From NCBI RefSeq assembly GCF_029222965.1, contig NZ_JARHUD010000004.1, positions 186,001 to 250,000 on the forward strand: 64,000 nt of DNA, written 5' to 3'. The notes beneath the pieces are model-generated. The model was not told the DNA's origin. It did no database searches and saw nothing but the letters and a program-made list of their open reading frames with translations. Made by a program: the position numbers and the translations under genes. Position 1 is the first letter of the stretch. Each line of letters opens with the position of its first letter. The stretch is from Aquibaculum arenosum (lineage in GTDB: Bacteria > Pseudomonadota > Alphaproteobacteria > Kiloniellales > DSM-21159). Shown here in pieces: positions 1 through 64,000 of this stretch.

Positions 1-80
1 ACGCCGTGGCGCAGGATCTCGAGGCGTTGGAGGCGGATGAGCGTCGCCAGGCCAAGCCGGGCGAGCAGCCGGCGGAATAG
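1..80 (+). CDS. C-terminal end of an unidentified protein (partial)
   Basis: Only the last 25 full codons of a plus-strand gene are inside the window; the frame starting at base 3 runs to a TAG at 78-80 and ends in KPGEQPAE. The visible tail is charged and rich in Glu and Ala, which fits a disordered C-terminus, and no family can be named from it. It ends 32 bp before the RidA-family gene, so the two may share a transcript. Confidence 0.5.
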   Translation, partial: AVAQDLEALEADERRQAKPGEQPAE

Positions 81-112
81 CACGCCGTCCATTTTCTTGG
101 GGGGAGACCGTC

Positions 113-502
113 ATGCCGAAGACCCTGCACAAGCGCCACGCCGGCGCCTCATCGCCCACCGCGCGCTATGCCCCGGCCCTGGAGGTGGACGAAGGCCGGC
201 GCTGGCTCTACCTCTCGGGCCAGGTCGGCACTCTGCCCGACGGAAGCGTGGCGCAAGGGGCGGAAGACCAGATGCACGCCGTCTTCACCAACATCCAATC
301 GCTGCTGCGCTCGGCCGGCATGGGCTGGGAGCATCTGGTGCGCTTCAATGTCTATCTGACCCGGCGCGAAGACCTGCAGCTTTTCCGCGACGTTCGCGAC
401 TCCTTCATCGGCGACGCCGAACCCGCCTCCACCCTGCTCATCGTCGCCGGCCTCGCCAGCCCCGACTTCCTGGTCGAAATCGAGGCTGTCGCGGCGGCCT
501 GA
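113..502 (+). CDS. RidA/YjgF/YER057c/UK114 family protein
   Basis: A 129-residue protein of the usual RidA length. The family forms trimers in the cytoplasm; many members hydrolyse reactive enamine/imine intermediates released by PLP enzymes. Seen here: the early strand YLSGQVGTLPDG, the central VRFNVYLTRREDLQLFRDVRDSF and the C-terminal PASTLLIVAGLASPDFLVEIEAVA, where family members usually carry the catalytic Arg and the final VEIE(A/C)VA strand. The canonical RidA Arg (R-x-x-V/R) is not obvious in PASTLL, so deaminase activity is uncertain and a divergent subfamily is possible. A strong GGGGGG-type ribosome site ends 5 nt before the ATG. The gene lies directly upstream of a duplicated piece of tldD and an IS remnant, so its downstream context looks disturbed. 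Confidence 0.88.
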   Translation: MPKTLHKRHAGASSPTARYAPALEVDEGRRWLYLSGQVGTLPDGSVAQGAEDQMHAVFTNIQSLLRSAGMGWEHLVRFNVYLTRREDLQLFRDVRDSFIGDAEPASTLLIVAGLASPDFLVEIEAVAAA

Positions 503-511
503 GTAGGAGAG

Positions 512-735
512 TTATGCCGCAGTGCCCCCTACGGTGATGGCACTGACCAGGAGGCTGGGCTGGCCGACGCCCACGGGGACGCCCTGGCCGTCCTTGCCGC
601 AGGTGCTAATGCCGGGATCGAGCGCCATGTCGTTGCCGATGCCGGTGACCTTGGTCAGCACGTCGGGGCCGTTGCCGATCAGGGTGGCGCCCTTGACCGC
701 GGGACCGGTCTTGCCGTCCTCCACCAGGTGGGCCG
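512..735 (-). pseudogene. Duplicated 3' end of tldD (gene fragment)
   Basis: This minus-strand segment repeats the last about 74 codons of the complete tldD that ends at 1817. By eye there are about a dozen mismatches in roughly 220 bp, and the frame is still open with a stop at 512-514 (TAA instead of the TGA of the intact gene). Homology stops near 735, where sequence of an IS5-type transposase begins on the other strand. No start codon or upstream domain is present, so it is a non-functional fragment left by a duplication or a recombination event around the insertion sequence. The mismatches show the duplication is not very recent. Confidence 0.85.
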
Positions 736-737
736 AC

Positions 738-1106
738 ACCGCCTGTCGCCCCGTTGCCTTCCTCCTGACCGGTGGGCGGGTTGCAGATTGCACGGCTGCG
801 GAGCAACTGCTGGACTAGGTAACGAACGCCGATCTGGTGCATAGCGACAGGGGCTACGACACCAACGCCGTGCGCTGCAAGATCGACGCCAAGAGAGCAG
901 CACCCAACATTCCGCCCAAGGTCAACCGCCGCTGGAAAGGTTGTTTCTCGCCCTATCTGTACCGAATCCGGAATGCCATTGAGCGGATGTTCAACAGGCT
1001 CAAGGACTTTCTTCCGGTTGCCACGCGGTACAACCGGCTGCCCACCAACTTCCTCGCCGCCCTCCAGGTTGTTGCCATGGTCAACTACTGGTTATGCGTC
1101 CGGGGC
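738..1106 (+). pseudogene. Remnant of an IS5-family transposase
   Basis: The frame reads RPVAFLLTGG then ADCTAAEQLLD, an in-frame TAG at 816-818, and then SDRGYDTNAVR, followed by IRNAIERMFNRLKDF and NFLAALQVVAMVNYWL. This is the C-terminal half of IS5-type (IS5/ISL2 group) DDE transposases: the DRGYD motif carries an active-site Asp and the ERMFNRLKDF helix the catalytic Glu. The N-terminal half is missing and the stop breaks what is left, so it cannot be active. The left edge abuts the duplicated tldD fragment; the right edge runs into a lower-GC region, and no terminal inverted repeat pair was found. Confidence 0.85.
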
Positions 1107-1433
1107 CTAGTGCCCGCCGCCCTGTGTTTGCGATGGTTCAAACGTGGGTGTGCGTGTCGTCGGCTGTGAGCTTTCGCTTAATTCTTGCGTAACCATCCGA
1201 CCACAGTCCCCATGGCAGTCAACCCAGCCCATTCCAGGTATAAAAACCTCTTCCCACGATTCAGGTATTACACCAATATTTCCCAAGTAGTCTGATTCTT
1301 CCACAGTTCTAACTCTGTACTGCTCCCCGTCTACGGATATACTCGGGGATTCGGTGATGGTTGACTCACAAGCTGTAAATGTCGATATGATCACAACTGA
1401 TGCAGAGAATAGTATGGTCCGCTTCACTTTCAT
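1107..1433 (-). CDS. Small predicted lipoprotein of unknown function
   Basis: A 108-residue product starting MKVKRTILFSAS, chosen because a GAGGAA ribosome site lies 5 nt before this ATG (an in-frame ATG 13 codons upstream lacks one). A basic N-terminus, a hydrophobic stretch and then FTACES form a lipoprotein-type signal with Cys at about residue 22, although Thr-Ala before Cys is a weak lipobox. The mature part contains GMGWVDCHGDCG and a Ser/Thr/Pro-rich tail; no family is recognised. Base composition is clearly lower in G+C than the neighbours, and the gene ends at the border of an IS5 remnant, so it was probably gained by transfer. Confidence 0.55.
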   Translation of the reverse strand: MKVKRTILFSASVVIISTFTACESTITESPSISVDGEQYRVRTVEESDYLGNIGVIPESWEEVFIPGMGWVDCHGDCGRMVTQELSESSQPTTRTPTFEPSQTQGGGH

Positions 1434-1816
1434 AGTTTCCTCGGCTTTCTGGTTCGCTATCGGGTTAAGCAATTGGTCTGGCCGAAACTTACTGGCAAGC
1501 GCAGCAAATTGTCTTTGCGTTCCGTGCGCTGATGTGTGTGCCGACCACCTTACGGTGTAGTTTGTGTCACGAATTATCCGCGATCAATTAGTATAATTAC
1601 TTAATTGTTTCTTGTGTAAGTTGAATTTGCAGCACTGTTCGGATGGATTCGCAAATCCAATCTGAGGATCGGCTCTGGTGGCGGGAAATGCACGCAGTGC
1701 AAAGGAGATGGCAGAAGGGTGTGCTGCCGCGTAGGAAATGGCGCAGATCTCATTGTTGGATCGTTCTCTGCTCACCAGGAGGCACAAAGTCCAGTTGCGC
1801 CTTCCGCTGAGCCGCC
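1434..1816. other. Lower-GC intergenic stretch without a recognised gene
   Basis: About 380 bp between the small lipoprotein gene and the end of tldD. It holds AT-rich sequence near 1570-1625 and short open frames that resemble no protein and lack ribosome sites. It probably contains the promoter of the lipoprotein gene, whose start is at 1433, but no clear -35/-10 pair could be fixed. Confidence 0.5.
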
Positions 1817-3250
1817 TCAGGCCGCCGTGCCGCCCACGGTGATGGCGCTGACCAGGAGGCTGGGCTGGCCGACGCCCACGGGGACGCCCTGGCCGTCCTT
1901 GCCGCAGGTGCCGATGCCGGGGTCGAGCGCCATGTCGTTGCCGATGCCGGTGACCTTGGTCAGCACGTCGGGGCCGTTGCCGATCAGGGTGGCGCCCTTG
2001 ACCGCAGGACCGATCTTGCCGTCTTCCACCAGGTAGGCCTCGGTGCAGGAGAAGGTGAACTTGCCGCTGGTGATGTCCACCTGGCCGCCGCCGAAGTTAA
2101 CGGCATAGAGCCCGCGCTTCATGGAGCGCAACAGTTCCTCGGGCTCGCGGTCGCCGGCCAGCATCACCGTGTTGGTCATGCGTGGCATGGGGATGTGCGC
2201 ATAGGACTGCCGGCGGCCGTTGCCGGTGGGCTGCATGCCCATGAGGCGCGCGTTCTGGCGGTCCTGCATGTAGCCCGTGAGAATGCCATCCTCGATCAAT
2301 ACGGTGCGCTGACTGGGCGTGCCCTCGTCGTCCACGGTGAGCGAGCCGCGGCGGTCGGCGATGGTGCCGTCGTCCACCACCGTGACGCCGGGCGCGGCGA
2401 CGCGCTGTCCCATGAGGCCGGCGAAGGCGCTTGTCTTCTTGCGGTTGAAGTCGCCCTCCAGCCCGTGGCCGATGGCTTCGTGCAGCAGAATGCCGGGCCA
2501 GCCGGGGCCGAGGAGCACCGGCATCTCGCCGGCGGGGGCGTCGACCGAGCCCAGATTCACCTCGGCCTGGCGGATCGCCTCGGCAACGCTGGCCTGCCAA
2601 TGGGCGGGCTCGATCAGGCTCTCATAGGCGAAGCGTCCGCCGCTGCCGTGGCTGCCGCTTTCCATGCGGCCGTTCTCTTCCATCACCACCGAGACATTGA
2701 GGCGCACCAGCGGCCGGATGTCGGCCCGTCGCTCCCCGTCGGGGCGGATGATCTGCACCGCCTGCCAGCTTCCCGCCAGCGAGACCGAAACCTGGCGCAC
2801 CCGCGGGTCGCGCGCCCGGGCGTAGGCGTCGATCTCTTCCAGCAGCTTCACCTTCTGCTCGAAGGGCAGCGCCGAGATGGGGTTGTCGTCGCTGTAGAGC
2901 CGCGCGTTGGTGCCGGCGGGTGCCAGGTCCAGGGTGCCGCCGCGACCCCGGTGCACCGCGGCCACGGCCTCGGCGGCGCGGCCCACCGCCTCTTCGCTCA
3001 ACTCGCTGGAATGGGCGTAGCCGGCGGCCTCTCCGGCCACCGAGCGCAGGCCGAAACCCTGGGATGTGTCGAAGGAAGCGCTCTTCAGGCGTCCGTCGTC
3101 CCAACCCAGTGCTTCCGACTGGCGGTACTCCAGGAAGATCTCGCCGTCGTCGGCGCCGCGCAGGGCTTCGCCCACCTGGCGTTCCAGGCGGCTGCGTTCC
3201 AGGCCGCTGCGGGAGAAGAAGAGCGAATCGGTTTCGGTGAGCAATGACAT
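1817..3250 (-). CDS. tldD: Metalloprotease TldD
   Basis: A 477-residue protein of full TldD length. TldD forms a heterodimer with TldE/PmbA, a cytoplasmic zinc protease that trims peptides such as microcin B17 precursors and unfolded peptides. Seen: the metal site HEAIGH at residues 257-262, followed by GLEGDFNRKKTSAFAG; the substrate-channel region VDDGTIADRRGSLTVDDEGTP; NTVMLAGD; and the C-terminal GNGPDVLTKVTGIGND. The start MSLLTETDSLFF was chosen because it matches the family N-terminus; the frame extends 36 codons further without family-like sequence. It is divergent from the DUF3422 gene. The last part of the gene also occurs as a fragment at 512-735. No tldE partner is in the window. 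Confidence 0.95.
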   Translation of the reverse strand: MSLLTETDSLFFSRSGLERSRLERQVGEALRGADDGEIFLEYRQSEALGWDDGRLKSASFDTSQGFGLRSVAGEAAGYAHSSELSEEAVGRAAEAVAAVHRGRGGTLDLAPAGTNARLYSDDNPISALPFEQKVKLLEEIDAYARARDPRVRQVSVSLAGSWQAVQIIRPDGERRADIRPLVRLNVSVVMEENGRMESGSHGSGGRFAYESLIEPAHWQASVAEAIRQAEVNLGSVDAPAGEMPVLLGPGWPGILLHEAIGHGLEGDFNRKKTSAFAGLMGQRVAAPGVTVVDDGTIADRRGSLTVDDEGTPSQRTVLIEDGILTGYMQDRQNARLMGMQPTGNGRRQSYAHIPMPRMTNTVMLAGDREPEELLRSMKRGLYAVNFGGGQVDITSGKFTFSCTEAYLVEDGKIGPAVKGATLIGNGPDVLTKVTGIGNDMALDPGIGTCGKDGQGVPVGVGQPSLLVSAITVGGTAA

Positions 3251-3356
3251 CAGGCTGTGGCCTCCGGCGATGCGTGGCGGGTTTGCCCCTGATATAGAGA
3301 TTGGCGGCGGCTTTATCGACCACCCAGCCGGTCGGGCCGTCCAAAAGGGGGAGACC

Positions 3357-4715
3357 ATGCGCCAGATCCTGCCCGTGCCGGACCATCCGCAACGCCAGCT
3401 GCTGTCCGACGAGGTCCATGCCCGCCCCTACATGCGCCTGCAGGCGCCGGAGCGGGCGAGCCATCTGGCGCTCTACACCGGCGAGGACGGCGTGGAGGCC
3501 GAGCGCAGCCTGCTGGCGTCCTTTTGTGAGGCGCGTGGCGCGTCACCCCCGGGGCCGGACGCCAATTTTCACCTGGTTGAGCTCGACGGCTTCCGCCTGC
3601 GCTGGGAGCGGCACACCGAGTTCTCCACCTACGGCTTCTTCGTTGCCGGGGACTCGCAGACAGCATGGCGGGGCGAAGCTGCGCAAGCGCCCTTCGCAGG
3701 CACCGCCATCGAGCAGGTGCCGGATGAGTGGCTGCAGCGTCTGCCTGGTCGGGTGTTGGCCGCGGTTCATCTGGAACTGCGTCCGACCGGCGAGCAGGAG
3801 CTCGACCCCGAGGGCGTGGGAGTGCTGCTGGGCAGCGACACCTTTTCGGGCTCCCTGGTTGCGGGCGGTGCGGCCGAGGTCTGGATGAACTTCACGATCA
3901 ACGAGGACGGATTCGGGCGCGTCCTGGTGCTCGACCGCCATCTGGGCGCCCGGCAGGCGGGCCGCCTGGCGCAGCGGCTCTTCGAGATCGAGACCTATCG
4001 CATGATGGCCCTGCTGGCCCTGCCGCTGGCGCGCCAGCATGGCAGCGAGCTGACGCGAATCGGGTCGCGCCTGGCCGAGGTGACACAGGCCTTGGCAAAA
4101 CCCTCCGATTCACTGCTGCCCGATAAGGACGCGCCGCCTGGTGTGGACAGCGAGCGCGCGTTGCTGGATCGCCTGACCCTGATCGCGGCCGAGACCGAAC
4201 AGATTGCAGCCGCCACCGCCTATCGCTTCGGCGCCGCTCGGGCCTACCAGGCGCTGGTCGAGCGTCGAATCGCCGAACTGCGCGAGGAACGCATCGAGGG
4301 TCAGCAGACCATCGGGGAATTCATGGACCGTCGCCTCTCCCCGGCAATGCGCACCTGCCGAGCGGTGGCCGAACGGCTGGAAAGCCTGTCCCGGCAGGTG
4401 GCGCGCACCGGCCAATTGCTGCGCACCCGCGTCGACGTGCAACTGGAGGCCCAGAATCGCGATCTTCTCGGCTCCATGGACCGGCGGGCACGGCTGCAGC
4501 TTGCCCTGCAGGAAACGGTTGAAGGCCTGTCAGTGGCGGCCATCACCTACTACGCCATCGGTTTGCTTGCCTATGCCATCAAGTCGGCCGAGGACCTGGG
4601 CGTCGCCCTGCCGGTGGAGGTGACGCCGGGCCTGGCCATCCCCCTGGTCGCGGCTGCGGTCTGGCTTGGCATGCGTCGGGTCCGCCGGCGCCTGGCGCAC
4701 TGGGTAAGGGAGTGA
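3357..4715 (+). CDS. DUF3422 family membrane-associated protein
   Basis: A 452-residue product that begins MRQILPVPDHPQRQLLSDEVHARP, the hallmark opening of DUF3422 (HP-x-R-x-x-L-x-x-E-x-HARP). The middle is helical, with probable coiled coil around residues 240-390. Two hydrophobic segments close to the C-terminus (VAAITYYAIGLLAYAI and LAIPLVAAAVWLGM) suggest a membrane hairpin, with a basic RRVRRRLAHW tail. The function of the family is unknown; it is common in alphaproteobacteria. GGGGGAGA lies 2-9 nt before the ATG at 3357, which decides this start over the longer open frame that overlaps tldD. It is divergent from tldD with a spacer of about 106 bp. Confidence 0.88.
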   Translation: MRQILPVPDHPQRQLLSDEVHARPYMRLQAPERASHLALYTGEDGVEAERSLLASFCEARGASPPGPDANFHLVELDGFRLRWERHTEFSTYGFFVAGDSQTAWRGEAAQAPFAGTAIEQVPDEWLQRLPGRVLAAVHLELRPTGEQELDPEGVGVLLGSDTFSGSLVAGGAAEVWMNFTINEDGFGRVLVLDRHLGARQAGRLAQRLFEIETYRMMALLALPLARQHGSELTRIGSRLAEVTQALAKPSDSLLPDKDAPPGVDSERALLDRLTLIAAETEQIAAATAYRFGAARAYQALVERRIAELREERIEGQQTIGEFMDRRLSPAMRTCRAVAERLESLSRQVARTGQLLRTRVDVQLEAQNRDLLGSMDRRARLQLALQETVEGLSVAAITYYAIGLLAYAIKSAEDLGVALPVEVTPGLAIPLVAAAVWLGMRRVRRRLAHWVRE

Positions 4716-4988
4716 GCAGCAGCCGCGCAGCCTCACTGCGGCACAAGGTCGCATGAGCCGGCACAGGGGCTCACTTGGCGCTATAATTGCGGCGAAGGCT
4801 TTAGGCGGCTGGCATTGCGTCAGGCGCGACGTCGTGCCGCTTGAGGGGCCATGGCGCTTCGGCTAGGTTGCGCGCCGACAAAGGCGGGGGCCGTCCGTTC
4901 CCACTAGGGGGAGCGAACGGTCGGAAGGGATCACTGCCGAGAGGGCTCGGTTGGGTGTCCTGTCCGGCAAAGGAGAGACGGGAAAAGG
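4716..4988 (+). promoter_or_regulatory. Promoter and leader region of the cytochrome oxidase operon
   Basis: A 273-bp gap before ctaC. A TATAAT hexamer occurs at about 4791-4796 (GGCGCTATAATTGCGG), which would give a long leader of nearly 190 nt. Within that leader CCGTCCGTTC (4891-4900) and a mostly complementary CGAACGGTCGG around 4914-4924 can form an imperfect stem. The promoter is inferred from the hexamer alone; no good -35 box was seen. Confidence 0.35.
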
Positions 4989-5861
4989 ATGATGAGGCTG
5001 ATGTCACGCCTGGGCGCCGCTTTGGTCGCCCTCGTAGCGGCGGTGAGCGCCGCCCCGGTCCTGGCTCAAGAGATTATCGGCGAGCCGCGGAACTGGGGCC
5101 TGGGCTTCCAGCCGTCGGTCACGCCGATCAAGGATCAGATGCATGATTTCCACAATCTGCTGCTGATCATCATTACCGCCATCACGCTGTTCGTGCTGGC
5201 GCTCTTGGTCTTTGTGATCCTGCGATTCCGCGAGGACGCCAACAAGACGCCCTCCAAGACCACGCACAACACGCTGATCGAGATCGTCTGGACCACCGTC
5301 CCGGTCCTGATCCTCGTGATCATTGCCGTGCCCTCCTTCCGGTTGCTCTATGCGTCGGACCGCGTGCCGGAGTCCGAGATCACCATCAAGGCGACCGGGA
5401 TGCAGTGGTACTGGAACTACGAGTACGATCACCCGGAGGAAGGCACCTTCCAGTTCGACTCCTTCATGCTGACCGACGATGAAGCGGCCAAAGCCGGCCT
5501 GCCGCGTCTGCTGGGCGTGGACCAGGAGATCGTGGTGCCGACCGACACCAACATCCGCGTGGTGGTGACCGCCGGCGACGTGCTGCACGCCTTCGCCGTG
5601 CCGGCTTTCGGCGTGAAGATCGACGCGGTTCCGGGGCGCCTGAACGAGACCTGGTTCAATGTGAACACCCCGGGCCTCTACTTCGGCCAGTGCTCCGAAC
5701 TCTGCGGCACCGGTCACGCCTACATGCCGATCCAGGTGCGCGCGGTTCCGCGCGACGAATATGACGCCTGGCTCGACGAGATGGCCGAGCAGTACGCAGA
5801 AGCCCCCGCTACAGCCCCGGCGCGCGCGACCCAGCTCGCCGACGCCCGCGCGGCCCAGTGA
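4989..5861 (+). CDS. ctaC: Cytochrome c oxidase subunit II
   Basis: A 290-residue precursor of the CuA subunit of the aa3-type oxidase, which takes electrons from cytochrome c on the periplasmic side. A signal peptide ending near VLAQ is followed by two transmembrane helices (LLLIIITAITLFVLALLVF and IVWTTVPVLILVIIAV), the aromatic patch WYWNYEYDHP, and the CuA site: His200 in DVLHAF and CSELCGTGHAYM at 235-246, giving Cys235, Cys239, His243 and Met246. All CuA ligands are present. It is the first gene of the oxidase operon, 23 bp before ctaD. Two adjacent ATG codons (4989, 4992) are both possible starts. Confidence 0.97.
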   Translation: MMRLMSRLGAALVALVAAVSAAPVLAQEIIGEPRNWGLGFQPSVTPIKDQMHDFHNLLLIIITAITLFVLALLVFVILRFREDANKTPSKTTHNTLIEIVWTTVPVLILVIIAVPSFRLLYASDRVPESEITIKATGMQWYWNYEYDHPEEGTFQFDSFMLTDDEAAKAGLPRLLGVDQEIVVPTDTNIRVVVTAGDVLHAFAVPAFGVKIDAVPGRLNETWFNVNTPGLYFGQCSELCGTGHAYMPIQVRAVPRDEYDAWLDEMAEQYAEAPATAPARATQLADARAAQ

Positions 5862-5878
5862 TTTTCGCCGGAGGATAA

Positions 5879-7492
<1,614 letters not shown>

Positions 7493-7512
7493 TCGGCGCG
7501 CAGTGACACAGC

Positions 7513-7546
7513 GGGCGGGCCCTAGCCTTTCGGTCAGGGCCCGCCC
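7513..7546 (+). terminator. Strong hairpin between ctaD and ctaB
   Basis: GGGCGGGCCCT (7513-7523) and AGGGCCCGCCC (7536-7546) pair perfectly over 11 bp around a 12-nt loop. It is followed by TTCGTC, not a run of T, so it may be a partial terminator or an RNA processing site that lowers expression of the assembly genes relative to ctaCD. Confidence 0.6.
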
Positions 7547-7597
7547 TTCGTCACCAAGCGCGGTGACGAGACGGGTTCGTGATCAGGAGTTTCAGGC

Positions 7598-8527
7598 GTG
7601 AGCGACACCACCCTCGACAGGGCCACAGAGACGCAAGAGCAGTTGCGTGATTTCGTCGCACTACTCAAGCCGCGCGTCATGTCCCTGGTGGTCTTCTCGG
7701 GCCTGGCCGGCCTGCTGGTCGCACCGGGCAGCCTGCATCCCTTCTTGGCCGCCGTCGCGGTGCTCTGCATTGCGGTGGCTGCCGGCGGAGCCGGCGCCAT
7801 CAACATGTGGTACGACCGCGACATCGATGCCGTCATGTCTCGCACGCGGGCCCGGCCCATCGTGCAGGGTCGCGTCGCGCCCGAAGAAGCGCTGGCCTTT
7901 GGGGTGGTGCTGTCGCTCTTCTCCGTCATGGTGATGGGTTTGGCGCTGAACTGGGTCGCTGCGGGCCTGCTCGCGCTGGCGAACCTCTTTTACGTTTTTG
8001 TCTATACCGTGTGGCTGAAGCGACGCACGCCGCAGAACATCGTCATCGGTGGTGCCGCTGGGGCTTTCCCGCCCATGATTGGCTGGGCCGCGGTGACCGG
8101 CAGTGTGTCGATCGAGTCGCTGCTGCTCTTCGCGTTGATCTTCTTCTGGACGCCGCCGCACTTCTGGGCGCTGGCGCTCTATCGCAGCGGCGACTATGCC
8201 CGCGCGGGCGTGCCGATGCTGCCCGTTGTGGCCGGGGAGGGCGCCACCAAGCGGCAGATCCTGCTCTACAGCCTGGTGCTGCTGCCCCTGGCGCCGGCGC
8301 CGGCGCTGCTGGGCACCGCTGGGATCGTGTACGGTGCCACCGCGCTTGTTCTGGGTCTGCTTTTCCTGGCCGGTGCGCTGGCCGTGCTGCGCGCGCCGAG
8401 CGGAGCGGATACCGATCGGGCAGCGAAGCGGCTCTTCGCCTTCTCGATCCTCTACCTTTTCCTCCTCTTTGCTCTGCTTATCGTTGATCGCGGCGAAGGT
8501 CTGATCGGGGGACTTGGTCTTGCCTGA
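7598..8527 (+). CDS. ctaB: Haem O synthase (protohaem IX farnesyltransferase)
   Basis: A 309-residue UbiA-family prenyltransferase with about nine membrane helices that adds a farnesyl group to haem b to give haem O, the precursor of haem A. Seen: [22 protein letters not shown] (the N/DxxxD Mg-prenyl diphosphate motif with the following R), [26 protein letters not shown], and the second Asp-rich region [20 protein letters not shown]. The start is GTG at 7598, preceded by CAGGAG. The stop overlaps the start of the next small gene by 8 nt, showing a tight operon. Confidence 0.96.
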
Positions 8528-8675
8528 GCTCAAGGATCCCAATGATCGCCGCCGCAGACCGGGCAGTTCCGATGTGCATCATGCCAAGCGCCGCAAGAAT
8601 CTTGCTCTGCTGTTCGCCTTGCTCGCTTTCATCGTGCTGGTCTTCTTCGTCACCATGATCCGTATGGGAGGGTGA
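8520..8675 (+). CDS. CoxF-like 51-residue membrane protein of the oxidase operon
   Basis: A short frame starting with TTG at 8520, inside the end of ctaB, and reading through to TGA at 8673-8675. GGGGGAC lies 6 nt before the TTG and supports the start. The product has a basic N-terminal half ([19 protein letters not shown]) and a single transmembrane helix ([21 protein letters not shown]) ending in MGG. Alphaproteobacterial oxidase operons commonly hold such a small single-helix protein between ctaB and ctaG (often called CoxF or hypothetical); its exact job is unsettled. Position, topology and basic N-terminus match; the name is inference. Confidence 0.75.
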
Positions 8676-8680
8676 AGCAG

Positions 8681-9322
8681 ATGTCTGAGTCCGACCGTCG
8701 CTCCTCACAGACCGATCGGCGCAATGGCCGTCTCGTGCTGGTGCTTTGCAGCATTGTGGTGGGCATGGTGGGCCTGACTTTCGCCGCCGTGCCGCTCTAC
8801 GATCTCTTCTGTCGCGTGACAGGCTATGGCGGCACCACGCAGGTGGCCGAGCGCGCGCCCGATGCGGCCAGTGCCGAAACCATCCGGGTGCGCTTCAACG
8901 CGGACGTGAACCGGCGCCTGCCCTGGTCATTCAAGCCCGAGCAGCGAGAGATGGTGGTGCGGATCGGTGAGCCGAACCTGACCGTCTATCATGCCGAGAA
9001 CCAAGCCTCGCGGCCGACCGTAGGGACCGCGATCTATAACGTGACGCCTTTTAAGGCAGGGCCCTATTTCCACAAGGTGCAATGCTTCTGTTTTGACGAG
9101 CAGAAGTTGGAAGCTGGTGAATCCGTCGAGATGGGGGTCAGTTTTTATATCGATCCGGCGATTCTGGAGGATCCCGAGTTCGAAGATATGCACACGATCA
9201 CGCTGTCTTACACCTTCTTCCGCGACCTGGATGACTGGGACGCGGAGCAGGAAGAACAGCAAATGAGCGAAATGGCGCCGGAAGAGTCCGGCTACAGGCA
9301 AGAGCAGACAGCGGCCCGTTAA
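8681..9322 (+). CDS. ctaG: Cytochrome c oxidase assembly protein CtaG (Cox11)
   Basis: A 213-residue CuB-insertion factor. One N-terminal membrane helix (LVLVLCSIVVGMVGLTFAAV) is followed by PLYDLFCRVTGYGGTTQ with Cys44, and the periplasmic copper site C135-F-C137-F in VQCFCFDEQKLEAGE, then MGVSFYIDP and ITLSYTFF. These are the conserved Cox11 copper-binding cysteines. The ATG at 8681 is preceded at suitable distance by GGGAGG; a GTG at 8672 overlapping the previous stop is the alternative. The C-terminal tail is Glu/Gln rich. It follows the 51-residue gene by 5 nt. Confidence 0.96.
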   Translation: MSESDRRSSQTDRRNGRLVLVLCSIVVGMVGLTFAAVPLYDLFCRVTGYGGTTQVAERAPDAASAETIRVRFNADVNRRLPWSFKPEQREMVVRIGEPNLTVYHAENQASRPTVGTAIYNVTPFKAGPYFHKVQCFCFDEQKLEAGESVEMGVSFYIDPAILEDPEFEDMHTITLSYTFFRDLDDWDAEQEEQQMSEMAPEESGYRQEQTAAR

Positions 9323-9345
9323 GCCGCGCCTGGGGGAAGAGAAAG

Positions 9346-10185
9346 ATGAGCGACGCACACGCGAAACCAGACCATCCTTACCATCTAGTCAATCCTAGCC
9401 CTTGGCCGTTGATTGGGGCTTTATCGGGCGGCTTCCTCGCCGTCGGCATGGTCGTCTTCATGCATGCCCCCACCAACTGGATGCTGTTTGCCGGCATCTT
9501 CCTGGTGCTCATGACGATGTTCGGCTGGTGGCGACAGGTGGTCCGCGAGGCCACCCACGAAGGACATCATACCTCGGTGGTCCAGATTGGCCTGCGCTAC
9601 GGCATGCTGCTTTTCATCGCCTCGGAGGTGATGTTCTTCGTAGCCTTCTTCTGGGCCTACTTTAATGTCGCGCTCTTTCCGAACGATCCGATTCACGCCG
9701 AGCGCACAGCGGCCATCGGCGGCGTCTGGCCCCCGGAAGGTGTTATCACCTTCGATCCCTTCGACTTGCCGTTCCTCAATACCCTGATCCTGCTGCTCTC
9801 CGGCTGCACCGTGACCTGGGCGCATCACGCATTGCGCCAAGGCGATCGCCAGGGTCTCCTCCAGGGGCTGGGGCTGACGGTTCTGCTGGGGGCGCTCTTC
9901 ACCAGCCTGCAGGCGTACGAGTACTCTCATGCGGCTTTCGGTTTCCGTGAGGGCATCTATTCGACAACCTTCTACATGTTGACCGGCTTCCACGGCTTCC
10001 ACGTTCTGGTGGGTACCATTTTCCTGGCGATCTGTTGGCTTCGTGCCTATGCCGGCCACTTCAAGCCGGACCACCATTTCGGGTTCGAGGCAGCGGCCTG
10101 GTACTGGCACTTCGTCGACGTCGTCTGGCTGTTCCTCTTCGTCGCCATCTACTGGTGGGGTGCCGGAGCGATCGCCGCCCACTGA
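9346..10185 (+). CDS. ctaE: Cytochrome c oxidase subunit III
   Basis: A 279-residue, seven-helix subunit that stabilises subunit I and proton uptake. Seen: HPYHLVNPSPWPL at the N-terminus, WWRQVVREATHEGHHT, MLLFIASEVMFFVAFFWAYF (the conserved Glu region), GCTVTWAHHAL, YEYSHAAFGF, FYMLTGFHGFHVLVGT and the final AAAWYWHFVDVVWLFLFVAIYWWG. GGGGGAAG lies before the ATG. It is 23 bp downstream of ctaG, and two hairpins follow its stop. Confidence 0.97.
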   Translation: MSDAHAKPDHPYHLVNPSPWPLIGALSGGFLAVGMVVFMHAPTNWMLFAGIFLVLMTMFGWWRQVVREATHEGHHTSVVQIGLRYGMLLFIASEVMFFVAFFWAYFNVALFPNDPIHAERTAAIGGVWPPEGVITFDPFDLPFLNTLILLLSGCTVTWAHHALRQGDRQGLLQGLGLTVLLGALFTSLQAYEYSHAAFGFREGIYSTTFYMLTGFHGFHVLVGTIFLAICWLRAYAGHFKPDHHFGFEAAAWYWHFVDVVWLFLFVAIYWWGAGAIAAH

Positions 10186-10202
10186 TCCCGCCGTGCAGTG
10201 CA

Positions 10203-10288
10203 CTCTCCGCTGTTCTGCCTTTGGGCGACGCGGCGGAGAGCTCTGTTTGAAGCTTGCAACAGCGCGCCTTATCCCTGGGCGCGCTGTT
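10203..10288 (+). terminator. Tandem hairpins after ctaE
   Basis: Two perfect inverted repeats follow the ctaE stop: CTCTCCGC (10203-10210) with GCGGAGAG (10233-10240), and AACAGCGCGCC (10258-10268) with GGCGCGCTGTT (10278-10288; 11 bp, 9-nt loop). They probably end or attenuate the main oxidase transcript before the DUF983 and surf1 genes. Confidence 0.65.
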
Positions 10289-10357
10289 CCCGTTCCGGGC
10301 TGCGACATGCCGTCCCTTGCAAGAAGTGCGGGTGATCCTGCAAGGTGATTTTCGACT

Positions 10358-10744
10358 ATGACATCTTCACATCATCATGCCCGCGTGTCGCCTCTGGCCG
10401 CGGGACTTGGCTGCCGTTGCCCGCGCTGCGGGCAGGGACGGCTTTTCGATGGCTTCCTGACTGTGCAGGATCGCTGCGAACGCTGTGGGCTGGATCTGAA
10501 AAGCGCCGACAGCGGCGACGGACCGGCCGTTTTCCTCATCTTCATTCTGGGCTTTCTGGTCGTGCCGGCGGCGCTGCTGTTCGAATCTTGGGTCGAGCCA
10601 CCCCTTTGGGTGCATGCGGTGCTCTGGGGCGTGGTCATCTTGGGGGGCGCCATTGCCATGCTGCGGCCCTTCAAGGCGACGATGATCGCCCTGCAGTATC
10701 GCCACAAAGCCAGCGACAGCGGCAGCACCCGCTACGAGCCCTGA
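10358..10744 (+). CDS. DUF983 family protein
   Basis: A 128-residue protein with an N-terminal zinc-ribbon-like pattern, CRCPRCGQGRLFDGF followed by CERCGLDLKSADSGDGPAVF, then two membrane helices (VFLIFILGFLVVPAALLF and VHAVLWGVVILGGAIAML). The arrangement CPRCGxGxLF...C-x-x-CG plus GDGPAVF is diagnostic of DUF983, a family found almost always beside alphaproteobacterial cta genes. The role is unknown, presumably in oxidase assembly. It is separated from surf1 by 13 bp. Confidence 0.9.
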   Translation: MTSSHHHARVSPLAAGLGCRCPRCGQGRLFDGFLTVQDRCERCGLDLKSADSGDGPAVFLIFILGFLVVPAALLFESWVEPPLWVHAVLWGVVILGGAIAMLRPFKATMIALQYRHKASDSGSTRYEP

Positions 10745-10757
10745 GCCGGTAACCGTG

Positions 10758-11483
10758 ATGTCCTTTCGTCCGCGTTTCTGGCCCACAGTGATCATGCTGC
10801 CAGCCCTGGCGATCCTGTTGGCTCTGGGCTCCTGGCAACTGGATCGGCGGGAATGGAAGCACGACCTGATCGCGGACCTGGCAGTCCAACAGGCCGAACC
10901 ACCGGTGCCTCTGCCGGAGCGGATCGATCCGGACGCGCTGGAGTTCCGCCGCCTCGCACTCACTGGCACACTGCTGCACGAGCGCGAACTCTACTGGGCG
11001 TCACGGACCCTGGATGGCGTGAATGGCTATCACGTGGTCACGCCGCTGCGCCTGGAGGATGGCCGTGAGATTCTTCTGGATCGGGGCTGGCTGTCGGCAG
11101 CGGATCTCGATCCCGCCGGACGTCGTGCAAGCCAGCCGGACGGCCCGCTAGAAGTGGTGGCGACAGCACGCCGCGGCGGTTGGGGCGGTCCGGCCTGGGC
11201 CACTTGGCTGCGCCCGGTGAACGACCCGGCCGGCAATCGTTGGCTCTGGCCGGACCTGGAGGCGATGGCGGGCGCCACCGGCCTGTTGCAGCCCGTCACC
11301 GAGATTTACGCCGTGGTCGAGCCCGGCCAGCTGCCGCCGCCGCCCCAAGCCCGTCCCCCGGAGCCGGAACTGCGCGACAATCACCTGCAGTATGCGCTGT
11401 TCTGGTTCACCATGGCCGCGGCTCTGCTGGTCATTTATGTTCTGTTTCATCGCCGACCGCGCGGTGGGCGCACTCCTGAATGA
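10758..11483 (+). CDS. surf1: SURF1 family cytochrome oxidase biogenesis protein
   Basis: A 241-residue protein with two membrane helices, one at each end (VIMLPALAILLALGSWQL and YALFWFTMAAALLVIYVLF), enclosing a periplasmic domain. Family marks are LGSWQLDRREWK, the RGWL motif in LLDRGWLSAAD, and the C-terminal NHLQYALFWF, which matches the SURF1 signature (NxHxxYAxxWF) with a substitution. SURF1 helps insert haem a into subunit I. ATG at 10758 was chosen; a GTG one codon upstream is also possible. The 3' end overlaps the convergent membrane-protein gene by 53 bp. Confidence 0.92.
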   Translation: MSFRPRFWPTVIMLPALAILLALGSWQLDRREWKHDLIADLAVQQAEPPVPLPERIDPDALEFRRLALTGTLLHERELYWASRTLDGVNGYHVVTPLRLEDGREILLDRGWLSAADLDPAGRRASQPDGPLEVVATARRGGWGGPAWATWLRPVNDPAGNRWLWPDLEAMAGATGLLQPVTEIYAVVEPGQLPPPPQARPPEPELRDNHLQYALFWFTMAAALLVIYVLFHRRPRGGRTPE

Positions 11484-11892
11484 GCTTCATCACCTCCAGG
11501 GGCTTGGCCTTGATCAGGTTGAGCTCGATGTCGTAGCGCTCCCCATCGGTGCGCAGGATGCGAATGCCGCGGCTGAGCAGCCGGCGCTTGATGGTGGCCT
11601 CCTGCACATCCTCCCAGGCGATGCCATCAGGCCCTTTGCGCCGATCAACGAGTCCGTCCTCGGCGATGATCAGCACCGGACCCTTGATGCGCAGTTCCGC
11701 GCCCACCATCCACATGGCCAGGCCGGGGATGACGATCAGGATGAAGATGCCCCCCAGTTCGCCCTCCAGGCCATTTTGGGCGATCCGAGCGAAGCCCAGC
11801 ATCATCAGCACCGCCAGCATGATCATGAAGGACCAGCTTTTGGTCCGGTCGAAGGAAAAGGTGGCAACGGGCTTGTCGAGGCGGGGTTTCAT
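11431..11892 (-). CDS. Membrane protein with PH-like domain, function unknown
   Basis: A 153-residue product. After a basic start there are two membrane segments (SWSFMIMLAVLMMLGFARIA and GIFILIVIPGLAMWMV), followed by a beta-rich domain (LRIKGPVLIIAEDGLVDRRKGPDGIAWEDVQEATIKRR) that looks like the bacterial PH-like fold seen in STM3941-type and YdbT/PH-2 proteins: a strand, 'IAWEDV', then repeated hydrophobic strands and a C-terminal helix. The last 53 bp overlap the end of surf1 on the opposite strand. The family name is not certain; the reading frame is supported by the clear topology and codon use. Confidence 0.65.
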   Translation of the reverse strand: MKPRLDKPVATFSFDRTKSWSFMIMLAVLMMLGFARIAQNGLEGELGGIFILIVIPGLAMWMVGAELRIKGPVLIIAEDGLVDRRKGPDGIAWEDVQEATIKRRLLSRGIRILRTDGERYDIELNLIKAKPLEVMKLIQECAHRAVGDETEHK

Positions 11893-11970
11893 TGCGGCTC
11901 CGGGATGACCATGCTGTGGACCGCGATTGCAGTTTGATCGCGGCGCAAAAGCGAGGATGAACTCAAGACC

Positions 11971-13452
11971 ATGTCCGCCTATCAGCTTCTACAGCAACGC
12001 TTCAAGCGAATTGGGACACTCGCTGGTGCACAATCGATGCTGCACTGGGACATGGCCACCATGATGCCGTCGGGCGGCAGTGGCGCCCGCGCGGAGCAGC
12101 TGGCAACGCTGGAGGTGCTTCAGCACGAGTTGCTGACCGCGCCCGAGACCGGCGACTTGCTGGAGCAGGCGCAGCAGGAGCCGCTGGACCATTGGCAGGC
12201 GGCCAACCTGCGCGAGATGCTGCGCAGCCATCGCAGCGCCACCGCCGTTCCACCGGAGTTGGTGGAAGCCCTGACCAAAGCTTGCCGCCGCTGCGAGATG
12301 CTTTGGCGCGAGGCCCGGAAGAACGACGACTTTGCCGCCGTCCGCCCCGCCCTGGCCGAGGTGATTGCCCGCGTGCGTGAGAGTGCGGCGGCGCGTGGCG
12401 CGGCTCTGGGCCTGACGCCCTATGACGCCCTGCTCGAACAGTATCAGCCGGGCCTGCGGGCTGCGCGCGTGGAGAGCCTCTTCGCCCCGCTGCGTACGGC
12501 ACTGCCCGAACTGATCGAGGGTGCCCTGGCTGCACAGGCCGCGCGTCCCACGCCCCTGGTGCCGCAAGGGCCTTTCCCGCAAGCCGCCCAGGAAGCGCTG
12601 GCGCGCAATTTGATGGAGCGGCTGGGCTTCCCCTTCGATCAGGGGCGACTCGACACCTCCTTGCATCCCTTTTCCGGTGGCACTCCCGACGACCTGCGTA
12701 TCACCACGCGATGGGACGAGGCGGACTACAGCTCCGCGATCATGGGGGTGCTGCACGAGACGGGGCACGCGCTCTACGAGGCCGGACTGCCCCGGGACTG
12801 GCGGCTGCAGCCCGTGGGCGAAGCGCGGGGCATGGCGGTGCACGAAAGCCAATCGCTGCTGGTCGAGATGCAGGCCTGCCGCAGCCGCGCCTTCCTGGCT
12901 TACCTGGCGCCCCTGCTGGCGCAGCATTTCGGCGCTGACCCCGCCTGGAAGCCTGAGAACCTCTATCGTCTGGCGACCCGGGTGGAGCGCGGCTTCATTC
13001 GCGTGGATGCCGATGAGGTAACCTATCCGGCGCATGTGCTGCTGCGCTACGAACTCGAGCCGGCGTTGCTGTCGGGCGATCTGCCGCTTGCTGATCTGCC
13101 CGGCGCGTGGCGGGAGCAGGCCAGGGCGCTGGTGGGTGCCGTGCCGCCGGGCGATGGCTTTGGCTGCCTGCAGGATATCCATTGGTACGACGGGGCTTTC
13201 GGCTACTTCCCCACCTATACCCTGGGCGCCATGACCGCGGCCCAGCTGTACCGGGCTGCCGTGGAAAGCGATGCGGCGATCCCGGATGCCCTGGAGCAGG
13301 GTGACTTCACGCCGCTGCTTGCCTGGATGCGACGCGAGATTCATGCCAGGGCATCGCTGCTGGAGTGGGAGGAGTTGGTGGAGACCGCAACCGGCCGTCC
13401 ACTCGATCCGGAAATCTACCTGGACCACCTGCGCCAGCGTTACCTGGGATAA
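11971..13452 (+). CDS. Carboxypeptidase M32 (carboxypeptidase Taq family)
   Basis: A 493-residue zinc carboxypeptidase removing C-terminal residues in the cytoplasm. Seen: LHWDMATMMPSGGSGARAEQ (family N-terminal signature), LDTSLHPFSGG, DDLRITTRWDE, and the metal site HETGH at 262-266 with the downstream HESQSLLVEMQ helix supplying the third ligand. Near the C-terminus are IHWYDGAFGYFPTYTLGAM and the usual IYLDHLRQRYLG ending. All catalytic residues are intact. It is convergent with the glutamine-synthetase-like gene with only 7 bp between stops. Confidence 0.95.
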   Translation: MSAYQLLQQRFKRIGTLAGAQSMLHWDMATMMPSGGSGARAEQLATLEVLQHELLTAPETGDLLEQAQQEPLDHWQAANLREMLRSHRSATAVPPELVEALTKACRRCEMLWREARKNDDFAAVRPALAEVIARVRESAAARGAALGLTPYDALLEQYQPGLRAARVESLFAPLRTALPELIEGALAAQAARPTPLVPQGPFPQAAQEALARNLMERLGFPFDQGRLDTSLHPFSGGTPDDLRITTRWDEADYSSAIMGVLHETGHALYEAGLPRDWRLQPVGEARGMAVHESQSLLVEMQACRSRAFLAYLAPLLAQHFGADPAWKPENLYRLATRVERGFIRVDADEVTYPAHVLLRYELEPALLSGDLPLADLPGAWREQARALVGAVPPGDGFGCLQDIHWYDGAFGYFPTYTLGAMTAAQLYRAAVESDAAIPDALEQGDFTPLLAWMRREIHARASLLEWEELVETATGRPLDPEIYLDHLRQRYLG

Positions 13453-13459
13453 CCAAGCC

Positions 13460-14836
13460 CTACACGTTCAGCAGCAGATACTCCCGCTCCCAGGAAGAGA
13501 TCACCTTGTTGTAGAGGCGCCACTCCAGGGTTTTCACCTCGATGAAGGCATCGACGAAGCGCTGGCCCAGCACCCGGCCCAGCGGCGCGCAGCCCTTCAG
13601 CAGTTCCAGGGCCTGGTGGTGGTGCAGCGGCAGGGTGAAGGGCAGGGTGTGGGCGTCGATGGTCACCATCGGCTCCGGCTGCAACTCCTCCTCCAGGCCG
13701 AGCAGGCCGCAGGCCAGGGTGCCGGCGATGGCCAGATAGGGGTTGGCGTCGGCGCCCACCACCCGATTCTCGACGCGGCGCGCCTCGGGCGGTGAATCGG
13801 GTACCCGCAGCCCACAGGTGCGGTTGTCCCGGCCCCAGTGCACGTTGATCGGCGCATCGGACTCGAGCCGGATGCGCCGGAAGGAATTGACGTTGGGACA
13901 GAAGAGCGGCATCGCGGCCGGCACGTAGCGCTGCAGCCCGGAGATGTAGTGCAGTAGGGCCGGCGCATCGCTGCCGTCCTGCGCGGTGAAGATGTTGCTC
14001 CCCGTGGCTGTTTCCAGCACTGACTGATGCACATGCATGGCCGAGCCCGGCTCGTTCTCGTGTGGCTGGGCCATGAAGGTGGCGAACATCTTGTGGCGGA
14101 GAGCGGCCTGGCGGACCGTGCGCTTGAAGAGAAAAACCTGGTCGGCGAGCGCCAGCGCGTCGCCATGCTTGAAGTTCATCTCCAGCTGCACCGGCCCGGA
14201 TTCGTGGGCCATGGTGCCGATCTCGATCTGCTGGACATCGCAGTAGTCGTAGATGTCCTCCACCACGGGGTCGAACTCGTTGGCGGCCTCGATGCCGTAG
14301 GCCTGACGGCCGGACTCGCGGCGCCCGGAAATGCCGGGCGGAGAGATGAGCGGCAGGTCCGGGTCGTTGTTCTTTTCGACCAGGTAGAATTCCAACTCAG
14401 GGGCGACCACCGGCGTCAGCCCGCGCTCGGCGTAGCACTCCAGCACGTGGCGCAGCACCGAGCGCGGTGCATAGTCGACCCGCCGGCCATCGGTGGTCCA
14501 GGCGTCGCAGATCACTTGGGCTGTCGGCTCCTCATACCAGGGCACGAGACGCAGGGTTGCAACGTCGGGCACGGCGCGAATGTCGGAATCAATCTCGGCG
14601 GCCACCAGGGTATCGTCCACCGTGTGGCCGGTCACCGACTGCACCAGGATCGATTCCGGCACCCGCAGGCCCTGGCTGTCCAGTGCCCGGATGAAGTCTT
14701 CACGCGGGACGATCTTGCCGCGCATCATGCCGTTGGCGTCGGGCAGGAGGCATTCCACCTCGTCCACCTTGCGTGAGCGCAGCCAGTCGATGGTCTGCGC
14801 CAGTGCCGCTTCGCTCAAATGAAAGCCGTCGCTCAT
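13460..14836 (-). CDS. Glutamine synthetase family protein, gamma-glutamylputrescine synthetase-like
   Basis: A 458-residue ATP-dependent ligase of the PuuA branch of type I glutamine synthetases. Family marks: VDEVECLLPDANGMMRGKIVPREDF, VVAPELEFYLVEKN (metal-binding Glu), EIGTMAHESGPVQLEMNFKHGDAL, MAQPHENEPGSAMHVHQSV (the HVHxS site) and the C-terminal RxxNRxVGADANPYLAIA. PuuA-type enzymes join glutamate to putrescine or another amine; the exact amine cannot be read from sequence. The neighbouring genes on the same strand are a cupin and a flavodoxin-fold protein rather than puuB/C/D. GmaS (gamma-glutamylmethylamide synthetase), which would fit the methylamine genes nearby, was considered but the N-terminus looks PuuA-like. 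Confidence 0.85.
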   Translation of the reverse strand: MSDGFHLSEAALAQTIDWLRSRKVDEVECLLPDANGMMRGKIVPREDFIRALDSQGLRVPESILVQSVTGHTVDDTLVAAEIDSDIRAVPDVATLRLVPWYEEPTAQVICDAWTTDGRRVDYAPRSVLRHVLECYAERGLTPVVAPELEFYLVEKNNDPDLPLISPPGISGRRESGRQAYGIEAANEFDPVVEDIYDYCDVQQIEIGTMAHESGPVQLEMNFKHGDALALADQVFLFKRTVRQAALRHKMFATFMAQPHENEPGSAMHVHQSVLETATGSNIFTAQDGSDAPALLHYISGLQRYVPAAMPLFCPNVNSFRRIRLESDAPINVHWGRDNRTCGLRVPDSPPEARRVENRVVGADANPYLAIAGTLACGLLGLEEELQPEPMVTIDAHTLPFTLPLHHHQALELLKGCAPLGRVLGQRFVDAFIEVKTLEWRLYNKVISSWEREYLLLNV

Positions 14837-14934
14837 GCTTCGTCACCGCTGCCGGAGGAGAGCCTCAGCATGGCACAGGGAAAGGGGCGGGGGAACGGCC
14901 GATGACGCCGGTGCCGCTGGCTTTTGCGGGCGGG

Positions 14935-15321
14935 TCAGTCCGTGCTTTGCGCTGCAGTGAAGATCAGCAGTACCACCGCGCCCTCCCGGCTACCGGCCGT
15001 GTGCGAGGCGCCGGGCGCGCGCACCACATAGCCGCCGGCGGAAATCTCCTGATCCTGGTCGTGGAAGCTGCCCTCCAGCACCAGGATCTGCTCCAGCTCC
15101 CGGTGCGCGTGCCAATCGGCATAGGCGCCGGGGTCGATCTTCATCAACGCGGTCGACAGGCCGCTTTGCCGATCGTCCAGCAGGGGCTTCAGCCAAAAGC
15201 CGGGCGCGTCGGTGGCCTGCCAGGTTGCCTCAGCCGGGTCGTGGTAGCGGCTGCCGCTGGCGGGCGGGGAGAGGTCCAGAACCGCGCTGCCCTCCGCTGG
15301 TGCCTGAAAAGGATCGGCCAT
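14935..15321 (-). CDS. Cupin domain protein (ChrR-type cupin)
   Basis: A 128-residue single cupin. The barrel motifs are present: DPGAYADWHAHRELEQILVLEGSFHDQ (motif 1, with HAH...E) and GGYVVRAPGASHTAGSREGAVVLLIF (motif 2 with His). The layout resembles the cupin half of ChrR anti-sigma factors and of small acetylacetone-cleaving-type cupins, but there is no zinc-binding anti-sigma domain and no sigma factor gene next to it. It lies about 98 bp from the ligase and 27 bp from the flavodoxin-fold gene, probably in one minus-strand unit. The substrate is unknown. Confidence 0.82.
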   Translation of the reverse strand: MADPFQAPAEGSAVLDLSPPASGSRYHDPAEATWQATDAPGFWLKPLLDDRQSGLSTALMKIDPGAYADWHAHRELEQILVLEGSFHDQDQEISAGGYVVRAPGASHTAGSREGAVVLLIFTAAQSTD

Positions 15322-15348
15322 GCTTGGCTCCTTGTTTGTCCGTGCTCG

Positions 15349-15816
15349 CTAGAAAATGCCGGCTTCCAGGCCAGCGGCCATCAGAAGACCCAGTTCGCGG
15401 CACTGCTCGACGAAGTCCTCCTGGAAGGACCCGCGACAGACCAGCGGCTCCTGCACCGCGCGCCAGCGCAGGCCCGTGGTGATGCTCTCGACGGCGCGGC
15501 AGGTGCCGGTGCCGTCGTGCCCGGCCCGCACGCAAAGAGCGTAGGGCAGGCCATCGGTCTTCTCCAAGCAGGGATAGTAGCTGCGGTCGAAGAAATCCTT
15601 CAGCGCCCCGCTCATGTAGCCGAGGTTCTCCGTGGTGAAGAGCAGCACTGCGTCCGACGCCAGGACCTCCTCGGGTCCAGCCTCGAAGGGCGTGCGCACC
15701 GTAAGCGTCACTCCTTCGATCTCCGGCTGCGTCGCGCCCTCGACCAGCGCATCGCGCAGCCGCTTGGTGTTGTCGGAGGGGATGTGCCCGACGATCAGGA
15801 GGCTTTTGCCGCTCAT
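15349..15816 (-). CDS. Flavodoxin-fold NAD(P)H-dependent oxidoreductase
   Basis: A 155-residue protein beginning with KSLLIVGHIPSDNTKRL, a phosphate-binding loop typical of FMN proteins of the flavodoxin/WrbA type, with the second FMN loop at LLFTTENLGYMSGALKDFFDRSYY, where the family usually has P-x-Y-x-G-x-x-S-G-x-x-K-x-F-x-D-R. A central strand YALCVRAGHDGTGTC matches the third loop. The P of the PxYxG motif is replaced (TENLGY), as in several flavodoxin-fold subgroups. The partner and the substrate are unknown. ATG at 15816 is preferred over a GTG three codons earlier; neither has a strong ribosome site. Confidence 0.8.
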   Translation of the reverse strand: MSGKSLLIVGHIPSDNTKRLRDALVEGATQPEIEGVTLTVRTPFEAGPEEVLASDAVLLFTTENLGYMSGALKDFFDRSYYPCLEKTDGLPYALCVRAGHDGTGTCRAVESITTGLRWRAVQEPLVCRGSFQEDFVEQCRELGLLMAAGLEAGIF

Positions 15817-15938
15817 GGCTGCCACAGTAACAGACCGGCCGCCCTGGGCTCCAGCAGCCGGTGCTTTTCCCTCGGCGTCCTGGCAGCTAGAAGAAGAGCA
15901 GACAGCGTCCGAAACAGAAAAGGTGGGAGGAGTTTCCG

Positions 15939-16703
15939 ATGGAGATTACCGCGAAGATTGCGTTGGTGACCGGTGCCGGCACCGGTGTCGGGCGGGCAGC
16001 CTGCTTGGCGCTTGCGCGTGAGAACTACACGGTGGTGTTGACCGGCCGCCGGCCCGAGCCGCTTGAAGAAGTGGAGGCGGAGATCGCCGCGGCCGACCCC
16101 GAAGCCCGCACCCTGGTGGTGCCAGCCGACGTGAGCGATCCGGTGGCGGTCGAGGATCTCTTTGAGCGGATCGAAAAGGAGTTCGGCCGCCTCGACCTGC
16201 TGTTCAACAACGCGGGCACCGGCGCGCCGGCCGTGCCGATGGAAGAACTGCCGGTCGAGGAGTGGATGAAGGTGGTGGACGCCAACCTCACCGGCGCCTT
16301 CCTCTGCAGCCGCCAGGCCTTCCGCCTGATGAAGCAGCAAAAGCCGCGCGGCGGGCGAATCATCAACAACGGCTCGATCTCGGCCCATACGCCGCGCCCG
16401 CACTCGGCGCCCTATACCGCGACCAAACACGCCATCACCGGCCTGACCAAGTCTTGCGCCCTGGACGGCCGCGACTTCGACATCGCCGTGGGCCAGGTCG
16501 ACATCGGCAATGCCGCCACGCCGATGACCGAGCGCATGACCGAAGGCGTGCTGCAGCCCGACGGCAGCAAGAAGCCGGAGGCGCGCATGGATCCGGAGCA
16601 CGTGGCTAATGCCGTGGTCTACATGGCCAGCCTGCCACTGGACGCCAACGTGCTGACCATGACCGTGATGGCCACCAAGATGCCCTTCGTCGGCCGTGGC
16701 TGA
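15939..16703 (+). CDS. Short-chain dehydrogenase/reductase (SDR)
   Basis: A 254-residue classical SDR. The Rossmann site is [11 protein letters not shown] at about 11-21, NNAG at about 90, the catalytic Ser in [27 protein letters not shown] and the Y-x-x-x-K pair in YTATKHA. TGRR after the second strand suggests NADP preference (Arg pair). The C-terminal part after [15 protein letters not shown] closes the substrate pocket. GGAGG precedes the ATG at 15939. It is divergent from the flavodoxin-fold gene, and a GC-rich hairpin follows its stop. The substrate is unknown. Confidence 0.9.
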
Positions 16704-16712
16704 TTGATGCGT

Positions 16713-16744
16713 CCCGGGCCTCGGCACGCACGCCGGGGCCCGGG
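16713..16744 (+). terminator. GC-rich hairpin after the SDR gene
   Basis: CCCGGGCC (16713-16720) and GGCCCGGG (16737-16744) form a perfect 8-bp stem 10 bp after the SDR stop. There is no T-run, so termination is inferred from position. Confidence 0.5.
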
Positions 16745-16762
16745 GCGTGCCGGGTGATGCTT

Positions 16763-16802
16763 GGGACTTTCCCGTCCGGCTGTTATAGACAGGGACTTTC
16801 CC
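16763..16802. promoter_or_regulatory. Two copies of a GGGA-N3-TCCC dyad, 29 bp apart
   Basis: GGGACTTTCCC occurs at 16763-16773 and again at 16792-16802, each followed by a similar CCGT/CCGG-rich stretch. The direct repetition of a short dyad at a spacing near three helix turns suggests a tandem protein-binding site. The rest of the 303-bp gap between the SDR gene and the aminotransferase (16704-17006) holds no recognised gene. Confidence 0.35.
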
Positions 16803-17006
16803 CGTTACCGGATGCAACGATGCGACAGATCCACGCAACGCGGCTCCAGGATCGCCGCCGCTATCACTCCGCTCGCAGCCGCCAGGCCGAGCTGCTGATC
16901 CTCTGCGCGCGCATCGGATACAATCCTTAGACAGCCTTCGCCGCCCGCTTTCGGGCGCCGGTGCTCCCATCGGCGCTGATCCCCTCTGCTGCGAAGGACC
17001 TTAACC

Positions 17007-18395
17007 ATGACCGATACCCCCGTCCGCAACACCACTGCGCGCTGGCGCGACCTCGACCGCCGCCATCACCTCAGCCCCTTCACCGACTATCGCGACCTGA
17101 AGGGGGCGGAGGCCGGCAGCCGCATCATCACCCGCGCCGAGGGCATCCAGCTCTTCGATTCCGAGGGCGAGGCCTTCCTGGACGGCATGGCGGGGCTCTG
17201 GTGCGTCAATGTCGGCTATGGCCGCAAGGAGCTGGCAGAAGCGGCCTACCGGCAGATGCTGGAACTGCCCTACTACAACACCTTCTTCAAGACGGCGACG
17301 CCGCCGCCGGTCGAGCTGTCCGAGCGCCTGGCCGCCTTGATGCCCGAGAAGCTGAACCGGGTTTTCTATGGCTCCTCGGGCTCGGAATCGAACGACACCG
17401 TGGTGCGCCTGGCGCGGCATTTCTGGAAGCTGGAAGGCCAGCCGGAGAAGCAGCACTTCATCAGCCGCACCTACGCCTACCATGGCTCCACCATGGCCTC
17501 GGCCTCGCTGGGCGGCATGACTCCGATGCAGGAGGGCTTTGGCCTGCCGCTGCCCGGCTTCCATCACGTGGTGCCGCCCTATTGGTACGATTTCGGCGGC
17601 GACCTCTCGCCAGAGGAGTTCGGGCAGAAGGCGGCGCGGGCGATCGAGGAGAAGATCCTCGAGATCGGGCCGGAGAATGTTGCCGCCTTCATCGGCGAAC
17701 CCATCATGGGGGCGGGCGGAGTGATCGTGCCGCCGCCGGGCTACTGGGAGGAGGTGCAGCGCATCTGCCGCCAGTACGACGTGCTGCTGGTCGCCGACGA
17801 GGTGATCTGCGGTTTCGGGCGCACCGGCCACTGGTTTGCCTCCGAGCTCTTTGGCATCGAGCCGGACCTGATGACCATGGCCAAGGGCATCACCTCAGGC
17901 TACCTGCCGCTTTCAGCCGTGGGGGTCAGCGATCGCATCGTAGAAGCCCTGCTGCGCGAAGGGGGCGAATTCGCCCACGGCTACACCTATTCCGGCCATC
18001 CGGCAGCCTGTGCCGTGGCGCTCGCTAATCTCGACATCATCGAGAAGGAAGGGCTGGTGGAGCGCACACGCAACGAGACCGGCCCGCACTTGCAGCAGGC
18101 CCTGCACGCCGCCTTCGACGATCACCCGCTGGTGGGGGAAGTGCGCGGCACCGGCCTCATCGCCGCTGTGGAGTTGGTGAAGGACAAGGCCAGCCGCACC
18201 CACTGGGAGAAGCTGGGCCGGGTCGGCGGCATCTGCCGCGATCACTGCTTCGCCAATCGCGTGGTCATCCGTGCAGTGCGCGATGCCATGGTGCTCTCGC
18301 CGCCACTGGTCATCACCCCGGCCGAGATCGACGAGATGGTGGTCCGGCTCAAGCACTGCATAGACGCCACGGCACGCGACCTCGGCGTGCTCTGA
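17007..18395 (+). CDS. Class III PLP aminotransferase, polyamine/omega-amino acid:pyruvate type
   Basis: A 462-residue fold-type I enzyme. Seen: DGMAGLWCVNVGYGRKELAEA, the PLP-phosphate loop GSSGSESNDT, HGSTMASASLGG, FIGEPIMGAGGVIVPPPGYW, the Asp that holds the pyridine nitrogen in LLVADEVICGFGRTG, and the Schiff-base Lys in MAKGITSGYLPLSAV. This pattern (YYNTFFKTATPP at the N-terminal side and LPLSAV after Lys) matches the putrescine/cadaverine-pyruvate or beta-alanine/taurine-pyruvate transaminases (SpuC-like). The donor amine cannot be fixed. It is followed by a good rho-independent terminator and then the GntR gene. Confidence 0.9.
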   Translation: MTDTPVRNTTARWRDLDRRHHLSPFTDYRDLKGAEAGSRIITRAEGIQLFDSEGEAFLDGMAGLWCVNVGYGRKELAEAAYRQMLELPYYNTFFKTATPPPVELSERLAALMPEKLNRVFYGSSGSESNDTVVRLARHFWKLEGQPEKQHFISRTYAYHGSTMASASLGGMTPMQEGFGLPLPGFHHVVPPYWYDFGGDLSPEEFGQKAARAIEEKILEIGPENVAAFIGEPIMGAGGVIVPPPGYWEEVQRICRQYDVLLVADEVICGFGRTGHWFASELFGIEPDLMTMAKGITSGYLPLSAVGVSDRIVEALLREGGEFAHGYTYSGHPAACAVALANLDIIEKEGLVERTRNETGPHLQQALHAAFDDHPLVGEVRGTGLIAAVELVKDKASRTHWEKLGRVGGICRDHCFANRVVIRAVRDAMVLSPPLVITPAEIDEMVVRLKHCIDATARDLGVL

Positions 18396-18406
18396 GGCTT
18401 CCAGCG

Positions 18407-18429
18407 CGCCCCGCTCTGCGGGGCGTTTT
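18407..18429 (+). terminator. Rho-independent terminator after the aminotransferase
   Basis: CGCCCCGC (18407-18414), loop TCT, GCGGGGCG (18418-18425) and then TTTT: a perfect 8-bp GC stem followed by a T-run, 11 bp after the stop codon. Confidence 0.88.
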
Positions 18430-18460
18430 GCTGTAGTCTCTCGCGGCTGAACCAGATTGC

Positions 18461-18482
18461 CATTTTGGTCCAGACCAAAATG
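18461..18482. promoter_or_regulatory. Perfect palindromic operator candidate upstream of the GntR gene
   Basis: CATTTTGGTC (18461-18470) and GACCAAAATG (18473-18482) are exact reverse complements around a CA centre, 48 bp before the start of a GntR/FCD regulator. Dyads containing TGGTC...GACCA are typical sites of FadR/FCD-subfamily regulators, so this is probably an autoregulatory operator. No second copy was noticed in the window. Confidence 0.7.
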
Positions 18483-18530
18483 CGCTATGCTGCGAGGCAT
18501 TGAGCCACAAGTCAGGGAAGAACGCCGCAG

Positions 18531-19262
18531 ATGGAAGACCGTAGCCCACAGGTGATTTCGCAGATCATTGCGACCCATTCGGTGGGGGCGACGGTGCAGG
18601 TGGTGCTGGATACGCTCTTCGCGCAGATCAAGAACGGCGAGTACCCTCACGAATCGCGCTTACCCTCGGAGCGGGCGCTGGCGGCGGAACTGGGCGTGGC
18701 GCGCAACACGGTGCGCGAGGCGCTGGATGTCCTGGAAGAGTGCAACGTCATCAGACGGCGACGAAGCAGCGGAAGCTTCGTGACCTACCGGGCGGAAGCC
18801 TCAGTTCCCGAGCCGGCCAGTCATTCCTTCGCGCTCGAGACCAGTCCGCTGGATCATCTGGTGGTGCGGGGCATTCTGGAACCGGAGATGGTGCGGCTTG
18901 CGGTCATCAACATGACGCCGCGGGAGATCGGCGATCTGGTGCAGTTGATGACCGAGTTCGAGGCGGTGCGCAGCGACGTGGACGCCTTTGTGGAGTTCGA
19001 GGAGCGGCTCTATCGAATGATTGCCGCCGGCACGCGCAATCGCCTGCTGGCCTCCTGTTATGAGTTGGCGATCGAGTCCTGCCGCCTGAGCTTTCGCACC
19101 ACGCTGCTGCGCCGCTACCTCACCCCCAGGCGGATTCAGGAGTACAAGCAGCGCTACCACAGCCTGTCCAACGCCATCTCCGCGCGCGATGTGGAGCGGG
19201 CTGTGGAGCTGATCAAGCTGCACCTGATCGAAGAGCAGAAGCTGCTGCTGCAGGAGCTTTAG
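18531..19262 (+). CDS. GntR family transcriptional regulator, FadR/FCD subfamily
   Basis: A 243-residue regulator. The N-terminal winged helix contains ESRLPSERALAAELGVARNTVREALDVLEECNVIRRRRSSGSFV (the ERxLAxxxGVSRxxVREAL signature), after a leader of about 35 residues. The C-terminal FCD domain spans about 105-235 with VRGILEPEMVRLAVINMTPREIGDL, FVEFEERLYRMIAAGTRNRLL and a last helix AVELIKLHLIEEQKLLLQEL; the usual metal-binding His of FCD domains are mostly absent, so it may bind ligand without metal. It overlaps the convergent binding-protein gene by 4 bp and has a perfect palindrome in front. The effector is unknown. Confidence 0.93.
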   Translation: MEDRSPQVISQIIATHSVGATVQVVLDTLFAQIKNGEYPHESRLPSERALAAELGVARNTVREALDVLEECNVIRRRRSSGSFVTYRAEASVPEPASHSFALETSPLDHLVVRGILEPEMVRLAVINMTPREIGDLVQLMTEFEAVRSDVDAFVEFEERLYRMIAAGTRNRLLASCYELAIESCRLSFRTTLLRRYLTPRRIQEYKQRYHSLSNAISARDVERAVELIKLHLIEEQKLLLQEL

Positions 19263-20545
19263 AGGACGTCGGCGGGAGTGCGACTCTCCGCCAGCATGCG
19301 TTGTTCCCAGAGCTGGCCCAGATCCTGCATCTCCTCTTTGAGGAGTGCGCCGTGGCGTGACAGCCAGGTGGAGATGGACCTGAACTCGGCAATGCGGGCG
19401 CGCCCCTGCTGAATCGTCACAACGGGCCAGTCACCGACCAGCGCATTGTCGATGCCGAAGAGTTCGCGGCCCCACCAGCGGGCAGGCCCGAAGGCATGGG
19501 TGACGTGCCCGAGCTGCTTCATGGCTGCCAGCACGGAGGCGGAGCTGAGGCTGTTGGCTTTCTCTACCGCGCCATGCCAGATGTCCAGAATGGCCGCATA
19601 CTCCCAACTCACGGCGCTCCAGGCGCCTGGGAAGCGACGGTTGTACTCCTCGAAGAACGCGCCCGGCTGATGGAAGAAGAAGGTCTTGCCGCGCAGCTTG
19701 GGGTCGTCGAACTCCGGGAATTGGAAAATGACGCCCTCCATAAAGGCGGGCGATGTTCGCTCGATCAATCGATCGTAGCGGTCCAGCGTGCAGCTGATGA
19801 TCTGCCCCTTGAAGCCCTGCGCATGGGCATATTCGGTCATCGCGTGCACCATGGGAGTGTGGCTGGTGCACCAGCACAGGATGTCCGGGTCGGCATCCAG
19901 CATGGGCTGTACCACACCCGCCACGTCTCTGCTGTCGGGGGCGTAGCGGATCTCCTTCACGATAGGCAGGCCGGCGGCCCGAAAAGCCGCACGATAGCTG
20001 GCCAGAGAAGGCAGGCCCAGGCCGTCCATCTGGCTGCAGAGCGCGACCCTGCCGAGCTCAGGCCGGCTCTTTCGCAGCCACTCGACGCCGGTGACATTGA
20101 AGATCGGGTGGAGCTCGCTGGGCGCGATCAGATAGGGGCTCTCGGGTGAAAGGTCGCTCGGCAGCAGGGTGGCGGTGAGAATTTTGCGCCGGTTGAGGTA
20201 GTCGCGCAGCGGTGTGAGCGCGTCGCCGCCCAGCATCATCAGCAGTTTGATGCCGTGGCGCTCAACCAGTTCCTGCGCGCCGGCCATCGCCGCCTCGGCG
20301 TCTGGGCCGCAGTCGTGATGCTTGATCTCGACGGGATAGCGGCGCCCGCCAATCATCAAGCCGCCATTGCGGTTCAGCCAGTCGACCCAGATCTCGCAGC
20401 CGTAAAGCCCCGGCTGGCCCCATGATTCCAGCGAACCACTCAGCGGCGCGAGAAAACCAAGGATGATGGGCTCATTCATCCCCACCGAGAGGCGGGGCAG
20501 GGTGCTGGAGACCGCGAGCTGATGGGCGAAGCTGGAGGGAGCCAT
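19259..20545 (-). CDS. AmiC/UrtA-type ligand-binding protein lacking a signal peptide
   Basis: A 428-residue type I periplasmic-binding-fold protein (Peripla_BP_6 group). Seen: ILGFLAPLSGSLESWGQPGLYGCEIWVDWLNRNGGLMIGGRRYPVEI (the first lobe of branched-chain amino acid, urea and amide receptors), IKLLMMLGGDALTPLRDYL, and PDILCWCTSHTPMVHAMTEYAHAQGFKGQ. No hydrophobic signal sequence precedes the first strand, whether the start is the ATG at 20545 or the in-frame ATG at 20479 (MNEPIILGF), so it is predicted to be cytoplasmic, like the amide sensor AmiC. No permease or ATPase genes adjoin it. It lies tail to tail with the GntR gene and head to head with tmm. The ligand is unknown; a methylated amine is only a guess from context. 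Confidence 0.8.
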   Translation of the reverse strand: MAPSSFAHQLAVSSTLPRLSVGMNEPIILGFLAPLSGSLESWGQPGLYGCEIWVDWLNRNGGLMIGGRRYPVEIKHHDCGPDAEAAMAGAQELVERHGIKLLMMLGGDALTPLRDYLNRRKILTATLLPSDLSPESPYLIAPSELHPIFNVTGVEWLRKSRPELGRVALCSQMDGLGLPSLASYRAAFRAAGLPIVKEIRYAPDSRDVAGVVQPMLDADPDILCWCTSHTPMVHAMTEYAHAQGFKGQIISCTLDRYDRLIERTSPAFMEGVIFQFPEFDDPKLRGKTFFFHQPGAFFEEYNRRFPGAWSAVSWEYAAILDIWHGAVEKANSLSSASVLAAMKQLGHVTHAFGPARWWGRELFGIDNALVGDWPVVTIQQGRARIAEFRSISTWLSRHGALLKEEMQDLGQLWEQRMLAESRTPADVL

Positions 20546-20623
20546 AGCTCCATCTAGTGCAGATCGCGGTCAATTGGAAGCGGGCTGCGGATCGATCACG
20601 TCCACTGATCTGACGATTTCCTG

Positions 20624-20640
20624 TTGACCGATTGGTTCAA
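20624..20640. promoter_or_regulatory. Imperfect inverted repeat in the tmm promoter region
   Basis: TTGACC-GATT-GGTTCAA is a near dyad about 90 bp before the tmm start, within the 185-bp gap to the divergent binding-protein gene. A further GGTCAA at about 20568-20573 is complementary to its left arm. It could be a binding site for the adjacent LysR or GntR protein; this is inference from position and symmetry only. Confidence 0.3.
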
Positions 20641-20730
20641 TCTCTTGCACCATTCTGGCTACACGCTGCACCACATTGTCGGAACAGGAGACCACAAGAT
20701 GAAAGTGGTCCGGGCCACGGAGGAGACAGT

Positions 20731-22146
20731 ATGAAGTCCAAACGCGTAGCGATCATCGGTGCCGGCCCCTCGGGACTGGCGCAAATGCGTGCCTTTCAGT
20801 CCGCCCGGGAGAAGGGCGAGGAGATTCCAGAAATCGTCTGCTTCGAGAAGCAGAGCAACTGGGGCGGCCTCTGGAACTACACCTGGCGCACGGGCCTGGA
20901 TGAACGGGGCGAGCCCGTCCACTCCTCCATGTATCGCTATCTGTGGTCCAACGGACCCAAGGAGGGCCTGGAGTTCGCCGACTATACCTTCGATGAGCAT
21001 TTCGGGCAGGAGATCGCCTCCTATCCGCCGCGCGCGGTGCTCTTCGACTACATCGAGGGGCGTGTGCTGAAGGCAGGCATCCGTGATTGGATCCGCTTCA
21101 ACACCCCGGTGCGTTTCGTGCGCTACAACGAGAGCGACGGCACCTTCACGGTCACGGCGCACGACCAGATCAAGGATACCACCTACGAGGAGACCTTCGA
21201 CCACGTCATCTGCGCGTCGGGTCACTTCTCCACGCCCAATGTGCCCTACTACGAGGGCTTTGAGGGCTTCAACGGTCGGATCCTCCATGCCCATGATTTC
21301 CGGGATGCCCGGGAGTTCCGCGACAAGGACCTGCTGATCCTGGGCTCCTCCTATTCCGCCGAGGACATCGGATCGCAGTGCTGGAAGTACGGCGCCAAGT
21401 CGATCACGGTGGCTTATCGCAACGCGCCCATGGGCTTCGCCTGGCCCGACAACTGGGAAGAGGTGCCTGCGCTGGTGCGTGTTGACGGCAACACGGCCTA
21501 TTTCAAGGACGGTTCCTCGCGGCAGGTGGACGCGATCATCCTCTGCACCGGGTACCAGCACTTCTTCAACTTCCTGCCGGACGACCTGCGGCTGAAAACG
21601 GCGAACCGCCTTGCGGCGGCCGATCTCTACAAGGGGGTCGTCTTCGTCAAGAACACCAAGATGTTCTACCTCGGCATGCAGGATCAGTGGTTCACCTTCA
21701 ACATGTTCGATGCCCAGGCCTGGTGGGTGCGTGACGCCATTCTGGGCAAGATCGCGATCCCTGAGGACAGGAGCGTGCTGGAGAAGGACGTCGAGGAGCG
21801 GGTTGCCCTTGAGGACGCCGGCGGCGGGGACGCCAGCCATGCGATCAAGTACCAGGGCGACTATATCAAGGAACTGATCGCCGAGACCGACTACCCGAGC
21901 TTCGATGTCGACGGAGCCTGTGAGGCCTTCTACGCCTGGAAGAAGCACAAGAAGGAAGACATCATGGGCTTCCGCAACAAATCCTACCGTTCGGTGATGA
22001 CCGGCAAGGTATCGCCCGCCCACCACACGCCGTGGAAGGATGCGCTGGACGATTCCCTAGAAGCCTACCTCCAGAGGACGCCGTCCGAATCCCGTGATGC
22101 CGAGGTCATCTCGCTGCACAAGCAGCGCGCAGCGGCCGGAGCCTGA
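20731..22146 (+). CDS. tmm: Trimethylamine monooxygenase, flavin-containing (Tmm)
   Basis: A 471-residue class B flavoprotein monooxygenase that oxidises trimethylamine to trimethylamine N-oxide with NADPH and O2. Seen: FAD loop GAGPSG at 10-15, [18 protein letters not shown] (family FEK...GG.W), [21 protein letters not shown], the NADPH loop [10 protein letters not shown] at about 205-214, [18 protein letters not shown] and [19 protein letters not shown] (the ATG-like C-terminal motif), [34 protein letters not shown]. These match the bacterial Tmm group of FMOs rather than Baeyer-Villiger enzymes. GGAGGAG ends 6 nt before the ATG at 20731. The gene is followed, beyond a LysR gene, by tdm, which strongly supports the call. 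Confidence 0.93.
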
Positions 22147-22147
22147 T

Positions 22148-22166
22148 CCGGCTTCGGAGAAGCCGG
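22148..22166 (+). terminator. Hairpin directly after tmm
   Basis: CCGGCTTC (22148-22155), loop GGA, GAAGCCGG (22159-22166): a perfect 8-bp stem starting 2 bp after the tmm stop. No T-run follows. Confidence 0.6.
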
Positions 22167-22181
22167 GCCAAATCTACGCAT

Positions 22182-22210
22182 TCACCCTGAGACCCATGGG
22201 TTCAGGGTGA
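22182..22210. terminator. Second hairpin, overlapping the lysR stop codon
   Basis: TCACCCTGA (22182-22190) pairs with TCAGGGTGA (22202-22210), and the intervening ACCCATGGGT is itself self-complementary, so the whole segment forms a long symmetrical stem. Its right arm covers the stop codon of the minus-strand lysR gene. It may act on both converging transcripts. Confidence 0.6.
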
Positions 22211-23164
22211 GTGCGATCCCGTTTCCAGGCAAGGAAACGCGTGCTGGGCCTGCGGCGTGTCGGCGGCGCGGGCTTCGGCGAACAGCCAGTCCCGCACCAC
22301 CTGGGCGGCACCGCTTGGGACGTCGCCGCGACGCTGCAGCAGGAAGTAGCCGGAGCGGGTGCGAACGCTCTCCGCCAGCGGCTTGATGAGCGAGCCCTCG
22401 GCCAGATGGCAGTCCACCAGATAGCGCCAGCCGAGTGCGACGCCCAATCCGTCGACGGCGGCCTGGATGGACAGAGCGTAGGTGTTGAAGCTCAGGCTGG
22501 GCATCTCGCTGCTGTCGGCCATGCCCTTGCTCTTCAACCAGCGGCTCCAGTCCATCCACTCGCTGTGGTGACTGGCCACAGTAATTAACGTACAGCGGCG
22601 TAAAGCCTCGAGGTCATGGAGCTTGCGGTCCGTGGCGTAGTCTGGCGCGCAGACGGGAAAGACCTCTTCACTCAACAGCAACTCGGCCTCGAAATCCGGC
22701 CAGGCCCCTTCGCCGCGCAGGATGACCAGGTCATGCTCCCCGGCCAGGGCTTCGGCGTCGATATCCGTCGAGACCAGGTGGATATCGAGGTTCGGATGAT
22801 CCTGGCGCAGGCGGCGCAGGCGCGGCATCAGCCAGAGGGTTGAAACCGATTGGGTGGCGGCCAGCGTGACCCGGGGCCGCTCCACTGCTTCGCGCAGGCC
22901 TTCGAGGCCCTGTTCCACCTGATCCAGCGCCAGGCTCACATGCTGCAGGAAAGCCTGACCTTCACGCGTCAGGACCACCGAGCGATAGCGCCGGTGGAAC
23001 AGTCGGGCGCCCAGATGCTCTTCGAGCAATTTGATCTGCCGACTGACCGCGGCTTGGCTCAGGTTGAGCCGCGCAGCAGCCGCAGTGAAGCCGCCCAATC
23101 TGGCGGCCGCTTCAAAGGCAATCAGATAATCGAGCGGCGGCAGTCTGTTCTGGCGTCTTCGCAT
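22202..23164 (-). CDS. LysR family regulator (GcvA-like), between tmm and tdm
   Basis: A 320-residue LTTR. The N-terminal helix-turn-helix reads LIAFEAAARLGGFTAAAARLNLSQAAVSRQIKLLEEHLGARLFHRRYRSVVLTREGQAFL, the standard LysR pattern, followed by the effector domain starting VTLAATQSVSTLWLMPRLRRL, as in the GcvA subgroup. TWLMPRL and GLGVALGWRYLVD are usual in that group. It is convergent with tmm and divergent from tdm with a 93-bp spacer that contains a 17-bp palindrome, so it probably controls tdm and itself, and perhaps tmm. The effector is likely a methylated amine (inference). AGGA lies 7 nt before its ATG. Confidence 0.92.
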   Translation of the reverse strand: MRRRQNRLPPLDYLIAFEAAARLGGFTAAAARLNLSQAAVSRQIKLLEEHLGARLFHRRYRSVVLTREGQAFLQHVSLALDQVEQGLEGLREAVERPRVTLAATQSVSTLWLMPRLRRLRQDHPNLDIHLVSTDIDAEALAGEHDLVILRGEGAWPDFEAELLLSEEVFPVCAPDYATDRKLHDLEALRRCTLITVASHHSEWMDWSRWLKSKGMADSSEMPSLSFNTYALSIQAAVDGLGVALGWRYLVDCHLAEGSLIKPLAESVRTRSGYFLLQRRGDVPSGAAQVVRDWLFAEARAADTPQAQHAFPCLETGSHSP

Positions 23165-23172
23165 AAGTTTTC

Positions 23173-23189
23173 CTGAGGCTGAGCCTCAG
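23173..23189. promoter_or_regulatory. Palindrome in the lysR-tdm intergenic region
   Basis: CTGAGGCT-G-AGCCTCAG is a perfect 17-bp palindrome, 9 bp upstream of the lysR start and about 70 bp upstream of tdm. Dyads with T and A at the outer edges in a divergent lysR promoter are the usual LTTR sites; here the T-to-A spacing is 13 rather than 11. Confidence 0.6.
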
Positions 23190-23257
23190 ACAATGCTGCT
23201 TTACGCCCCTCTCCTGTCAACCGACTAATGGCCGGAATTGCGAAGGAGGACGCAAAA

Positions 23258-25630
23258 ATGGGCGTATTGCAGCAGTTCGAAACGCCTCAGGTGCGTGGCG
23301 GCGTCCTGGTACCTGGGTTGCCGCTGCTTCCACCGGGCACGGAACGCCACCCTGTTCCCGGGGGCGGGTCACGCACACTGGCGATCGAAGTGGGCGACGA
23401 GATCACCGTCGTCAACCGAGAGGGCCTGCAATCCTGCGAACTTGTCTTCTTCGACCCGCAGGGCCGCAGCAATTCCGGCCTGCTGGGCGTGCAGACGTCC
23501 CATCAACCTGAGGGCTTGCGCGCGATCTTGAATTCCGCGGAGCCTTCTGCGCGGCGGGTGCGCGCCGCGCTCGAGAAGTCCGGCTTCGACCTCGCAAACG
23601 CCACCTGCATCCGACTTTTCGGCCCCGGATCACGGGCCGGCGACAGCGCCAGCTTCACGGCGGAGGGGCCGGGTCTGCTCATCGTCGCTGCTCCCGGCGG
23701 ACCGATGGCCGTGGACGCGCAGAACCCGCCCACCGACCTGGTGGCCTATGTGAAGCGCGCGCGCCCCGTTCAGCGCAAAGGGGGGCAAGCACCGCCCGAT
23801 CCCCTGGCCGACCCTCTCACCGATATCAACATTCAGCCGGGCCAGGCCCGGACCTATGAGGTGAAGAAGGGACAGTACATCCAGGTGCTGGATGTGCAGG
23901 GTCGGGAGTGTTCCGATTTTCAGGCGCTGGATCTGCGGGCGGTCGAGAAGGGGCGTATCGCCGACATCGACCCGACCACGACGCGCAGCCTGAGCGGCTC
24001 GCTCTATCCCCGACCTGGCCTCTTCGCGAAGTACTACTCGGTCGACATGCAGCCGCTGGTGGAGATCGTGCAAGACACCTGCGGCCGGCATGACACCTTC
24101 GGCCTGGCCTGCACCGCGCGCTACTATGAGGACCTGGGCTATCCGGGCCACGTCAACTGTTCCGACAACATCAATCGGGAGTTCGAGCGCTATGGTCTGC
24201 CCCCGCGCGGCGGCTGGCCCGCGATCAATTTTTTCTTCAACACCCTGCTGGACGACGCCAATGCCATCGGCATGGACGACCCCTGGTCGCGCCCCGGCGA
24301 CTTCGTGCTGGTGCGCGCCCTGACCGACCTGCTGTGCGTTTCCACCGCCTGTCCCTGCGACGTGGATCCCGCCAATGGCTGGAATCCCACCGACATCCAG
24401 GTGCGGGTCTATGACCAGCAGGAAGATTTCTCACGATCCATAGGTTTTCGCATGACTGCAGACGCCCAGGTGGAGCCCACCAAGAAGACGGCCTTCCACG
24501 ACTGCTTCGCCGAACACACGCGCGATTTCGTCGAGTACAACGGCTACTGGCTGCCCAACCAGTTCAACGATCACGGCACGATCGCGGAGTACTGGGCCTG
24601 CCGCGAGAAGGCGGCAATCATGGACCTGAGCCCGCTGCGCAAGTTCGAGGTGACCGGCCCGGACGCTGAAGCGCTGATGCAACTCTGCGTCACCCGCAAC
24701 ATGAAGAAGCTGAGTGTCGGCCAGGTGGTCTATACCGCCATGTGCTACGAGCACGGCGGCATGGTGGACGACGGCACGGTCTTCCGTCTCGGCGACGACA
24801 ATTTCCGCTGGGTCGGCGGCTGCGGCACGTCCGGGCTGTGGCTGCGCGAACAGGCGGAAAAGCACGGTATGGACGTCTGGGTGCGCTCCTCCACCGACCA
24901 ATTGCACAACATAGCGGTCCAGGGGCCACTTAGCCGCGACATCCTGCGCGAGGTGATCTGGACGCCGGAGAACCGGACCACAGTGGAGGAACTGGGCGTC
25001 TTTCGCTTCACTGTCGGACGCATTGGCGACTTCCACGGTCCGGCCGTGGTGGTATCGCGCACCGGCTACACTGGCGAGTTGGGCTTTGAGGTCTTCTGCC
25101 ATCCCAAGGATGCCCGCGAGGTCTTCGATGCCGTCTGGGCGGCCGGACAGCCGCATGGCCTGACGCCTTTCGGACTTGCGGCGCTGGACATGGTGCGGAT
25201 CGAGGCGGGACTGGTCTTCGCAGGCTTCGAGTTCACCGACCAGACCAACCCCTTCGAGGCCGGCATCGGCTTCACGGTTCCGCTCAAGTCCAAGGAGGAC
25301 GACTTCATCGGCCGTAAGGTGCTGGAGGAGCGCAAGGCGCATCCGACCCGCAAGCTTGTCGGCTTGGATCTGGTCGGCCACCAAGTGCCGTCCAGCGGAG
25401 ACTGTGTGCGCATCGGCCGGGCCCAGGTGGGCGAGATCACCTCGGCTGTGCGTTCGCCGATCCTTGGCAAGGTCATCGCGCTCTGCCGTATGGACGCGAC
25501 CCATGCCGAAGAGGGAACCCAAGTCGAGGTTGGGCAGCTCGACGGGCTCCAGAAGCGGATCCCGGCCACCGTGGTGCGCGCTCCGCACTTTGATCCAACC
25601 AAGGAGAGGGTCAAAGGCATCTACGCCTAA
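23258..25630 (+). CDS. tdm: Trimethylamine N-oxide demethylase (Tdm): DUF1989 plus GcvT domains
   Basis: A 790-residue two-part enzyme that splits TMAO into dimethylamine and formaldehyde, with the C-terminal part able to pass one-carbon units to tetrahydrofolate. The N-terminal half has two DUF1989-like segments (about 20-180, then from IQPGQARTYEVKKGQYIQVLDVQGRECSDFQALD) and Cys residues at 301 (HVNCSDN), 365 and 367 (TACPCD), suited to hold the active-site metal. From about residue 410 it is a complete GcvT/DMGDH-type aminomethyltransferase (AEYWACREKAAIMDLSPLRKFEVTGPDA; VSRTGYTGELGFEVF; FGLAALDMVRIEAGL). The start at 23258 is chosen because AAGGAGGA lies 7 nt before it; an ATG at 23228 has none. 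The neighbours tmm, lysR and a symporter support the assignment; a dimethylglycine-dehydrogenase-type enzyme is excluded by the lack of an FAD domain. Confidence 0.92.
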   Translation: MGVLQQFETPQVRGGVLVPGLPLLPPGTERHPVPGGGSRTLAIEVGDEITVVNREGLQSCELVFFDPQGRSNSGLLGVQTSHQPEGLRAILNSAEPSARRVRAALEKSGFDLANATCIRLFGPGSRAGDSASFTAEGPGLLIVAAPGGPMAVDAQNPPTDLVAYVKRARPVQRKGGQAPPDPLADPLTDINIQPGQARTYEVKKGQYIQVLDVQGRECSDFQALDLRAVEKGRIADIDPTTTRSLSGSLYPRPGLFAKYYSVDMQPLVEIVQDTCGRHDTFGLACTARYYEDLGYPGHVNCSDNINREFERYGLPPRGGWPAINFFFNTLLDDANAIGMDDPWSRPGDFVLVRALTDLLCVSTACPCDVDPANGWNPTDIQVRVYDQQEDFSRSIGFRMTADAQVEPTKKTAFHDCFAEHTRDFVEYNGYWLPNQFNDHGTIAEYWACREKAAIMDLSPLRKFEVTGPDAEALMQLCVTRNMKKLSVGQVVYTAMCYEHGGMVDDGTVFRLGDDNFRWVGGCGTSGLWLREQAEKHGMDVWVRSSTDQLHNIAVQGPLSRDILREVIWTPENRTTVEELGVFRFTVGRIGDFHGPAVVVSRTGYTGELGFEVFCHPKDAREVFDAVWAAGQPHGLTPFGLAALDMVRIEAGLVFAGFEFTDQTNPFEAGIGFTVPLKSKEDDFIGRKVLEERKAHPTRKLVGLDLVGHQVPSSGDCVRIGRAQVGEITSAVRSPILGKVIALCRMDATHAEEGTQVEVGQLDGLQKRIPATVVRAPHFDPTKERVKGIYA

Positions 25631-25665
25631 ATATAACAAACAACAGTAGGGGAAGTTTAAAAGGA

Positions 25666-27318
25666 ATGGAGATTCCGTATTTCGAGTTTTCGAGCACGAG
25701 CATGCTTTTGCTGCTCGCGGGTTTCTACGGGGGCACCTTTCTCTTGTCGCTTCTGGTGCGACACAAGAAGGAGAACGTTGACGGTTACATGGTCTCCAGC
25801 GGGCGGGTCGGTTTTGGCATTGCCGCCGCCAGCATGACGGCGACCTGGATCTGGGCGGCCTCCTTCTACGCCGCGGCCAGTTCCGGCTATACCTATGGCC
25901 TATCGGGCGCCATCCACTACGGTCTGTGGGGCGCCTTGATGATCCTCTTCATCTTCCCCTTCGGCCTGCGTTTCCGGCAGCTTGCGCCCAACGCGCACAC
26001 GCTGGGCGAGCTGATCCACGCCCGTCACGGCTCCTCCAGCCAGTTGATCCTCGCGTTTTCCAATCTGCTGGGCAGTGCCATCAGCCTGATGGTGAACTTC
26101 ACGGCCGCCGGCGCCCTGGTCGCGGTGCTGTCGCCGCTGTCCTTCACGCACGGCGTGCTGATCGCGGGCTTCGGCGTCCTGTCCTACACTCTGTGGTCCG
26201 GCTTCCGCGCCTCGATCCTGACCGACTTCGCGCAGCTGGTCTGCATGATGGCGGTTGCGGTTATCATCATTCCCTGGATCCTGTTCAGCCTTGGCGGGCC
26301 CAGCGTTCTCGCCGAAGGCATGAGTCGCTTGACGGCGGAGCAGGCCGATTTCTTCTCGCGCACGGCCATCCTGGAGCAGGGCGCGCCCTTCTTCGTCGCG
26401 GTGCTGGCCTATGCCATCGGCAATCAGACCATTGCGCAGCGGCTCTTCGCTGTGCGCCAGGACCTGATCAAGCCCACCTTCATCACGGCGACGATCGGCT
26501 ACGGCGCGGTCGTGATCGGTCTCGGCATGCTGGGCCTGATGGCGCTGTTGATCGGCGTGGTGCCGGCAGACGGTGATCTGAACAACATCATCCCGCAGAT
26601 GGCCTCGGGCTACTTGCCGCCTGTCCTGATCGCGCTCTTCTTCATCCTGGTGATCGGGTCGCTGTCGTCCACTGCAGACTCCGACCTCTCGGCGCTGTCG
26701 GCCATCATGATGACCGACGTCTACGGCAAGAACATCGCAAAGGGTCGTCCAGACCCGCGCAAGATGCTGCTGCTGGGCCGCATCACCATGATCGTGGCAA
26801 CGATGATCGGGCTGATCCTGGCCAGCTTCTCGCTGGACATCCTGGTGATGCTGGTCTTCGTCGGTGCGCTCTGGGGTGCAATCGTTTTCCCGGTGATCTC
26901 GAGTTGTTACTGGGGGCGTGTCACCAACACTGCCTTCACGGCCGCGGTGCTCGGTGGATTGGCACTCTTCACCATCGCGCGCTTCGAGCTTCTGCCGATG
27001 GACGGCGTGATCGGCCTCCTCTTCGAACTGATCGCTGCAGTCGGTGGCGGTGTCGTGCTCGGCCTTATGACCTTCGCCTTCTTCGGGCGTACGGCCGGCA
27101 TGGCGGTTGGTGTGATCATGACCCTGGTGCTGGCCTGGTACTTTGCCGGCTTCCTGGGCGATTACACCGTGCTGTTGGCCTCTCTGACCGCCTATGGGGC
27201 CAGCACGATCATCTGTGTCGCGCTGAGCCTGATGAGCAAGGAGGAGTTCGACTTCGCCCTCATCCCGCAGCGGGTGCAGCGCTTCCAGAAGAGCGACTCA
27301 ACCCAAGCCGCCGAATAA
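25666..27318 (+). CDS. Sodium:solute symporter family (SSS) transporter, candidate methylated-amine carrier
   Basis: A 550-residue integral membrane protein with about 13-15 helices. SSS marks are SSGRVGFGIAAASMTATWIWAASFYAAASSGYTYG (helix 2 region), LGELIHARHG, VLSYTLWSGFRASILTDFAQLVCMM and the helix 9 region FFILVIGSLSSTADSDLSALSAIMMTDVYG, where SSTADSD supplies the Na+ site Ser/Thr. The style is nearest the urea/DUR3-like branch. It begins 35 bp after tdm and is probably co-transcribed with it. TMAO import by characterised systems uses an ABC transporter (TmoXWV), so a symporter here would be a different solution; trimethylamine, TMAO or dimethylamine are candidate substrates (inference). 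Confidence 0.85.
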   Translation: MEIPYFEFSSTSMLLLLAGFYGGTFLLSLLVRHKKENVDGYMVSSGRVGFGIAAASMTATWIWAASFYAAASSGYTYGLSGAIHYGLWGALMILFIFPFGLRFRQLAPNAHTLGELIHARHGSSSQLILAFSNLLGSAISLMVNFTAAGALVAVLSPLSFTHGVLIAGFGVLSYTLWSGFRASILTDFAQLVCMMAVAVIIIPWILFSLGGPSVLAEGMSRLTAEQADFFSRTAILEQGAPFFVAVLAYAIGNQTIAQRLFAVRQDLIKPTFITATIGYGAVVIGLGMLGLMALLIGVVPADGDLNNIIPQMASGYLPPVLIALFFILVIGSLSSTADSDLSALSAIMMTDVYGKNIAKGRPDPRKMLLLGRITMIVATMIGLILASFSLDILVMLVFVGALWGAIVFPVISSCYWGRVTNTAFTAAVLGGLALFTIARFELLPMDGVIGLLFELIAAVGGGVVLGLMTFAFFGRTAGMAVGVIMTLVLAWYFAGFLGDYTVLLASLTAYGASTIICVALSLMSKEEFDFALIPQRVQRFQKSDSTQAAE

Positions 27319-27330
27319 GGAGAGATCACG

Positions 27331-27459
27331 ATGGAAATGATTCTGACGCTCTACATCCTGGTCTGGCCCGTGATCTCCGCAGCGGTGCTGTTCGTGATCT
27401 GCAGGGCATTCCTCAAGGACCTGCGTGAGGCTCGTGAGGAATCGCGAGACCTGGTCTGA
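27331..27459 (+). CDS. 42-residue membrane peptide, putative transporter small subunit
   Basis: ATG at 27331 with AAGGAGAG 5 nt upstream gives MEMILTLYILVWPVISAAVL, a single transmembrane helix, and then a charged amphipathic tail FLKDLREAREESRDLV. It follows the symporter stop by 12 bp and precedes a very strong terminator, so it is the last gene of the tdm-symporter unit. Tiny single-helix proteins are known partners of some secondary transporters (for example MtsS/MetS-type small subunits), and the place and topology fit that role. The function is inferred. Confidence 0.75.
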   Translation: MEMILTLYILVWPVISAAVLFVICRAFLKDLREAREESRDLV

Positions 27460-27465
27460 ACCTTC

Positions 27466-27487
27466 GGGGGAGGCTTCGGCCTCCCCC
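27466..27487 (+). terminator. Strong TTCG-loop hairpin ending the tdm-symporter operon
   Basis: GGGGGAGGC (27466-27474), tetraloop TTCG, GCCTCCCCC (27479-27487): a perfect 9-bp GC stem 6 bp after the last stop codon. It lacks a long T-run. Confidence 0.8.
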
Positions 27488-27509
27488 ATCCAGTCAGTTA
27501 TCGGGCCAC

Positions 27510-29033
27510 TCAACTATCCGGTTGATGGCAATGCAGGCGGCGCCAAGTGGCGCCGCTTGCTGCATCCACCTCCAGCAGAACCACAGGATAGCCCCAGAGG
27601 CGGGCGATGTGGTGCAGGACCAGCGTGGCGTCCGCTTCGTCCAGCCGGCGGCCATCGTAGACCTGATGCTGCAGCAGCAGCGTGCGGTCACCCTGTAGAT
27701 CAGCGCCCACCACCTGGATGTCGGGCTCGTGCAGGGAGACATCGTACTGCCGGGCCAGCGCGCGGCGAATCTTCTGATAACCCTGCTCGTTGTGAATGGC
27801 GGCCACCAGGTAGTCCGGCTCGTCTTCCTCCCCGGTCAGCTCGAATAGCCGCAGCTTGCGGATTAGACTCGGGCTGAGGAACTGCAGCAGGAAGCTCTCG
27901 TCACGATACTCCACCCAGGCGTCGCGCAGCACCTCCATGGGCGTGCCGCAGCCGGCGATGTCCGGGAACCAGCTGCGATCCTCCTCGCTGGGCTCGCGGC
28001 AGATGCGCTCGATGTCGCGCATCATCTCGAATCCCAGCGTATAGGGATTGGCGCCGCCGAAGCGCGGATCGTCGAAGTCCGGCTGGAAGATCACCGCCGT
28101 GTGGGCGTGCAGGAACTCCAGATAGCCGCCGTCCGAGAGTTGCCCCTGCTCGTGCAGCCGGTTCATCACCCGGTAGTGCACGTAAGTGGCGCAGCCCTCG
28201 TTCATCACCTTGGTCTGCTTCTGCGGATAAAAGTACTGTGCCAGTTGGCGCACGATGCGCAGGATCTCGCGCTGCCAGGGCGCCAGGCGCGGGGCGTGCT
28301 TTTCCAGGAAGTAGAGCAGGTTCTCCTCGGGCAGGTCGAGCGCTTCGTCCGGTGCCGGCGCGTCCGGGCGGGCCCGCGGCGGTTCCGGCGCGTGCGGGCG
28401 GGTGCGGGTCCAGAGGTCGTCGTAGCTGGCCTCGGCATAGGCCCGACGTTCGCGTTCGCGCGCTTCGCTCCACTGGGGCCCGGTTCGCCGCTTGCGCTGA
28501 TAGCGGTTGACCCCCTGGTCCATCAAGGCATGGGCCGCATCCAGCAGCCGTTCCACCGCTCGTGCCCCGTAGCGCTCCTCGCAGTGGGCGATGTAGCCCT
28601 TGGCGAAGGCGAGATAGTCCAGGATGGCATCCGCGTCCGTCCACTGGCGGAAGAGGTGGTTGTTGCGAAAGAAGTGATTATGGCCGAAGGCGGCGTGTGC
28701 CATGACCAGCGCCTGCATGGCCATGGAGTTGTCTTCCATGATGTAGCTGACACACGGATTGGCGTTGATCACGATCTCGTAGGCCAGCCCGCGCGCGCCC
28801 TTGCGGTAGAGCAGTTCATTGTGCGCGAACTGTTTGCCGAAGGACCAGTGATTGTACATCAGCGGCAGACCGATGGAGGCGTAGGCATCGAGCATCTGTT
28901 CGGCCGTGATCACCTCGATCTGGTTGGGATAGATCTCCAGCCCGAGTTCGCCCAGTGCGATGGCCTCGATGGCCTGATAGCTGCGCTCCAGGCTGTCGTA
29001 GGACCAGTCGCCGCCGCTGAACAAGGTGGTCAT
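27510..29033 (-). CDS. SpoVR family protein
   Basis: A 507-residue protein of the usual SpoVR/YcgB length. It opens with LFSGGDWSYDSLERSYQAIEAIALGELGLEIYPNQIEVITAEQMLDAY, then MYNHWSFGKQF, EIVINANPCVSYIMEDNSMAMQALVMAHAAFGHNHFFRNN, TKVMNEGCATYVHYRVMNRLHEQG and NPYTLGFEMMRDIERIC, all hallmark blocks. ATG at 29033 is the family start; the open frame extends upstream without homology. In E. coli ycgB is induced with yeaGH in stationary phase and starvation. Here it is the third gene of a prkA-yeaH-spoVR unit, 16 bp after the yeaH stop. The molecular role is still unclear. Confidence 0.95.
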   Translation of the reverse strand: MTTLFSGGDWSYDSLERSYQAIEAIALGELGLEIYPNQIEVITAEQMLDAYASIGLPLMYNHWSFGKQFAHNELLYRKGARGLAYEIVINANPCVSYIMEDNSMAMQALVMAHAAFGHNHFFRNNHLFRQWTDADAILDYLAFAKGYIAHCEERYGARAVERLLDAAHALMDQGVNRYQRKRRTGPQWSEARERERRAYAEASYDDLWTRTRPHAPEPPRARPDAPAPDEALDLPEENLLYFLEKHAPRLAPWQREILRIVRQLAQYFYPQKQTKVMNEGCATYVHYRVMNRLHEQGQLSDGGYLEFLHAHTAVIFQPDFDDPRFGGANPYTLGFEMMRDIERICREPSEEDRSWFPDIAGCGTPMEVLRDAWVEYRDESFLLQFLSPSLIRKLRLFELTGEEDEPDYLVAAIHNEQGYQKIRRALARQYDVSLHEPDIQVVGADLQGDRTLLLQHQVYDGRRLDEADATLVLHHIARLWGYPVVLLEVDAASGATWRRLHCHQPDS

Positions 29034-29049
29034 CGGCTCGGCTCCTCTC

Positions 29050-30351
29050 TCACGCGCGCTCGGTTTCCGGGGTGAAGAGCTCGCGGAAAACGGGGTAGAT
29101 GTCACTGCGCTTGGCCACGCGCCGGGCGGCGAAATTGGCGTGGGACTCGCTGAAGGGTGCGTAGGTCTGCCAGAGGTTGGAGCGGGTGCGCAGCAACTCC
29201 CCGACCCCGCCGGCCACTTCGATGTAAGCGTAGTACTGGGTGAAGGGCAGAATGTCCTTTTCCAACAGGGCCGCCACCTGGGGCCCATCGGCTGTCATGT
29301 TGTCGCCGTCGGAGGCCTGGGCGGCATAGATGTTCCAGTCTGCTGGCGAATAGCGGGCGTCGATCACGCGGCGCATTTCCTCCAGCGCGGTGGAGACCAG
29401 CGTGCCGCCGGTTTCCCGGCTATAGAAAAAGGTCTCCTCGTCCACCTCCTCGGCCCGGTGGGTGTGGCGGATGAAGACGATCTCCACGTGCCGATAGCGC
29501 CGTTGGATGAAGAGGTAGAGCAGGGTGAAGAAGCGCTTCGCCAGGTCCTTCATCTCTTCCGACATGGAGCCGGAGACGTCCATCAGGCAGAACATCACCG
29601 CCTGGGTGACCGGCTTCGGTACAGCCTCGAAACGGTTGAAGCGCAGGTCGAGCGGATCGAGGAAGGGAATTTCCCGCGCGCGCCGGCGCAGCCGCTCCAG
29701 GCGCGCACGCAGCGCGATCAGCTCCGGGTCGTTCTCGGCCTCGGACTTCTCGGCCAGTTGTGCCTCGCGAGCCTCGATCTCGCGCTCCAACTCAGCCATT
29801 TCCCCTCGGCCCGGTCGCCGCAGGGCAATGCGCCGGGACAGGCTGTTGCGCATGGTGCGCAGCAGGTTGATGTTGGTCGGCGCGCCGCTGGCGGTGAAGC
29901 CGGCGCGCTGGTAGGAGACCTGTTCCGAGCGGGTGACGCTCTTCTTCATCAGGTCGGGCAGTTGCAGGTCTTCCAGGAAGATGTCCAGGAACTCTTCGCG
30001 CGACAGCACGAAGGTGAAGGCGTCTTCGCCCTCGCCGTCGGGGCTGCCCTCGCGGCCCCCGCTGCCGCCGCCTTCGGGCGGACGGCGCACGCGATCACCC
30101 TGGCGGAAGTGCTTGTTGCCCGGCAACACGCCGTCTTGCTGGCCTGTACGCGGATCGTGACGCAGCCGGGGTTCATGCAGGCTGTCGGCTGGGATGACGA
30201 TCTTCTCCTCGCCCGGCATGTCCCGGATGCTGCGGTCGGAGGACGCCTGGCGCACCGCCTCGGTGACCTGCCGCTTGGCGCGGCGCATGAAGCGTTGCCG
30301 GTTGGCCAGGCTCTTACCTTGCGGGTTGCGTCGCCGATCGAAGATCCGCAC
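29050..30351 (-). CDS. yeaH: YeaH/YhbH family protein (DUF444), von Willebrand A-like
   Basis: A 433-residue protein. The opening FDRRRNPQGKSLANRQRFMRRAK is the family signature. A Gly-rich linker with PPEGGGSGGREG follows, then LSREEFLDIFLEDLQLPDL and the vWA domain with the metal-ion-dependent adhesion site DVSGSM in VMFCLMDVSGSMSEEMKDLAKRFF, and the second half FIRHTHRAEEVDEETFFYSRETGGT. It acts with the PrkA kinase in stress and nutrient-limitation responses. It sits between prkA (16 bp upstream) and spoVR (16 bp downstream), the conserved three-gene order. Confidence 0.96.
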   Translation of the reverse strand: MRIFDRRRNPQGKSLANRQRFMRRAKRQVTEAVRQASSDRSIRDMPGEEKIVIPADSLHEPRLRHDPRTGQQDGVLPGNKHFRQGDRVRRPPEGGGSGGREGSPDGEGEDAFTFVLSREEFLDIFLEDLQLPDLMKKSVTRSEQVSYQRAGFTASGAPTNINLLRTMRNSLSRRIALRRPGRGEMAELEREIEAREAQLAEKSEAENDPELIALRARLERLRRRAREIPFLDPLDLRFNRFEAVPKPVTQAVMFCLMDVSGSMSEEMKDLAKRFFTLLYLFIQRRYRHVEIVFIRHTHRAEEVDEETFFYSRETGGTLVSTALEEMRRVIDARYSPADWNIYAAQASDGDNMTADGPQVAALLEKDILPFTQYYAYIEVAGGVGELLRTRSNLWQTYAPFSESHANFAARRVAKRSDIYPVFRELFTPETERA

Positions 30352-30367
30352 TGCCTGCTCCCCCGGC

Positions 30368-32305
30368 CTAGCCGGCCTGCTTCACTCGCATGTACCACTC
30401 CACCAGCCGTCGGACCTGACGCTGGGTATAGCCACGGGCCACCATGCGCTCGACGAACTCGCTGTGCTTGCGCTGGGTTTCGGACTCCTTCTTGCTCTCG
30501 AAGCTGATCACCGGCAGCAGGTCCTCCACCTGGCTGAACATGCGCCGCTCGATCACCTCGCGGATCTTCTCGTAGGAGGTCCAGGAAGGGTTACGCCCAG
30601 CGTTCTGTGCGCGTGAGCGCAGGGCAAACTTCACCACCTCGTTGCGGAAGTCCTTGGGGTTGGCGATGCCCGCCGGCTTCTCGATCTTGCTGAGCTCCTG
30701 GTTCAGCAGCTCGCGATCCATCATCTGGCCCGTGTCCGGATCTTTGAAGTCGTGGTCCTCAACCCAGGCATCGGCATAGTCGAGATAGCGGTCGAAGAGG
30801 TTCTGACCGTAATCGTGATAGGACTCCAGGTAGGCCTTCTGGATCTCGTTGCCGACGTACTCCGCGTAGCGCGGCGCCAGCTCGCCCTTGATCATCTCCA
30901 GATAGCGCCGTTCCGTCTCCTCGGGGAACTGCTCCAGACGCACTGCCTGCTCCAGCATGTACATGAGGTGCACCGGGTCGGCCGCCACCTCCGTTGCGTC
31001 GTAGTTGTAGGTGCGCGAGAGCACCTTGAAGGCGAAGCGGGTGGACAGCCCCTCCATGCCCTCATTGACCCCGGCGGCGTCGCGATACTCCTGGATCGAC
31101 TTGGCCTTTGGGTCGCTGTCCTTCAGGCTTTCGCCGTCGTAGACCCGTAGCTTGGAGAAGAGATCGGAGTTCTCGTGCTCCTTCAGGCGGGTGAGCACGC
31201 TGAAGCGTGCCAGCATGTGCAGCGTGCCCGGTGCGCAGTCCGCCTCAGCCAGTTCACTGTTGCGGATGAGCTTGTCGTAGATCTTCTCCTCCTCACTCAC
31301 CCGCAGGCAGTAGGGCACCTTGATGACCGAGACGCGGTCCAGAAAGGCCTCGTTGTTCCGGTTGTTGCGGAAGCTCTGCCACTCCGACTCGTTGGAGTGG
31401 GCCAGGATGATGCCCTGGTAGGGGATGGCGCCGATGTTCTCGGTGCCCACGTAGTTGCCTTCCTGGGTGGCGGTGAGCAGGGGGTGCAGCACCTTGATTG
31501 GCGCCTTGAACATTTCCACGAATTCCAGCAGCCCCTGGGTCGTGCAGTTGAGGCCGCCGGCATAGCTGTAGGCGTCGGGATCGCTCTGGCTGAAGTACTC
31601 CAGCTTGCGGATGTCGACCTTGCCGACGAGGTTGGAAACGTCCTGATTGTTCTCGTCGCCCGGTTCGGTCTTGGCCACGCCGATCTGGCGCAGTTTGGAG
31701 GGATAGACCTTGGCGACGGTGAAGCGGGCCAGGTCGCCGTCGAACTCGTCGAGGCGCTTCACTGCCCAGGGGGAAATCAGGCCGGTTAGTTTGCGCTGGG
31801 GGATGCCGAAACGCTCTTCCAGCTTGGGCCCCATGCGCTCGGGATCGAAGAGGCCGAGCGGGCTTTCGTAGATCGGGCTGATCTCATCCCCGGCCTTGAG
31901 CACATAGATGGGGTGGACCTCCATCAGGCTCTTCAGCCGCTCAGCCAGCGACGACTTGCCGCCGCCCACGGGGCCGAGCAGGTAGAGGATCTGCTTGCGC
32001 TCCTCCAGACCCTGGGCCGCGTAGCGGAAGTAGCCCACCAGGCGCTCGATTGTTTCTTCCATGCCGTAGAAATCATGGAAGGCCGGATAGACTTTGATCG
32101 TCCGGTTCATGAAGATTCGGCCTAGGCGCGGGTCTTTCGATGTGTCGAGCACCTCGGGCTCACCGATAGCGGCCACCATACGCTCGGCCGCCGAAGCATA
32201 AGCCATGGAGTCTTCGGCACAGAGTTCGAGATACTCCATCAGGCTCATCTCGGACTGCTTGCGGGTCCGGTAGTTCTCCGTGTAGTCGGAAAAGACATCC
32301 AGCAT
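30368..32305 (-). CDS. prkA: PrkA family serine protein kinase / AAA+ protein (YeaG)
   Basis: A 645-residue protein with an N-terminal AAA+ domain and a C-terminal kinase-like domain. Walker A is GPVGGGKSSLAERL at about 107-120; further family blocks are LGRIFMNRTIKVYPAFHDFYGMEETI, GLISPWAVKRLDEFDGDL, NCTTQGLLEFVEMFKAPIKVLHPLLTATQEGNY, IILAHSNESEWQSF and the terminal QVRRLVEWYMRVKQAG. ATG at 32305 has GAGGGA about 10 nt upstream; an in-frame ATG 20 codons earlier does not match the family. It heads the prkA-yeaH-spoVR unit used in starvation and stress adaptation. A candidate EcfG-type promoter lies about 80-100 bp upstream. Confidence 0.96.
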   Translation of the reverse strand: MLDVFSDYTENYRTRKQSEMSLMEYLELCAEDSMAYASAAERMVAAIGEPEVLDTSKDPRLGRIFMNRTIKVYPAFHDFYGMEETIERLVGYFRYAAQGLEERKQILYLLGPVGGGKSSLAERLKSLMEVHPIYVLKAGDEISPIYESPLGLFDPERMGPKLEERFGIPQRKLTGLISPWAVKRLDEFDGDLARFTVAKVYPSKLRQIGVAKTEPGDENNQDVSNLVGKVDIRKLEYFSQSDPDAYSYAGGLNCTTQGLLEFVEMFKAPIKVLHPLLTATQEGNYVGTENIGAIPYQGIILAHSNESEWQSFRNNRNNEAFLDRVSVIKVPYCLRVSEEEKIYDKLIRNSELAEADCAPGTLHMLARFSVLTRLKEHENSDLFSKLRVYDGESLKDSDPKAKSIQEYRDAAGVNEGMEGLSTRFAFKVLSRTYNYDATEVAADPVHLMYMLEQAVRLEQFPEETERRYLEMIKGELAPRYAEYVGNEIQKAYLESYHDYGQNLFDRYLDYADAWVEDHDFKDPDTGQMMDRELLNQELSKIEKPAGIANPKDFRNEVVKFALRSRAQNAGRNPSWTSYEKIREVIERRMFSQVEDLLPVISFESKKESETQRKHSEFVERMVARGYTQRQVRRLVEWYMRVKQAG

Positions 32306-32757
32306 GACCCAAGTCCCTCGCTGCGGTATGACGGGCGTAAAATTTCGGTACTTCTGCGCGTTCACCCTCGTCGTATAAAGAAATCGAAAATCAACTGAAG
32401 CGTTCCATAAACAATGCTCCCCTTCTGCCGGCGCACCTATCGCAATTCCGCGTTATTTCGGGTCGCGATGTGTATACGGTCAAAAGGGGTGGCGGCATCC
32501 CCGCCGAGACCGAGTGGTATCAAGCGGGAGCGGCCGGGGCGTCGCCCGACCCTTTTTGGCCGTAGCCTTACCATAAGGATATAGGCCCGCCAGGCCGCCA
32601 CGCCATCCCCCCATCGCCTGCTTCATCGCCTGCTCCCAAGGAAGTCACCGTCGTCGTTCTGTAATCGATCCTTCAATGAAGGATCGCCAAAGCGTGATCC
32701 CTTTGTCGCACGCCGCAGCGATGGTGTGCCCGCACCACGGCAGCTGCGGAGCAGATC
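32306..32757. promoter_or_regulatory. 452-bp divergent intergenic region between prkA and the ugp-type operon
   Basis: No gene is recognised here. On the minus strand GGAAC (complement of 32402-32406) and CGATT (complement of 32382-32386) are separated by 15 nt, loosely like the alphaproteobacterial general-stress EcfG promoter (GGAAC-N16/17-CGTT); the spacing is one short, so this is weak. Around 32540-32560 GGGCGTCGCCC is followed by GACCCTTTTT, a possible short terminator. The promoter of the ABC operon must also lie here but could not be fixed. Confidence 0.3.
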
Positions 32758-33933
32758 ATGACGCTGGGATTGGAATTGCGCGGTCTCGACAAGAGTTTCG
32801 AGCCGGAGAACCCCGTCCTCCGAGGCATCGACCTCTCGATCCGGCGCGGGGAGTTCGTTTCCCTGGTGGGCTCGTCGGGATGCGGCAAGTCCACCTTGCT
32901 GCGGATCATCGCGGGGCTCGAGCAGGCAGACGGCGGCCGGGTGGCCATTGACGGCCGCGAGGTGACGTACCTGGAGCCGAAGGCGCGGCGGATCGCCATG
33001 GTGTTTCAGAGCTACGCGCTCTACCCGCACATGACCGTGGCAGCCAACATTGCCACGCCTCTGATCATGTCCCGCCTTCACTTTCTGGCCCGGCTTCCGC
33101 TGCTCGGCGCGCTTGCGCCGGGACGCAGACAGGTCCGCAGCACCATCGACCGGGCGGTTGAAGAGGTCGCAGACCAGCTCGAGATTCGGCCCCTTCTGGG
33201 GCGCAAGCCTGCCCAGCTTTCCGGCGGGCAGCGTCAGCGTGTCGCTCTGGCGCGCGCCATGGTCCGACAGCCGTCGCTGTTCCTCATGGATGAGCCTCTG
33301 TCCAATCTGGATGCCAAGCTGCGGGTCCATATGCGCGGCGAGTTGACCGATCTGCATCGGCGCGTCGGCGCGACCTTCGTGTACGTCACCCACGATCAGG
33401 TCGAAGCGATGACCATGTCGGACCGGATCGCCCTGATGGAGCGCGGGGCCATCCTGCAGTTCGGCACGCCAAGCGAACTCTACAGTGCGCCGGCGAACCT
33501 GCGTGTGGCGCAGTTCATCGGCACTCCCTCAATCAACTGCTTTCCTGCCGAGATCGACAGCGCCGGGACCGTCAGCTGTCTCGGCCGACCCGTTTCGGGA
33601 ATGGTGACGTCGGAAACCCGGCAGCGGGCAAGCCTGGCCGTACGGCCGGAGAGCATCCGGCTTTCCGCCCGATCCGAGGATGTGGTCTTTGGGGCCACCC
33701 TGCGGCGCATCGAGCACCATGGCAGCGAATACATCCTGTTCGCCGAGCCACAGGGACGTGACCAACTGGTGCGAATTCGGGTCTCCGGCGCAGCCCTGGA
33801 GGGACAGCCGCTGGCCGAGGGACAGGCGCTGACCATTGCCTTCTCTGCGGCTGATGCTCATCTGTTCGGCTCGGATGATCGGCGCATGGACGTCAGCCTG
33901 TTCGATGCCCCGGTGAGGCTGCAGTCGGCATGA
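32758..33933 (+). CDS. ABC transporter ATPase, UgpC/MalK type
   Basis: A 391-residue CUT1-family ATPase. Walker A GSSGCGKST, Q-loop VFQSYALYPHMTV, signature LSGGQRQRVALARAM, Walker B LFLMDEP, D-loop SNLDAKLR and H-loop VTHDQVEAM are all intact; the C-terminal TOBE regulatory domain runs from about 240. Between the Q-loop and the signature there is an extra hydrophobic and basic insertion (LHFLARLPLLGALAPGRR), longer than in standard UgpC proteins. It is the first gene of the unit, overlapping the next by 4 bp (ATGA). Substrates of UgpC-type systems are glycerol-3-phosphate, glycerophosphodiesters or sugars; context favours glycerophosphodiesters. Confidence 0.93.
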   Translation: MTLGLELRGLDKSFEPENPVLRGIDLSIRRGEFVSLVGSSGCGKSTLLRIIAGLEQADGGRVAIDGREVTYLEPKARRIAMVFQSYALYPHMTVAANIATPLIMSRLHFLARLPLLGALAPGRRQVRSTIDRAVEEVADQLEIRPLLGRKPAQLSGGQRQRVALARAMVRQPSLFLMDEPLSNLDAKLRVHMRGELTDLHRRVGATFVYVTHDQVEAMTMSDRIALMERGAILQFGTPSELYSAPANLRVAQFIGTPSINCFPAEIDSAGTVSCLGRPVSGMVTSETRQRASLAVRPESIRLSARSEDVVFGATLRRIEHHGSEYILFAEPQGRDQLVRIRVSGAALEGQPLAEGQALTIAFSAADAHLFGSDDRRMDVSLFDAPVRLQSA

Positions 33934-34847
33934 GCGCCATCAGTCTTCCCACCGACATTTCTCGCCGTCGTGATCGAAGGCGTGGTTACGCGGAGAGCTT
34001 AAAAGGTTGGACCTTCGTCAGTCCGGCCGCCCTCTTGCTGATGCTGATCTACCTGGTGCCGCTTGCGATGCTCCTGGCGCTCAGTGTGACTGATTACCAG
34101 TTGGGCGCAGTGGTCACGGGCTTCGTCGGGCTGGACAATTTTGAGCGCGCCTTCGCTGACCCCGTGTTCCAGCGCGCCTTCAGCAACACGCTGCTTTACG
34201 TCGCCATCGTCATTCCCTTCGGTGTGGGGCTGGCGCTGGTCATCGCAATCCTGATCCACCAGCGTCGCCGCACCCGCTCGCTCTACGAGATAATCTACTT
34301 TCTGCCCGTCACCGCGACGCTCGTGGCCATGGCGACAGTCTGGCAGTTCATCCTGCACCCGCGTCTGGGGCCGGTGAACAAGCTGCTGCAGACACTGGGG
34401 CTGCCGGAGACTCACTTCCTGTCTGATCCCGCGCTGATCGTTCCGACTTTGGCGGCGATCGGCGTCTGGCAGGTCGTGGGCTTCAACGTCATCCTGTTCC
34501 TGGCTGGCCTCACGGCCATTCCGCGTGAGCTCTACGATGCGGCGCGGGTGGATGGCGCGTCGGCGCCACTGGACCGCTTCCTCACCGTCACCTGGCCGCA
34601 ACTCGGTCCGACGACGATGTTCGTGACCGTCACCACCTCGATCACCGCCTTCAAGGTCTTTGAGACCGTGGCGGTTCTGACCAAGGGGCAGCGGGGCACC
34701 GAAGTGCTGCTCTATGCCATCTACCTCGAAGGCTTTCAGTACTTCGAGATGGGCTACGCCGCCGCACTGACGCTCGTCTTCATGACCTTCGTGCTGCTGC
34801 TGTCGGTTTGGCAGACCTTCCACCTCGATCGCCGGGTCCACTACTGA
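33930..34847 (+). CDS. ABC transporter permease, UgpA type
   Basis: A 305-residue inner-membrane permease with six helices after a basic N-terminus (SRRRDRRRGYAESLKG). Helix 1 is FVSPAALLLMLIYLVPLAMLLALS; the ATPase-coupling EAA loop is RELYDAARVDGASAPLDRFLTVTWPQL. It starts inside the end of the ATPase gene (ATGA overlap) and its stop overlaps the next start by 1 bp (TGATG), so the three genes are translationally coupled. Confidence 0.93.
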   Translation: MSAISLPTDISRRRDRRRGYAESLKGWTFVSPAALLLMLIYLVPLAMLLALSVTDYQLGAVVTGFVGLDNFERAFADPVFQRAFSNTLLYVAIVIPFGVGLALVIAILIHQRRRTRSLYEIIYFLPVTATLVAMATVWQFILHPRLGPVNKLLQTLGLPETHFLSDPALIVPTLAAIGVWQVVGFNVILFLAGLTAIPRELYDAARVDGASAPLDRFLTVTWPQLGPTTMFVTVTTSITAFKVFETVAVLTKGQRGTEVLLYAIYLEGFQYFEMGYAAALTLVFMTFVLLLSVWQTFHLDRRVHY

Positions 34848-35689
34848 TGCGCAAATTTCCCTCTCCCCTTGCAGGGCTCACGCCGCTGTTGTCGCATCTT
34901 GTCCTGCTGATCGGTGCAGCCTTCATCCTGCTGCCCTTCTTTTGGATGGTGCTGACATCGATCCGTTCCCCTTCCGAGATATTCAGCGTCAGCTTCTGGC
35001 CGATCCCACGTGAGTTCTACGGGTGGGAAAACTACGGCGAGGCCTTTGGCATGGTGCCGCTGCTGCGCTTCATGCTGAACGGGGTGATCGTCTGCCTGGG
35101 CATTCTCGTGGTGCAGCTGCTTGTCGCCGTACCTGCTGCCTATGCCCTGGCCAAGCTTCCCTTTGCCGGCCGGCGACTGCTCTTCGCGTTGGTGGTTGGC
35201 GCGCTTTGTGTCCCGATGCAGGTGCTGGCCCTGCCGCTCTTCATGGGCCTCGCGGAGTTCAATCTGCTGAACACCTACTTTGCGATGATGCTGCCCTTCT
35301 TCCTGTCGGTCTTCGCAATCTTTCTCTTCCGCCAGACCTTCAAGAGCTATCCCGACGAAATCATTCAGGCGGCCCGGCTGGACGGCTTCACGGAGCTGGA
35401 GATCTGCTGGCGGCTGGTCGCGCCCTCGGCCTTGCCTGCCATCTCGGCTTTTGCCGTCTTTTCGCTCGTGGCCCACTGGAACGATCTCTACTGGCCGATG
35501 ATCGTGGTCTCGGACACCAAGCTCGCGCCGCCTCCGCTCGGGATGCTCTTTTTCACAAATGCCGAGGCCGGCTCCAACTACGGCGCGCTCATGGCCGGTG
35601 CAACCGTGCTCACAGCCCCGCTTGTGGTCGCCTTCCTCTTCGCCAGGCGCCAGTTCATCCAGGGCATCACCATGACCGGCGTCAAGTAG
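34847..35689 (+). CDS. ABC transporter permease, UgpE type
   Basis: A 280-residue permease partner. Helix 1 LSHLVLLIGAAFILLPFFWMVLTSIRS with the CUT1-typical TSI/L(R/K) end, helix region FMLNGVIVCLGILVVQLLVAVPAAYALAKLPF, and the EAA loop DEIIQAARLDGFTELEICWRLVAPSALPAIS. It ends FIQGITMTGVK, the usual UgpE/MalG ending. The start at 34847 is chosen for the TGATG coupling with the preceding gene; an in-frame start 39 bp earlier would overlap more deeply. Confidence 0.93.
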   Translation: MRKFPSPLAGLTPLLSHLVLLIGAAFILLPFFWMVLTSIRSPSEIFSVSFWPIPREFYGWENYGEAFGMVPLLRFMLNGVIVCLGILVVQLLVAVPAAYALAKLPFAGRRLLFALVVGALCVPMQVLALPLFMGLAEFNLLNTYFAMMLPFFLSVFAIFLFRQTFKSYPDEIIQAARLDGFTELEICWRLVAPSALPAISAFAVFSLVAHWNDLYWPMIVVSDTKLAPPPLGMLFFTNAEAGSNYGALMAGATVLTAPLVVAFLFARRQFIQGITMTGVK

Positions 35690-35750
35690 CGCCCGCGGCC
35701 TCCTCCTTCCTCTCTTTTCTCAATCGATCAGCCCATAGTGGAGAATAAGA

Positions 35751-37031
35751 ATGCGACACCTTCGAAGCGGATTGCTTTGCGCCACACTTGTCGCGGGCGT
35801 GTTTGCGACATCGGCCTCGGCGCAGGACGTCATCTTGGACGTGCTCTACTGCAATCCCAGCTTCTCCCGCTTTCATGAGCCGATTGCCGAAGCCTTCATG
35901 GAGCAGCATCCGGAGATCGGGATCAACTTCCTGGCCCCTTGCGCCAACTACGATGAGGGGCATCAGCAGATGCTCCGCAACGCGGTGACCAATCAGCTTC
36001 CCGACGTCTACTATTCCGGTTTCCACCTGCTCAGCGAACTGACCGGCCGGCTCGCGGAGCGTGGTCAGATCATTGAACTGGGGCCGCTGCTGGAGGAAGA
36101 GGGCGAGGAGTTCATCAACGCCAACTTCGATCCGAAGCTGCTGGCGCTCGGGCGGGTGGATGACGTTCAGTACGGCATCCCCTTCAACGCCTCTTCACCG
36201 ATCATCTATTTCAACGCCGACCTGGTGCGCCAGGCCGGTGGTGATCCGGAGAACATGCCGTCCAAGTGGGATGACCTGGTCGAACTGGCCGCGGACATCA
36301 ATGAACTGGGCTCTGATATCAGCGGGATCGCCTATGACATTCATGCTTGGCCGGACGACTGGCTCTGGCAGGCTTTGATCTACCAGCAAGGCGGCGCATT
36401 GATCTCGGAGGATGAAGCCTCCGTTGGCTTCAACAACGAACTGGGCCTGAACGCGCTGTCGATCAGCCGGCGGCTGGTAGCGGAAGGCGGCATGGAACTG
36501 ATCGATCGCGACCAGTCCATGCAGCAGTTCGGCGCAGGCCTCACGGGCATCTATTTTGCCACGCCGGCACAGCTCGCGCGGGTTAGCGGCCTCGTCGGCG
36601 AGCGTTTCGATCTGCGCACCGCGGTTTTCCCGCTCGACAATCCTGAGGAGGGCGGCGTTCCCACCGGCGGCAATGCCGTCATCGTTCTGAGCGATGAGGC
36701 GGAGAAGCAGGAGGCGGCCTGGAAGTTCGTGACCTTCGTTACGGGTCCCGAAGCACAGTCCATTGTGGTGCAGACGGCGGGATACCTGCCGACCAACCGG
36801 CGTGCGTTGGGCGAGGACTATCTGGCGCCCTTCTACGAGGCCAACCCGAACTTTGCCACGGCACCGAGCCAGATCGATCGTTCCTGGCCGTGGGTCGGCT
36901 ACCCGGGCGGAGAGTCCGTGCGAATCTGGCGCACCCAACGCGATCTGATTGCCTCAGTCATGCGCGGTGACCTGAGCGTGGAGGAGGGGCTGGAGCAGAT
37001 TGTCAGCGAAACCGAAGCGCTGATGCGCTGA
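35751..37031 (+). CDS. ABC transporter substrate-binding protein, UgpB type
   Basis: A 426-residue family 1 solute-binding protein. The signal peptide is MRHLRSGLLCATLVAGVFA with cleavage near SASAQ. Mature features: FHEPIAEAFMEQHPEIGINFLAPCANYDEG, NQLPDVYYSGFHLLSEL, YGIPFNASSPIIYFNADLVRQAG, and the C-terminal half GGVPTGGNAVIVLSDEAEKQEAAWKFVTFVTGPEAQ plus TAGYLPTNRRAL. The pattern F-N-A-S-S/T-P-I-I-Y-F-N resembles the glycerol-3-phosphate receptor. It is the fourth gene of the unit, in the non-E. coli order ATPase-permease-permease-receptor. The ligand is inferred from the phosphodiesterase that follows. Confidence 0.92.
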   Translation: MRHLRSGLLCATLVAGVFATSASAQDVILDVLYCNPSFSRFHEPIAEAFMEQHPEIGINFLAPCANYDEGHQQMLRNAVTNQLPDVYYSGFHLLSELTGRLAERGQIIELGPLLEEEGEEFINANFDPKLLALGRVDDVQYGIPFNASSPIIYFNADLVRQAGGDPENMPSKWDDLVELAADINELGSDISGIAYDIHAWPDDWLWQALIYQQGGALISEDEASVGFNNELGLNALSISRRLVAEGGMELIDRDQSMQQFGAGLTGIYFATPAQLARVSGLVGERFDLRTAVFPLDNPEEGGVPTGGNAVIVLSDEAEKQEAAWKFVTFVTGPEAQSIVVQTAGYLPTNRRALGEDYLAPFYEANPNFATAPSQIDRSWPWVGYPGGESVRIWRTQRDLIASVMRGDLSVEEGLEQIVSETEALMR

Positions 37032-37089
37032 ATGCCTCGGAGGGGAGAGGCTCTGATCGAGCCTTTCCCGTCCCGTCGAAGGACAGGTC

Positions 37090-37899
37090 ATGAAGATCAT
37101 ACAGCTTACCGATACCCACCTGGTGGAGCCGGGCGCGCGGCTCTACGGCATGGACCCTTGTGATCGCGTGCGCCAGTTGGTGACGCACATCTGCGAGCAT
37201 CAAGCCGACGCGGACCTGCTGGTCATAACCGGCGACATAGCGAACGACGGCAACCTGGACGCCTATCGCCAGCTGCGAGAGGTGCTGTCACCCTTGCCGA
37301 TGCCCTGCCGGCTCCTGCTCGGCAATCACGACCGGCGCGACACCTTTCTGGAAGCCTTCCCCGAGTCACCCGTCGACGAGAATGGTTTCGTTCAGTCGGT
37401 GCAGGATCTGGAGAACCCCTCCTTGCGCCTGCTCTTTCTCGACAGCCAGGCGCCGGGAGTGATCGGCGGCATCTACTGCGCCGACCGGCTGCGCTGGCTG
37501 CACACGCGCCTTCAGGAGCGACCGGACGTGCCGGTGGTGGTCTTCCTGCACCATCCCCCGGTCCCCCACGGCATGCGGCACTTCAAGCACATCGGTTTCC
37601 ATGACGGCGAGTCGGTGATGACACTGCTGCGTGCCCATCCGGGCGGTGTCCGCCACATCATATTCGGTCACATCCACGTGCCGCTGTCGGGCGTCACGAG
37701 CGACGGGATCCCCTTCAGTGCCGGACGCGGCTCGAATCACCAGTTCATCCCCGGTTTCGATGATCCGACGCCGTTTTGGACCTCAGCGCCGCTCAACTAC
37801 AGCATCATCACCTTGAACGAGGAAGGGGTGTTCGTGCACGGCTATGACATGATCGAGTGCGAGGGCATCGTGCGCGCCCGCAACTGCCTGGGTCCCTGA
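37090..37899 (+). CDS. Class III metallophosphodiesterase, GpdQ/CpdA-like
   Basis: A 269-residue binuclear metallophosphoesterase. All metal motifs are present: D-x-H in QLTDTHL, GD in LVITGDIAND, GNHD in LLGNHDRRD, the His in FLHHPPVPHG and GHIH in IIFGHIHVPLSG. The length and HxxP-rich linker match glycerophosphodiesterase GpdQ and cyclic nucleotide phosphodiesterase CpdA. Because it follows an Ugp-type importer by 58 bp on the same strand, breakdown of imported glycerophosphodiesters to glycerol-3-phosphate and an alcohol (choline, ethanolamine) is the likely role. It is convergent with the NRDE gene, 6 bp away. Confidence 0.9.
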   Translation: MKIIQLTDTHLVEPGARLYGMDPCDRVRQLVTHICEHQADADLLVITGDIANDGNLDAYRQLREVLSPLPMPCRLLLGNHDRRDTFLEAFPESPVDENGFVQSVQDLENPSLRLLFLDSQAPGVIGGIYCADRLRWLHTRLQERPDVPVVVFLHHPPVPHGMRHFKHIGFHDGESVMTLLRAHPGGVRHIIFGHIHVPLSGVTSDGIPFSAGRGSNHQFIPGFDDPTPFWTSAPLNYSIITLNEEGVFVHGYDMIECEGIVRARNCLGP

Positions 37900-37905
37900 G
37901 CCCTT

Positions 37906-38706
37906 TCAGCCGCCCGACGGCTCGAGACCCAAATCAATCAGTTCGTATGCCGTCCGGTCCGGTGCGCCCGGCGCGAAGCGCCAGATCGGTTTCCGGTTCG
38001 TGTCAGCGGGCAGGGCGATCAGGCTGCTGCAGAGGGTGCCGAAGCCGCTGGGCAGACTGACGGTCATGGCGCTGGCCGGCCCTTCGCCGGGCAGTGTTTC
38101 GCGACTGGCCAAGAGGGCTTCCCAGGCCTGCCAGTTGCCCTGCTCCGGATCGGGCGTGGTGGCCGCGCGCCAGCGATCGAGGTAGAGGCGCTGGCGCGGG
38201 CTGCCCCGGGTGTCGTTGCGGTCGTGGGCGGTGATCATGGAGAGCCCCGGCGGCAGGGGCTGGACCACCACCTCGCTTTCATCGCCCAGATGGCGGACCC
38301 AGTAGGCATCCCGGTTGTCGGCTACCACGGCATTGAAGCTACGGTATGCGCTGGGCTCGATGTCCGCCAGTGCCTCAGCCGCGTCGCGGGCGTCGGCGTG
38401 ATCCAGCGCTTCCAGCACCAGTTCCCCCCGGCTGCGCTTGCCCGGCGCTGGCCCCAGGCTGCCGTAGCGGTTGAGCATGCAGGCGACGAGGCCGTGGTCG
38501 TTCAGGCCCATCCAGGAGCCGCCCGAAAGCAGGTCCTGGCCCGCGACGACTTCGGAGCGGTCTTCCCAGTGTCGGCCAGGGGGCAACCAGGGGCGTTCGG
38601 CCATTTCGTCGCGGTTGCTGGCCAGCAGCAGGGGCCAATCGGTGCCGGGGCGTTGCAGAATCACGAGTGTGCACAAGGTGGGAGGCGTCCTTTGCGCGTT
38701 GTTCAC
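37906..38706 (-). CDS. NRDE (TANGO2-like) family protein
   Basis: A 266-residue protein with the eponymous LLASNRDEMAERPWLPPGRHWED, followed by VVAGQDLLSGGSWMGLNDHGLVACMLNR, the second family block (G-G-T/S-W-x-G-x-N). The catalytic-type Cys in TLCTLVIL is usually residue 2 of the protein (MCTLV...), as in Ntn-hydrolases; here about 11 residues precede it, so either the start is different or processing is needed. No ATG lies at the Cys. The function of bacterial NRDE proteins is not settled; TANGO2 homologues are linked to haem or lipid handling. Confidence 0.88.
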   Translation of the reverse strand: MNNAQRTPPTLCTLVILQRPGTDWPLLLASNRDEMAERPWLPPGRHWEDRSEVVAGQDLLSGGSWMGLNDHGLVACMLNRYGSLGPAPGKRSRGELVLEALDHADARDAAEALADIEPSAYRSFNAVVADNRDAYWVRHLGDESEVVVQPLPPGLSMITAHDRNDTRGSPRQRLYLDRWRAATTPDPEQGNWQAWEALLASRETLPGEGPASAMTVSLPSGFGTLCSSLIALPADTNRKPIWRFAPGAPDRTAYELIDLGLEPSGG

Positions 38707-38727
38707 CTCCGGTCTACATTAAAGCGG

Positions 38728-38790
38728 TAGAGCCGATTCACGTCTCTGTTCGGATCGCTTCGCGCGTCCGATGTGAGATGATCGGCTCTA
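38728..38790 (+). ncRNA. Long stem-loop in the leader of the DUF1476 gene (candidate structured RNA)
   Basis: TAGAGCCGAT (38728-38737) is the exact complement of ATCGGCTCTA (38781-38790). Inside, TCAC (38738-38741) can pair with GTGA (38773-38776) and CGGA with TCCG around a short loop near 38750-38770, so about 63 nt fold into one extended hairpin with internal loops. It lies between the divergent NRDE and DUF1476 genes, 80 bp before the latter. It could be a regulatory leader, a terminator or a DNA site; no known RNA family is recognised. Confidence 0.4.
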
Positions 38791-38869
38791 GCACTTCGGG
38801 ACGTGAGGCGGCAAGCTGCAGCGCGTCCCTACCAGCCGATCGAAGGCCAGCCGAACGAAGGATAACCAG

Positions 38870-39187
38870 ATGAGCTTCAGTGACCGCGAGAAGGCATTCG
38901 AGGATAAGTTCAAGCACGATCAGGAATTGCAGTTCAAGGTCGAGGTCCGGCGCAACAAGCTGGTCGGTCTCTGGGCCGCTGAACTGATGGGCATGAAGGG
39001 CCCGGAGGCCGATGACTATGCCCGCGAGGTCATCTCCGCCGACTTCAGCGAACCCGGCATCGAGGACGTGGTGCGCAAGGTCTTCGCCGATCTTCAGGAA
39101 AAGAACATCGATCTCTCCGAGCATCGCCTGCGCAAGAAGATCGAAGAACTGACGGCCACGGCAAAACATCAGCTGATGTCCGAGTGA
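38870..39187 (+). CDS. DUF1476 protein, zeta-type ATP synthase inhibitor
   Basis: A 105-residue alpha-helical protein: MSFSDREKAFEDKFKHDQELQFKVEVRRNKLVGLWAAELMG, then a region LSEHRLRKKIEELTATAKHQL. This is the alphaproteobacterial zeta subunit family, shown in Paracoccus to be the F1-ATPase inhibitor with the inhibitory segment at the N-terminus. Length and motifs are standard. It is followed with a 4-bp overlap (GTGA) by the formylglutamate amidohydrolase-like gene. A long stem-loop is upstream. Confidence 0.93.
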   Translation: MSFSDREKAFEDKFKHDQELQFKVEVRRNKLVGLWAAELMGMKGPEADDYAREVISADFSEPGIEDVVRKVFADLQEKNIDLSEHRLRKKIEELTATAKHQLMSE

Positions 39188-40062
39188 GCGCGAACGTCGC
39201 CGCCATGAGCCATCCTGCGCTGTCCGAGCCGGCGATCGCGGAACTCTATCGCTTTGACTGCGCCGGCCAGCTGCCGTTGTGCGAGGCGGGAGAGCCGGCA
39301 TCTTTCCGCTTTCTGAACAGTGCGGGGCAGGCGCCGGCGGTCCTGATCTGCGACCATGCCTCGCGGCGCATTCCGGCGCGGCTCGAGCGACTCGGCCTCG
39401 ATGGGGCCGAGCTCGCCCGACACATCGCCTGGGACATCGGCGTGGCGGAGGTGGCCGCGCAGCTCGCACCGGCGCTGGACTGCCCCTGCGTGCTGTCGGA
39501 TTTCTCCCGCCTGGTCATCGACGCCAATCGGCGCACCGGCTCGAGCGGTTCGATACCGGCGGTCAGCGATGGGACAGAGATTCCCGGCAACCGCAATCTG
39601 GGAGAGGTGCACCGGCGCGCGCGGGTCGAGCAACTCTTCAAGCCCTACCACGCCGCTGTCTCACGTCAGATCGAGGCAAAGCTCGCAGAGGGCCGGCCGC
39701 CGCTTCTGATCTTCCTGCATTCCTTCACACCGGTGATGGATGGCTTCCGGCGGCCTTGGGAGATCGGCATTCTCTGGAACGAGGATGACCGCATCGCCCG
39801 GCCGCTGATCGAGGCGCTGCGGGCGCGGGGGCTGACGGTGGGCGACAATGAACCCTATTCCGGCGCCTCGAGCGAGGACTACGGCCTGCACGCCCACGGT
39901 GAGGGGCGGGGCCTGCCCTCTGCGCTCATCGAATTGCGCCAGGATCTGGTGGACACTCGCGAGGGCGTGCAGCGCTGGGCGCGGATTCTGCGCGACGTGC
40001 TGAAGCCCCTGCTTGCGCAGCAGCGCGATATGGCCAACATCCCCTCAGAGGGACAGACCTGA
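39184..40062 (+). CDS. N-formylglutamate amidohydrolase family protein
   Basis: A 292-residue predicted metal-dependent amidohydrolase (FGase family). Seen: APAVLICDHASRRIPARLERLGL (N-terminal family block with the metal-binding DH), HIAWDIGVAEVA, LSDFSRLVIDANR, HSFTPVMDGFRRPWEIGILWNEDDRIA and PYSGASSEDYGLHAHGEGRGLPSALIELRQDLV. Histidine-pathway hutG2-type enzymes belong here, but the nearby genes are not hut genes, so the substrate could be another N-acyl amino acid. GTG at 39184 overlaps the DUF1476 stop; ATG at 39205 is the alternative start. Confidence 0.9.
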   Translation: MSANVAAMSHPALSEPAIAELYRFDCAGQLPLCEAGEPASFRFLNSAGQAPAVLICDHASRRIPARLERLGLDGAELARHIAWDIGVAEVAAQLAPALDCPCVLSDFSRLVIDANRRTGSSGSIPAVSDGTEIPGNRNLGEVHRRARVEQLFKPYHAAVSRQIEAKLAEGRPPLLIFLHSFTPVMDGFRRPWEIGILWNEDDRIARPLIEALRARGLTVGDNEPYSGASSEDYGLHAHGEGRGLPSALIELRQDLVDTREGVQRWARILRDVLKPLLAQQRDMANIPSEGQT

Positions 40063-40087
40063 GAGACACAGCAAGGGATTTTTTATT

Positions 40088-40399
40088 ATGTCCGATAAGT
40101 TCGACAGCGCCACCCGCACCGAACTGGAAGCGGCTGCCTTTCGCCGCCTGGTCGATCATCTGCGCGAACGCACCGATGTGCAGAACATCGACCTGATGAA
40201 TCTCTCCGGCTTCTGCCGCAACTGCCTGTCGCGCTGGTACCAGGAGGCCGCCAACGAAAAGGGGCTGGACCTGGACAAGGAGGAGGCGCGCGAGATCGTC
40301 TACGGCATGCCCTACGCGGAGTGGCGCGCCAAGTATCAGAGCGAAGCCACGCCGGAGCAGAAGGCGGCCTTCGAGAAGTCCCACGCCAATCACGGCTGA
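40088..40399 (+). CDS. DUF1244 domain protein
   Basis: A 103-residue protein starting MSDKFDSATRTELEAAAFRRLVDHLRERTDVQNIDLMNLSGFCRNCLSRWYQEAANEKGL and carrying the DUF1244 core (DLMNLxGFCRNCLxxWY) and the closing YGMPYAEWRAKYQ. The CRNC pair may bind metal. The family is widespread in alphaproteobacteria and its role is unknown. ATG at 40088 matches the family start. It is preceded by the amidohydrolase gene (25 bp) and followed by a hairpin. Confidence 0.93.
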   Translation: MSDKFDSATRTELEAAAFRRLVDHLRERTDVQNIDLMNLSGFCRNCLSRWYQEAANEKGLDLDKEEAREIVYGMPYAEWRAKYQSEATPEQKAAFEKSHANHG

Positions 40400-40415
40400 T
40401 TGTTGGAAATGCGCT

Positions 40416-40445
40416 GCGGGAGGTCGTTGTGCAGCGGCCTCCCGC
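40416..40445 (+). terminator. Hairpin after the DUF1244 gene
   Basis: GCGGGAGG (40416-40423) and CCTCCCGC (40438-40445) form a perfect 8-bp stem with a 14-nt loop, 16 bp after the stop. No T-run. Confidence 0.55.
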
Positions 40446-40556
40446 TCGCTAGGTTCCCTCAACCTTCATGGGCGGTGAGCCGGTGCGGCGGCCGACCGGG
40501 GCAACGGCTGGCGCTCGCCGGACCGTCCGCTTTATCCTCACAGCGAGTCTCTTGGC

Positions 40557-40820
40557 ATGAGTGAAGCAGTAACCACCAATGACGTCGGCGGCGTTGCCGG
40601 CGATCGTCTGCGATCCTTCGTTGAGCGCGTCGAGCGCCTCGAGGAGGAGAAGAAGACCTTGCAGGAAGATATCAAGGAGATCTACGCCGAGGCCAAGAGC
40701 TCCGGCTTCGACGTCAAGATCCTCCGCCAGATCATCCGCATCCGCAAACAGGACAAGGAAGAGCGCCAGGAGCAGGAAGAGCTGCTGGAACTCTACAAGG
40801 CCGCGCTCGGCATGGAGTGA
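40557..40820 (+). CDS. GapR-like DUF2312 nucleoid-associated protein
   Basis: An 87-residue coiled-coil protein: RLRSFVERVERLEEEKKTLQEDIKEIYAEAKSSGFDVKILRQIIRIRKQDKEERQEQEELLELYKAALG. The pattern ExKxxLxEDIKE(I/V)YAEAKxxGFDxKxLRxIxRxRK is the DUF2312/GapR signature; GapR of Caulobacter wraps overtwisted DNA in front of replication and transcription forks. The start ATG at 40557 yields the common length. It stands alone, 46 bp before the aminotransferase gene. Confidence 0.95.
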   Translation: MSEAVTTNDVGGVAGDRLRSFVERVERLEEEKKTLQEDIKEIYAEAKSSGFDVKILRQIIRIRKQDKEERQEQEELLELYKAALGME

Positions 40821-40866
40821 CGCACGGCCCATCAGCGGGCTTGAGTGCAGGGGAGGGGAGAGGTCA

Positions 40867-42213
40867 ATGCAGGATAGTGCCACCGTCGTTTCGCCGCAGT
40901 TGCCGAAGATCGCCTGGGGGCGCGGCCTCTACCTCCACGACACCGACGGCAAGGTTTATCTCGACGGCTCCAGCGGTCCGGCGGTCTATTGCATCGGGCA
41001 CGGCAATGCGGAGGTGAACGAGGCGATCAAGGCCCAGCTCGACCGTGTCGCCCATGGTTACCGCTACAGCTTCACCAGCGACCCGCTGGAGGAACTGACC
41101 GAGATCATCACCCGCCGCTGCGCCGAAGGGGGCGGCGAGGGCCTGGAGCGGATGGTCTTTGTCTCCGGCGGGTCGGAGGCGGTGGAATCCTGCCTGAAGA
41201 TCGCACTGCAGTACCAGAGTGCGCGCGGGGCCCACACCCGACACAAGTTCATCGCTCGTCAGCGCTCCTGGCACGGCAACACGCTGGGTGCGCTCTCTTG
41301 CTCCGGTTTTGCCGCCCGGCGCGAGCCTTTCGAGGGCAGCCTGCTGGATGTGCCGCTGCTCTCCCCGGTGAACAGCTATCGCCCGCCCAAGGGCGTGGCC
41401 GCCGAGGATGTGGCGCAGTGGTGTGCAGACGAGCTGGAGCGGGAAATCCTGCGCCAGGGGCCGGAGCGCATTGCGGCCTTCATCTTCGAACCGGTGGTGG
41501 GCGCGGCCGGCGGCTGCGTTCCCGCCCCGCCGGGTTATGCCGCCAAGGTGCGCGAGATCTGCGATCGCTACGAGGTGGTGATGATCGCCGATGAGGTCAT
41601 GTGCGGCAGCGGCCGCTGTGGCACCTGGCGCGCCTTGCAGCACGACGGCGTGGTGCCGGACGTCATGTCCGTGGCCAAGGGATTGGCCGCGGGCTACATG
41701 CCCTTGGGCGCCGCCGTTTATCACCGCCGGATCGGCGAGGTGATTGAGGCGGCGCACGGAGCGGTCTCCACCGGCCACACCTTCACCGGCCACACGGCAG
41801 CCTGCGCTGCCGGCGTCGCCGTGCAGCGCATCGTCGAGCGCGAGAAGCTGGTGGAAAAGGTGGCCGCCGAAGGGCCGCTGCTGCATCGCCTTCTGGGCGA
41901 GGCTTTGGAAGGCGTCGAGGCAGTGGGTGACATCCGCGGCCGCGGCTTCTTCCAGGCGGTGGAACTGGTGGCCGACCGCGAGACCAAGGAACCTTTCCCG
42001 GCCGAACTGCAGGTGCACCTGCGCGTGCGCCAGGCGGCGCTTGACCGTGGTCTGATCTGCTATCCCGTGGGCGGCAATGTGGACGGGCGCCGCGGTGACC
42101 ACGTCATCCTGGCGCCGCCCTACAACGTCACGGAAGCCGAGCTGGCCGAGATCACCGGCCGCCTGGGCGAGGCTGTTCGCGCCGTGGTCGCCGAGGTGTC
42201 CGGCCGAGCGTGA
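40867..42213 (+). CDS. Class III PLP aminotransferase (aspartate aminotransferase family)
   Basis: A 448-residue omega-aminotransferase-type enzyme. Seen: GRGLYLHDTDGKVYLDGSSGPAVYCIGHGNAEVNEAI, the phosphate loop FVSGGSEAVES, RQRSWHGNTLGALSCSG, FIFEPVVGAAGGCVPAPPGY, the pyridine-binding Asp in VMIADEVMCGSGRCG and the Lys in SVAKGLAAGYMPLGA. A C-terminal VNVDGRRGDHVILAPPYNVTE closes the fold. The donor and acceptor are unknown. ATG at 40867 follows a GGGGAGGGGAGAGG ribosome site. It is the last gene before the IS701 element, and the insertion lies about 115 bp beyond its stop, so the gene is intact. Confidence 0.9.
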   Translation: MQDSATVVSPQLPKIAWGRGLYLHDTDGKVYLDGSSGPAVYCIGHGNAEVNEAIKAQLDRVAHGYRYSFTSDPLEELTEIITRRCAEGGGEGLERMVFVSGGSEAVESCLKIALQYQSARGAHTRHKFIARQRSWHGNTLGALSCSGFAARREPFEGSLLDVPLLSPVNSYRPPKGVAAEDVAQWCADELEREILRQGPERIAAFIFEPVVGAAGGCVPAPPGYAAKVREICDRYEVVMIADEVMCGSGRCGTWRALQHDGVVPDVMSVAKGLAAGYMPLGAAVYHRRIGEVIEAAHGAVSTGHTFTGHTAACAAGVAVQRIVEREKLVEKVAAEGPLLHRLLGEALEGVEAVGDIRGRGFFQAVELVADRETKEPFPAELQVHLRVRQAALDRGLICYPVGGNVDGRRGDHVILAPPYNVTEAELAEITGRLGEAVRAVVAEVSGRA

Positions 42214-42331
42214 GGCGGCGTGGGCCGGAAGCCAAACACCAATTCTGCACGTCCGAACGGCGGACCACAACGGTTCACAGTCGGCCGCCCGGATGGTGTC
42301 GCCGGCCTCCAGGCGGCATCATTCGTGCTAG

Positions 42332-43759
42332 TACTACAGTTGCATTTTCTGCCGCATTCTTCGATGGCATTCAGCGGCATTGACTTGATGCCGTCGTCGC
42401 CACCACGACCAAGTCCATATGAAAGCGGCATTGCTGGGCGGCGTGAACAGCAACCTGATCATCAGGTAGCGGATTTCCGAGGCGGTGAGCATATCGGCTA
42501 CGCGGAAGCTCACGCAGCGGCGCTTGGACTCGTTTTGTCCCATTTGCTGAAGGCAGCGCGGCGCTGATCGGCGGAAAGCCTGGCAAGGAAAGCAGCTGCC
42601 GCCATGACGAGGCTGACATGACGATGCCAGCCATGCCAGGAGCGGGCTTCGCAGTGGTCGAGCCCGAGATCGTCTTTTGCCCGCAGGAAGCACTCCTCGA
42701 TCGTCCAGCGCAGCCCGGCCGCCCCGGCGAGGTCCGTCAGTGAAGTGCCAGCGGGTGCGTAGGCGAAGTAGTAGGCCAGTTTTGTTGGCTCGGCCTGGCT
42801 TCGGCGCACCAGAACCCAGCGCTCTAAGCCGTCTTCACGAGCCTCCCCGAATGGAATTCTGGCCCAGTCATAGAGCCGGGGCCCCTTCGCCCCCTCGCCA
42901 GCAGCCAGGGAGTGCCACTGGTCAGCCTTAAGCTCATCGGCGAGGGTGGCAGGGTCGCTCTGTACCAGTGTCCAGTCGTCGACGAACCGCAGGGTATGGT
43001 TGGAACGGATGGCTAGAACGTAGGCTTGTCCACGCTCCTCAAGCATGCGCCTGAAGCGGTGATCGCTGCCGTAAGCCGCGTCCGCCAAGACCCAGGCGCA
43101 AGACACGCCTCCATCGAGGGTCCGGGCGACCATCTCACGCGCCATGGCGGGCTTTGTCGCAAACTCGATATCTTCCGGCACGCCTGCCTTTGCCCGCCGC
43201 TCAGGGTCGAACGCCCAGCTCTTGGGCAGGTAGAGCTGGCGATCGATCAGGGCCTGGCCGAAGCGACTGGCATAGGACAGGAAGACGCCAATCTGGCAGT
43301 TGTCGATTCGGCCTGCCGTCCCGGAGTACTGCCGCGCAACGCCAACCGAATGCGCGCCCTTCTTCACAAAGCCGGTATCGTCAACAACCAGCACGCCATC
43401 GCGATCACCAAGGGCTTCCCAGACATAGTCTCGCACTATGTCGCGCAGCAAATTAGCCGACCAGCGGCTGCGCCCAAGCAGAGACTGGATGCGGTAGGGT
43501 CGAGAAAGCCCTGCCTGCTCAGCCAGCATCCAGCCGGTCTTGCGCTCCGCAGGCGACAGCAACCCCTCGATGAATGCAGAGGCTGATTTCCGTGTCTCCG
43601 AGCGCCCGAAAGCGGGGGCCAGCCGCTCCTTCAATACTTCAAGAGAGCCTTTCCAGTCGACCAGTGTCCCTGCCCATTCCGCCACCGACATCGTTTCGTC
43701 TCCCCTGTTCCACGATGGCCCAAGGAATCAGAACAAACGAAGAAGCGCAACTGTAGTAC
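42332..43759 (-). mobile_element. IS701-family insertion sequence, 1428 bp, with CTAG target duplication
   Basis: The ends are exact inverted repeats: TACTACAGTTGC at 42332-42343 and GCAACTGTAGTA at 43748-43759. Both are flanked by CTAG (42328-42331 and 43760-43763), the 4-bp YTAR-type target duplication of the IS701 family. Perfect ends and an exact duplication indicate a fairly recent insertion. The single transposase gene is on the minus strand and its C-terminus appears frameshifted. Confidence 0.93.
42334..43691 (-). CDS. IS701-family transposase, C-terminus in a second frame
   Basis: The main frame (43691 to 42510) gives 393 residues with the DDE_5 fold: LVVDDTGFVKKGAHSVGVARQYSGTAGRIDNCQIGVFLSYAS (first Asp), VLADAAYGSDHRFRRML (second Asp region) and LRWTIEECFLRAKDDLGLDHCEARSWHGWHRH (Glu). 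It ends abruptly at KTSPSAAA. One base back, the next frame continues ESKRRCVSFRVADMLTASEIRYLM and then AFIWTWSWWRRRHQ up to a TAG inside the terminal repeat; such a tail is typical of intact family members (a 'WSxWRRxHQ' ending). So either a mutation near 42540 at AAAA removed about 65 residues, or the element uses a -1 frameshift there. Confidence 0.85.
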
Positions 43760-43866
43760 TAGATGGAGGATGAGCGAAGCACTTGCGCGCAGACACGCAC
43801 ATGAGCTGACCCTGATTGACGTGGCGCGACTGGCTCGTAGTCGGACAAGCCGCGCCACGCGTGTGA

Positions 43867-44202
43867 TTACTTGTACTCCACCAAGATCTCGCGGTAGTGC
43901 GTGCTTCCCGCGTTACGCGCCTTGTGCTTGGCGGGAACACGGAGGCCCTTTCCGGGCTCTGACAGAATTTCCAGGAAACCATCTTCAAGCTTGAGCGAGT
44001 AGACGGTTCCTGTGGGCACGTCCAGTGTTCCCAAATCCTTGCCGTGTTCATCGAACACCTGAAGAGCTGTACCCGCTATCGCATACCACATGTAGCTGTG
44101 CTCGTGGGTGTGAATCGGCGTTTCTTCTCCCGGCGCGAGTTCAAAGTTCCAAACGATCACCTTGTCGTTCTCGAAAATTTTCTCGCTTCCAACACCAGCC
44201 AC
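43867..44202 (-). CDS. Single-domain cupin
   Basis: A 111-residue cupin: FENDKVIVWNFELAPGEETPIHTHEHSYMWYAIAGTALQVFDEHGKDL (motif 1 HTHEH) and GTVYSLKLEDG...HKARNAGSTHYREILVEYK (motif 2). The style FENDxVxVWxxxLAPGExxPxHxHEHxY is that of small cupins of unknown substrate found near degradative genes. GTG at 44202 is preceded by GGGAGAG. It lies 104 bp beyond the IS701 target duplication and next to a gene-poor stretch, so it may be part of a remodelled region. Confidence 0.8.
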   Translation of the reverse strand: MAGVGSEKIFENDKVIVWNFELAPGEETPIHTHEHSYMWYAIAGTALQVFDEHGKDLGTLDVPTGTVYSLKLEDGFLEILSEPGKGLRVPAKHKARNAGSTHYREILVEYK

Positions 44203-45114
44203 GTTTCTCTCCCTATAATTTGTTTGGACTTTCGGGCGCTGTCGGCTGTTTTCTGCAGCCGCTGGTGCGCGCCACCGAGCTTAGTCTCCTCCAAACGGTG
44301 TAAGCGGTCAATCAACATGGAAACGAGGCTGCTCTGTCGCCCGTTATGCTGCTTTGGCTATCTACTGCAATCAGAAGTTCGTTTTTGGATGCAGGTGCGG
44401 GCCGCCTTGTCCCGATCCTGCAACCTGCGTCGCACCCTCGCTGAAGACAGAGGGGCGCGGGATCTCCGACGGACGCTCTCCCAGCATAGACGCACAGGTT
44501 GATGGACTGACTGTACTTAGCTGTGAGTGCGGATCTGGGTCAGGTAGAGTGCCTGGCTGAAAGCCTGCAATGGCCCGCATGCAACGAGAGCTGTGGTTCC
44601 CGCTGAAGTGGCGAAATCTCCTGACCCTCGGCGCCATCGTGGCCCTCACTAGGCTATTTCCTCCAGGTTCTGGAGGTCTGGTGACGGTGGCAGGCTTCGC
44701 TCAGGCCGCCAAGCACGTGTGCTTCCCCTTGGCCGCGCGCGTCTCCAGCCACAAATACGGGCCGCGCGCTGGATGCGGGCAGCCTAAGGTCACAAGCTTC
44801 GCCGCCAGCCCAGCGGCGAAATAGACAAGGCGCAGAAGACAGCGCTAGCAAAACTGTCAGAGCCGGGGCCGGGATACTCCAACCGTGAATGCGTCAACTC
44901 CGCGCAACCGCGTGGAAGAACGCACCTCAACGTTTGGTACCCGATCTGCGAAACCCATCGTAGTGAGCGGTCTTGGACCGCGCTCAAAGGTTGGATATAT
45001 GACCGCTGCCAGATCTGTGGCGGGCTGCAATTTCCTCCTTGCAGACAGGGGACCATCTATACCTGGCGGTTCAAGAGAACGCCGCGCCGCTACCTTCGCG
45101 ACGCGGCGCGTGCC
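44203..45114. other. 912-bp stretch without a recognised gene
   Basis: Open frames of up to about 150 codons exist on both strands but none shows family motifs, a suitable ribosome site or consistent third-position bias. The sequence resembles decayed or non-coding accessory DNA next to an IS. A small repeat TGCAA...TTGCA occurs near 45030. Nothing else is supported. Confidence 0.55.
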
Positions 45115-45597
45115 TCAGATGGTCTTCCAGGAGCCGTCCGGCTGCTGACAGGCGGTGCCGAAGCCGCGCTCGGTGCGGCCGCCAACGACGATGGTCTGTT
45201 GGAACTCGCGGCAGTAGGCGCCGCTCTGGTGATAGCCGTCGCGTACCGGGACCACGGAGCCGTAGTTGCCGCTGCGCGGGTTGTTCCAGCTGACCGTCTG
45301 TCCCACCGGAGCACGGGTTGCCTGGTTCCAGGCGCTGTAGGACTGCTGGCGGTCCTGCTCGTCCATGTAGCGGCCAATCTCGGAGCCCACCACCAGGCCC
45401 AGCACCGCGCCCAGGCCGGTGGCCGCTGCGCGGGTGGAGGAACTGCTGTTCTTGGCAAGTGCGGCACCAGCCAAGCCGCCGGCACCGGCGCCGAGCAGGC
45501 CGCCGCCGATCTGCCGTGTGTTGTCATACTGCTGGTTGGCACAGCCGGCCAGCGCCAGGGACGCGGCCAGGGCCAGGCCAAGGGTGAGGATTCTCAT
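45115..45597 (-). CDS. Glycine-zipper lipoprotein, 17-kDa surface antigen-like
   Basis: A 160-residue outer-membrane lipoprotein. The signal ILTLGLALAASLALAGC ends in a good lipobox (LAGC, Cys19). It is followed by a glycine zipper GGGLLGAGAGGLAGAALA and GLGAVLGLVVGSEIGRYMDEQDRQ, and a C-terminal domain with WNNPRSGNYGSVVPVRDGYHQSGAYCREFQQTIVVGGRTERGFGTACQQPDGSWKTI, the surface antigen/RT0821-type C-terminal domain (CREFxQTVxxGG...ACxQPDGxW). Function is probably envelope structure. An upstream hydrophilic leader is absent; the start ATG at 45597 is clear. Confidence 0.93.
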   Translation of the reverse strand: MRILTLGLALAASLALAGCANQQYDNTRQIGGGLLGAGAGGLAGAALAKNSSSSTRAAATGLGAVLGLVVGSEIGRYMDEQDRQQSYSAWNQATRAPVGQTVSWNNPRSGNYGSVVPVRDGYHQSGAYCREFQQTIVVGGRTERGFGTACQQPDGSWKTI

Positions 45598-45752
45598 TCT
45601 GCTTTGCTCCCGATCAGGACCTGAGAGGATGTACTCTTCCTCTTACGCCGCCGCGAACCCGGAGTATCCCCGAAGTGAATGATTTTATCCGGTCGCTGCC
45701 CTCGGCCGCTGGCGCGTCGCCCCGGTCAATGGGGCGGCCCAGGAGCTTCGAC

Positions 45753-45995
45753 TTAAGAGAAGGCCTTGAAGGTGATGAGCGTGAAGGTGTCCTTCACCCC
45801 TTCCAGGCGCTGGATCGATTCGGTCACAAAGTGGCCGATATCCTCGCCTTCCGGCAGGTAGCATTTGATGAGCAGGTCGTATTGCCCCGAGGTGGAATAG
45901 ACCTCTGAGACCTGCTCCACGGTCTGAACCAGGTCGTCGGCCACCTTATAGGCCTCGCCCAGCTGGCATTTGATTTGAACGAAGATCGTCTGCAT
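45753..45995 (-). CDS. Stand-alone RAM (Lrp/AsnC ligand-binding) domain protein
   Basis: An 80-residue protein, MQTIFVQIKCQLGEAYKVADDLVQTVEQVSEVYSTSGQYDLLIKCYLPEGEDIGHFVTESIQRLEGVKDTFTLITFKAF, which is the effector (RAM) half of Lrp/AsnC regulators without a DNA-binding domain. Such single-domain proteins bind amino acids or act as oligomer partners of Lrp proteins; some are linked to stress or amino acid sensing. ATG at 45995 matches the family; an in-frame start 10 codons upstream adds unrelated residues. It is downstream of the DEAD-box gene on the same strand, 177 bp away. Confidence 0.9.
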   Translation of the reverse strand: MQTIFVQIKCQLGEAYKVADDLVQTVEQVSEVYSTSGQYDLLIKCYLPEGEDIGHFVTESIQRLEGVKDTFTLITFKAFS

Positions 45996-46172
45996 GGCGC
46001 GATCATAACCGCAAGCCGCGGCCACGTCATCGCTTTCCCGCCGGGTGCCCGCAGAAAGGCAGACCCGGCTGCGTCGGACCGCAATCGTGGCAGGGCGCTT
46101 GGGCGCGCCGTCCCGCTTAGAGGGACGGCGTCCAGCGCCACTCTAGCCTGGTTTGGCGCCAGGTGTTCGAGA

Positions 46173-47591
46173 TCAGGCGCTGGCGGTCAGGGGCACCGGG
46201 CGCAGGATGAAGGCGGGAATGTGGTCGCCAAAGGGGCCGTTGCCCTCCGGCGCTGCCTCTGCCTCCTCGCGCTCGCGCTGGGGCGGGCGTTTGCTGCTCT
46301 TGCGGGCCTGGGCGCTGGGGCGCTGCTCTTCGCGCTGGGATTCCGGCGCCTTGGCAGGCTGCTGCTTCGCCGGGCTCGCCTCGGCCTTGCTGCTCTTACC
46401 GGACTTAGCGCGAGTGCGCCGACGCTTGTCCGTGCTGTAGGCGTCGCTGTCAGGTGTCTCGACGGTGTCGAGGGTCAACTCCTCGATCACACCGCCAATG
46501 AGCTCTTGCACCCCGGCCAGCGCCTTGCCGTCCTCCGGCGTAAAGAGGGTGAAGGCCTTGCCGCTGCGCCCCGCCCGGCCGGTGCGGCCGATGCGGTGTA
46601 CGTAGTCTTCGGCATGGATGGGAACGTCGTAGTTGTAGACGTGACTGACCGCCGGGATGTCGAGGCCGCGCGCGGCCACATCGGAGCAGACCAGGAGTCT
46701 GATGTCGCCGGCCTTGAAGCGGGCCAGCGTCTCGGTGCGTGAGGCCTGCGCCATGTCGCCATGCAGCGCCTCGGCGTCGAGGCCGTGGCGCTTGAGCGAG
46801 CGCTGGACGATAGTGACGTCGCGCTTGCGGTTGCAGAAGATCAGCGCGCTCTTGGTGTCGTCGTCCTCCTGCTGCAGCAGCGCGCGCAGCGCAGCGCGCT
46901 TGGTCTTGGCCTCGGCCTCGCAGCGCAGCAGGCGCTGGGTCACCGTCTTCGCCGGACTGGCCGGCGGCGCGACGCTGATTTCCTTGGGATTGAGCAGGAA
47001 CTTGTCGGCCAGCTTGCGGATTTCCGGCGCCATGGTGGCGGAGAAGAACAGCGTCTGCCGGATGGTGGGCAGCATGGCAACAATGCGCTCGATGTCCGGA
47101 ATGAAGCCCATGTCCAGCATGCGGTCGGCTTCGTCGATCACCAGCAGCTTGGTGTCGGCCAGCAGGATCTGCCCGCGCTCGAACAGGTCGAGCAGCCGGC
47201 CCGGCGTGGCGATCAGAACGTCGACCCCGCGCTGCAGGATCAGCTGCTGGTCGCGCATGGACTCGCCACCGATCAACAAGGCCATGCTCAAGCCGCTGTA
47301 CTTGCCGTACTTGTTGAAGCTTTCCGCCACCTGGGTGGCCAGCTCGCGCGTCGGCTCGAGGATGAGCGAACGCGGCATACGCGCACGACCGCGACCGCTG
47401 CTGAGGATGTCGATCATCGGCAGCGTGAAGCCGGCGGTCTTGCCGGTGCCTGTCTGGGCCACCCCCAGAACGTCACGTCCCATCAGGACGTAAGGGATGG
47501 CTTTTTCTTGGATGGGGGTCGGGGTGGTGTAGCCCGATTCGCTTATTGCACGCAGTACGTCGGTGCTCAGCCCGAGTGTGTCGAAACTCAT
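46173..47591 (-). CDS. DEAD-box ATP-dependent RNA helicase, RhlE-like
   Basis: A 472-residue helicase. Motifs in order: Q motif GYTTPTPIQEKAIP, I AQTGTGKT, Ia PTRELATQV, Ib TPGRLLDL, II VIDEADRMLD, III FSATM, IV ALIFCNRK, V ARGLDIPAV, VI HRIGRTGRAGR. After about residue 375 the C-terminus is basic and low complexity (KRRRTRAKSGKSSKAEASPAKQQPAK), which likely binds RNA, and it ends PFGDHIPAFILRPVPL. It acts in rRNA maturation, ribosome assembly or mRNA decay. The upstream 243-bp gap holds its promoter and that of the divergent isochorismatase-like gene. Confidence 0.95.
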   Translation of the reverse strand: MSFDTLGLSTDVLRAISESGYTTPTPIQEKAIPYVLMGRDVLGVAQTGTGKTAGFTLPMIDILSSGRGRARMPRSLILEPTRELATQVAESFNKYGKYSGLSMALLIGGESMRDQQLILQRGVDVLIATPGRLLDLFERGQILLADTKLLVIDEADRMLDMGFIPDIERIVAMLPTIRQTLFFSATMAPEIRKLADKFLLNPKEISVAPPASPAKTVTQRLLRCEAEAKTKRAALRALLQQEDDDTKSALIFCNRKRDVTIVQRSLKRHGLDAEALHGDMAQASRTETLARFKAGDIRLLVCSDVAARGLDIPAVSHVYNYDVPIHAEDYVHRIGRTGRAGRSGKAFTLFTPEDGKALAGVQELIGGVIEELTLDTVETPDSDAYSTDKRRRTRAKSGKSSKAEASPAKQQPAKAPESQREEQRPSAQARKSSKRPPQREREEAEAAPEGNGPFGDHIPAFILRPVPLTASA

Positions 47592-47834
47592 GCGCTCCAG
47601 CGCTTTCCAGGGAAGATGCGAGCCTTAGGGCGGCGACTTGGTTCAAGTGCGCTGCCGGCTTGATCGGGAAACTGGTCTTGTGACCGGCTTTTGTCAAGAG
47701 TTGCGGCCGTTTTCATGGCTGCCATGTGGGCCATTGGAGTACTTTGTGGCATCAGCGTTGCTTTTTTATCGTGGCCTGGGGAGGGTGGTCTTTAATCGGT
47801 AAAGTATCGTGACGTTGTTGATCGGAGACTCTTC

Positions 47835-48407
47835 ATGACCCTGGACTCCAAGGCGCGCTCGGCCGCGCTGATGCGCGCCGCGCAGTCGGCGCTTTTGCTG
47901 GTGGATATCCAGGAGCGGTTGTTGCCGGCGATCGCAGCACAAGACAGGGTCTTGGCCAATGCCAGCCGCCTTCTGGTCGGTGCGCGGCGCCTGGAGGTAC
48001 CTGTGATGGCCACTGAGCACTGTCCCCAGGCGATCGGGGGCAGCGTGCCTGCCCTGCGCCAGGGCTTGGCCCCAAAGGAAGTTTACCGGAAAACGCACTT
48101 CTCCGCAGCAGAGGAGCCGGCGTTCGTGGCACGGGTGGCGGCCGTCGGGCGCCGCCAGTGGATCCTGGCCGGCACCGAGGCCCATGTCTGCCTGCTGCAG
48201 ACGGCGCTGGGCCTGCGCGCCCTCGACTACGAGGTGTTCGTCGTCGGCGACGCCATGGGCTCGCGGGTCGAGGCAAATCACCAGGCGGCGCTTGTGCGCC
48301 TGCAGGCCGCCGGTTGCATTCCGGTGACCACGGAGATGGTGCTGTTCGAGTGGCTGCATCACGCCGGCAACGCCGCCTTCAAGGAGGTGCTGGGGCTGAT
48401 CAAGTAG
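47835..48407 (+). CDS. Isochorismatase-family hydrolase (YcaC-like)
   Basis: A 190-residue cysteine hydrolase. Catalytic triad candidates: Asp in ALLLVDIQERLL, Lys in YRKTHFSA and Cys in ILAGTEAHVCLLQTALGLRA (the G-x-E-x-x-x-C nucleophile motif). HFS and VVGDAMGSRVEANHQAALVRLQAAGCIPVTTEMVLFEWL complete the fold; this set is closest to YcaC-type and MhpC-adjacent isochorismatase-like hydrolases. Ribosome site GGAGAC lies 9 nt before the ATG at 47835. The substrate is unknown. Confidence 0.9.
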   Translation: MTLDSKARSAALMRAAQSALLLVDIQERLLPAIAAQDRVLANASRLLVGARRLEVPVMATEHCPQAIGGSVPALRQGLAPKEVYRKTHFSAAEEPAFVARVAAVGRRQWILAGTEAHVCLLQTALGLRALDYEVFVVGDAMGSRVEANHQAALVRLQAAGCIPVTTEMVLFEWLHHAGNAAFKEVLGLIK

Positions 48408-48573
48408 GCTGCTGGGGTGCGCTCGCGGCCGGCAGACCAGCAGAGTCCGCCGGCTTGGGGCAAGCTTGCCGAATGACGGTTGCCCTGCGTTCACAGCGTG
48501 ACCTGGGCGTTTCTGGGTCGTAGGCTTCGCACCCGAATTGCCCCTGTGAAATTGCCCCTGTGGAGACGTCATC

Positions 48574-49275
48574 GTGTCGGAGAAGACCCCGCTCGCCCTG
48601 TTACCCGGTCTGCTGCTGGACGGCACCTTCTGGCATCATCAGGTCGCCGCGCTGGCCGATATCGCCGAGCCCTGGGTGGCCGACTTCACCTCGCAGGACT
48701 CCATTGCGGCCATGGCGCAAAGCGTGCTGGCGGCCATGCCGGAGCGCTTTGCGCTCTGCGGCCTGTCCATGGGGGGCTATGTGGCACAGGAGATCATGCG
48801 CCAGGCGCCGGAGCGTGTGGAGCGCCTGGCGCTGCTGGACACCAAGGCGCGCCCCGACGATGCCGACACCACGGCGCGACGCCGCGGCCTGATCGAATTG
48901 GCGCAAAAAGGGGCTTTCAAAGGCGTGACGCCGCGGCTGTTGCCGCTGCTGATCCACCCCGATCGCCTCGAGGATGAGGAACTGACCCGCCACATTATGG
49001 ACATGGCGGAGACGGTGGGGCGCGATGCCTTCCTGCGTCAGCAGCAGGCGATTCTCGACCGGGCCGACTACCGGCCGCTGCTCGCCTCGATTCGCTGCCC
49101 CACCCTGGTTCTCTGCGGTCGCGAGGACCAGCTCACGCCAGCGGACCTTCATACTGAGCTTGCTGCCAGCATTGCCGATGCGCGGCTGGTCGTTCTGGAA
49201 AACTGCGGCCACCTTCCGCCACTGGAGCGGCCCGAGGCCACGAACCGGGAACTGCGCCGCTGGCTTTTGGCGTAA
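48574..49275 (+). CDS. Alpha/beta-fold hydrolase
   Basis: A 233-residue hydrolase. Oxyanion region LLPGLLLDGTFWHHQVAAL, nucleophile elbow GLSMGGYVAQEIM with Ser at about 70, acid near VLCGREDQLTPADLH and the catalytic His in NCGHLPPLERPEA. The compact size and the lid region KARPDDADTTARRRGLIE resemble pimeloyl-ester or small ester hydrolases. The start is GTG at 48574, after GGAGAC; the upstream gap contains two tandem copies of AATTGCCCCTGTG (48536-48548, 48550-48562). It is convergent with the methyltransferase gene. Confidence 0.9.
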   Translation: MSEKTPLALLPGLLLDGTFWHHQVAALADIAEPWVADFTSQDSIAAMAQSVLAAMPERFALCGLSMGGYVAQEIMRQAPERVERLALLDTKARPDDADTTARRRGLIELAQKGAFKGVTPRLLPLLIHPDRLEDEELTRHIMDMAETVGRDAFLRQQQAILDRADYRPLLASIRCPTLVLCGREDQLTPADLHTELAASIADARLVVLENCGHLPPLERPEATNRELRRWLLA

Positions 49276-49309
49276 GCTTGCGGCGCGCTCCCGATTGGAG
49301 CGATCTGCT

Positions 49310-49933
49310 TCAGCGCGACTCCAGAACGCAGATCTGGCAGCGATAGCCTTCCTTGTCGTGGTAGGGCGCGTCCTTCACCGCCCGGACCTGCACCAGGCCG
49401 CGCTTCTCCATGGAGTCCAGGTATTCGGGATAGCCTTCCGCGTCCCAGACCTTTTCGTGCACGGTCACCACGATGGGCGCGCCCTTGCGGGTGACACGGG
49501 CCAGTTCGTCCAGGGCCTTCGGCTTGACGTGGCCGCTGGTGAAAACACCCACCGAGACGGCTGCATCATAGCTGTTGTCTTCGATCTCCAACGGCTGGCT
49601 CATGTCAGCGGGGGCGAGATGGTCATAGGCCTGCTTGCGGCGGGCGACTTCCAGCATCTCATCGGAAAGGTCGATGCCGTCGATGGCCTTGAAGCCGAGC
49701 TCCTTGAGTTCCTTGCCGACCAGACCGGTGCCGCAGCCGGCGTCGAGGACCTTGGCGTCGTCCTCCACCAGCTCGGAGAGCTCCTTGGCGACGATTCCCG
49801 GTGCCACATAGCCCATGCCGTCCAGGGTGTCGCGGTCATAGGCTTCTGCCCACTCGCCATAGGCCCGGCGAATTTCCTCACTATCACCACCAAGAGCATA
49901 GATGCGGCGCAGCAAGGGGTTCTCTTCTGCCAT
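49310..49933 (-). CDS. Class I SAM-dependent methyltransferase
   Basis: A 207-residue methyltransferase. Motif I VLDAGCGTGLVGKEL, motif II IDGIDLSDEMLEVARRK, then PLEIEDNSYDAAVSVGVFTSGHVKPKALDELARV (motif III region) and GAPIVVTVHEKVW. The N-terminal helix pair RRAYGEWAEAYDRDTL is common in small natural-product or Williams-Beuren-type methyltransferases. The substrate is unknown. GAGGA lies 11 nt before the ATG. It is about 100 bp from the glutamate-cysteine ligase gene on the same strand and may be in one transcript. Confidence 0.9.
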   Translation of the reverse strand: MAEENPLLRRIYALGGDSEEIRRAYGEWAEAYDRDTLDGMGYVAPGIVAKELSELVEDDAKVLDAGCGTGLVGKELKELGFKAIDGIDLSDEMLEVARRKQAYDHLAPADMSQPLEIEDNSYDAAVSVGVFTSGHVKPKALDELARVTRKGAPIVVTVHEKVWDAEGYPEYLDSMEKRGLVQVRAVKDAPYHDKEGYRCQICVLESR

Positions 49934-50037
49934 CGGTTAGCTTGTCCTCTGCATTGTTCCAAAAGCGGCTACAAGCATAGGCAAAGCGACCTGCTGTGGC
50001 AAACCGGCCACAGCCCGGCGGGTTGATCACTCGCGGG

Positions 50038-51405
50038 TCAGTACTGGTAGGCCTCGAAGAGCTTGGCCATGTCGCCGCCCAGAGGGCCGGCGAAATCCTC
50101 CAGCAGCGCGTCGGCGGGGCTGCGGCCGGAGGCGACGATCTCGCGCAGAACGTCGAGGAAGAGACGCTCATCCATGCCTTCGCCGTTGAGCTGCCCCCGG
50201 TGTTTCAGGCCCAGGGCCGCGATGTCGAGCACCTCTCCGGCCAGCGCGGTCAGCGGCCGGCCGCGGAAGCGCGTGTCCAGGGCAAGGCGTGGAACCTCGG
50301 CGCGCAGATGCTCGTGGTCGGCAGCGGTCCAGTCGGCGACCAGCGCCTCGGCCGCATCTAAGGCCTCGTCGTCATAGAGCAGTCCGACCCAGAGCGCGGG
50401 CAGCGCGCAAAGCCGCCGCCAGGGGCCGCCGTCGGCGCCGCGCATCTCCAGGTACTTCTTGAGCCGGACTTCGGGAAAGACCGTGGTGACATGGTCCGAC
50501 CAATCGCTCATCAGCGGCAGTTCACCCGGCAGAATCTCGAGTTTGCCGGCCATGAAGTCGCGGAAGGACAAACCCGCCGCATCGAGATAGGTCCCGTCGC
50601 GGTAGACGAAGTACATGGGCACGTCGAGCAGATAGTCCACCCAGCGCTCGAAGCCGAAGCCCTCCTCGAAGACGAAGGGCAGGATGCCGCAGCGATCGGG
50701 ATCCGTGTCGGTCCAGACCTGGCTGCGGAAGGACTTGAAGCCGTTGACCTTGCCCTCGGTGAAGGGAGAGTTGGCGAAGAGCGCGGTGGCGATGGGCTGC
50801 AGTGCCAGGCTGACTCGGAACTTGCGCACCATGTCTGCCTCGTCGAGGAAGTCGAGGTTGGTCTGCACGGTGCAGGTCCGCAGCATCATGTCCAGGCCCA
50901 GGCTGCCCCGGGTCGGCATATAGCGCTTCATAATGGCGTAGCGCCCTTTGGGCATCCAGGGCATCTCGGCACGCGACCAGGTGGGCGCGAAGCCCAGGCC
51001 CAGCATGCCGACGCCGATGGGGTCGCAAACCTCCTTGACCTCAGCCAGGTGACGGTTCACCTCAGAGCAGGTCTCATGCAGCGTGCGCAGCGGCGCGCCC
51101 GACAGTTCGAACTGCCCACCCGGCTCCAGAGTAATGCTGCAGCCCGCTTTGGTCAGGGCGATGGGCCGCCCCTCCTCCTCGACCGGAGTCCAGCCGAAAC
51201 GCGCTGCCAGGCCTTCCAGCACGGCGCGGATCGAGCGTTCTCCCTCATAGGGCGCCGGCTTGAGATCGTCGCGGGTGAAGACGAACTTTTCGTGCTCGGT
51301 GCCGATGCGCCAGTCCTCTCGCGGCTTGCTGCCGGCGGCAAACCATTCGATCAACTGAGCCTTGTCGGTAATTGGTGCGCCCTTGGCTTGCGGCGGTGCG
51401 GACAC
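50038..51405 (-). CDS. gshA: Glutamate-cysteine ligase, plant/alphaproteobacterial type
   Basis: A 455-residue enzyme making gamma-glutamylcysteine from Glu, Cys and ATP, the first step of glutathione synthesis. Seen: IGTEHEKFVFTRDDLKPAPYEGERSIRAVLEGLA, ITLEPGGQFELSGAPLRTLHET, RYMPTRGSLGLDMMLRTCTVQTNLDF, PFVFEEGFGFERWVDYLLDVPMYFVYR, FPEVRLKKYLEMRGADGG and WVGLLYDD; these are hallmarks of the GCS2-type (GshA class 3) group. The length is standard for that type. The start is GTG at 51405 with AGGGGAG 7 nt upstream. The plant-type Cys residues for redox control were not checked residue by residue. Confidence 0.95.
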   Translation of the reverse strand: MSAPPQAKGAPITDKAQLIEWFAAGSKPREDWRIGTEHEKFVFTRDDLKPAPYEGERSIRAVLEGLAARFGWTPVEEEGRPIALTKAGCSITLEPGGQFELSGAPLRTLHETCSEVNRHLAEVKEVCDPIGVGMLGLGFAPTWSRAEMPWMPKGRYAIMKRYMPTRGSLGLDMMLRTCTVQTNLDFLDEADMVRKFRVSLALQPIATALFANSPFTEGKVNGFKSFRSQVWTDTDPDRCGILPFVFEEGFGFERWVDYLLDVPMYFVYRDGTYLDAAGLSFRDFMAGKLEILPGELPLMSDWSDHVTTVFPEVRLKKYLEMRGADGGPWRRLCALPALWVGLLYDDEALDAAEALVADWTAADHEHLRAEVPRLALDTRFRGRPLTALAGEVLDIAALGLKHRGQLNGEGMDERLFLDVLREIVASGRSPADALLEDFAGPLGGDMAKLFEAYQY

Positions 51406-51516
51406 GGGCGACTCCCCTGACAGTCGAACTGAACCAGTGGGCAGAAAAGGCGCTCACCCCGAGAGGGTCAAGCGCGAAGGCGGCAAGGCTGGGTGGCGGG
51501 ACAAGCAGAGCCGGAT

Positions 51517-52023
51517 TCACCTCTGCGCCAAGCGGTGCAGGGCCTCGTCCTCTATGCGGCAGACTTCTTCGCCGGGGAGTTTGAACCCGAGACTGGCGTA
51601 GAAGCGTCGCGTGGCCTCGTTGTCCCGACGCACATTGAGTTCTATGCGGGCCAATCCGCGCTGCCCCGCTTCGCGCGCCAGAGCCTGAAGCAAGGCCTTG
51701 CCGACGCCGCGGCCGCGTGCAGCTTCTTCCACCCAAAGATTTTCCACCAATATCACCCGCCCGCCTTTGAAAGGCGAAAAGACCGGGTACCAGGCGAGGT
51801 AGCCCAGGGGTGCCGGGTTCAGGGCCGTTGGGCCATCCTCGGCCAGAAGGGCGTGGAAAGCCGGTTCCGGGCCGAAGGCCCAGTCTAGTACCGCCTCCGG
51901 GGTAATATGCTCGACGTTGGCCTTGCCTTCATGGCGGGCCAGGGAGCGGATCATGGCGGCGAGCGTTGGGGCATCCGCCCGGCCGGCGGCACGGATGTGG
52001 AGGGGAGACTCTGTGGCTGGCAT
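51517..52023 (-). CDS. GNAT family N-acetyltransferase
   Basis: A 168-residue acetyltransferase. The acetyl-CoA loop is VEEAARGRGVGKALLQALAREAGQRG (R/Q-x-x-G-x-G/A), preceded by the strand VILVENLWVE and followed by IELNVRRDNEATRRFYASLGFKLPGEEV (the conserved N...FY.. LGF). The N-terminal part IRAAGRADAPTLAAMIRSLARHEGKANVEHI and LAWYPVFSPFKGGR give the acceptor side; this form resembles diamine/polyamine and spermidine-type acetyltransferases (SSAT-like YPVFSxFxG..). The acceptor is thus possibly an amine. It is about 110 bp from the gshA-type gene. Confidence 0.88.
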   Translation of the reverse strand: MPATESPLHIRAAGRADAPTLAAMIRSLARHEGKANVEHITPEAVLDWAFGPEPAFHALLAEDGPTALNPAPLGYLAWYPVFSPFKGGRVILVENLWVEEAARGRGVGKALLQALAREAGQRGLARIELNVRRDNEATRRFYASLGFKLPGEEVCRIEDEALHRLAQR

Positions 52024-52066
52024 GGCGGCACTTTAACCCGCCGCCTGCTCCCGTCAATTCTCGAAC

Positions 52067-52288
52067 TCATGCCTTTGCAAGCCCAGCGGCGAAGGGAGGA
52101 GAGGAGACGTCGTGGGATGAGGAGGGGCGCTTGCTCCGCAGGTAATAGTCGGCGGCGACGTCGACGCCTAACTCGGTATGGCCGCAGGCGGGGCATTCCA
52201 GTGCGAGGCCCAGACGCTCGGTGGCGAAGGCGTTGCCGCAATTGCAGAGGATGGCGTAGCCGCCGCTGATCTTCCCGTCGACGTGCAT
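52067..52288 (-). CDS. Small zinc-ribbon protein
   Basis: A 73-residue protein starting MHVDGKISGGYAILCNCGN, with the two metal knuckles CNC and CPAC (AILCNCGNAFATERLGLALECPACGHTELG), then ADYYLRSKRPSSSHDVSSPPF, a disordered tail. ATG at 52288 is preferred because GGGAG stands 7 nt upstream; the frame can also be extended 22 codons. It is downstream of the metallophosphoesterase gene and 43 bp from the GNAT gene, on the same strand. No family was recognised. Confidence 0.6.
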   Translation of the reverse strand: MHVDGKISGGYAILCNCGNAFATERLGLALECPACGHTELGVDVAADYYLRSKRPSSSHDVSSPPFAAGLAKA

Positions 52289-52420
52289 GTCGAACTCCCT
52301 TGTCGGTTCGCTGCCGTGAAGATGCGTCCGGTGCTGGGGCCATCCCAGGTGCAAAACTGAGGCATGATGGTGAGACGACTTTGGCTGGGCAACGTCCGGG
52401 CCTCTTCGCCCTCTGCTCGT

Positions 52421-53098
52421 CTATCCCGCAGGCGTGATTTCGATCAGGCGGGGCTGTGCCCGTCCCAGACCGATCACCTGAATGCCGGACGGCAAGCGAG
52501 CCTCATAATCCTCATGGTGGTGGCCGTGAACGATGAGCATCGCGCCCATGGTTTCGGCCAGCAGGTCCAGTTCCTCGAAGCCGTGGCGGTGGCACGAGGG
52601 CGCCTCATGCGTGACCAGCACCTGGGCGCTCTCATTGGCCAGGTCATCATAGATGCTGGGAAAAATCACCGTTTCGGCCAGGCGCTCGCGACCATCGAGT
52701 AGTCGCTGCTCTCGTAAGTGTGCGAGATACTCCTGCGGCGCGTGAAACCGGCTGTCCTCACTGCCATGCGGATGCCAGACACTGGCACGAAAGGTGCCGC
52801 CCAATCCCGCAATCCGGGTGCCCGCGACTTCGGTTGTGCGCCCGTGGAGGTTTCCCGGCACCCCGCCATGAAACAGATGATCGAACCAGTTGGATCGATC
52901 GCTGTCGTGGTTCCCGGGAATCCAATGAACCGGAACCTCCGCTTCAAGCAGCGGCGCGATCGCTTCGGAAAGCGGCTGCGCGAGATCGCAATCACCCAGG
53001 ATCACCACCGCATCGGGTCGCTCCTCCTTGCAGGCGGCAAGCAGTGGCCGCCATTGCCCGTGCGGGTCGCCGTAGAAGAGAATGCGCACCTTCGTCAT
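52421..53098 (-). CDS. Calcineurin-like metallophosphoesterase (YmdB/MPE type)
   Basis: A 225-residue metallophosphoesterase. Metal motifs in order: D-x-H in FYGDPHGQW, GD in VVILGDCDLA, GNHD in WIPGNHDSDR, the His in LVTHEAPSCH and GHxH in LIVHGHHHEDYE. FHG and GGTF complete the small MPE fold. The start ATG at 53098 was chosen since it gives the motif-proximal N-terminus MTKVRILFYGD; an in-frame ATG 12 codons upstream adds unrelated residues. The substrate is unknown. It is the first gene of a minus-strand pair with the zinc ribbon gene. Confidence 0.88.
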   Translation of the reverse strand: MTKVRILFYGDPHGQWRPLLAACKEERPDAVVILGDCDLAQPLSEAIAPLLEAEVPVHWIPGNHDSDRSNWFDHLFHGGVPGNLHGRTTEVAGTRIAGLGGTFRASVWHPHGSEDSRFHAPQEYLAHLREQRLLDGRERLAETVIFPSIYDDLANESAQVLVTHEAPSCHRHGFEELDLLAETMGAMLIVHGHHHEDYEARLPSGIQVIGLGRAQPRLIEITPAG

Positions 53099-53428
53099 GC
53101 CAGCCGCCCTGCGTTGTAACGAGTCGCAAAGCATGAACGACCCTGTCCGTTCAGCTGGAAGCGCACGGGCCGTGTCGCCCGACTGCGCAACATCAACATT
53201 CTCGCAAAGCGATCAGACGCCTGGAAGAAATCCATCTTGGTCATATCGCTCTATAACCCCTAGAATGCCTGAGTGGCGATAGAAATGGTCGCCTCTGCCA
53301 AAGCTATAGATGTGGAGGATACGAAGTCTCAGACACGCAGCATTGGCCTGTCGGGAATCTGATCCCTTTGATAGCGCGGAAAGGGTCACGGCAGCGGCTG
53401 CGGACATAATAAACAGAGTGGGGAGCAC
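53099..53428. promoter_or_regulatory. 330-bp divergent gap before the BCCT gene
   Basis: No gene is recognised. It must hold the promoters of the metallophosphoesterase and of the BCCT transporter. No operator, riboswitch or -35/-10 pair was found with confidence. Confidence 0.4.
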
Positions 53429-53431
53429 GTG

Positions 53432-55048
53432 ATGTCCGACGACCAAGGCAACCCGACCCCAGAGGGGGCAGCCGACCTGATCGAAACGGATTACGAGGTC
53501 GGTCAGGACAACATCCAAGCAAAGATTGGACCCTTCGGGCTCGATATCCACAACCCGGTGTTCATGATCTCCGGGCTCGCCATCGTCGCTTTCGTTTTCC
53601 TGACCCTGGCCTTGCCCGGGCCTGCAGGCGATATCTTGAACTGGCTGCTCTCGACGGTGACCTCGACCTTCGACTGGTTCTTCCTGATCGCCGGCAACAT
53701 CTTCGTGTTGGTTTGCCTGGGCATCCTGGTTTCGCCGCTGGGAAAGGTTCGTCTGGGTGGACGCGAGGCCACGCCCGACTATTCCTACCCCGGCTGGTTC
53801 GCCATGCTTTTTGCCGCCGGCATGGGCATCGGGCTGATGTTCTATGGCGTGTCGGAACCGCTCACGCACTTTGGCACCGCCGTGGCCGAGGATGCGGGAA
53901 CCGCCGGAAGCTGGTCCCCGCTGGCCGGAGCGCCGGGCAGCACCGAGGAGGCCCGCCGTCTGGGCATGGCGGCGACGATCTACCACTGGGCCCTGCATCC
54001 TTGGGCGATCTACGCCATCGTGGCACTGTCTCTGGCGCTTTTCGCCTTCAACAAGGGCCTGCCGCTGTCGGTGCGCTCGATCTTCTATCCGATCTTCGGT
54101 GAGAAGGTCTGGGGCTGGACCGGCCACGTCATCGACACCCTGGCAGTCTTTGCCACGCTCTTTGGTCTGGCGACCTCCTTGGGCTTCGGGGCGGAGCAGG
54201 CCAATGCGGGGCTCGAGTTCCTTTTCGGCGTGCCGGAGGGCGACACCTCAAAGGTCTTGCTAATCGTCGGGATCACGGCCGTTGCCCTGGTTTCGGTGCT
54301 CGCTGGGCTGGATAAAGGCGTGAAGCGCCTGTCGGAGATCAACCTGTCCTTGGCCATCCTTCTGTTGCTCTTCGTCATCCTGGTGGGGCCCACACTTGCG
54401 ATCATCAACGGCTTCTTCGCCAACCTCAGGGCCTATGTGGAGTATCTGCCAGCACTCTCAAATCCCTTCGGGCGTGAGGACAGCAACTTTGCCCAGGGCT
54501 GGACCGCTTTTTACTGGGCCTGGTGGATCTCCTGGTCGCCTTTTGTCGGCATGTTCATCGCCCGGGTTAGTCGGGGGCGCACGGTGCGCGAGTTCATCAC
54601 CTGCGTGCTGCTGATTCCTTCAATAGCGTCGGTCCTCTGGATGACAGCTTTCGGCGGCACGGCCATCAACCAGGTGATCGTCGAGGGCTACCAGGCTGCG
54701 GCCGAAGCGGCGCTGCCGCTGCAGCTCTTCCTGATGCTGCAGGAACTGCCCCTGGCGTCGATCACCTCCTTCATTGGCATCGTGCTGGTGATCGTGTTCT
54801 TCGTGACCTCGTCCGACTCGGGTTCCCTGGTTATCGATACCATCACTGCCGGTGGTAAGTTGGATGCCCCGGTTTCGCAGCGGGTCTTCTGGTGCATTTT
54901 TGAAGGGCTTGTCGCCATCGCTCTGTTGCTGGGCGGCGGGCTGGCGGCGCTGCAGGCAGCCTCGGTCTCGACGGGTCTGCCCTTTGCCTTGGTGCTGTTG
55001 CTGGGCTGTTGGGCCCTGATCAAGGGCTTGCGCGCAGAACCGCGCTGA
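53432..55048 (+). CDS. BCCT family transporter (betaine/choline/carnitine)
   Basis: A 538-residue, 12-helix symporter. The diagnostic AAGMGIGLMFYGVSEPLTHF in helix 3 matches the glycine-rich substrate/sodium region of BetP-type carriers, and YWAWWISWSPFVGMFIARVSRGRTVREF contains the tryptophan cage of helix 8. IVFFVTSSDSGSLVIDTITAGG is the Na+ site Ser pair, which argues for Na+ coupling as in BetP. There is a hydrophilic N-terminal extension (about 30 residues) and a short C-terminus without a BetP-like osmosensing tail. ATG at 53432 follows GTGGGGAG; GTG at 53429 is an alternative. The substrate (betaine, choline, carnitine, DMSP) is unresolved. Confidence 0.94.
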   Translation: MSDDQGNPTPEGAADLIETDYEVGQDNIQAKIGPFGLDIHNPVFMISGLAIVAFVFLTLALPGPAGDILNWLLSTVTSTFDWFFLIAGNIFVLVCLGILVSPLGKVRLGGREATPDYSYPGWFAMLFAAGMGIGLMFYGVSEPLTHFGTAVAEDAGTAGSWSPLAGAPGSTEEARRLGMAATIYHWALHPWAIYAIVALSLALFAFNKGLPLSVRSIFYPIFGEKVWGWTGHVIDTLAVFATLFGLATSLGFGAEQANAGLEFLFGVPEGDTSKVLLIVGITAVALVSVLAGLDKGVKRLSEINLSLAILLLLFVILVGPTLAIINGFFANLRAYVEYLPALSNPFGREDSNFAQGWTAFYWAWWISWSPFVGMFIARVSRGRTVREFITCVLLIPSIASVLWMTAFGGTAINQVIVEGYQAAAEAALPLQLFLMLQELPLASITSFIGIVLVIVFFVTSSDSGSLVIDTITAGGKLDAPVSQRVFWCIFEGLVAIALLLGGGLAALQAASVSTGLPFALVLLLGCWALIKGLRAEPR

Positions 55049-55055
55049 TTGCGAT

Positions 55056-55090
55056 CGGCCCGGCGGAGTTCCAAAAGCTTCGCCGGGCCG
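55056..55090. terminator. Bidirectional terminator between the BCCT and NCS2 genes
   Basis: CGGCCCGGCG (55056-55065) and CGCCGGGCCG (55081-55090) form a perfect 10-bp stem with a 15-nt loop containing CCAAAAG. It lies 8 bp after the BCCT stop and 26 bp beyond the convergent permease stop. Confidence 0.7.
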
Positions 55091-55115
55091 CTTCGCGCGC
55101 CTAGCTGTTTCGCCC

Positions 55116-56873
55116 TCACGCCAGGGGCGTACTGTCGACAGAAAAGCTCAGGTATTCCCCTTCGTTGTACTGCTGATGGTCGAGGCTCTGCACCAGGCCG
55201 CGCAGGATGCGCAATCCGGCATCCTCCCCATCCGACGGGTCCGGCTGGGCTTCCAGACCGGAGAGCTGCTCCAGGATGTTCTCCTGGGTTTGCGCCCCCA
55301 TGAAGAATTCGACTGCCAGGAGGTCGCCGTCCCGCTGCACCGCAGCAGACAACCGCAATTCGCGTCGACGGCCGCCGGTGGACCGGCGCTCCAGCAAGAA
55401 GAGCAGCGCCTCCTCGGCTGCCAGTTGCAGCCGCATCACCGCTGGCTTGTCCCAACCGATGGCCACGGCCTCTTCCTGCAACCAGTCATGGAGATCGCCC
55501 AAGGCCGCGTGAGAGCCGGCGAGAGAGCGTCGGTGGCGGCGCGGGCTGCCGATGTTCAGGGCAAGCATCAGAAGGATCGCGGCGATGGATCCGGCGGTGA
55601 TGCCGTTGTCGAGCAGGACCCGTGACCAGGGCGGCAGCAAATCGGAGAAGAGCCACTGGTGCTGGAAGCCCATGCCCAGCCAGAAAGCAAGGCAGACCAC
55701 GAAGCCGTTGCGATAGGACAGCCCGCCCTCCGTGACCATGCGCAGGCCATTCCCGAAGAGCAGCGACAGGATTACGAAGGCAAAGGCCCCCAAAACCGGG
55801 CTGGGCACCGACTGAAGCAGGGCTGAGAGTTTCGGCGAGAAGGCCAGCAGCACCAGCATCAGGCCCCCGAACACGGCCACGCGGCGCGCGGCCACGCCGG
55901 TCATTTCCACCACTGCAACGCTGTCGGAGTAGGTGGTGTTGGGCAGGGTTCCGGCGACGCCGGAGAGCAGGTTGCCCACACCGTCGGCATAGACCGCGCC
56001 CTGTATCACCTTGAAATCCAACGGCCGCTGCTCGCGGTGAGAAAGACGCTGAATGGCGATGGCGTCGCCGTAAGTCTCGACCGCCCCCACGAGCGTGACG
56101 ATGATGAAGGCGGGCAGCAGGCCCCAGAAGGCCGGACCGAAAGACAGATCCAGACCGGGCCAAGCCACGGAGGGCAAACCGAACCATGGCGCTGTTGCGA
56201 CAGCTGAGACATCCAGCAAATCAATGGACCAAGCCACCAGACAGCCGGTCAGGACGCCGCCGAGCGGTCCCCAGAGCTTAAGCCCGCCACGGGCGAAGAG
56301 CAGCAGGCTGAGCGTGATCAGAAAGGTGATCGTTGCCACCAGGGGCGCGCCCGAAGGGCCCAGTGTCGTCTCCGGCCGTTGGGCCAAGAGATCGAAGATC
56401 ACCGGGAAGACCGTGACGGCAATCAGCATCATCACGGTTCCGCCCACCGTCGGCGTAAGAATGCGCCGGAGCTGACCCAGCTTGGAGGCAAAGACGAACT
56501 GCACCAGGGCTGCGGCGATGATGAGGGTGCCCATGAGCGGCATGCCACCGGCGGTCAGTGCGGCGATGCCGATAGCGATGAAGGCACCCGAGGTGCCCAT
56601 GAAGAGCGGATAGCCCGCACCCACGGGTCCGATGCGGCGCGCTTGCAACATGGTGGTGAGGCCGGAGATCAGCAGGGCGGCGAAGACAACCCAGGAGCCG
56701 TATTCTCCTTCCAGGCCGACGGCGCGCAGCACGATCAGCGGCGTCAGCACGATGCCGACGAGGATCAGGGTCACCACCTGAAAGCCGAGCATGCCCGTGA
56801 GGAGAAGCGGCGGATTCTCGTCGGCCGCGTACTGCAGCCCCGCGGATTTAGCCGATCGGTCGACCTGACTCAT
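55116..56873 (-). CDS. NCS2 nucleobase permease fused to a GHKL-like ATPase domain
   Basis: A 585-residue protein in two parts. Residues about 25-440 form a 14-helix uracil/xanthine permease-type carrier: AVETYGDAIAIQRLSHREQRPLDFKVIQGAVYADGVGNLLSGVAGTLPNTTYSDSVAVVEMTGVAARRVA carries the NAT-type signature, with GAGYPLFMGTSGAFIAIGIAAL in the first half. Residues about 450-585 are cytoplasmic: a helix WDKPAVMRLQLAAEEALLFLLERRS, strands RELRLSAAVQRDGDLLAVEFFMG, then DGEDAGLRILRGLVQSLDHQQYNEGEYLSFSVD, resembling the anti-sigma/RsbW HATPase_c_2 fold with an altered N box (Asn missing) and a G2-like GLRILRGL. ATG at 56873 has AAGGGGGA 7 nt upstream. Confidence 0.88.
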   Translation of the reverse strand: MSQVDRSAKSAGLQYAADENPPLLLTGMLGFQVVTLILVGIVLTPLIVLRAVGLEGEYGSWVVFAALLISGLTTMLQARRIGPVGAGYPLFMGTSGAFIAIGIAALTAGGMPLMGTLIIAAALVQFVFASKLGQLRRILTPTVGGTVMMLIAVTVFPVIFDLLAQRPETTLGPSGAPLVATITFLITLSLLLFARGGLKLWGPLGGVLTGCLVAWSIDLLDVSAVATAPWFGLPSVAWPGLDLSFGPAFWGLLPAFIIVTLVGAVETYGDAIAIQRLSHREQRPLDFKVIQGAVYADGVGNLLSGVAGTLPNTTYSDSVAVVEMTGVAARRVAVFGGLMLVLLAFSPKLSALLQSVPSPVLGAFAFVILSLLFGNGLRMVTEGGLSYRNGFVVCLAFWLGMGFQHQWLFSDLLPPWSRVLLDNGITAGSIAAILLMLALNIGSPRRHRRSLAGSHAALGDLHDWLQEEAVAIGWDKPAVMRLQLAAEEALLFLLERRSTGGRRRELRLSAAVQRDGDLLAVEFFMGAQTQENILEQLSGLEAQPDPSDGEDAGLRILRGLVQSLDHQQYNEGEYLSFSVDSTPLA

Positions 56874-57031
56874 GATGGTATCCCCCTTGCGCAACACTTT
56901 ACCCGGCGGCGGGCGCTCCTGTGAATGGCTTGGTTTGTTCGACATGAGGAAACAGTGCGGCCGCCGGGCGTCACTTCTCTTGCGCGCCGCGCGTGCCTAC
57001 CTTCCAGGGGACAGCAAAAGGAGTGATCCCC

Positions 57032-57913
57032 ATGACCACAGTACACGACCGCCCCACTGCCCCGGTCACCCAGGCGCGTCCGGTGGCGCGGCGCCTGCGC
57101 GGCATGCCGGCCAGCGATGGCGCTGGCGTGAAGCTGACCCGCATCATCGGCACGCCGGATCTGGACGCGCTGGATCCCTTCTTGATGCTTGATGAGTTCG
57201 GCTCCGACGACCCCAAGGCCTACATCGCCGGCTTTCCCGATCATCCCCATCGCGGCTTCGAGACGGTGACCGTGATGTTGGACGGCCGCATGCGCCATCG
57301 CGACAACAAGGGCAACGAGGGGCTGCTCGGCCCCGGCGGCGTGCAGTGGATGACGGCCGGCAGCGGCTTGGTTCACTCAGAAATGCCGGAGCAGGAGGAA
57401 GGCCTGATGCGCGGCTTTCAGCTCTGGCTGAACCTGCCCTCGCATCTGAAGATGACCACGCCCGGCTACCGCGACCTCCAGGCAGATGCGATCCCCACGG
57501 CGGAACTGCCGGGTGGCGCCACGGCCCGCGTGATTGCCGGGCGTCTGGGCGAGGTGACGGGCGCCATTGCCCTCGATCCCGAGGCGCGGCCGACCGAGCC
57601 CTATCTCCTCGATGTGACCCTGCCAGCCGGCAGCACGGCGGAGGTGCCTCTGCCTGCCGGGCACGCTGCTTTCGCCTACGTCTACGAGGGCGGGGTGATA
57701 TTGGAGGGTGAGTCCCTGTCCCGCGGCGACCTGACGGTTCTGGGCGAGGGCGACGGCTTTCGCGCCCAGGCCGGCGCGGAGGGTGAGGCCAGGGTCCTGC
57801 TGGCGGCTGCGCGTCCGCTCAACGAGCCGGTGGCCCGCTATGGTCCCTTCGTGATGAACAGCCGTGACGAACTGGTGCAGGCGGTAGAGGATTTCCGCGC
57901 CGGGCGCTTCTGA
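57032..57913 (+). CDS. Pirin family protein
   Basis: A 293-residue bicupin protein. The N-terminal cupin has FLMLDEFGSDDPKAYIAGFPDHPHRGFETVTVMLDGRMRHRDNKGNEGLLGPGGVQWMTAGSGLVHSEMPE, the pirin signature with Fe-binding HPHRGxE...H and H..E. The C-terminal half has GEVTGAIALDPEARPTEPYLLDVTLPAGSTAEVPLPAG and ends FVMNSRDELVQAVEDFRAGRF as in family members. Some pirins are quercetin 2,3-dioxygenases or redox sensors. The ATG at 57032 has AAGGAG 9 nt upstream. It is divergent from the permease gene. Confidence 0.95.
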   Translation: MTTVHDRPTAPVTQARPVARRLRGMPASDGAGVKLTRIIGTPDLDALDPFLMLDEFGSDDPKAYIAGFPDHPHRGFETVTVMLDGRMRHRDNKGNEGLLGPGGVQWMTAGSGLVHSEMPEQEEGLMRGFQLWLNLPSHLKMTTPGYRDLQADAIPTAELPGGATARVIAGRLGEVTGAIALDPEARPTEPYLLDVTLPAGSTAEVPLPAGHAAFAYVYEGGVILEGESLSRGDLTVLGEGDGFRAQAGAEGEARVLLAAARPLNEPVARYGPFVMNSRDELVQAVEDFRAGRF

Positions 57914-57950
57914 CGCGACCCTTCCATCTGCTGTGTTGACCGCCTTCTCT

Positions 57951-58838
57951 TCAGGCAGTGATCTGCTTCAGCCAGTCGATGAAGGCGTGGGTGGCGGCCT
58001 TGGCGGCACCCTGCGGCGACAGCGTTGCATGGTAGCCGAAACCGGGATCGACCTCGCCGCCGGGCCAGGGCCGCAAGTGGCCCTCCCGCACCAGCTCGTC
58101 GGTGATTGAGCGCCAGCCGAGCACCAGCCCGCGCCCGTCCCTGGCGGCCTGGATCGCCTGCACATAGTTGTCGAAGGTCTGGGTGGGGCCGCGGGGTCGG
58201 CCCCGCCCGGCCATCGCCATGTACTCCGTCCAGCCTGCCCAGTGCGGTGTCTCGGCGCTTGCCACCTGGATCAGCGGCGCTTCCTCGAGATCCACGCCCG
58301 CCTCTAACAGGCGCGCGATCAATGCCGGTTGGCCCACCGGGCAGACGACTTCATTGAAAAGCTTCCAGGTCTTTCCATCACTCCAGTCTCCCGTGCCATA
58401 GCGCAGGGCGACGTCGATGCCGGGGGCAAGGGCCGGAAGGTCTGTCGGCGGCGCCTGCACGTTCACCACCAGTTGCGGATGCTGCGCATAGAAGTTGGAG
58501 AGGCGTGGCATCAGCCAGTGGGTCGCCATGCCGACGGTGCAGGCAATGGTCAGCTGCTGCTCCTGCCCGGCGCTTGTCTGGATTTCGTCGATCGTGCCGG
58601 AAATGATACCAAGTCCCTCACGGGTGGCTCGGGCGAGCTGCTGTCCCGCCTCGGTGAGCCGGGCCGGTCGTGTCGTGCGATCGAGAAGAGCCACGCCCAC
58701 GTGGTCTTCGAGAGCCTTGAGCGCCTGGGTGATGGCCGGGCGGGTGACGTTCAGGCGCGCGGCGGCCTCGCGCATTGAGCCGAGACGGGCAATCTCCTCG
58801 AACGTGGCAAGCAGGCGCAGTGGGGGCAAACGCTTCAC
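57951..58838 (-). CDS. LysR family regulator of the GBBH-like/aldolase pair
   Basis: A 295-residue LTTR with the helix-turn-helix ATFEEIARLGSMREAAARLNVTRPAITQALKALEDHVGVALLDRTTRPARLTEAGQQL and the GcvA-type effector domain LTIACTVGMATHWLMPRLSNFYAQHPQLVVNVQ. The start codon is GTG at 58838. It is divergent from the oxygenase gene with a 116-bp spacer that contains overlapping TTAAC/TTAAG dyads, so it probably controls that pair. The inducer is unknown. Confidence 0.93.
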   Translation of the reverse strand: MKRLPPLRLLATFEEIARLGSMREAAARLNVTRPAITQALKALEDHVGVALLDRTTRPARLTEAGQQLARATREGLGIISGTIDEIQTSAGQEQQLTIACTVGMATHWLMPRLSNFYAQHPQLVVNVQAPPTDLPALAPGIDVALRYGTGDWSDGKTWKLFNEVVCPVGQPALIARLLEAGVDLEEAPLIQVASAETPHWAGWTEYMAMAGRGRPRGPTQTFDNYVQAIQAARDGRGLVLGWRSITDELVREGHLRPWPGGEVDPGFGYHATLSPQGAAKAATHAFIDWLKQITA

Positions 58839-58840
58839 GG

Positions 58841-58869
58841 GTTAACTCACAGCTTAACAAACCTTAAGC
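58841..58869. promoter_or_regulatory. Two overlapping dyads in the LysR-oxygenase intergenic region
   Basis: GTTAA (58841-58845) and TTAAC (58854-58858) are inverted with an 8-nt gap, and GCTTAA (58852-58857) with TTAAGC (58864-58869) are a perfect inverted repeat with a 6-nt gap. They begin 3 bp upstream of the lysR start codon, a usual place for LTTR sites. Confidence 0.55.
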
Positions 58870-58954
58870 GTAATCCCCCTTTTGGATCCTGAAAAGGCGT
58901 GCGATCTGCTCGGGCAGATCGAACCTCTTTGCAGTAGAAGTTAAAGAAGGCGCC

Positions 58955-60085
58955 ATGGACACCCTGACATCCGCCGTCACCCTTCGGGAAAAGGGCCTCG
59001 ACATCACCTTGCCGGACGGCCGCACCAGCTACTTCAATTATTACTGGCTGCGTGACAACTGCCCGACCTCCTTCGACAGCGAGACGCGCGAGCGGACCTT
59101 CGACATCTTTCATCTCGAACAGCCTCCGCGCCCGCAAAGCGTTGCTCTCGAGGGGGAGGCCCTGGTGATCGCCTGGCAGCGCGAAAATCACGTCTCGCAC
59201 TTGCCCATTCCCATGCTCCAAACTTTCGCTGATGAGGGGCGCCGTCACGATCCAGCCGCTCTGCCGCGCGCACCTTGGTACGGCGATCACTTTCCCGCGA
59301 TCCAGCGCTTTTCGCAGCCGATGCTGTTGAGCGATCCGCAGAAAGTCGCGGCGTGGATAAGGGCAATGCTGGTCGAAGGCATCGCCATCATCACCGACAT
59401 GCCCGACAGCGACGAAGGGCTGACGGAAACGGCCAGGCTGATCGGTCAGGTGCGTCCCACCTATTTCGGCCAGTACTTCGACGTGCGCACACACATCGAG
59501 CCGACCAATCTGGCCTACACCGCAAAGGCGCTGGAGTTACACACGGATACCCCGGCCGAAGAGGTGGCGCCGGGTGTTCAGTTCCTGCATTGCCGCGCCA
59601 ACACGGTGGAGGGCGGCGACAGCCTCTTCCTCGACGGCGTCGCTGTTGCCGAGGATCTCCGTCGTGAAGATCCCGAAGCCTTCCGACTGCTGTCCGAGAT
59701 CGACATTCCCTTCTACTGCGAGCATGACACCTACGACATGCGCTCGCGCCAGCGGGTGATCGAACTGGACGAGACGGGCGCGGTGTCGGGCGTGACGATC
59801 AGCCAGCACATGGCCGACGTCTTCGACCTGCCCCAGAAGCTGCTCGACGACTACTATCCCGCCTTCTGCCGCTTCGGCCGGATGCTGCAGGAGGAGCGCT
59901 ACGTGATGCACTTCCGGATGCGGGCCGGGGAGTGCCTCACCTTCGACAATCACCGGGTTGTGCATGGTCGTGCGGCCTATTCGGCGAGCAGCGGTGAGCG
60001 CTATCTGCGCGGCTGCTACACGGATCGCGCTGAAATGCGCTCCAGCTATCGGGCACTCGTCAGCGAAGGGCGCTTCAAGGCATGA
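58955..60085 (+). CDS. Gamma-butyrobetaine hydroxylase-like 2-oxoglutarate oxygenase
   Basis: A 376-residue non-haem Fe(II) oxygenase. An N-terminal DUF971-type domain (YFNYYWLRDNCPTSFDSETRERTFDIFHLEQPPRP, about 20-100) is followed by a TauD-type catalytic domain. Iron ligands are His196-x-Asp198 in ELHTDTP and His337 in DNHRVVHGRAAY; the 2-oxoglutarate-binding Arg lies in GERYLRGCYTDR. BBOX1 and trimethyllysine dioxygenase share this two-domain build. The zinc site of BBOX (three Cys and a His) is not preserved: only Cys36 and His53 remain. The gene overlaps the class II aldolase start by 4 bp, so hydroxylation may be coupled to C-C cleavage. Substrate: butyrobetaine, trimethyllysine or a related quaternary amine (inference). 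Confidence 0.88.
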   Translation: MDTLTSAVTLREKGLDITLPDGRTSYFNYYWLRDNCPTSFDSETRERTFDIFHLEQPPRPQSVALEGEALVIAWQRENHVSHLPIPMLQTFADEGRRHDPAALPRAPWYGDHFPAIQRFSQPMLLSDPQKVAAWIRAMLVEGIAIITDMPDSDEGLTETARLIGQVRPTYFGQYFDVRTHIEPTNLAYTAKALELHTDTPAEEVAPGVQFLHCRANTVEGGDSLFLDGVAVAEDLRREDPEAFRLLSEIDIPFYCEHDTYDMRSRQRVIELDETGAVSGVTISQHMADVFDLPQKLLDDYYPAFCRFGRMLQEERYVMHFRMRAGECLTFDNHRVVHGRAAYSASSGERYLRGCYTDRAEMRSSYRALVSEGRFKA

Positions 60086-60822
60086 CGGCAGAGAGCGTAA
60101 CCGAACAGGGGCTGCGGCAGGACCTGGCTGCGGCCTTCCGGCTTTGCCACCGCTTCGGCTGGAGCGAGTCCGTCGGCAACCACTTCAGTGCCGCCATCTC
60201 CGACTGCGGCCGGAGGTTCCTGCTGAACCCGCGCTGGCAACACTTCGCGACCATCCGGGCGAGCGATCTACTGCTGCTGGACGCCGACGATGCAGAGGTG
60301 ATGGCCCGCCCGGACGCGCCCGATCCCTCGGCCTGGACGGTGCACGGGACGTTGCACCGGAGCCTGCCGGCGGCACGGGTCATCCTGCATTGCCATTCAC
60401 CCTATGCCCTGGCGCTGTCCTGTCTGAAGGACCCGAGCGTGCTGCCGATCGACAACAACACGGCACGCTTCTTCGGCCGCACCGGCTATGACCTACACTT
60501 CGGCGGCATCGCCGACGCAGAAGAAGAAGGGCGGCGCATGGCCAGCGCGATGGACGGTCACTCGGTTATGGTGATGGCCAACCACGGCGTCACGGTCGCC
60601 GGGGAGACGGTCGCCGATGCCTTCGAGGACCTCTACTTTTTCGAGAAGGCGGCCCAGACAATCATCCTGGCCCGCTCCGCAGGTCAGCCGCTGTCGGTGC
60701 TCTCGGACGAGGTGGCAAGCGCGACCGCCGAAGGTTGGGCCGCGTACCGGGGAATGGCCCAGCGGCATTTCGACTATCTCAAGTCGACACTCGACGCCGA
60801 AGACTCTTCCTGGCGCGACTGA
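60082..60822 (+). CDS. Class II aldolase/adducin domain protein
   Basis: A 246-residue zinc-type aldolase/epimerase-fold protein. Zinc ligands are in LHCHSPYALAL (His-x-His) and VMANHGVTVAG (His); further fold marks are WSESVGNHFSA, VHGTLHRSLPAARVILH and DAFEDLYFFEKAAQTIILA. The family includes fuculose-1-phosphate aldolase, ribulose-5-phosphate epimerase and several aldolases acting on dihydroxyacid-like substrates. The start ATG overlaps the oxygenase stop (ATGA), so the two are co-translated. Which bond is cut is unknown; a beta-hydroxy carbonyl made by the oxygenase is a plausible substrate. Confidence 0.9.
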   Translation: MTAESVTEQGLRQDLAAAFRLCHRFGWSESVGNHFSAAISDCGRRFLLNPRWQHFATIRASDLLLLDADDAEVMARPDAPDPSAWTVHGTLHRSLPAARVILHCHSPYALALSCLKDPSVLPIDNNTARFFGRTGYDLHFGGIADAEEEGRRMASAMDGHSVMVMANHGVTVAGETVADAFEDLYFFEKAAQTIILARSAGQPLSVLSDEVASATAEGWAAYRGMAQRHFDYLKSTLDAEDSSWRD

Positions 60823-60874
60823 GTCAGGATTTGGCGCCGTTGTACTCTGTCACCTTAAGACTGGACCGGAGTCA

Positions 60875-60913
60875 CGCGTTCAATCTGTACCCTGATAGGT
60901 CAGATTGAACGCG
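60875..60913. terminator. Long bidirectional hairpin between the aldolase and the IOR gene
   Basis: CGCGTTCAATCTG (60875-60887) and CAGATTGAACGCG (60901-60913) pair perfectly over 13 bp with a 13-nt loop that itself contains ACC/GGT. It separates the convergent genes and probably stops both transcripts. Confidence 0.75.
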
Positions 60914-60947
60914 ATCCGGCCCAAGCCGCGAGACTCTTCGCCCCGAT

Positions 60948-63900
60948 CTACTCCGCAGCGACCGACTGCGGCTGGGGATTGCGCCAGCTGCTCAGCAGTT
61001 CCTGCTTCTGCTCCTCCGCCTTGGCAATGTTGGCCTCCTTGATGTGGCCGTAACCCCGGATCTGGTCCGGCAGGGAGGCGAGCGAGACGGCCAGTCCGTG
61101 GTTGTCCGGCGTCAGGCCTTCACAAAGTTCGCCGACCAGGGCCTCGTACTCGCCGATCAGCCGCCGCTCGGTCTTGCGCTCGGCGGTGTAGCCGAAGGGA
61201 TCGAGCGGCGTGCCGCGCAGCCGCTTGCCCTTGGCCAGCAGGCCGAAGGCCCGCAGCATCCAGGGGCCGTACTGCTTCTTCTTCAGCTTGCCGCTTTCCG
61301 GATCGCGCTGGGCCAGCAGTGGCGGCGCCAGGTGGAACTTCAGTGTGAAGTCACCCTGGAACTGGGCTTCCAGCTTCCGCTTGAAACTGCCGTCGGTGTA
61401 GAGTCGTGCGACCTCGTACTCGTCCTTGTAGGACATCAGCTTGAAGGCATAGCGGGCAACCGCCTCGGTCAAGCTCTCGCGGCCGGGCGCCCGGGTGCGC
61501 TCCGTAGTGCGCACTCGCTCAACCAGGTGACGGTAGCGCTCGGCATAGGCGCGGTTCTGATAGTCGGTGAGGAAGTTCACCCGGCGCGCGATCAGCTGAT
61601 CCAGGCTCTGCTCCTGCGCCGGAGCGGTCTTGCTCTCAGGCGCCACCAGGGTCTGAACCGCATCGAGATTGTGCGCGGCGCGGCGGCCCCAGAGGAAGGC
61701 CTTCTTGTTGAAGTCGATGGCCACGCCGTTCAGCTCGATGGCCTGCTCGATGGCCTCGCGCGTGATGGGGATCAGGCCCTTCTGCCAGGCATAGCCCAGC
61801 ATGAAGAGGTTGGTGGCGATCGAGTCACCCAGCAGACCGGTGGCGATCTCCGTGGCTTCCACGAACTCGCTCGCGTTGCGGCCGACCACATCCTCGATCA
61901 CCTCTTCCAGTTCCTTGGTGGGAAAGTGGTAGGTGGGCGAGTTGCGGGTGAAGTCGCCGGTGATCGTCTCGTGGCTGTTGACCACGGCGCGGCTGTAGCC
62001 CTTGCGCAGCTTGGACAGTGCGTCCTGCCCCGCGGCGACCACCAGATCGCAGCCGAGCAGCAGGCGGGCGCCGCCGGCAGAGATGCGCACGGCGTGCAGA
62101 TCCTCCGGCCGCTTGCCGATGCGCAGGTGGCTGAGCACCGCGCCGCCCTTCTGCGCGAGGCCGGCCATGTCCAGGATCGAGCAGCCCTTGCCCTCGATGT
62201 GGGCGGCCATGCCCAAAAGGGCGCCGATGGTCACCACGCCGGTGCCGCCCACGCCGGTCACCAGGATGCCGTAGGGCTCCTCCTCGACCGACGGCAGCGT
62301 CGGCTCAGGCAGCACGGCCCAGGCCGGTGCCTTCTCGGCCGCCGGGGTCAGGGCCTCCGGCTTGCGCAGGCTGCCGCCCTCCACCGTCACGAAGGAGGGG
62401 CAGAAGCCCTTCAGGCAGGAATAGTCCTTGTTGCAGGAGGACTGGTCGATGGCGCGCTTGGTGCCGAACTCGGTGTCCTTGGGCACGACGGAAACGCAGT
62501 TGGACTGGACTGAGCAGTCGCCGCAGCCTTCGCAGACCAGGTCGTTGATGAAGACGCGCTTGGCCGGATCGGGGAAGGTGCCGCGCTTGCGCCGGCGACG
62601 CTTCTCGGCGGCGCAGGTCTGGTCGTAGACGATGACGGTGACACCGGGGTACTCGCGCAGTTCCTTCTGGATGCGGTCCAGTTCGTCGCGATGCTCCACC
62701 GTCACGCCCTGGCCCCAGTCCGTGCCCAGGGGATACTTGTCGGGCTCGTCCGAGACGACGTAGATGCGCTTCACGCCCTCGGCCGCCACCTGGCGCGCGA
62801 TCATCACCGGGTTCAGCGGCCCGTCGTGCGGCTGCCCGCCGGTCATGGCCACGGCGTCGTTGTAGAGGATCTTGTAGGTGATGTTCACCCCGGCAGCCAC
62901 CGCCTGGCGGATGGCCATCAGTCCGGAGTGGAAGTAGGTGCCGTCGCCCAGGTTGACGAAGACGTGCTTGGTGCTGCTGAAGGGCGCCTGGCCGACCCAG
63001 GGCACACCTTCACCGCCCATCTGCGTGAAGGTCGCGGTGTTCCGGTCCATCCACTGCGCCATGTAGTGGCAGCCGATGCCGGCCATGGCGCGGGAGCCTT
63101 CGGGCACCTTCGTCGAGGTGTTGTGCGGGCAGCCGGAGCAGAAGTGCGGGATGCGCTTCATCGGCGCCTGCTCGCCCTGCAGGAGAGTTTCCAGTTCCTG
63201 CAGGAAGGCGAAGCGAGCCTCGATCCGCTCATTGGTGATGCCGTGGCGCTTCAGAAGTGCGCCGATGGCCCGTCCGATCTGGGCCGGGTTCAATTCGGCA
63301 TAGGAGGGCAGCAACCAGGTATCGGGCTCGTCCGGCAGGTTGCGGTCGTGCTTGCCGATGATGCGCGGGCGGCGGTCGGCCTGCCAGTTGTAGAGTTGCT
63401 CCTTGACCTGGCTTTCGATGATCGGGCGCTTTTCCTCGACGATCAGCACCTCGTCCAGCCCTTCGCAGAAGTCACGCACGCCCTGCGGTTCCAGGGGCCA
63501 GCTCATGGCGACCTTGTAGATCGACAGGCCGATGTCCCGGGCCATCTCCTCGCTGATGCCCAGATCGTCCAGCGCCTGGCGCACGTCGAGATAGGACTTG
63601 CCGGCGGTGATGATGCCCACCTTCCGATTGGGGGAGTCGATCACCCGCTTGTCGAGACCGTTTGCGCGCGCAAAAGCGATGGCCGCCGGCAGCTTGAAGC
63701 GATGGTGACGCTCTTCCTGCGCCAGCATGTCCAGCGCGCCGCCCCAACGCAGATTGAGGCCGCCTTCCGGCATCTCGAAGTCCGGCAGGACCGGCTCGAG
63801 GCGGTGCGGATCGACGTAGCAGGAGGCAGTGGCATCCACCGTCTCGGTGACGGTCTTGAAGCCGATCCAGCAGCCGGAATAGCGGCTCATGGCCCAGCCG

Positions 63901-64000
63901 AAGAGGCCGAGGTCCAAGAACTCCTGGACGCCCGCCGGATTGAGCACCGGCACCATGGCGTCCATGAAGGCGTATTCGCACTGATGCGCCGTGGTGGAGG
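60948..64000 (-). CDS. Indolepyruvate ferredoxin oxidoreductase family protein (fused, partial)
   Basis: The visible part is about 1017 residues; the N-terminus lies beyond base 64000 (the frame is open to the window edge with AHQCEYAFMDAMVPV). Fused alpha-beta-gamma proteins of this family are about 1150-1190 residues. Order of domains in the visible part, counted from the first ATG at 63965: transketolase C-type region up to about 210; TPP-binding domain about 270-400 (HFCSGCPHN, LGDGTYFHSG, YNDAVAMTGGQ); 4Fe-4S ferredoxin-like segment about 475-525 (VCEGCGDCSVQSNCVSV, SSCNKDYSCLKGFCPSF); gamma domain from about 575 (ILVTGVGGTGVVTIGALLGMAAH, DMAGLAQKGGAVLSHLRI). It oxidatively decarboxylates aryl or branched 2-oxoacids with CoA and ferredoxin. 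All cofactor motifs seen are intact. Confidence 0.95.
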   Translation of the reverse strand, partial: STTAHQCEYAFMDAMVPVLNPAGVQEFLDLGLFGWAMSRYSGCWIGFKTVTETVDATASCYVDPHRLEPVLPDFEMPEGGLNLRWGGALDMLAQEERHHRFKLPAAIAFARANGLDKRVIDSPNRKVGIITAGKSYLDVRQALDDLGISEEMARDIGLSIYKVAMSWPLEPQGVRDFCEGLDEVLIVEEKRPIIESQVKEQLYNWQADRRPRIIGKHDRNLPDEPDTWLLPSYAELNPAQIGRAIGALLKRHGITNERIEARFAFLQELETLLQGEQAPMKRIPHFCSGCPHNTSTKVPEGSRAMAGIGCHYMAQWMDRNTATFTQMGGEGVPWVGQAPFSSTKHVFVNLGDGTYFHSGLMAIRQAVAAGVNITYKILYNDAVAMTGGQPHDGPLNPVMIARQVAAEGVKRIYVVSDEPDKYPLGTDWGQGVTVEHRDELDRIQKELREYPGVTVIVYDQTCAAEKRRRRKRGTFPDPAKRVFINDLVCEGCGDCSVQSNCVSVVPKDTEFGTKRAIDQSSCNKDYSCLKGFCPSFVTVEGGSLRKPEALTPAAEKAPAWAVLPEPTLPSVEEEPYGILVTGVGGTGVVTIGALLGMAAHIEGKGCSILDMAGLAQKGGAVLSHLRIGKRPEDLHAVRISAGGARLLLGCDLVVAAGQDALSKLRKGYSRAVVNSHETITGDFTRNSPTYHFPTKELEEVIEDVVGRNASEFVEATEIATGLLGDSIATNLFMLGYAWQKGLIPITREAIEQAIELNGVAIDFNKKAFLWGRRAAHNLDAVQTLVAPESKTAPAQEQSLDQLIARRVNFLTDYQNRAYAERYRHLVERVRTTERTRAPGRESLTEAVARYAFKLMSYKDEYEVARLYTDGSFKRKLEAQFQGDFTLKFHLAPPLLAQRDPESGKLKKKQYGPWMLRAFGLLAKGKRLRGTPLDPFGYTAERKTERRLIGEYEALVGELCEGLTPDNHGLAVSLASLPDQIRGYGHIKEANIAKAEEQKQELLSSWRNPQPQSVAAE

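Follow-up and report, generated by a model that had tools for sequence, protein, structure and literature searches.

In the window, a 64,000-nucleotide stretch of a contig of Aquibaculum arenosum, the gene for an Fe(II)/2OG oxygenase of the GBBH/TmpA group (OXY) and that for a class II aldolase-fold protein (ALD) form a conserved coupled unit, beyond what chance would give (Table 1). The two genes adjoin in many soil and marine bacteria. A quaternary-amine catabolic route is likely for them, because they are coupled, the oxygenase carries an aromatic cage, and carnitine/gamma-butyrobetaine or betaine genes neighbour the pair in part of the relatives. OXY and ALD probably degrade an unusual betaine in two steps. 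As a tentative proposal, and one rather less than evenly likely, we suggest that the pair is a module that breaks down a short trimethylammonium acid and thereby matches TmpA/TmpB, with a carboxylate in place of the phosphonate.

Table 1 Positions in the window of the gene pair, its flanking genes and the residues discussed in the text
Feature	Position	Strand	Basis or conservation
BCCT transporter gene	53429–55048	+	Pfam BCCT, 596 bits
LysR regulator gene, divergent to the pair	57951–58838	-	Pfam LysR HTH and substrate domain
OXY, Fe(II)/2OG oxygenase, GBBH/TmpA group, 376 aa	58955–60085	+	Pfam, structure-relative matches, tree
OXY stretch with cage F171, F175, Y188 and anion-binding N185	59465–59518	+	hBBOX alignment
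OXY H196-T-D198, first and second iron ligands	59540–59548	+	hBBOX H202/D204; 84/84
OXY S283-Q284-H285, clade signature	59801–59809	+	84/84 close homologues
OXY H337, third iron ligand	59963–59965	+	hBBOX H347; 84/84
OXY Y355, fourth cage residue	60017–60019	+	hBBOX Y366; 84/84
ATGA, OXY stop overlapping ALD start	60082–60085	+	sequence; 4-bp overlap in 77/79 loci
ALD, class II aldolase-fold protein, 246 aa	60082–60822	+	Pfam Aldolase_II, NCBIfam NF005689 (PRK07490)
ALD stretch with E29, H34, W52, H54	60166–60243	+	alignment
ALD A84, position of catalytic FucA Glu73	60331–60333	+	Ala in 119/119
ALD H103-C-H105, first and second metal histidines	60388–60396	+	FucA H92/H94; 119/119
ALD E149, invariant Glu, 19 residues ahead of third metal His	60526–60528	+	119/119
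ALD H168, third metal His	60583–60585	+	FucA H155; 119/119

A first-pass annotation had read the two frames as a GBBH-like oxygenase and a class II aldolase whose start lies inside the oxygenase stop, beside a LysR gene. All of these points stand: OXY scores 158 bits against Pfam TauD and 26 bits against GBBH-like_N, ALD scores 140 bits against Aldolase_II, the reading-frame coordinates and the shared ATGA are correct, and the LysR gene is present and divergent. The nearest model to this regulator is TIGR03418 (choline-sulfate regulator) at 209 bits, below the cut-off of 325, and the same LysR family is found in 68 of 80 related loci (best 80 of 100, ALD query). The BCCT transporter is a possible importer for the substrate of the pair; none of the 80 related loci (best 80 of 100) has a match to it at E ≤ 1e-8, and it therefore lies outside the conserved unit.

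ALD served as query for the related loci, of which the best 80 of 100 confirmed were used; fetched in this way, they do not give the frequency of OXY without ALD. OXY lies directly upstream of ALD in 79 of these best 80 of 100, and in 77 of the 79 paired loci its stop overlaps an in-frame ALD start by 4 bp (67 ATGA, 10 GTGA); a chance overlap was rejected on this count. The conserved separation of the genes in relatives, which the first-pass annotation had named as evidence against a joint route, was not found in these loci. In the one unpaired locus, L060, the 581 bases upstream of ALD carry a different reading frame, which by eye resembles the end of a GcvT-type demethylase. A search of 289 genomes seeded with OXY found a member of its Ser-Gln-His clade in four, including the window's own genome; all four also hold ALD, and the genes are neighbours in three. 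Of 289 alphaproteobacterial genomes, 38 contain ALD itself (E ≤ 1e-50). Eight of 40 plasmid records were inspected, of which five carry the pair and three have ALD with no OXY in the stretch seen; the overlap of 4 bp is annotated in four of the five and the fifth (Paracoccus) has the reverse gene order. Viral contigs scanned with the OXY alignment gave 29 pattern matches and no relative.

The best solved relative of OXY is TmpA (6npb, 193 bits), followed by hBBOX (154 bits), and TmpA is the best match in both sequence and structure. A tree of 28 rows places OXY inside a 16-row clade apart from both, with a support of 100/100. Residues were counted over 84 close homologues, the window sequence included. 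The HTD/H iron ligands that had been recognised from the sequence align with those of hBBOX without exception. The cage residue F171 (hBBOX Y177) is kept in 83/84, F175 (W181) in 84/84 and Y188 (Y194) in 80/84, with F in the other four, and N185 (N191) is invariant (84/84). The clade signature stands in the second anion-binding segment, where hBBOX has N292-N293-A294 and TmpA has N-N-R; Ser-Gln-His is also found in the more distant L093, L129 and L118. The second Asn of TmpA and its Arg288, which serves the phosphonate, are therefore replaced by Gln-His in OXY, with His at the Arg position in 84/84. BBOX and OXY are alike in domains, iron ligands, cage and Asn191, but differ in that Asn293 is Gln (84/84), the zinc Cys site is incomplete and OXY is coupled to ALD. 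The zinc site of hBBOX consists of three Cys and one His. In the OXY group, the C40 position is T, S, A or G and never Cys, and for this reason the site is incomplete; the earlier reading that the BBOX Cys cluster is absent is thus largely correct, although C36 (hBBOX C38) is Cys in 78/84 and H79 (H82) is His in 83/84. The predicted model of OXY has a pLDDT below 50 at residues 180–205, and this weakness at the active site does not allow the pocket to be read.

OXY falls below the cut-offs of both family models, with 278.4 bits against 400 for the TmpA model NF049936 and 282.5 bits against 414.75 for the BBOX model TIGR02409. The genome holds two further GBBH/TmpA-like paralogues, one with intact three-Cys and NN motifs and one adjoining BKACE- and carnitine-dehydrogenase-like genes, and the idea that OXY is its sole GBBH-like enzyme was rejected. 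The more canonical paralogue also falls under the TIGR02409 cut-off (347 bits), so this test is a strict one.

ALD passes the cut-off of NCBIfam NF005689 (PRK07490, "hypothetical protein"), with 349.7 bits against 260, and its predicted model has a pLDDT of 91. Residues were counted over 119 sequences, 84 close and 35 distant. Glu73 and Tyr113 are essential in FucA (PMC11841055). ALD agrees with FucA in the three metal histidines but not in these two residues, the Tyr113 position being Asn or Gln in 119/119, nor in most of the phosphate-binding positions: in the close set, Asn29 is His, Thr43 is Arg, Lys or Cys, Gly44 is Trp and Ser71 is mostly Pro or Ala, and Ser72, kept as Ser, is the sole agreement of the five. 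POD is described as having a class II aldolase fold and a three-His iron site, as not conserving Glu73 and Tyr113, and as having Glu164 in the place of Glu73 (PMC11841055). Judged by spacing, E149 may take this place in ALD, since Glu164 of POD likewise precedes the third His, His183, by 19 residues; POD differs from ALD in its substrate, an oxime, and the identity is 18–20%.

By structure comparison, the ALD model lies no farther from the iron oxygenases TqaM, NovR and POD than from FucA. The VIA Z scores (rmsd, residues) are 28.5 (2.5, 242) for TqaM, 28.4 (2.5, 241) for NovR, 28.0 (2.5, 227) for POD and 22.7 (2.3, 205) for FucA, whose lower value is partly due to its shorter chain. The nearest structure of all is 3ocr (Z 29.1), which is uncharacterised, and 4xxf, named a fuculose-1-phosphate aldolase, has a Z of 27.4, tied with POD, and is without the same FucA residues that ALD lacks. 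TqaM carries out an oxidative decarboxylation in the formation of 2-aminoisobutyrate (PMC12192607), and CloR/NovR converts a mandelate-type 2-hydroxy acid with O2 (PMC13111500). ALD shares with these enzymes the fold, the three-His site, which is also found in true aldolases, and the absence of FucA Glu73. TqaM alone adds the trio E29/H34/H54, which is invariant in ALD (119/119), is common to ALD and two TqaM proteins, and as a trio is absent from NovR, FucA, 3ocr, 4xxf and adducin; it occurs in the whole ALD group and an own-genome paralogue, and may be ancestral. The likeness has its limits: identity is at most 25% in structural alignments, TqaM and NovR/CloR serve peptide and antibiotic biosynthesis, and in the tree, whose inner forks are unsettled, a separate group on long branches unites TqaM, NovR and 4xxf, and ALD does not come out as its sister. 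Residue W52 is present in 84/84 close and 2/35 distant sequences. As a strict sign of pairing it was rejected, because L093 and L118, whose ALD is paired, have Gln there, and L089 and L090 have Trp with no OXY in the stretch seen. W52 is lacking in the OXY-paired ALD of P. seriniphilus and G199. Taken by its residues and predicted structure, ALD, annotated as an aldolase, looks more like an O2-using decarboxylase.

At least two genes of the gamma-butyrobetaine/carnitine route lie within about 8 kb of the pair in 17 of the 80 loci (best 80 of 100), against 0/20 controls. Matches had to reach 40% identity and E ≤ 1e-30. This threshold, together with the origin of the marker proteins, which came mostly from the same 80 loci and the named plasmids, gives the source loci an advantage. 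The controls were 20 regions at round coordinates from 11 contigs of 8 genomes of other genera (340 kb against 1229 kb), and none has at least two carnitine-route or setting-B genes. Setting B, in 10 loci, comprises genes for an enolase-superfamily dehydratase and 3-hydroxyacid dehydrogenase-like proteins, and is unexplained by a beta-alanine betaine reading; 53 of the best 80 of 100 loci lie outside both recurrent settings. The solved structures for the enolase-superfamily neighbour are not named for any specific function; the GMC neighbour resembles choline dehydrogenase in general terms only. In setting A, the closest match of the ABC binding protein is 4eq7 ("polyamine"), and it also lies close to a GABA sensor, which is suggestive of omega-amino acid betaines but no more than that. 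On the plasmids of Sulfitobacter and Thioclava, the pair occurs with carnitine 3-dehydrogenase, carnitinyl-CoA dehydratase and BKACE, and on that of Paracoccus with a betaine ABC transporter and, nearby, a GcvT-type demethylase-like gene; in Agrobacterium vitis, genes for PurU, FolD and ETF-QO adjoin it. The five plasmids with the pair divide into two with carnitine-route genes, one with the transporter, one with C1 genes and one with none of these.

The two-gene route from trimethylaminoethylphosphonate to glycine betaine and phosphate by TmpA and TmpB (PMC10574752) is among the closest parallels, in that it too is a two-gene unit with a first enzyme that is an Fe/2OG oxygenase with a trimethylammonium cage. 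The second enzymes differ, TmpB being an HD-domain protein; the gene downstream of OXY encodes an Aldolase_II protein in the window, and in 79/80 loci (best 80 of 100) it encodes a homologue of ALD and not a TmpB-type protein. In the pathway that we propose, the cage of OXY would bind the N(CH3)3 group and the enzyme would, like TmpA and BBOX, hydroxylate the second carbon counted from the nitrogen. Were this carbon to bear the carboxylate, the substrate would most simply be beta-alanine betaine and the product 2-hydroxy-3-(trimethylammonio)propanoate. ALD would then draw on its three histidines, in all likelihood together with Fe(II) and O2, to release the carboxyl carbon as CO2 and give glycine betaine, which would be demethylated further. 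In BBOX, Asn191 and Asn293 bind the acid group (PMC9296572), and a substrate with one CH2 less than gamma-butyrobetaine would go well with the change of Asn293 to Gln, which is longer by one CH2. Glycine betaine as product is in keeping with the C1/demethylase genes on two of the named plasmids and with the two MttB-family genes of the own genome; the carnitine-route neighbours by themselves do not call for beta-alanine betaine.

The first-pass annotation had the hydroxylated quaternary amine split by a zinc aldolase. Quaternary-amine catabolism is upheld by the cage and the neighbours, while the cleavage is weakened by the missing Glu73 and Tyr113 and by the nearness of the model to iron oxygenases. 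A retro-aldol step, in which a metal-dependent ALD would split, for example, a 3-hydroxy-2-trimethylammonio acid made by OXY into glycine betaine and an aldehyde, seems unlikely to us. The fold and complete His triad, the gene context on the named plasmids, E149 as a putative substitute for Glu73 in the manner of POD, and 4xxf with its aldolase name and the same residues missing all speak for it; the FucA-essential residues are nevertheless changed throughout (119/119), and cleavage to the carbanion of an unactivated carboxylate would be hard without PLP, while a PLP aldolase is unable to act on a quaternary nitrogen. Also unlikely is that OXY is a gamma-butyrobetaine hydroxylase making carnitine, with ALD acting later on carnitine or 3-dehydrocarnitine, by cleavage or by a decarboxylation of the 3-oxo acid of the OtnC type, in parallel to the BKACE route. 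The 17/80 carnitine-route loci would fit, the 3-hydroxyacid dehydrogenase-like genes in 11/80 loci (best 80 of 100) would provide the 3-oxo acid, and decarboxylases such as OtnC and HMPDdc are members of Aldolase_II. However, OXY is below the TIGR02409 cut-off and has Gln for Asn293 in 84/84, the genome already has its two other GBBH/TmpA-like genes, and a CoA route next to the pair would be superfluous.

The 17/80 carnitine-route loci could also be accounted for if the substrate were a longer betaine, for instance 5-(trimethylammonio)valerate, shortened by the same two steps to gamma-butyrobetaine, which the neighbouring CoA genes would then use. We regard this as improbable, since it requires hydroxylation four carbons from the nitrogen, unlike TmpA and BBOX. 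Very improbable, too, is that OXY removes an N-methyl as formaldehyde for ALD to condense with an acceptor: in both TmpA and BBOX it is a chain carbon and not a methyl that is positioned at the iron, and we know of no formaldehyde aldolase in the ALD subfamily. The C1 genes of Agrobacterium vitis and the demethylase-like gene near the Paracoccus pair would agree with such an N-demethylation, and the related DfmD does lose a methyl group (PMC9296572). Against this, and also against the proposed route by way of glycine betaine, the markers for betaine demethylation are not enriched: DMGDH/GcvT is found in 1/80 loci (best 80 of 100) and 1/20 controls, and GbcA, the betaine binding protein, PurU and ETF-QO in none of the 80 loci or 20 controls.

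The alpha-oxidation of beta-alanine betaine can be put in a wider form, which we hold somewhat less likely: a widespread bacterial betaine alpha-oxidation, in which an Fe/2OG hydroxylase and a translationally coupled class II aldolase-fold iron oxygenase would take one carbon off beta-alanine betaine and so produce glycine betaine, the family annotated as aldolase or hypothetical being O2-dependent 2-hydroxy-acid decarboxylases partnered by hydroxylases of several types (Fe/2OG, fatty-acid hydroxylase-type, desaturase-type). Part of what the first-pass annotation suggested can be found in print, as an Arctic SAR11 island holds BBOX, class II aldolase (CIIA), CDH, BKACE, CHDH and ALDH together (PMC12421898). 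The likeness to our pair is in the gene types that stand together in a single island, and the text on the island gives no reaction for the aldolase and describes no coupling. Among the literature matches listed, with subscription papers mostly outside, the pair appears as a betaine pathway only in this island, and no paper in the same range combines at least two of homocholine, trimethylaminopropion-, trimethylamino-1-propanol and alanine betaine. Beta-alanine betaine is reported as a plant osmolyte in halophytic Limonium (title cited in PMC4744692). If the proposal is true, rhizobia and marine Rhodobacterales would have a gene-level route that leads from this osmolyte to glycine betaine, and a group of proteins annotated as aldolase or hypothetical, with ALD in 38 of the 289 genomes, would move into oxygen chemistry.

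The genes for the GBBH-like Fe/2OG oxygenase (OXY) and the class II aldolase-fold protein (ALD) share an ATGA that holds both the TGA stop of OXY and the start of ALD, in agreement with the coupling by a 4-bp overlap described in the first-pass annotation. The survey of gene adjacency suggested there was carried out on the best 80 of 100 confirmed loci from a scan of genome contigs with ALD as query. OXY lies directly upstream of ALD in 79 of these 80 loci (62–77% identity; at L020 it is truncated by the contig end), and in 77 of the 79 an in-frame start sits on the OXY stop in the same 4-bp overlap (67 ATGA and 10 GTGA), the two loci without it being L029 and L073. The remaining locus, L060, has ALD without OXY and another reading frame in the 581 upstream bases; by eye, this frame, on a MAG contig, looks like the last part of a GcvT-type demethylase. 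A LysR-family gene was found in 68 of the 80 loci and is divergent from OXY where its orientation was inspected (46 of the 80 covered), with a different LysR-type gene upstream in Novosphingobium. Among the loci are ones from Rhizobium, Mesorhizobium, Nitratireductor and Novosphingobium and from many Rhodobacterales.

Coordinates of the gene pair and of other features mentioned in the text
Feature	Location	Strand	Assignment
OXY gene	window 58955-60085	+	Pfam TauD + GBBH-like_N
ALD gene	window 60082-60822	+	Pfam Aldolase_II
LysR gene	window 57951-58838	-	divergent from OXY
Permease gene	window 55116-56945	-	xanthine-permease family
Stretch with OXY relative, own genome	G000:C12:71232-74339 (L085)		TmpA/GBBH-like
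Kinase, aldolase-fold and oxygenase row, own genome	G000:C24:120007-123109 (L149:6008-9109)		OtnK-like, OtnC-like class II aldolase, TauD family
Frame before ALD	L060:1-581		resembles GcvT-type demethylase end (by eye)
Gene near ALD (example)	L021:8727-9248	-	glyoxalase/VOC-like (by eye)

A check independent of the ALD-seeded loci used 289 alphaproteobacterial genomes, in which OXY was found in 11 (E<=1e-60) and ALD in 38 (E<=1e-50); ALD is therefore the commoner and also occurs without OXY. Four of the 11 OXY-positive genomes, the window's own (G000), G107, G084 and G199, have a member of the OXY clade with the Ser-Gln-His signature (SQH), and all four have ALD. The two genes are neighbours in three of them (in G107 they flank a LysR-like gene, and in G199 their order is reversed) and are on separate contigs in G084. 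Two of the seven other OXY-positive genomes (G148 and G211) have ALD elsewhere.

The iron ligands of OXY, noted in the first-pass annotation, are invariant in 84 of 84 close homologues (window included), as are F175, N185 and Y355; F171 is found in 83 and Y188 in 80, the other four having Phe. F171, F175, Y188 and Y355 match Y177, W181, Y194 and Y366 of human BBOX (hBBOX), the residues of its trimethylammonium cage, and N185 matches Asn191. Aromatic residues common to BBOX and TmpA, together with hBBOX N191/N293 and TmpA N187/N287/R288, are described in excerpts of PMC9296572. All 84 close homologues have Ser-Gln-His as the second anion-binding segment, which is N-N-A in hBBOX and N-N-R in TmpA. 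None of the models for BBOX, TmpA and trimethyllysine dioxygenase is matched by OXY above its cut-off. In a 28-row tree, 13 rows of which were sampled from the 84, the SQH proteins group in a single 16-row clade (support 100/100), separate from TmpA and hBBOX, both of which are flagged as long branches. TmpA and hBBOX are also the first structural matches of the AlphaFold model, which is of fair quality only (mean pLDDT 78, with values under 50 in the active-site loop).

The window's own genome has two further OXY relatives. That on contig C25 has the three-Cys motif intact and NN; that on C12, which scores 398 of 400 bits for the TmpA model, is transcribed divergently from BKACE-like and carnitine-dehydrogenase-like genes and appears by eye to be without an equivalent of BBOX Tyr194. 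A second aldolase-fold/oxygenase neighbour pair, of subfamilies different from ALD and OXY, is found on C24, where the kinase and OtnC names were assigned by eye. The permease-family protein of the window carries ~140 additional C-terminal residues to which no Pfam model matched and which by eye resemble an ATPase-like domain.

The first-pass annotation suggested that ALD may split the oxygenase product as a zinc aldolase. The three metal histidines are invariant in all 119 sequences counted (84 close and 35 distant); at positions aligned with the sugar-phosphate aldolase FucA, Glu73 is replaced by Ala, Tyr113 by Asn or Gln and Asn29 by His in 119/119. Trp stands at the Gly44 position in all 84 close sequences and in 2 of the 35 distant ones. 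According to excerpts of PMC11841055, FucA depends on both Glu73 and Tyr113; neither is found at the corresponding positions of POD (an iron oxygenase of this fold), whose Fe(II) is bound by three His and which has Glu164 in the place of Glu73. The same excerpts state that class II aldolases of unknown function may be dioxygenases. Glu149 of ALD, invariant in 119/119, is as far from the third His as Glu164 is in POD; judged from this spacing, the acid in the Glu73 place may be kept, and it would serve either chemistry. The structure named fuculose-1-phosphate aldolase, 4xxf, likewise has neither Glu73 nor Tyr113 at the aligned positions, so that ALD may still be an aldolase in spite of their absence.

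The structural model of ALD is good (pLDDT 91), and Foldseek places 3ocr (uncharacterised), the iron oxygenases TqaM, NovR and POD, and 4xxf ahead of FucA. The VIA Z values, for which rows within 1 count as tied, are 29.1, 28.5, 28.4, 28.0 and 27.4, respectively, followed by HMPDdc (25.1) and FucA (22.7); the difference between TqaM and FucA is partly one of length, as the rmsd is 2.5 over 242 residues for TqaM and 2.3 over 205 for FucA. E29, H34 and H54 of ALD, each found in 119/119, are present in both TqaM proteins and in an own-genome ALD paralogue (39% identity), whereas NovR, 3ocr, 4xxf, adducin and FucA do not have them as a trio. ALD is not the sister of TqaM in the tree, and the trio may therefore be ancestral.

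ALD relatives of 38–53% identity at 36 loci were checked for oxygenase neighbours of the kinds probed, and nine have one. The neighbour is of the fatty-acid-desaturase type in L155, L157, L170 and L171 and of the fatty-acid-hydroxylase type in L161 (also with carnitine-route genes) and L164, membrane oxygenases thus replacing the Fe/2OG enzyme beside ALDs of 46–53% identity; L152 has a choline dehydrogenase and a Rieske-type gene, and L145 and L146 have OXY. This recurrent pairing with oxygen-dependent hydroxylases, in a minority of loci, fits ALD acting on hydroxylated products.

Flank clustering and family searches gave two recurrent settings around the 80 loci. At least two genes of setting A (acyl-CoA dehydrogenase, CoA ligase, carnitinyl-CoA dehydratase-like, BKACE-like, carnitine-dehydrogenase-like) occur in 17 loci, and at least two of setting B (GMC oxidoreductase, enolase-superfamily dehydratase, aldehyde dehydrogenase, 3-hydroxyacid dehydrogenase-like) in 10, against 0 of 20 control regions for each, a contrast somewhat inflated because the markers were mostly drawn from the same loci and plasmids; 53 loci fit neither. 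On Sulfitobacter and Thioclava plasmids, annotated carnitine 3-dehydrogenase, carnitinyl-CoA dehydratase, BKACE, acyl-CoA dehydrogenase and CoA ligase adjoin LysR-OXY-ALD. In Paracoccus seriniphilus (setting B) there is also a glycine betaine ABC transporter, and another gene reaches 1036 bits for trimethylamine N-oxide demethylase, slightly below the cut-off of 1100; in Agrobacterium vitis the pair is preceded by PurU, FolD and ETF-QO genes. No carnitine-route, betaine ABC transporter or C1 neighbours were found in the plasmid stretch around the Pseudooceanicola algae pair, and the window's BCCT gene, ~4 kb from the pair, has no match close to OXY and ALD in any of the 80 loci. Markers for GbcA, betaine binding protein, PurU and ETF-QO were found in 0/80 loci and 0/20 controls and DMGDH/GcvT in 1/80 and 1/20, counts that argue against betaine demethylation being generally linked to the pair. 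In 13 loci, the strand opposite ALD carries a nearby gene that looks glyoxalase/VOC-like by eye; lactoylglutathione lyase is also named in excerpts of a SAR11 island paper (PMC12421898). The neighbours favour catabolism of quaternary amines as a class, as proposed at first pass, and do not single out the substrate proposed below.

TmpA and BBOX each hydroxylate the second carbon from nitrogen, and OXY would attack at the same position; ALD would be a 2-hydroxy-acid oxidative decarboxylase. If so, the simplest substrate would be beta-alanine betaine and the product glycine betaine. The substrate of TqaM is a 3-amino-2-hydroxy acid, with the same atom order as in the proposed ALD substrate. The TqaM reaction is an oxidative decarboxylation that yields 2-aminoisobutyrate (excerpts of PMC12192607), which is made from L-valine via TqaL, TqaF and TqaM (excerpts of PMC10764440). 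With Gln in place of Asn, OXY would reach a substrate with one CH2 less. The predictions from the position of attack, the TqaM parallel and the Asn-to-Gln change all point the same way. Among the literature matches listed, we found no proposal of function for the OXY–ALD pair. TmpA and TmpB form a two-gene operon that converts trimethylaminoethylphosphonate to glycine betaine and phosphate (excerpts of PMC10574752), and we rate the OXY–ALD pair as a variant of this system, with a predicted chemistry.
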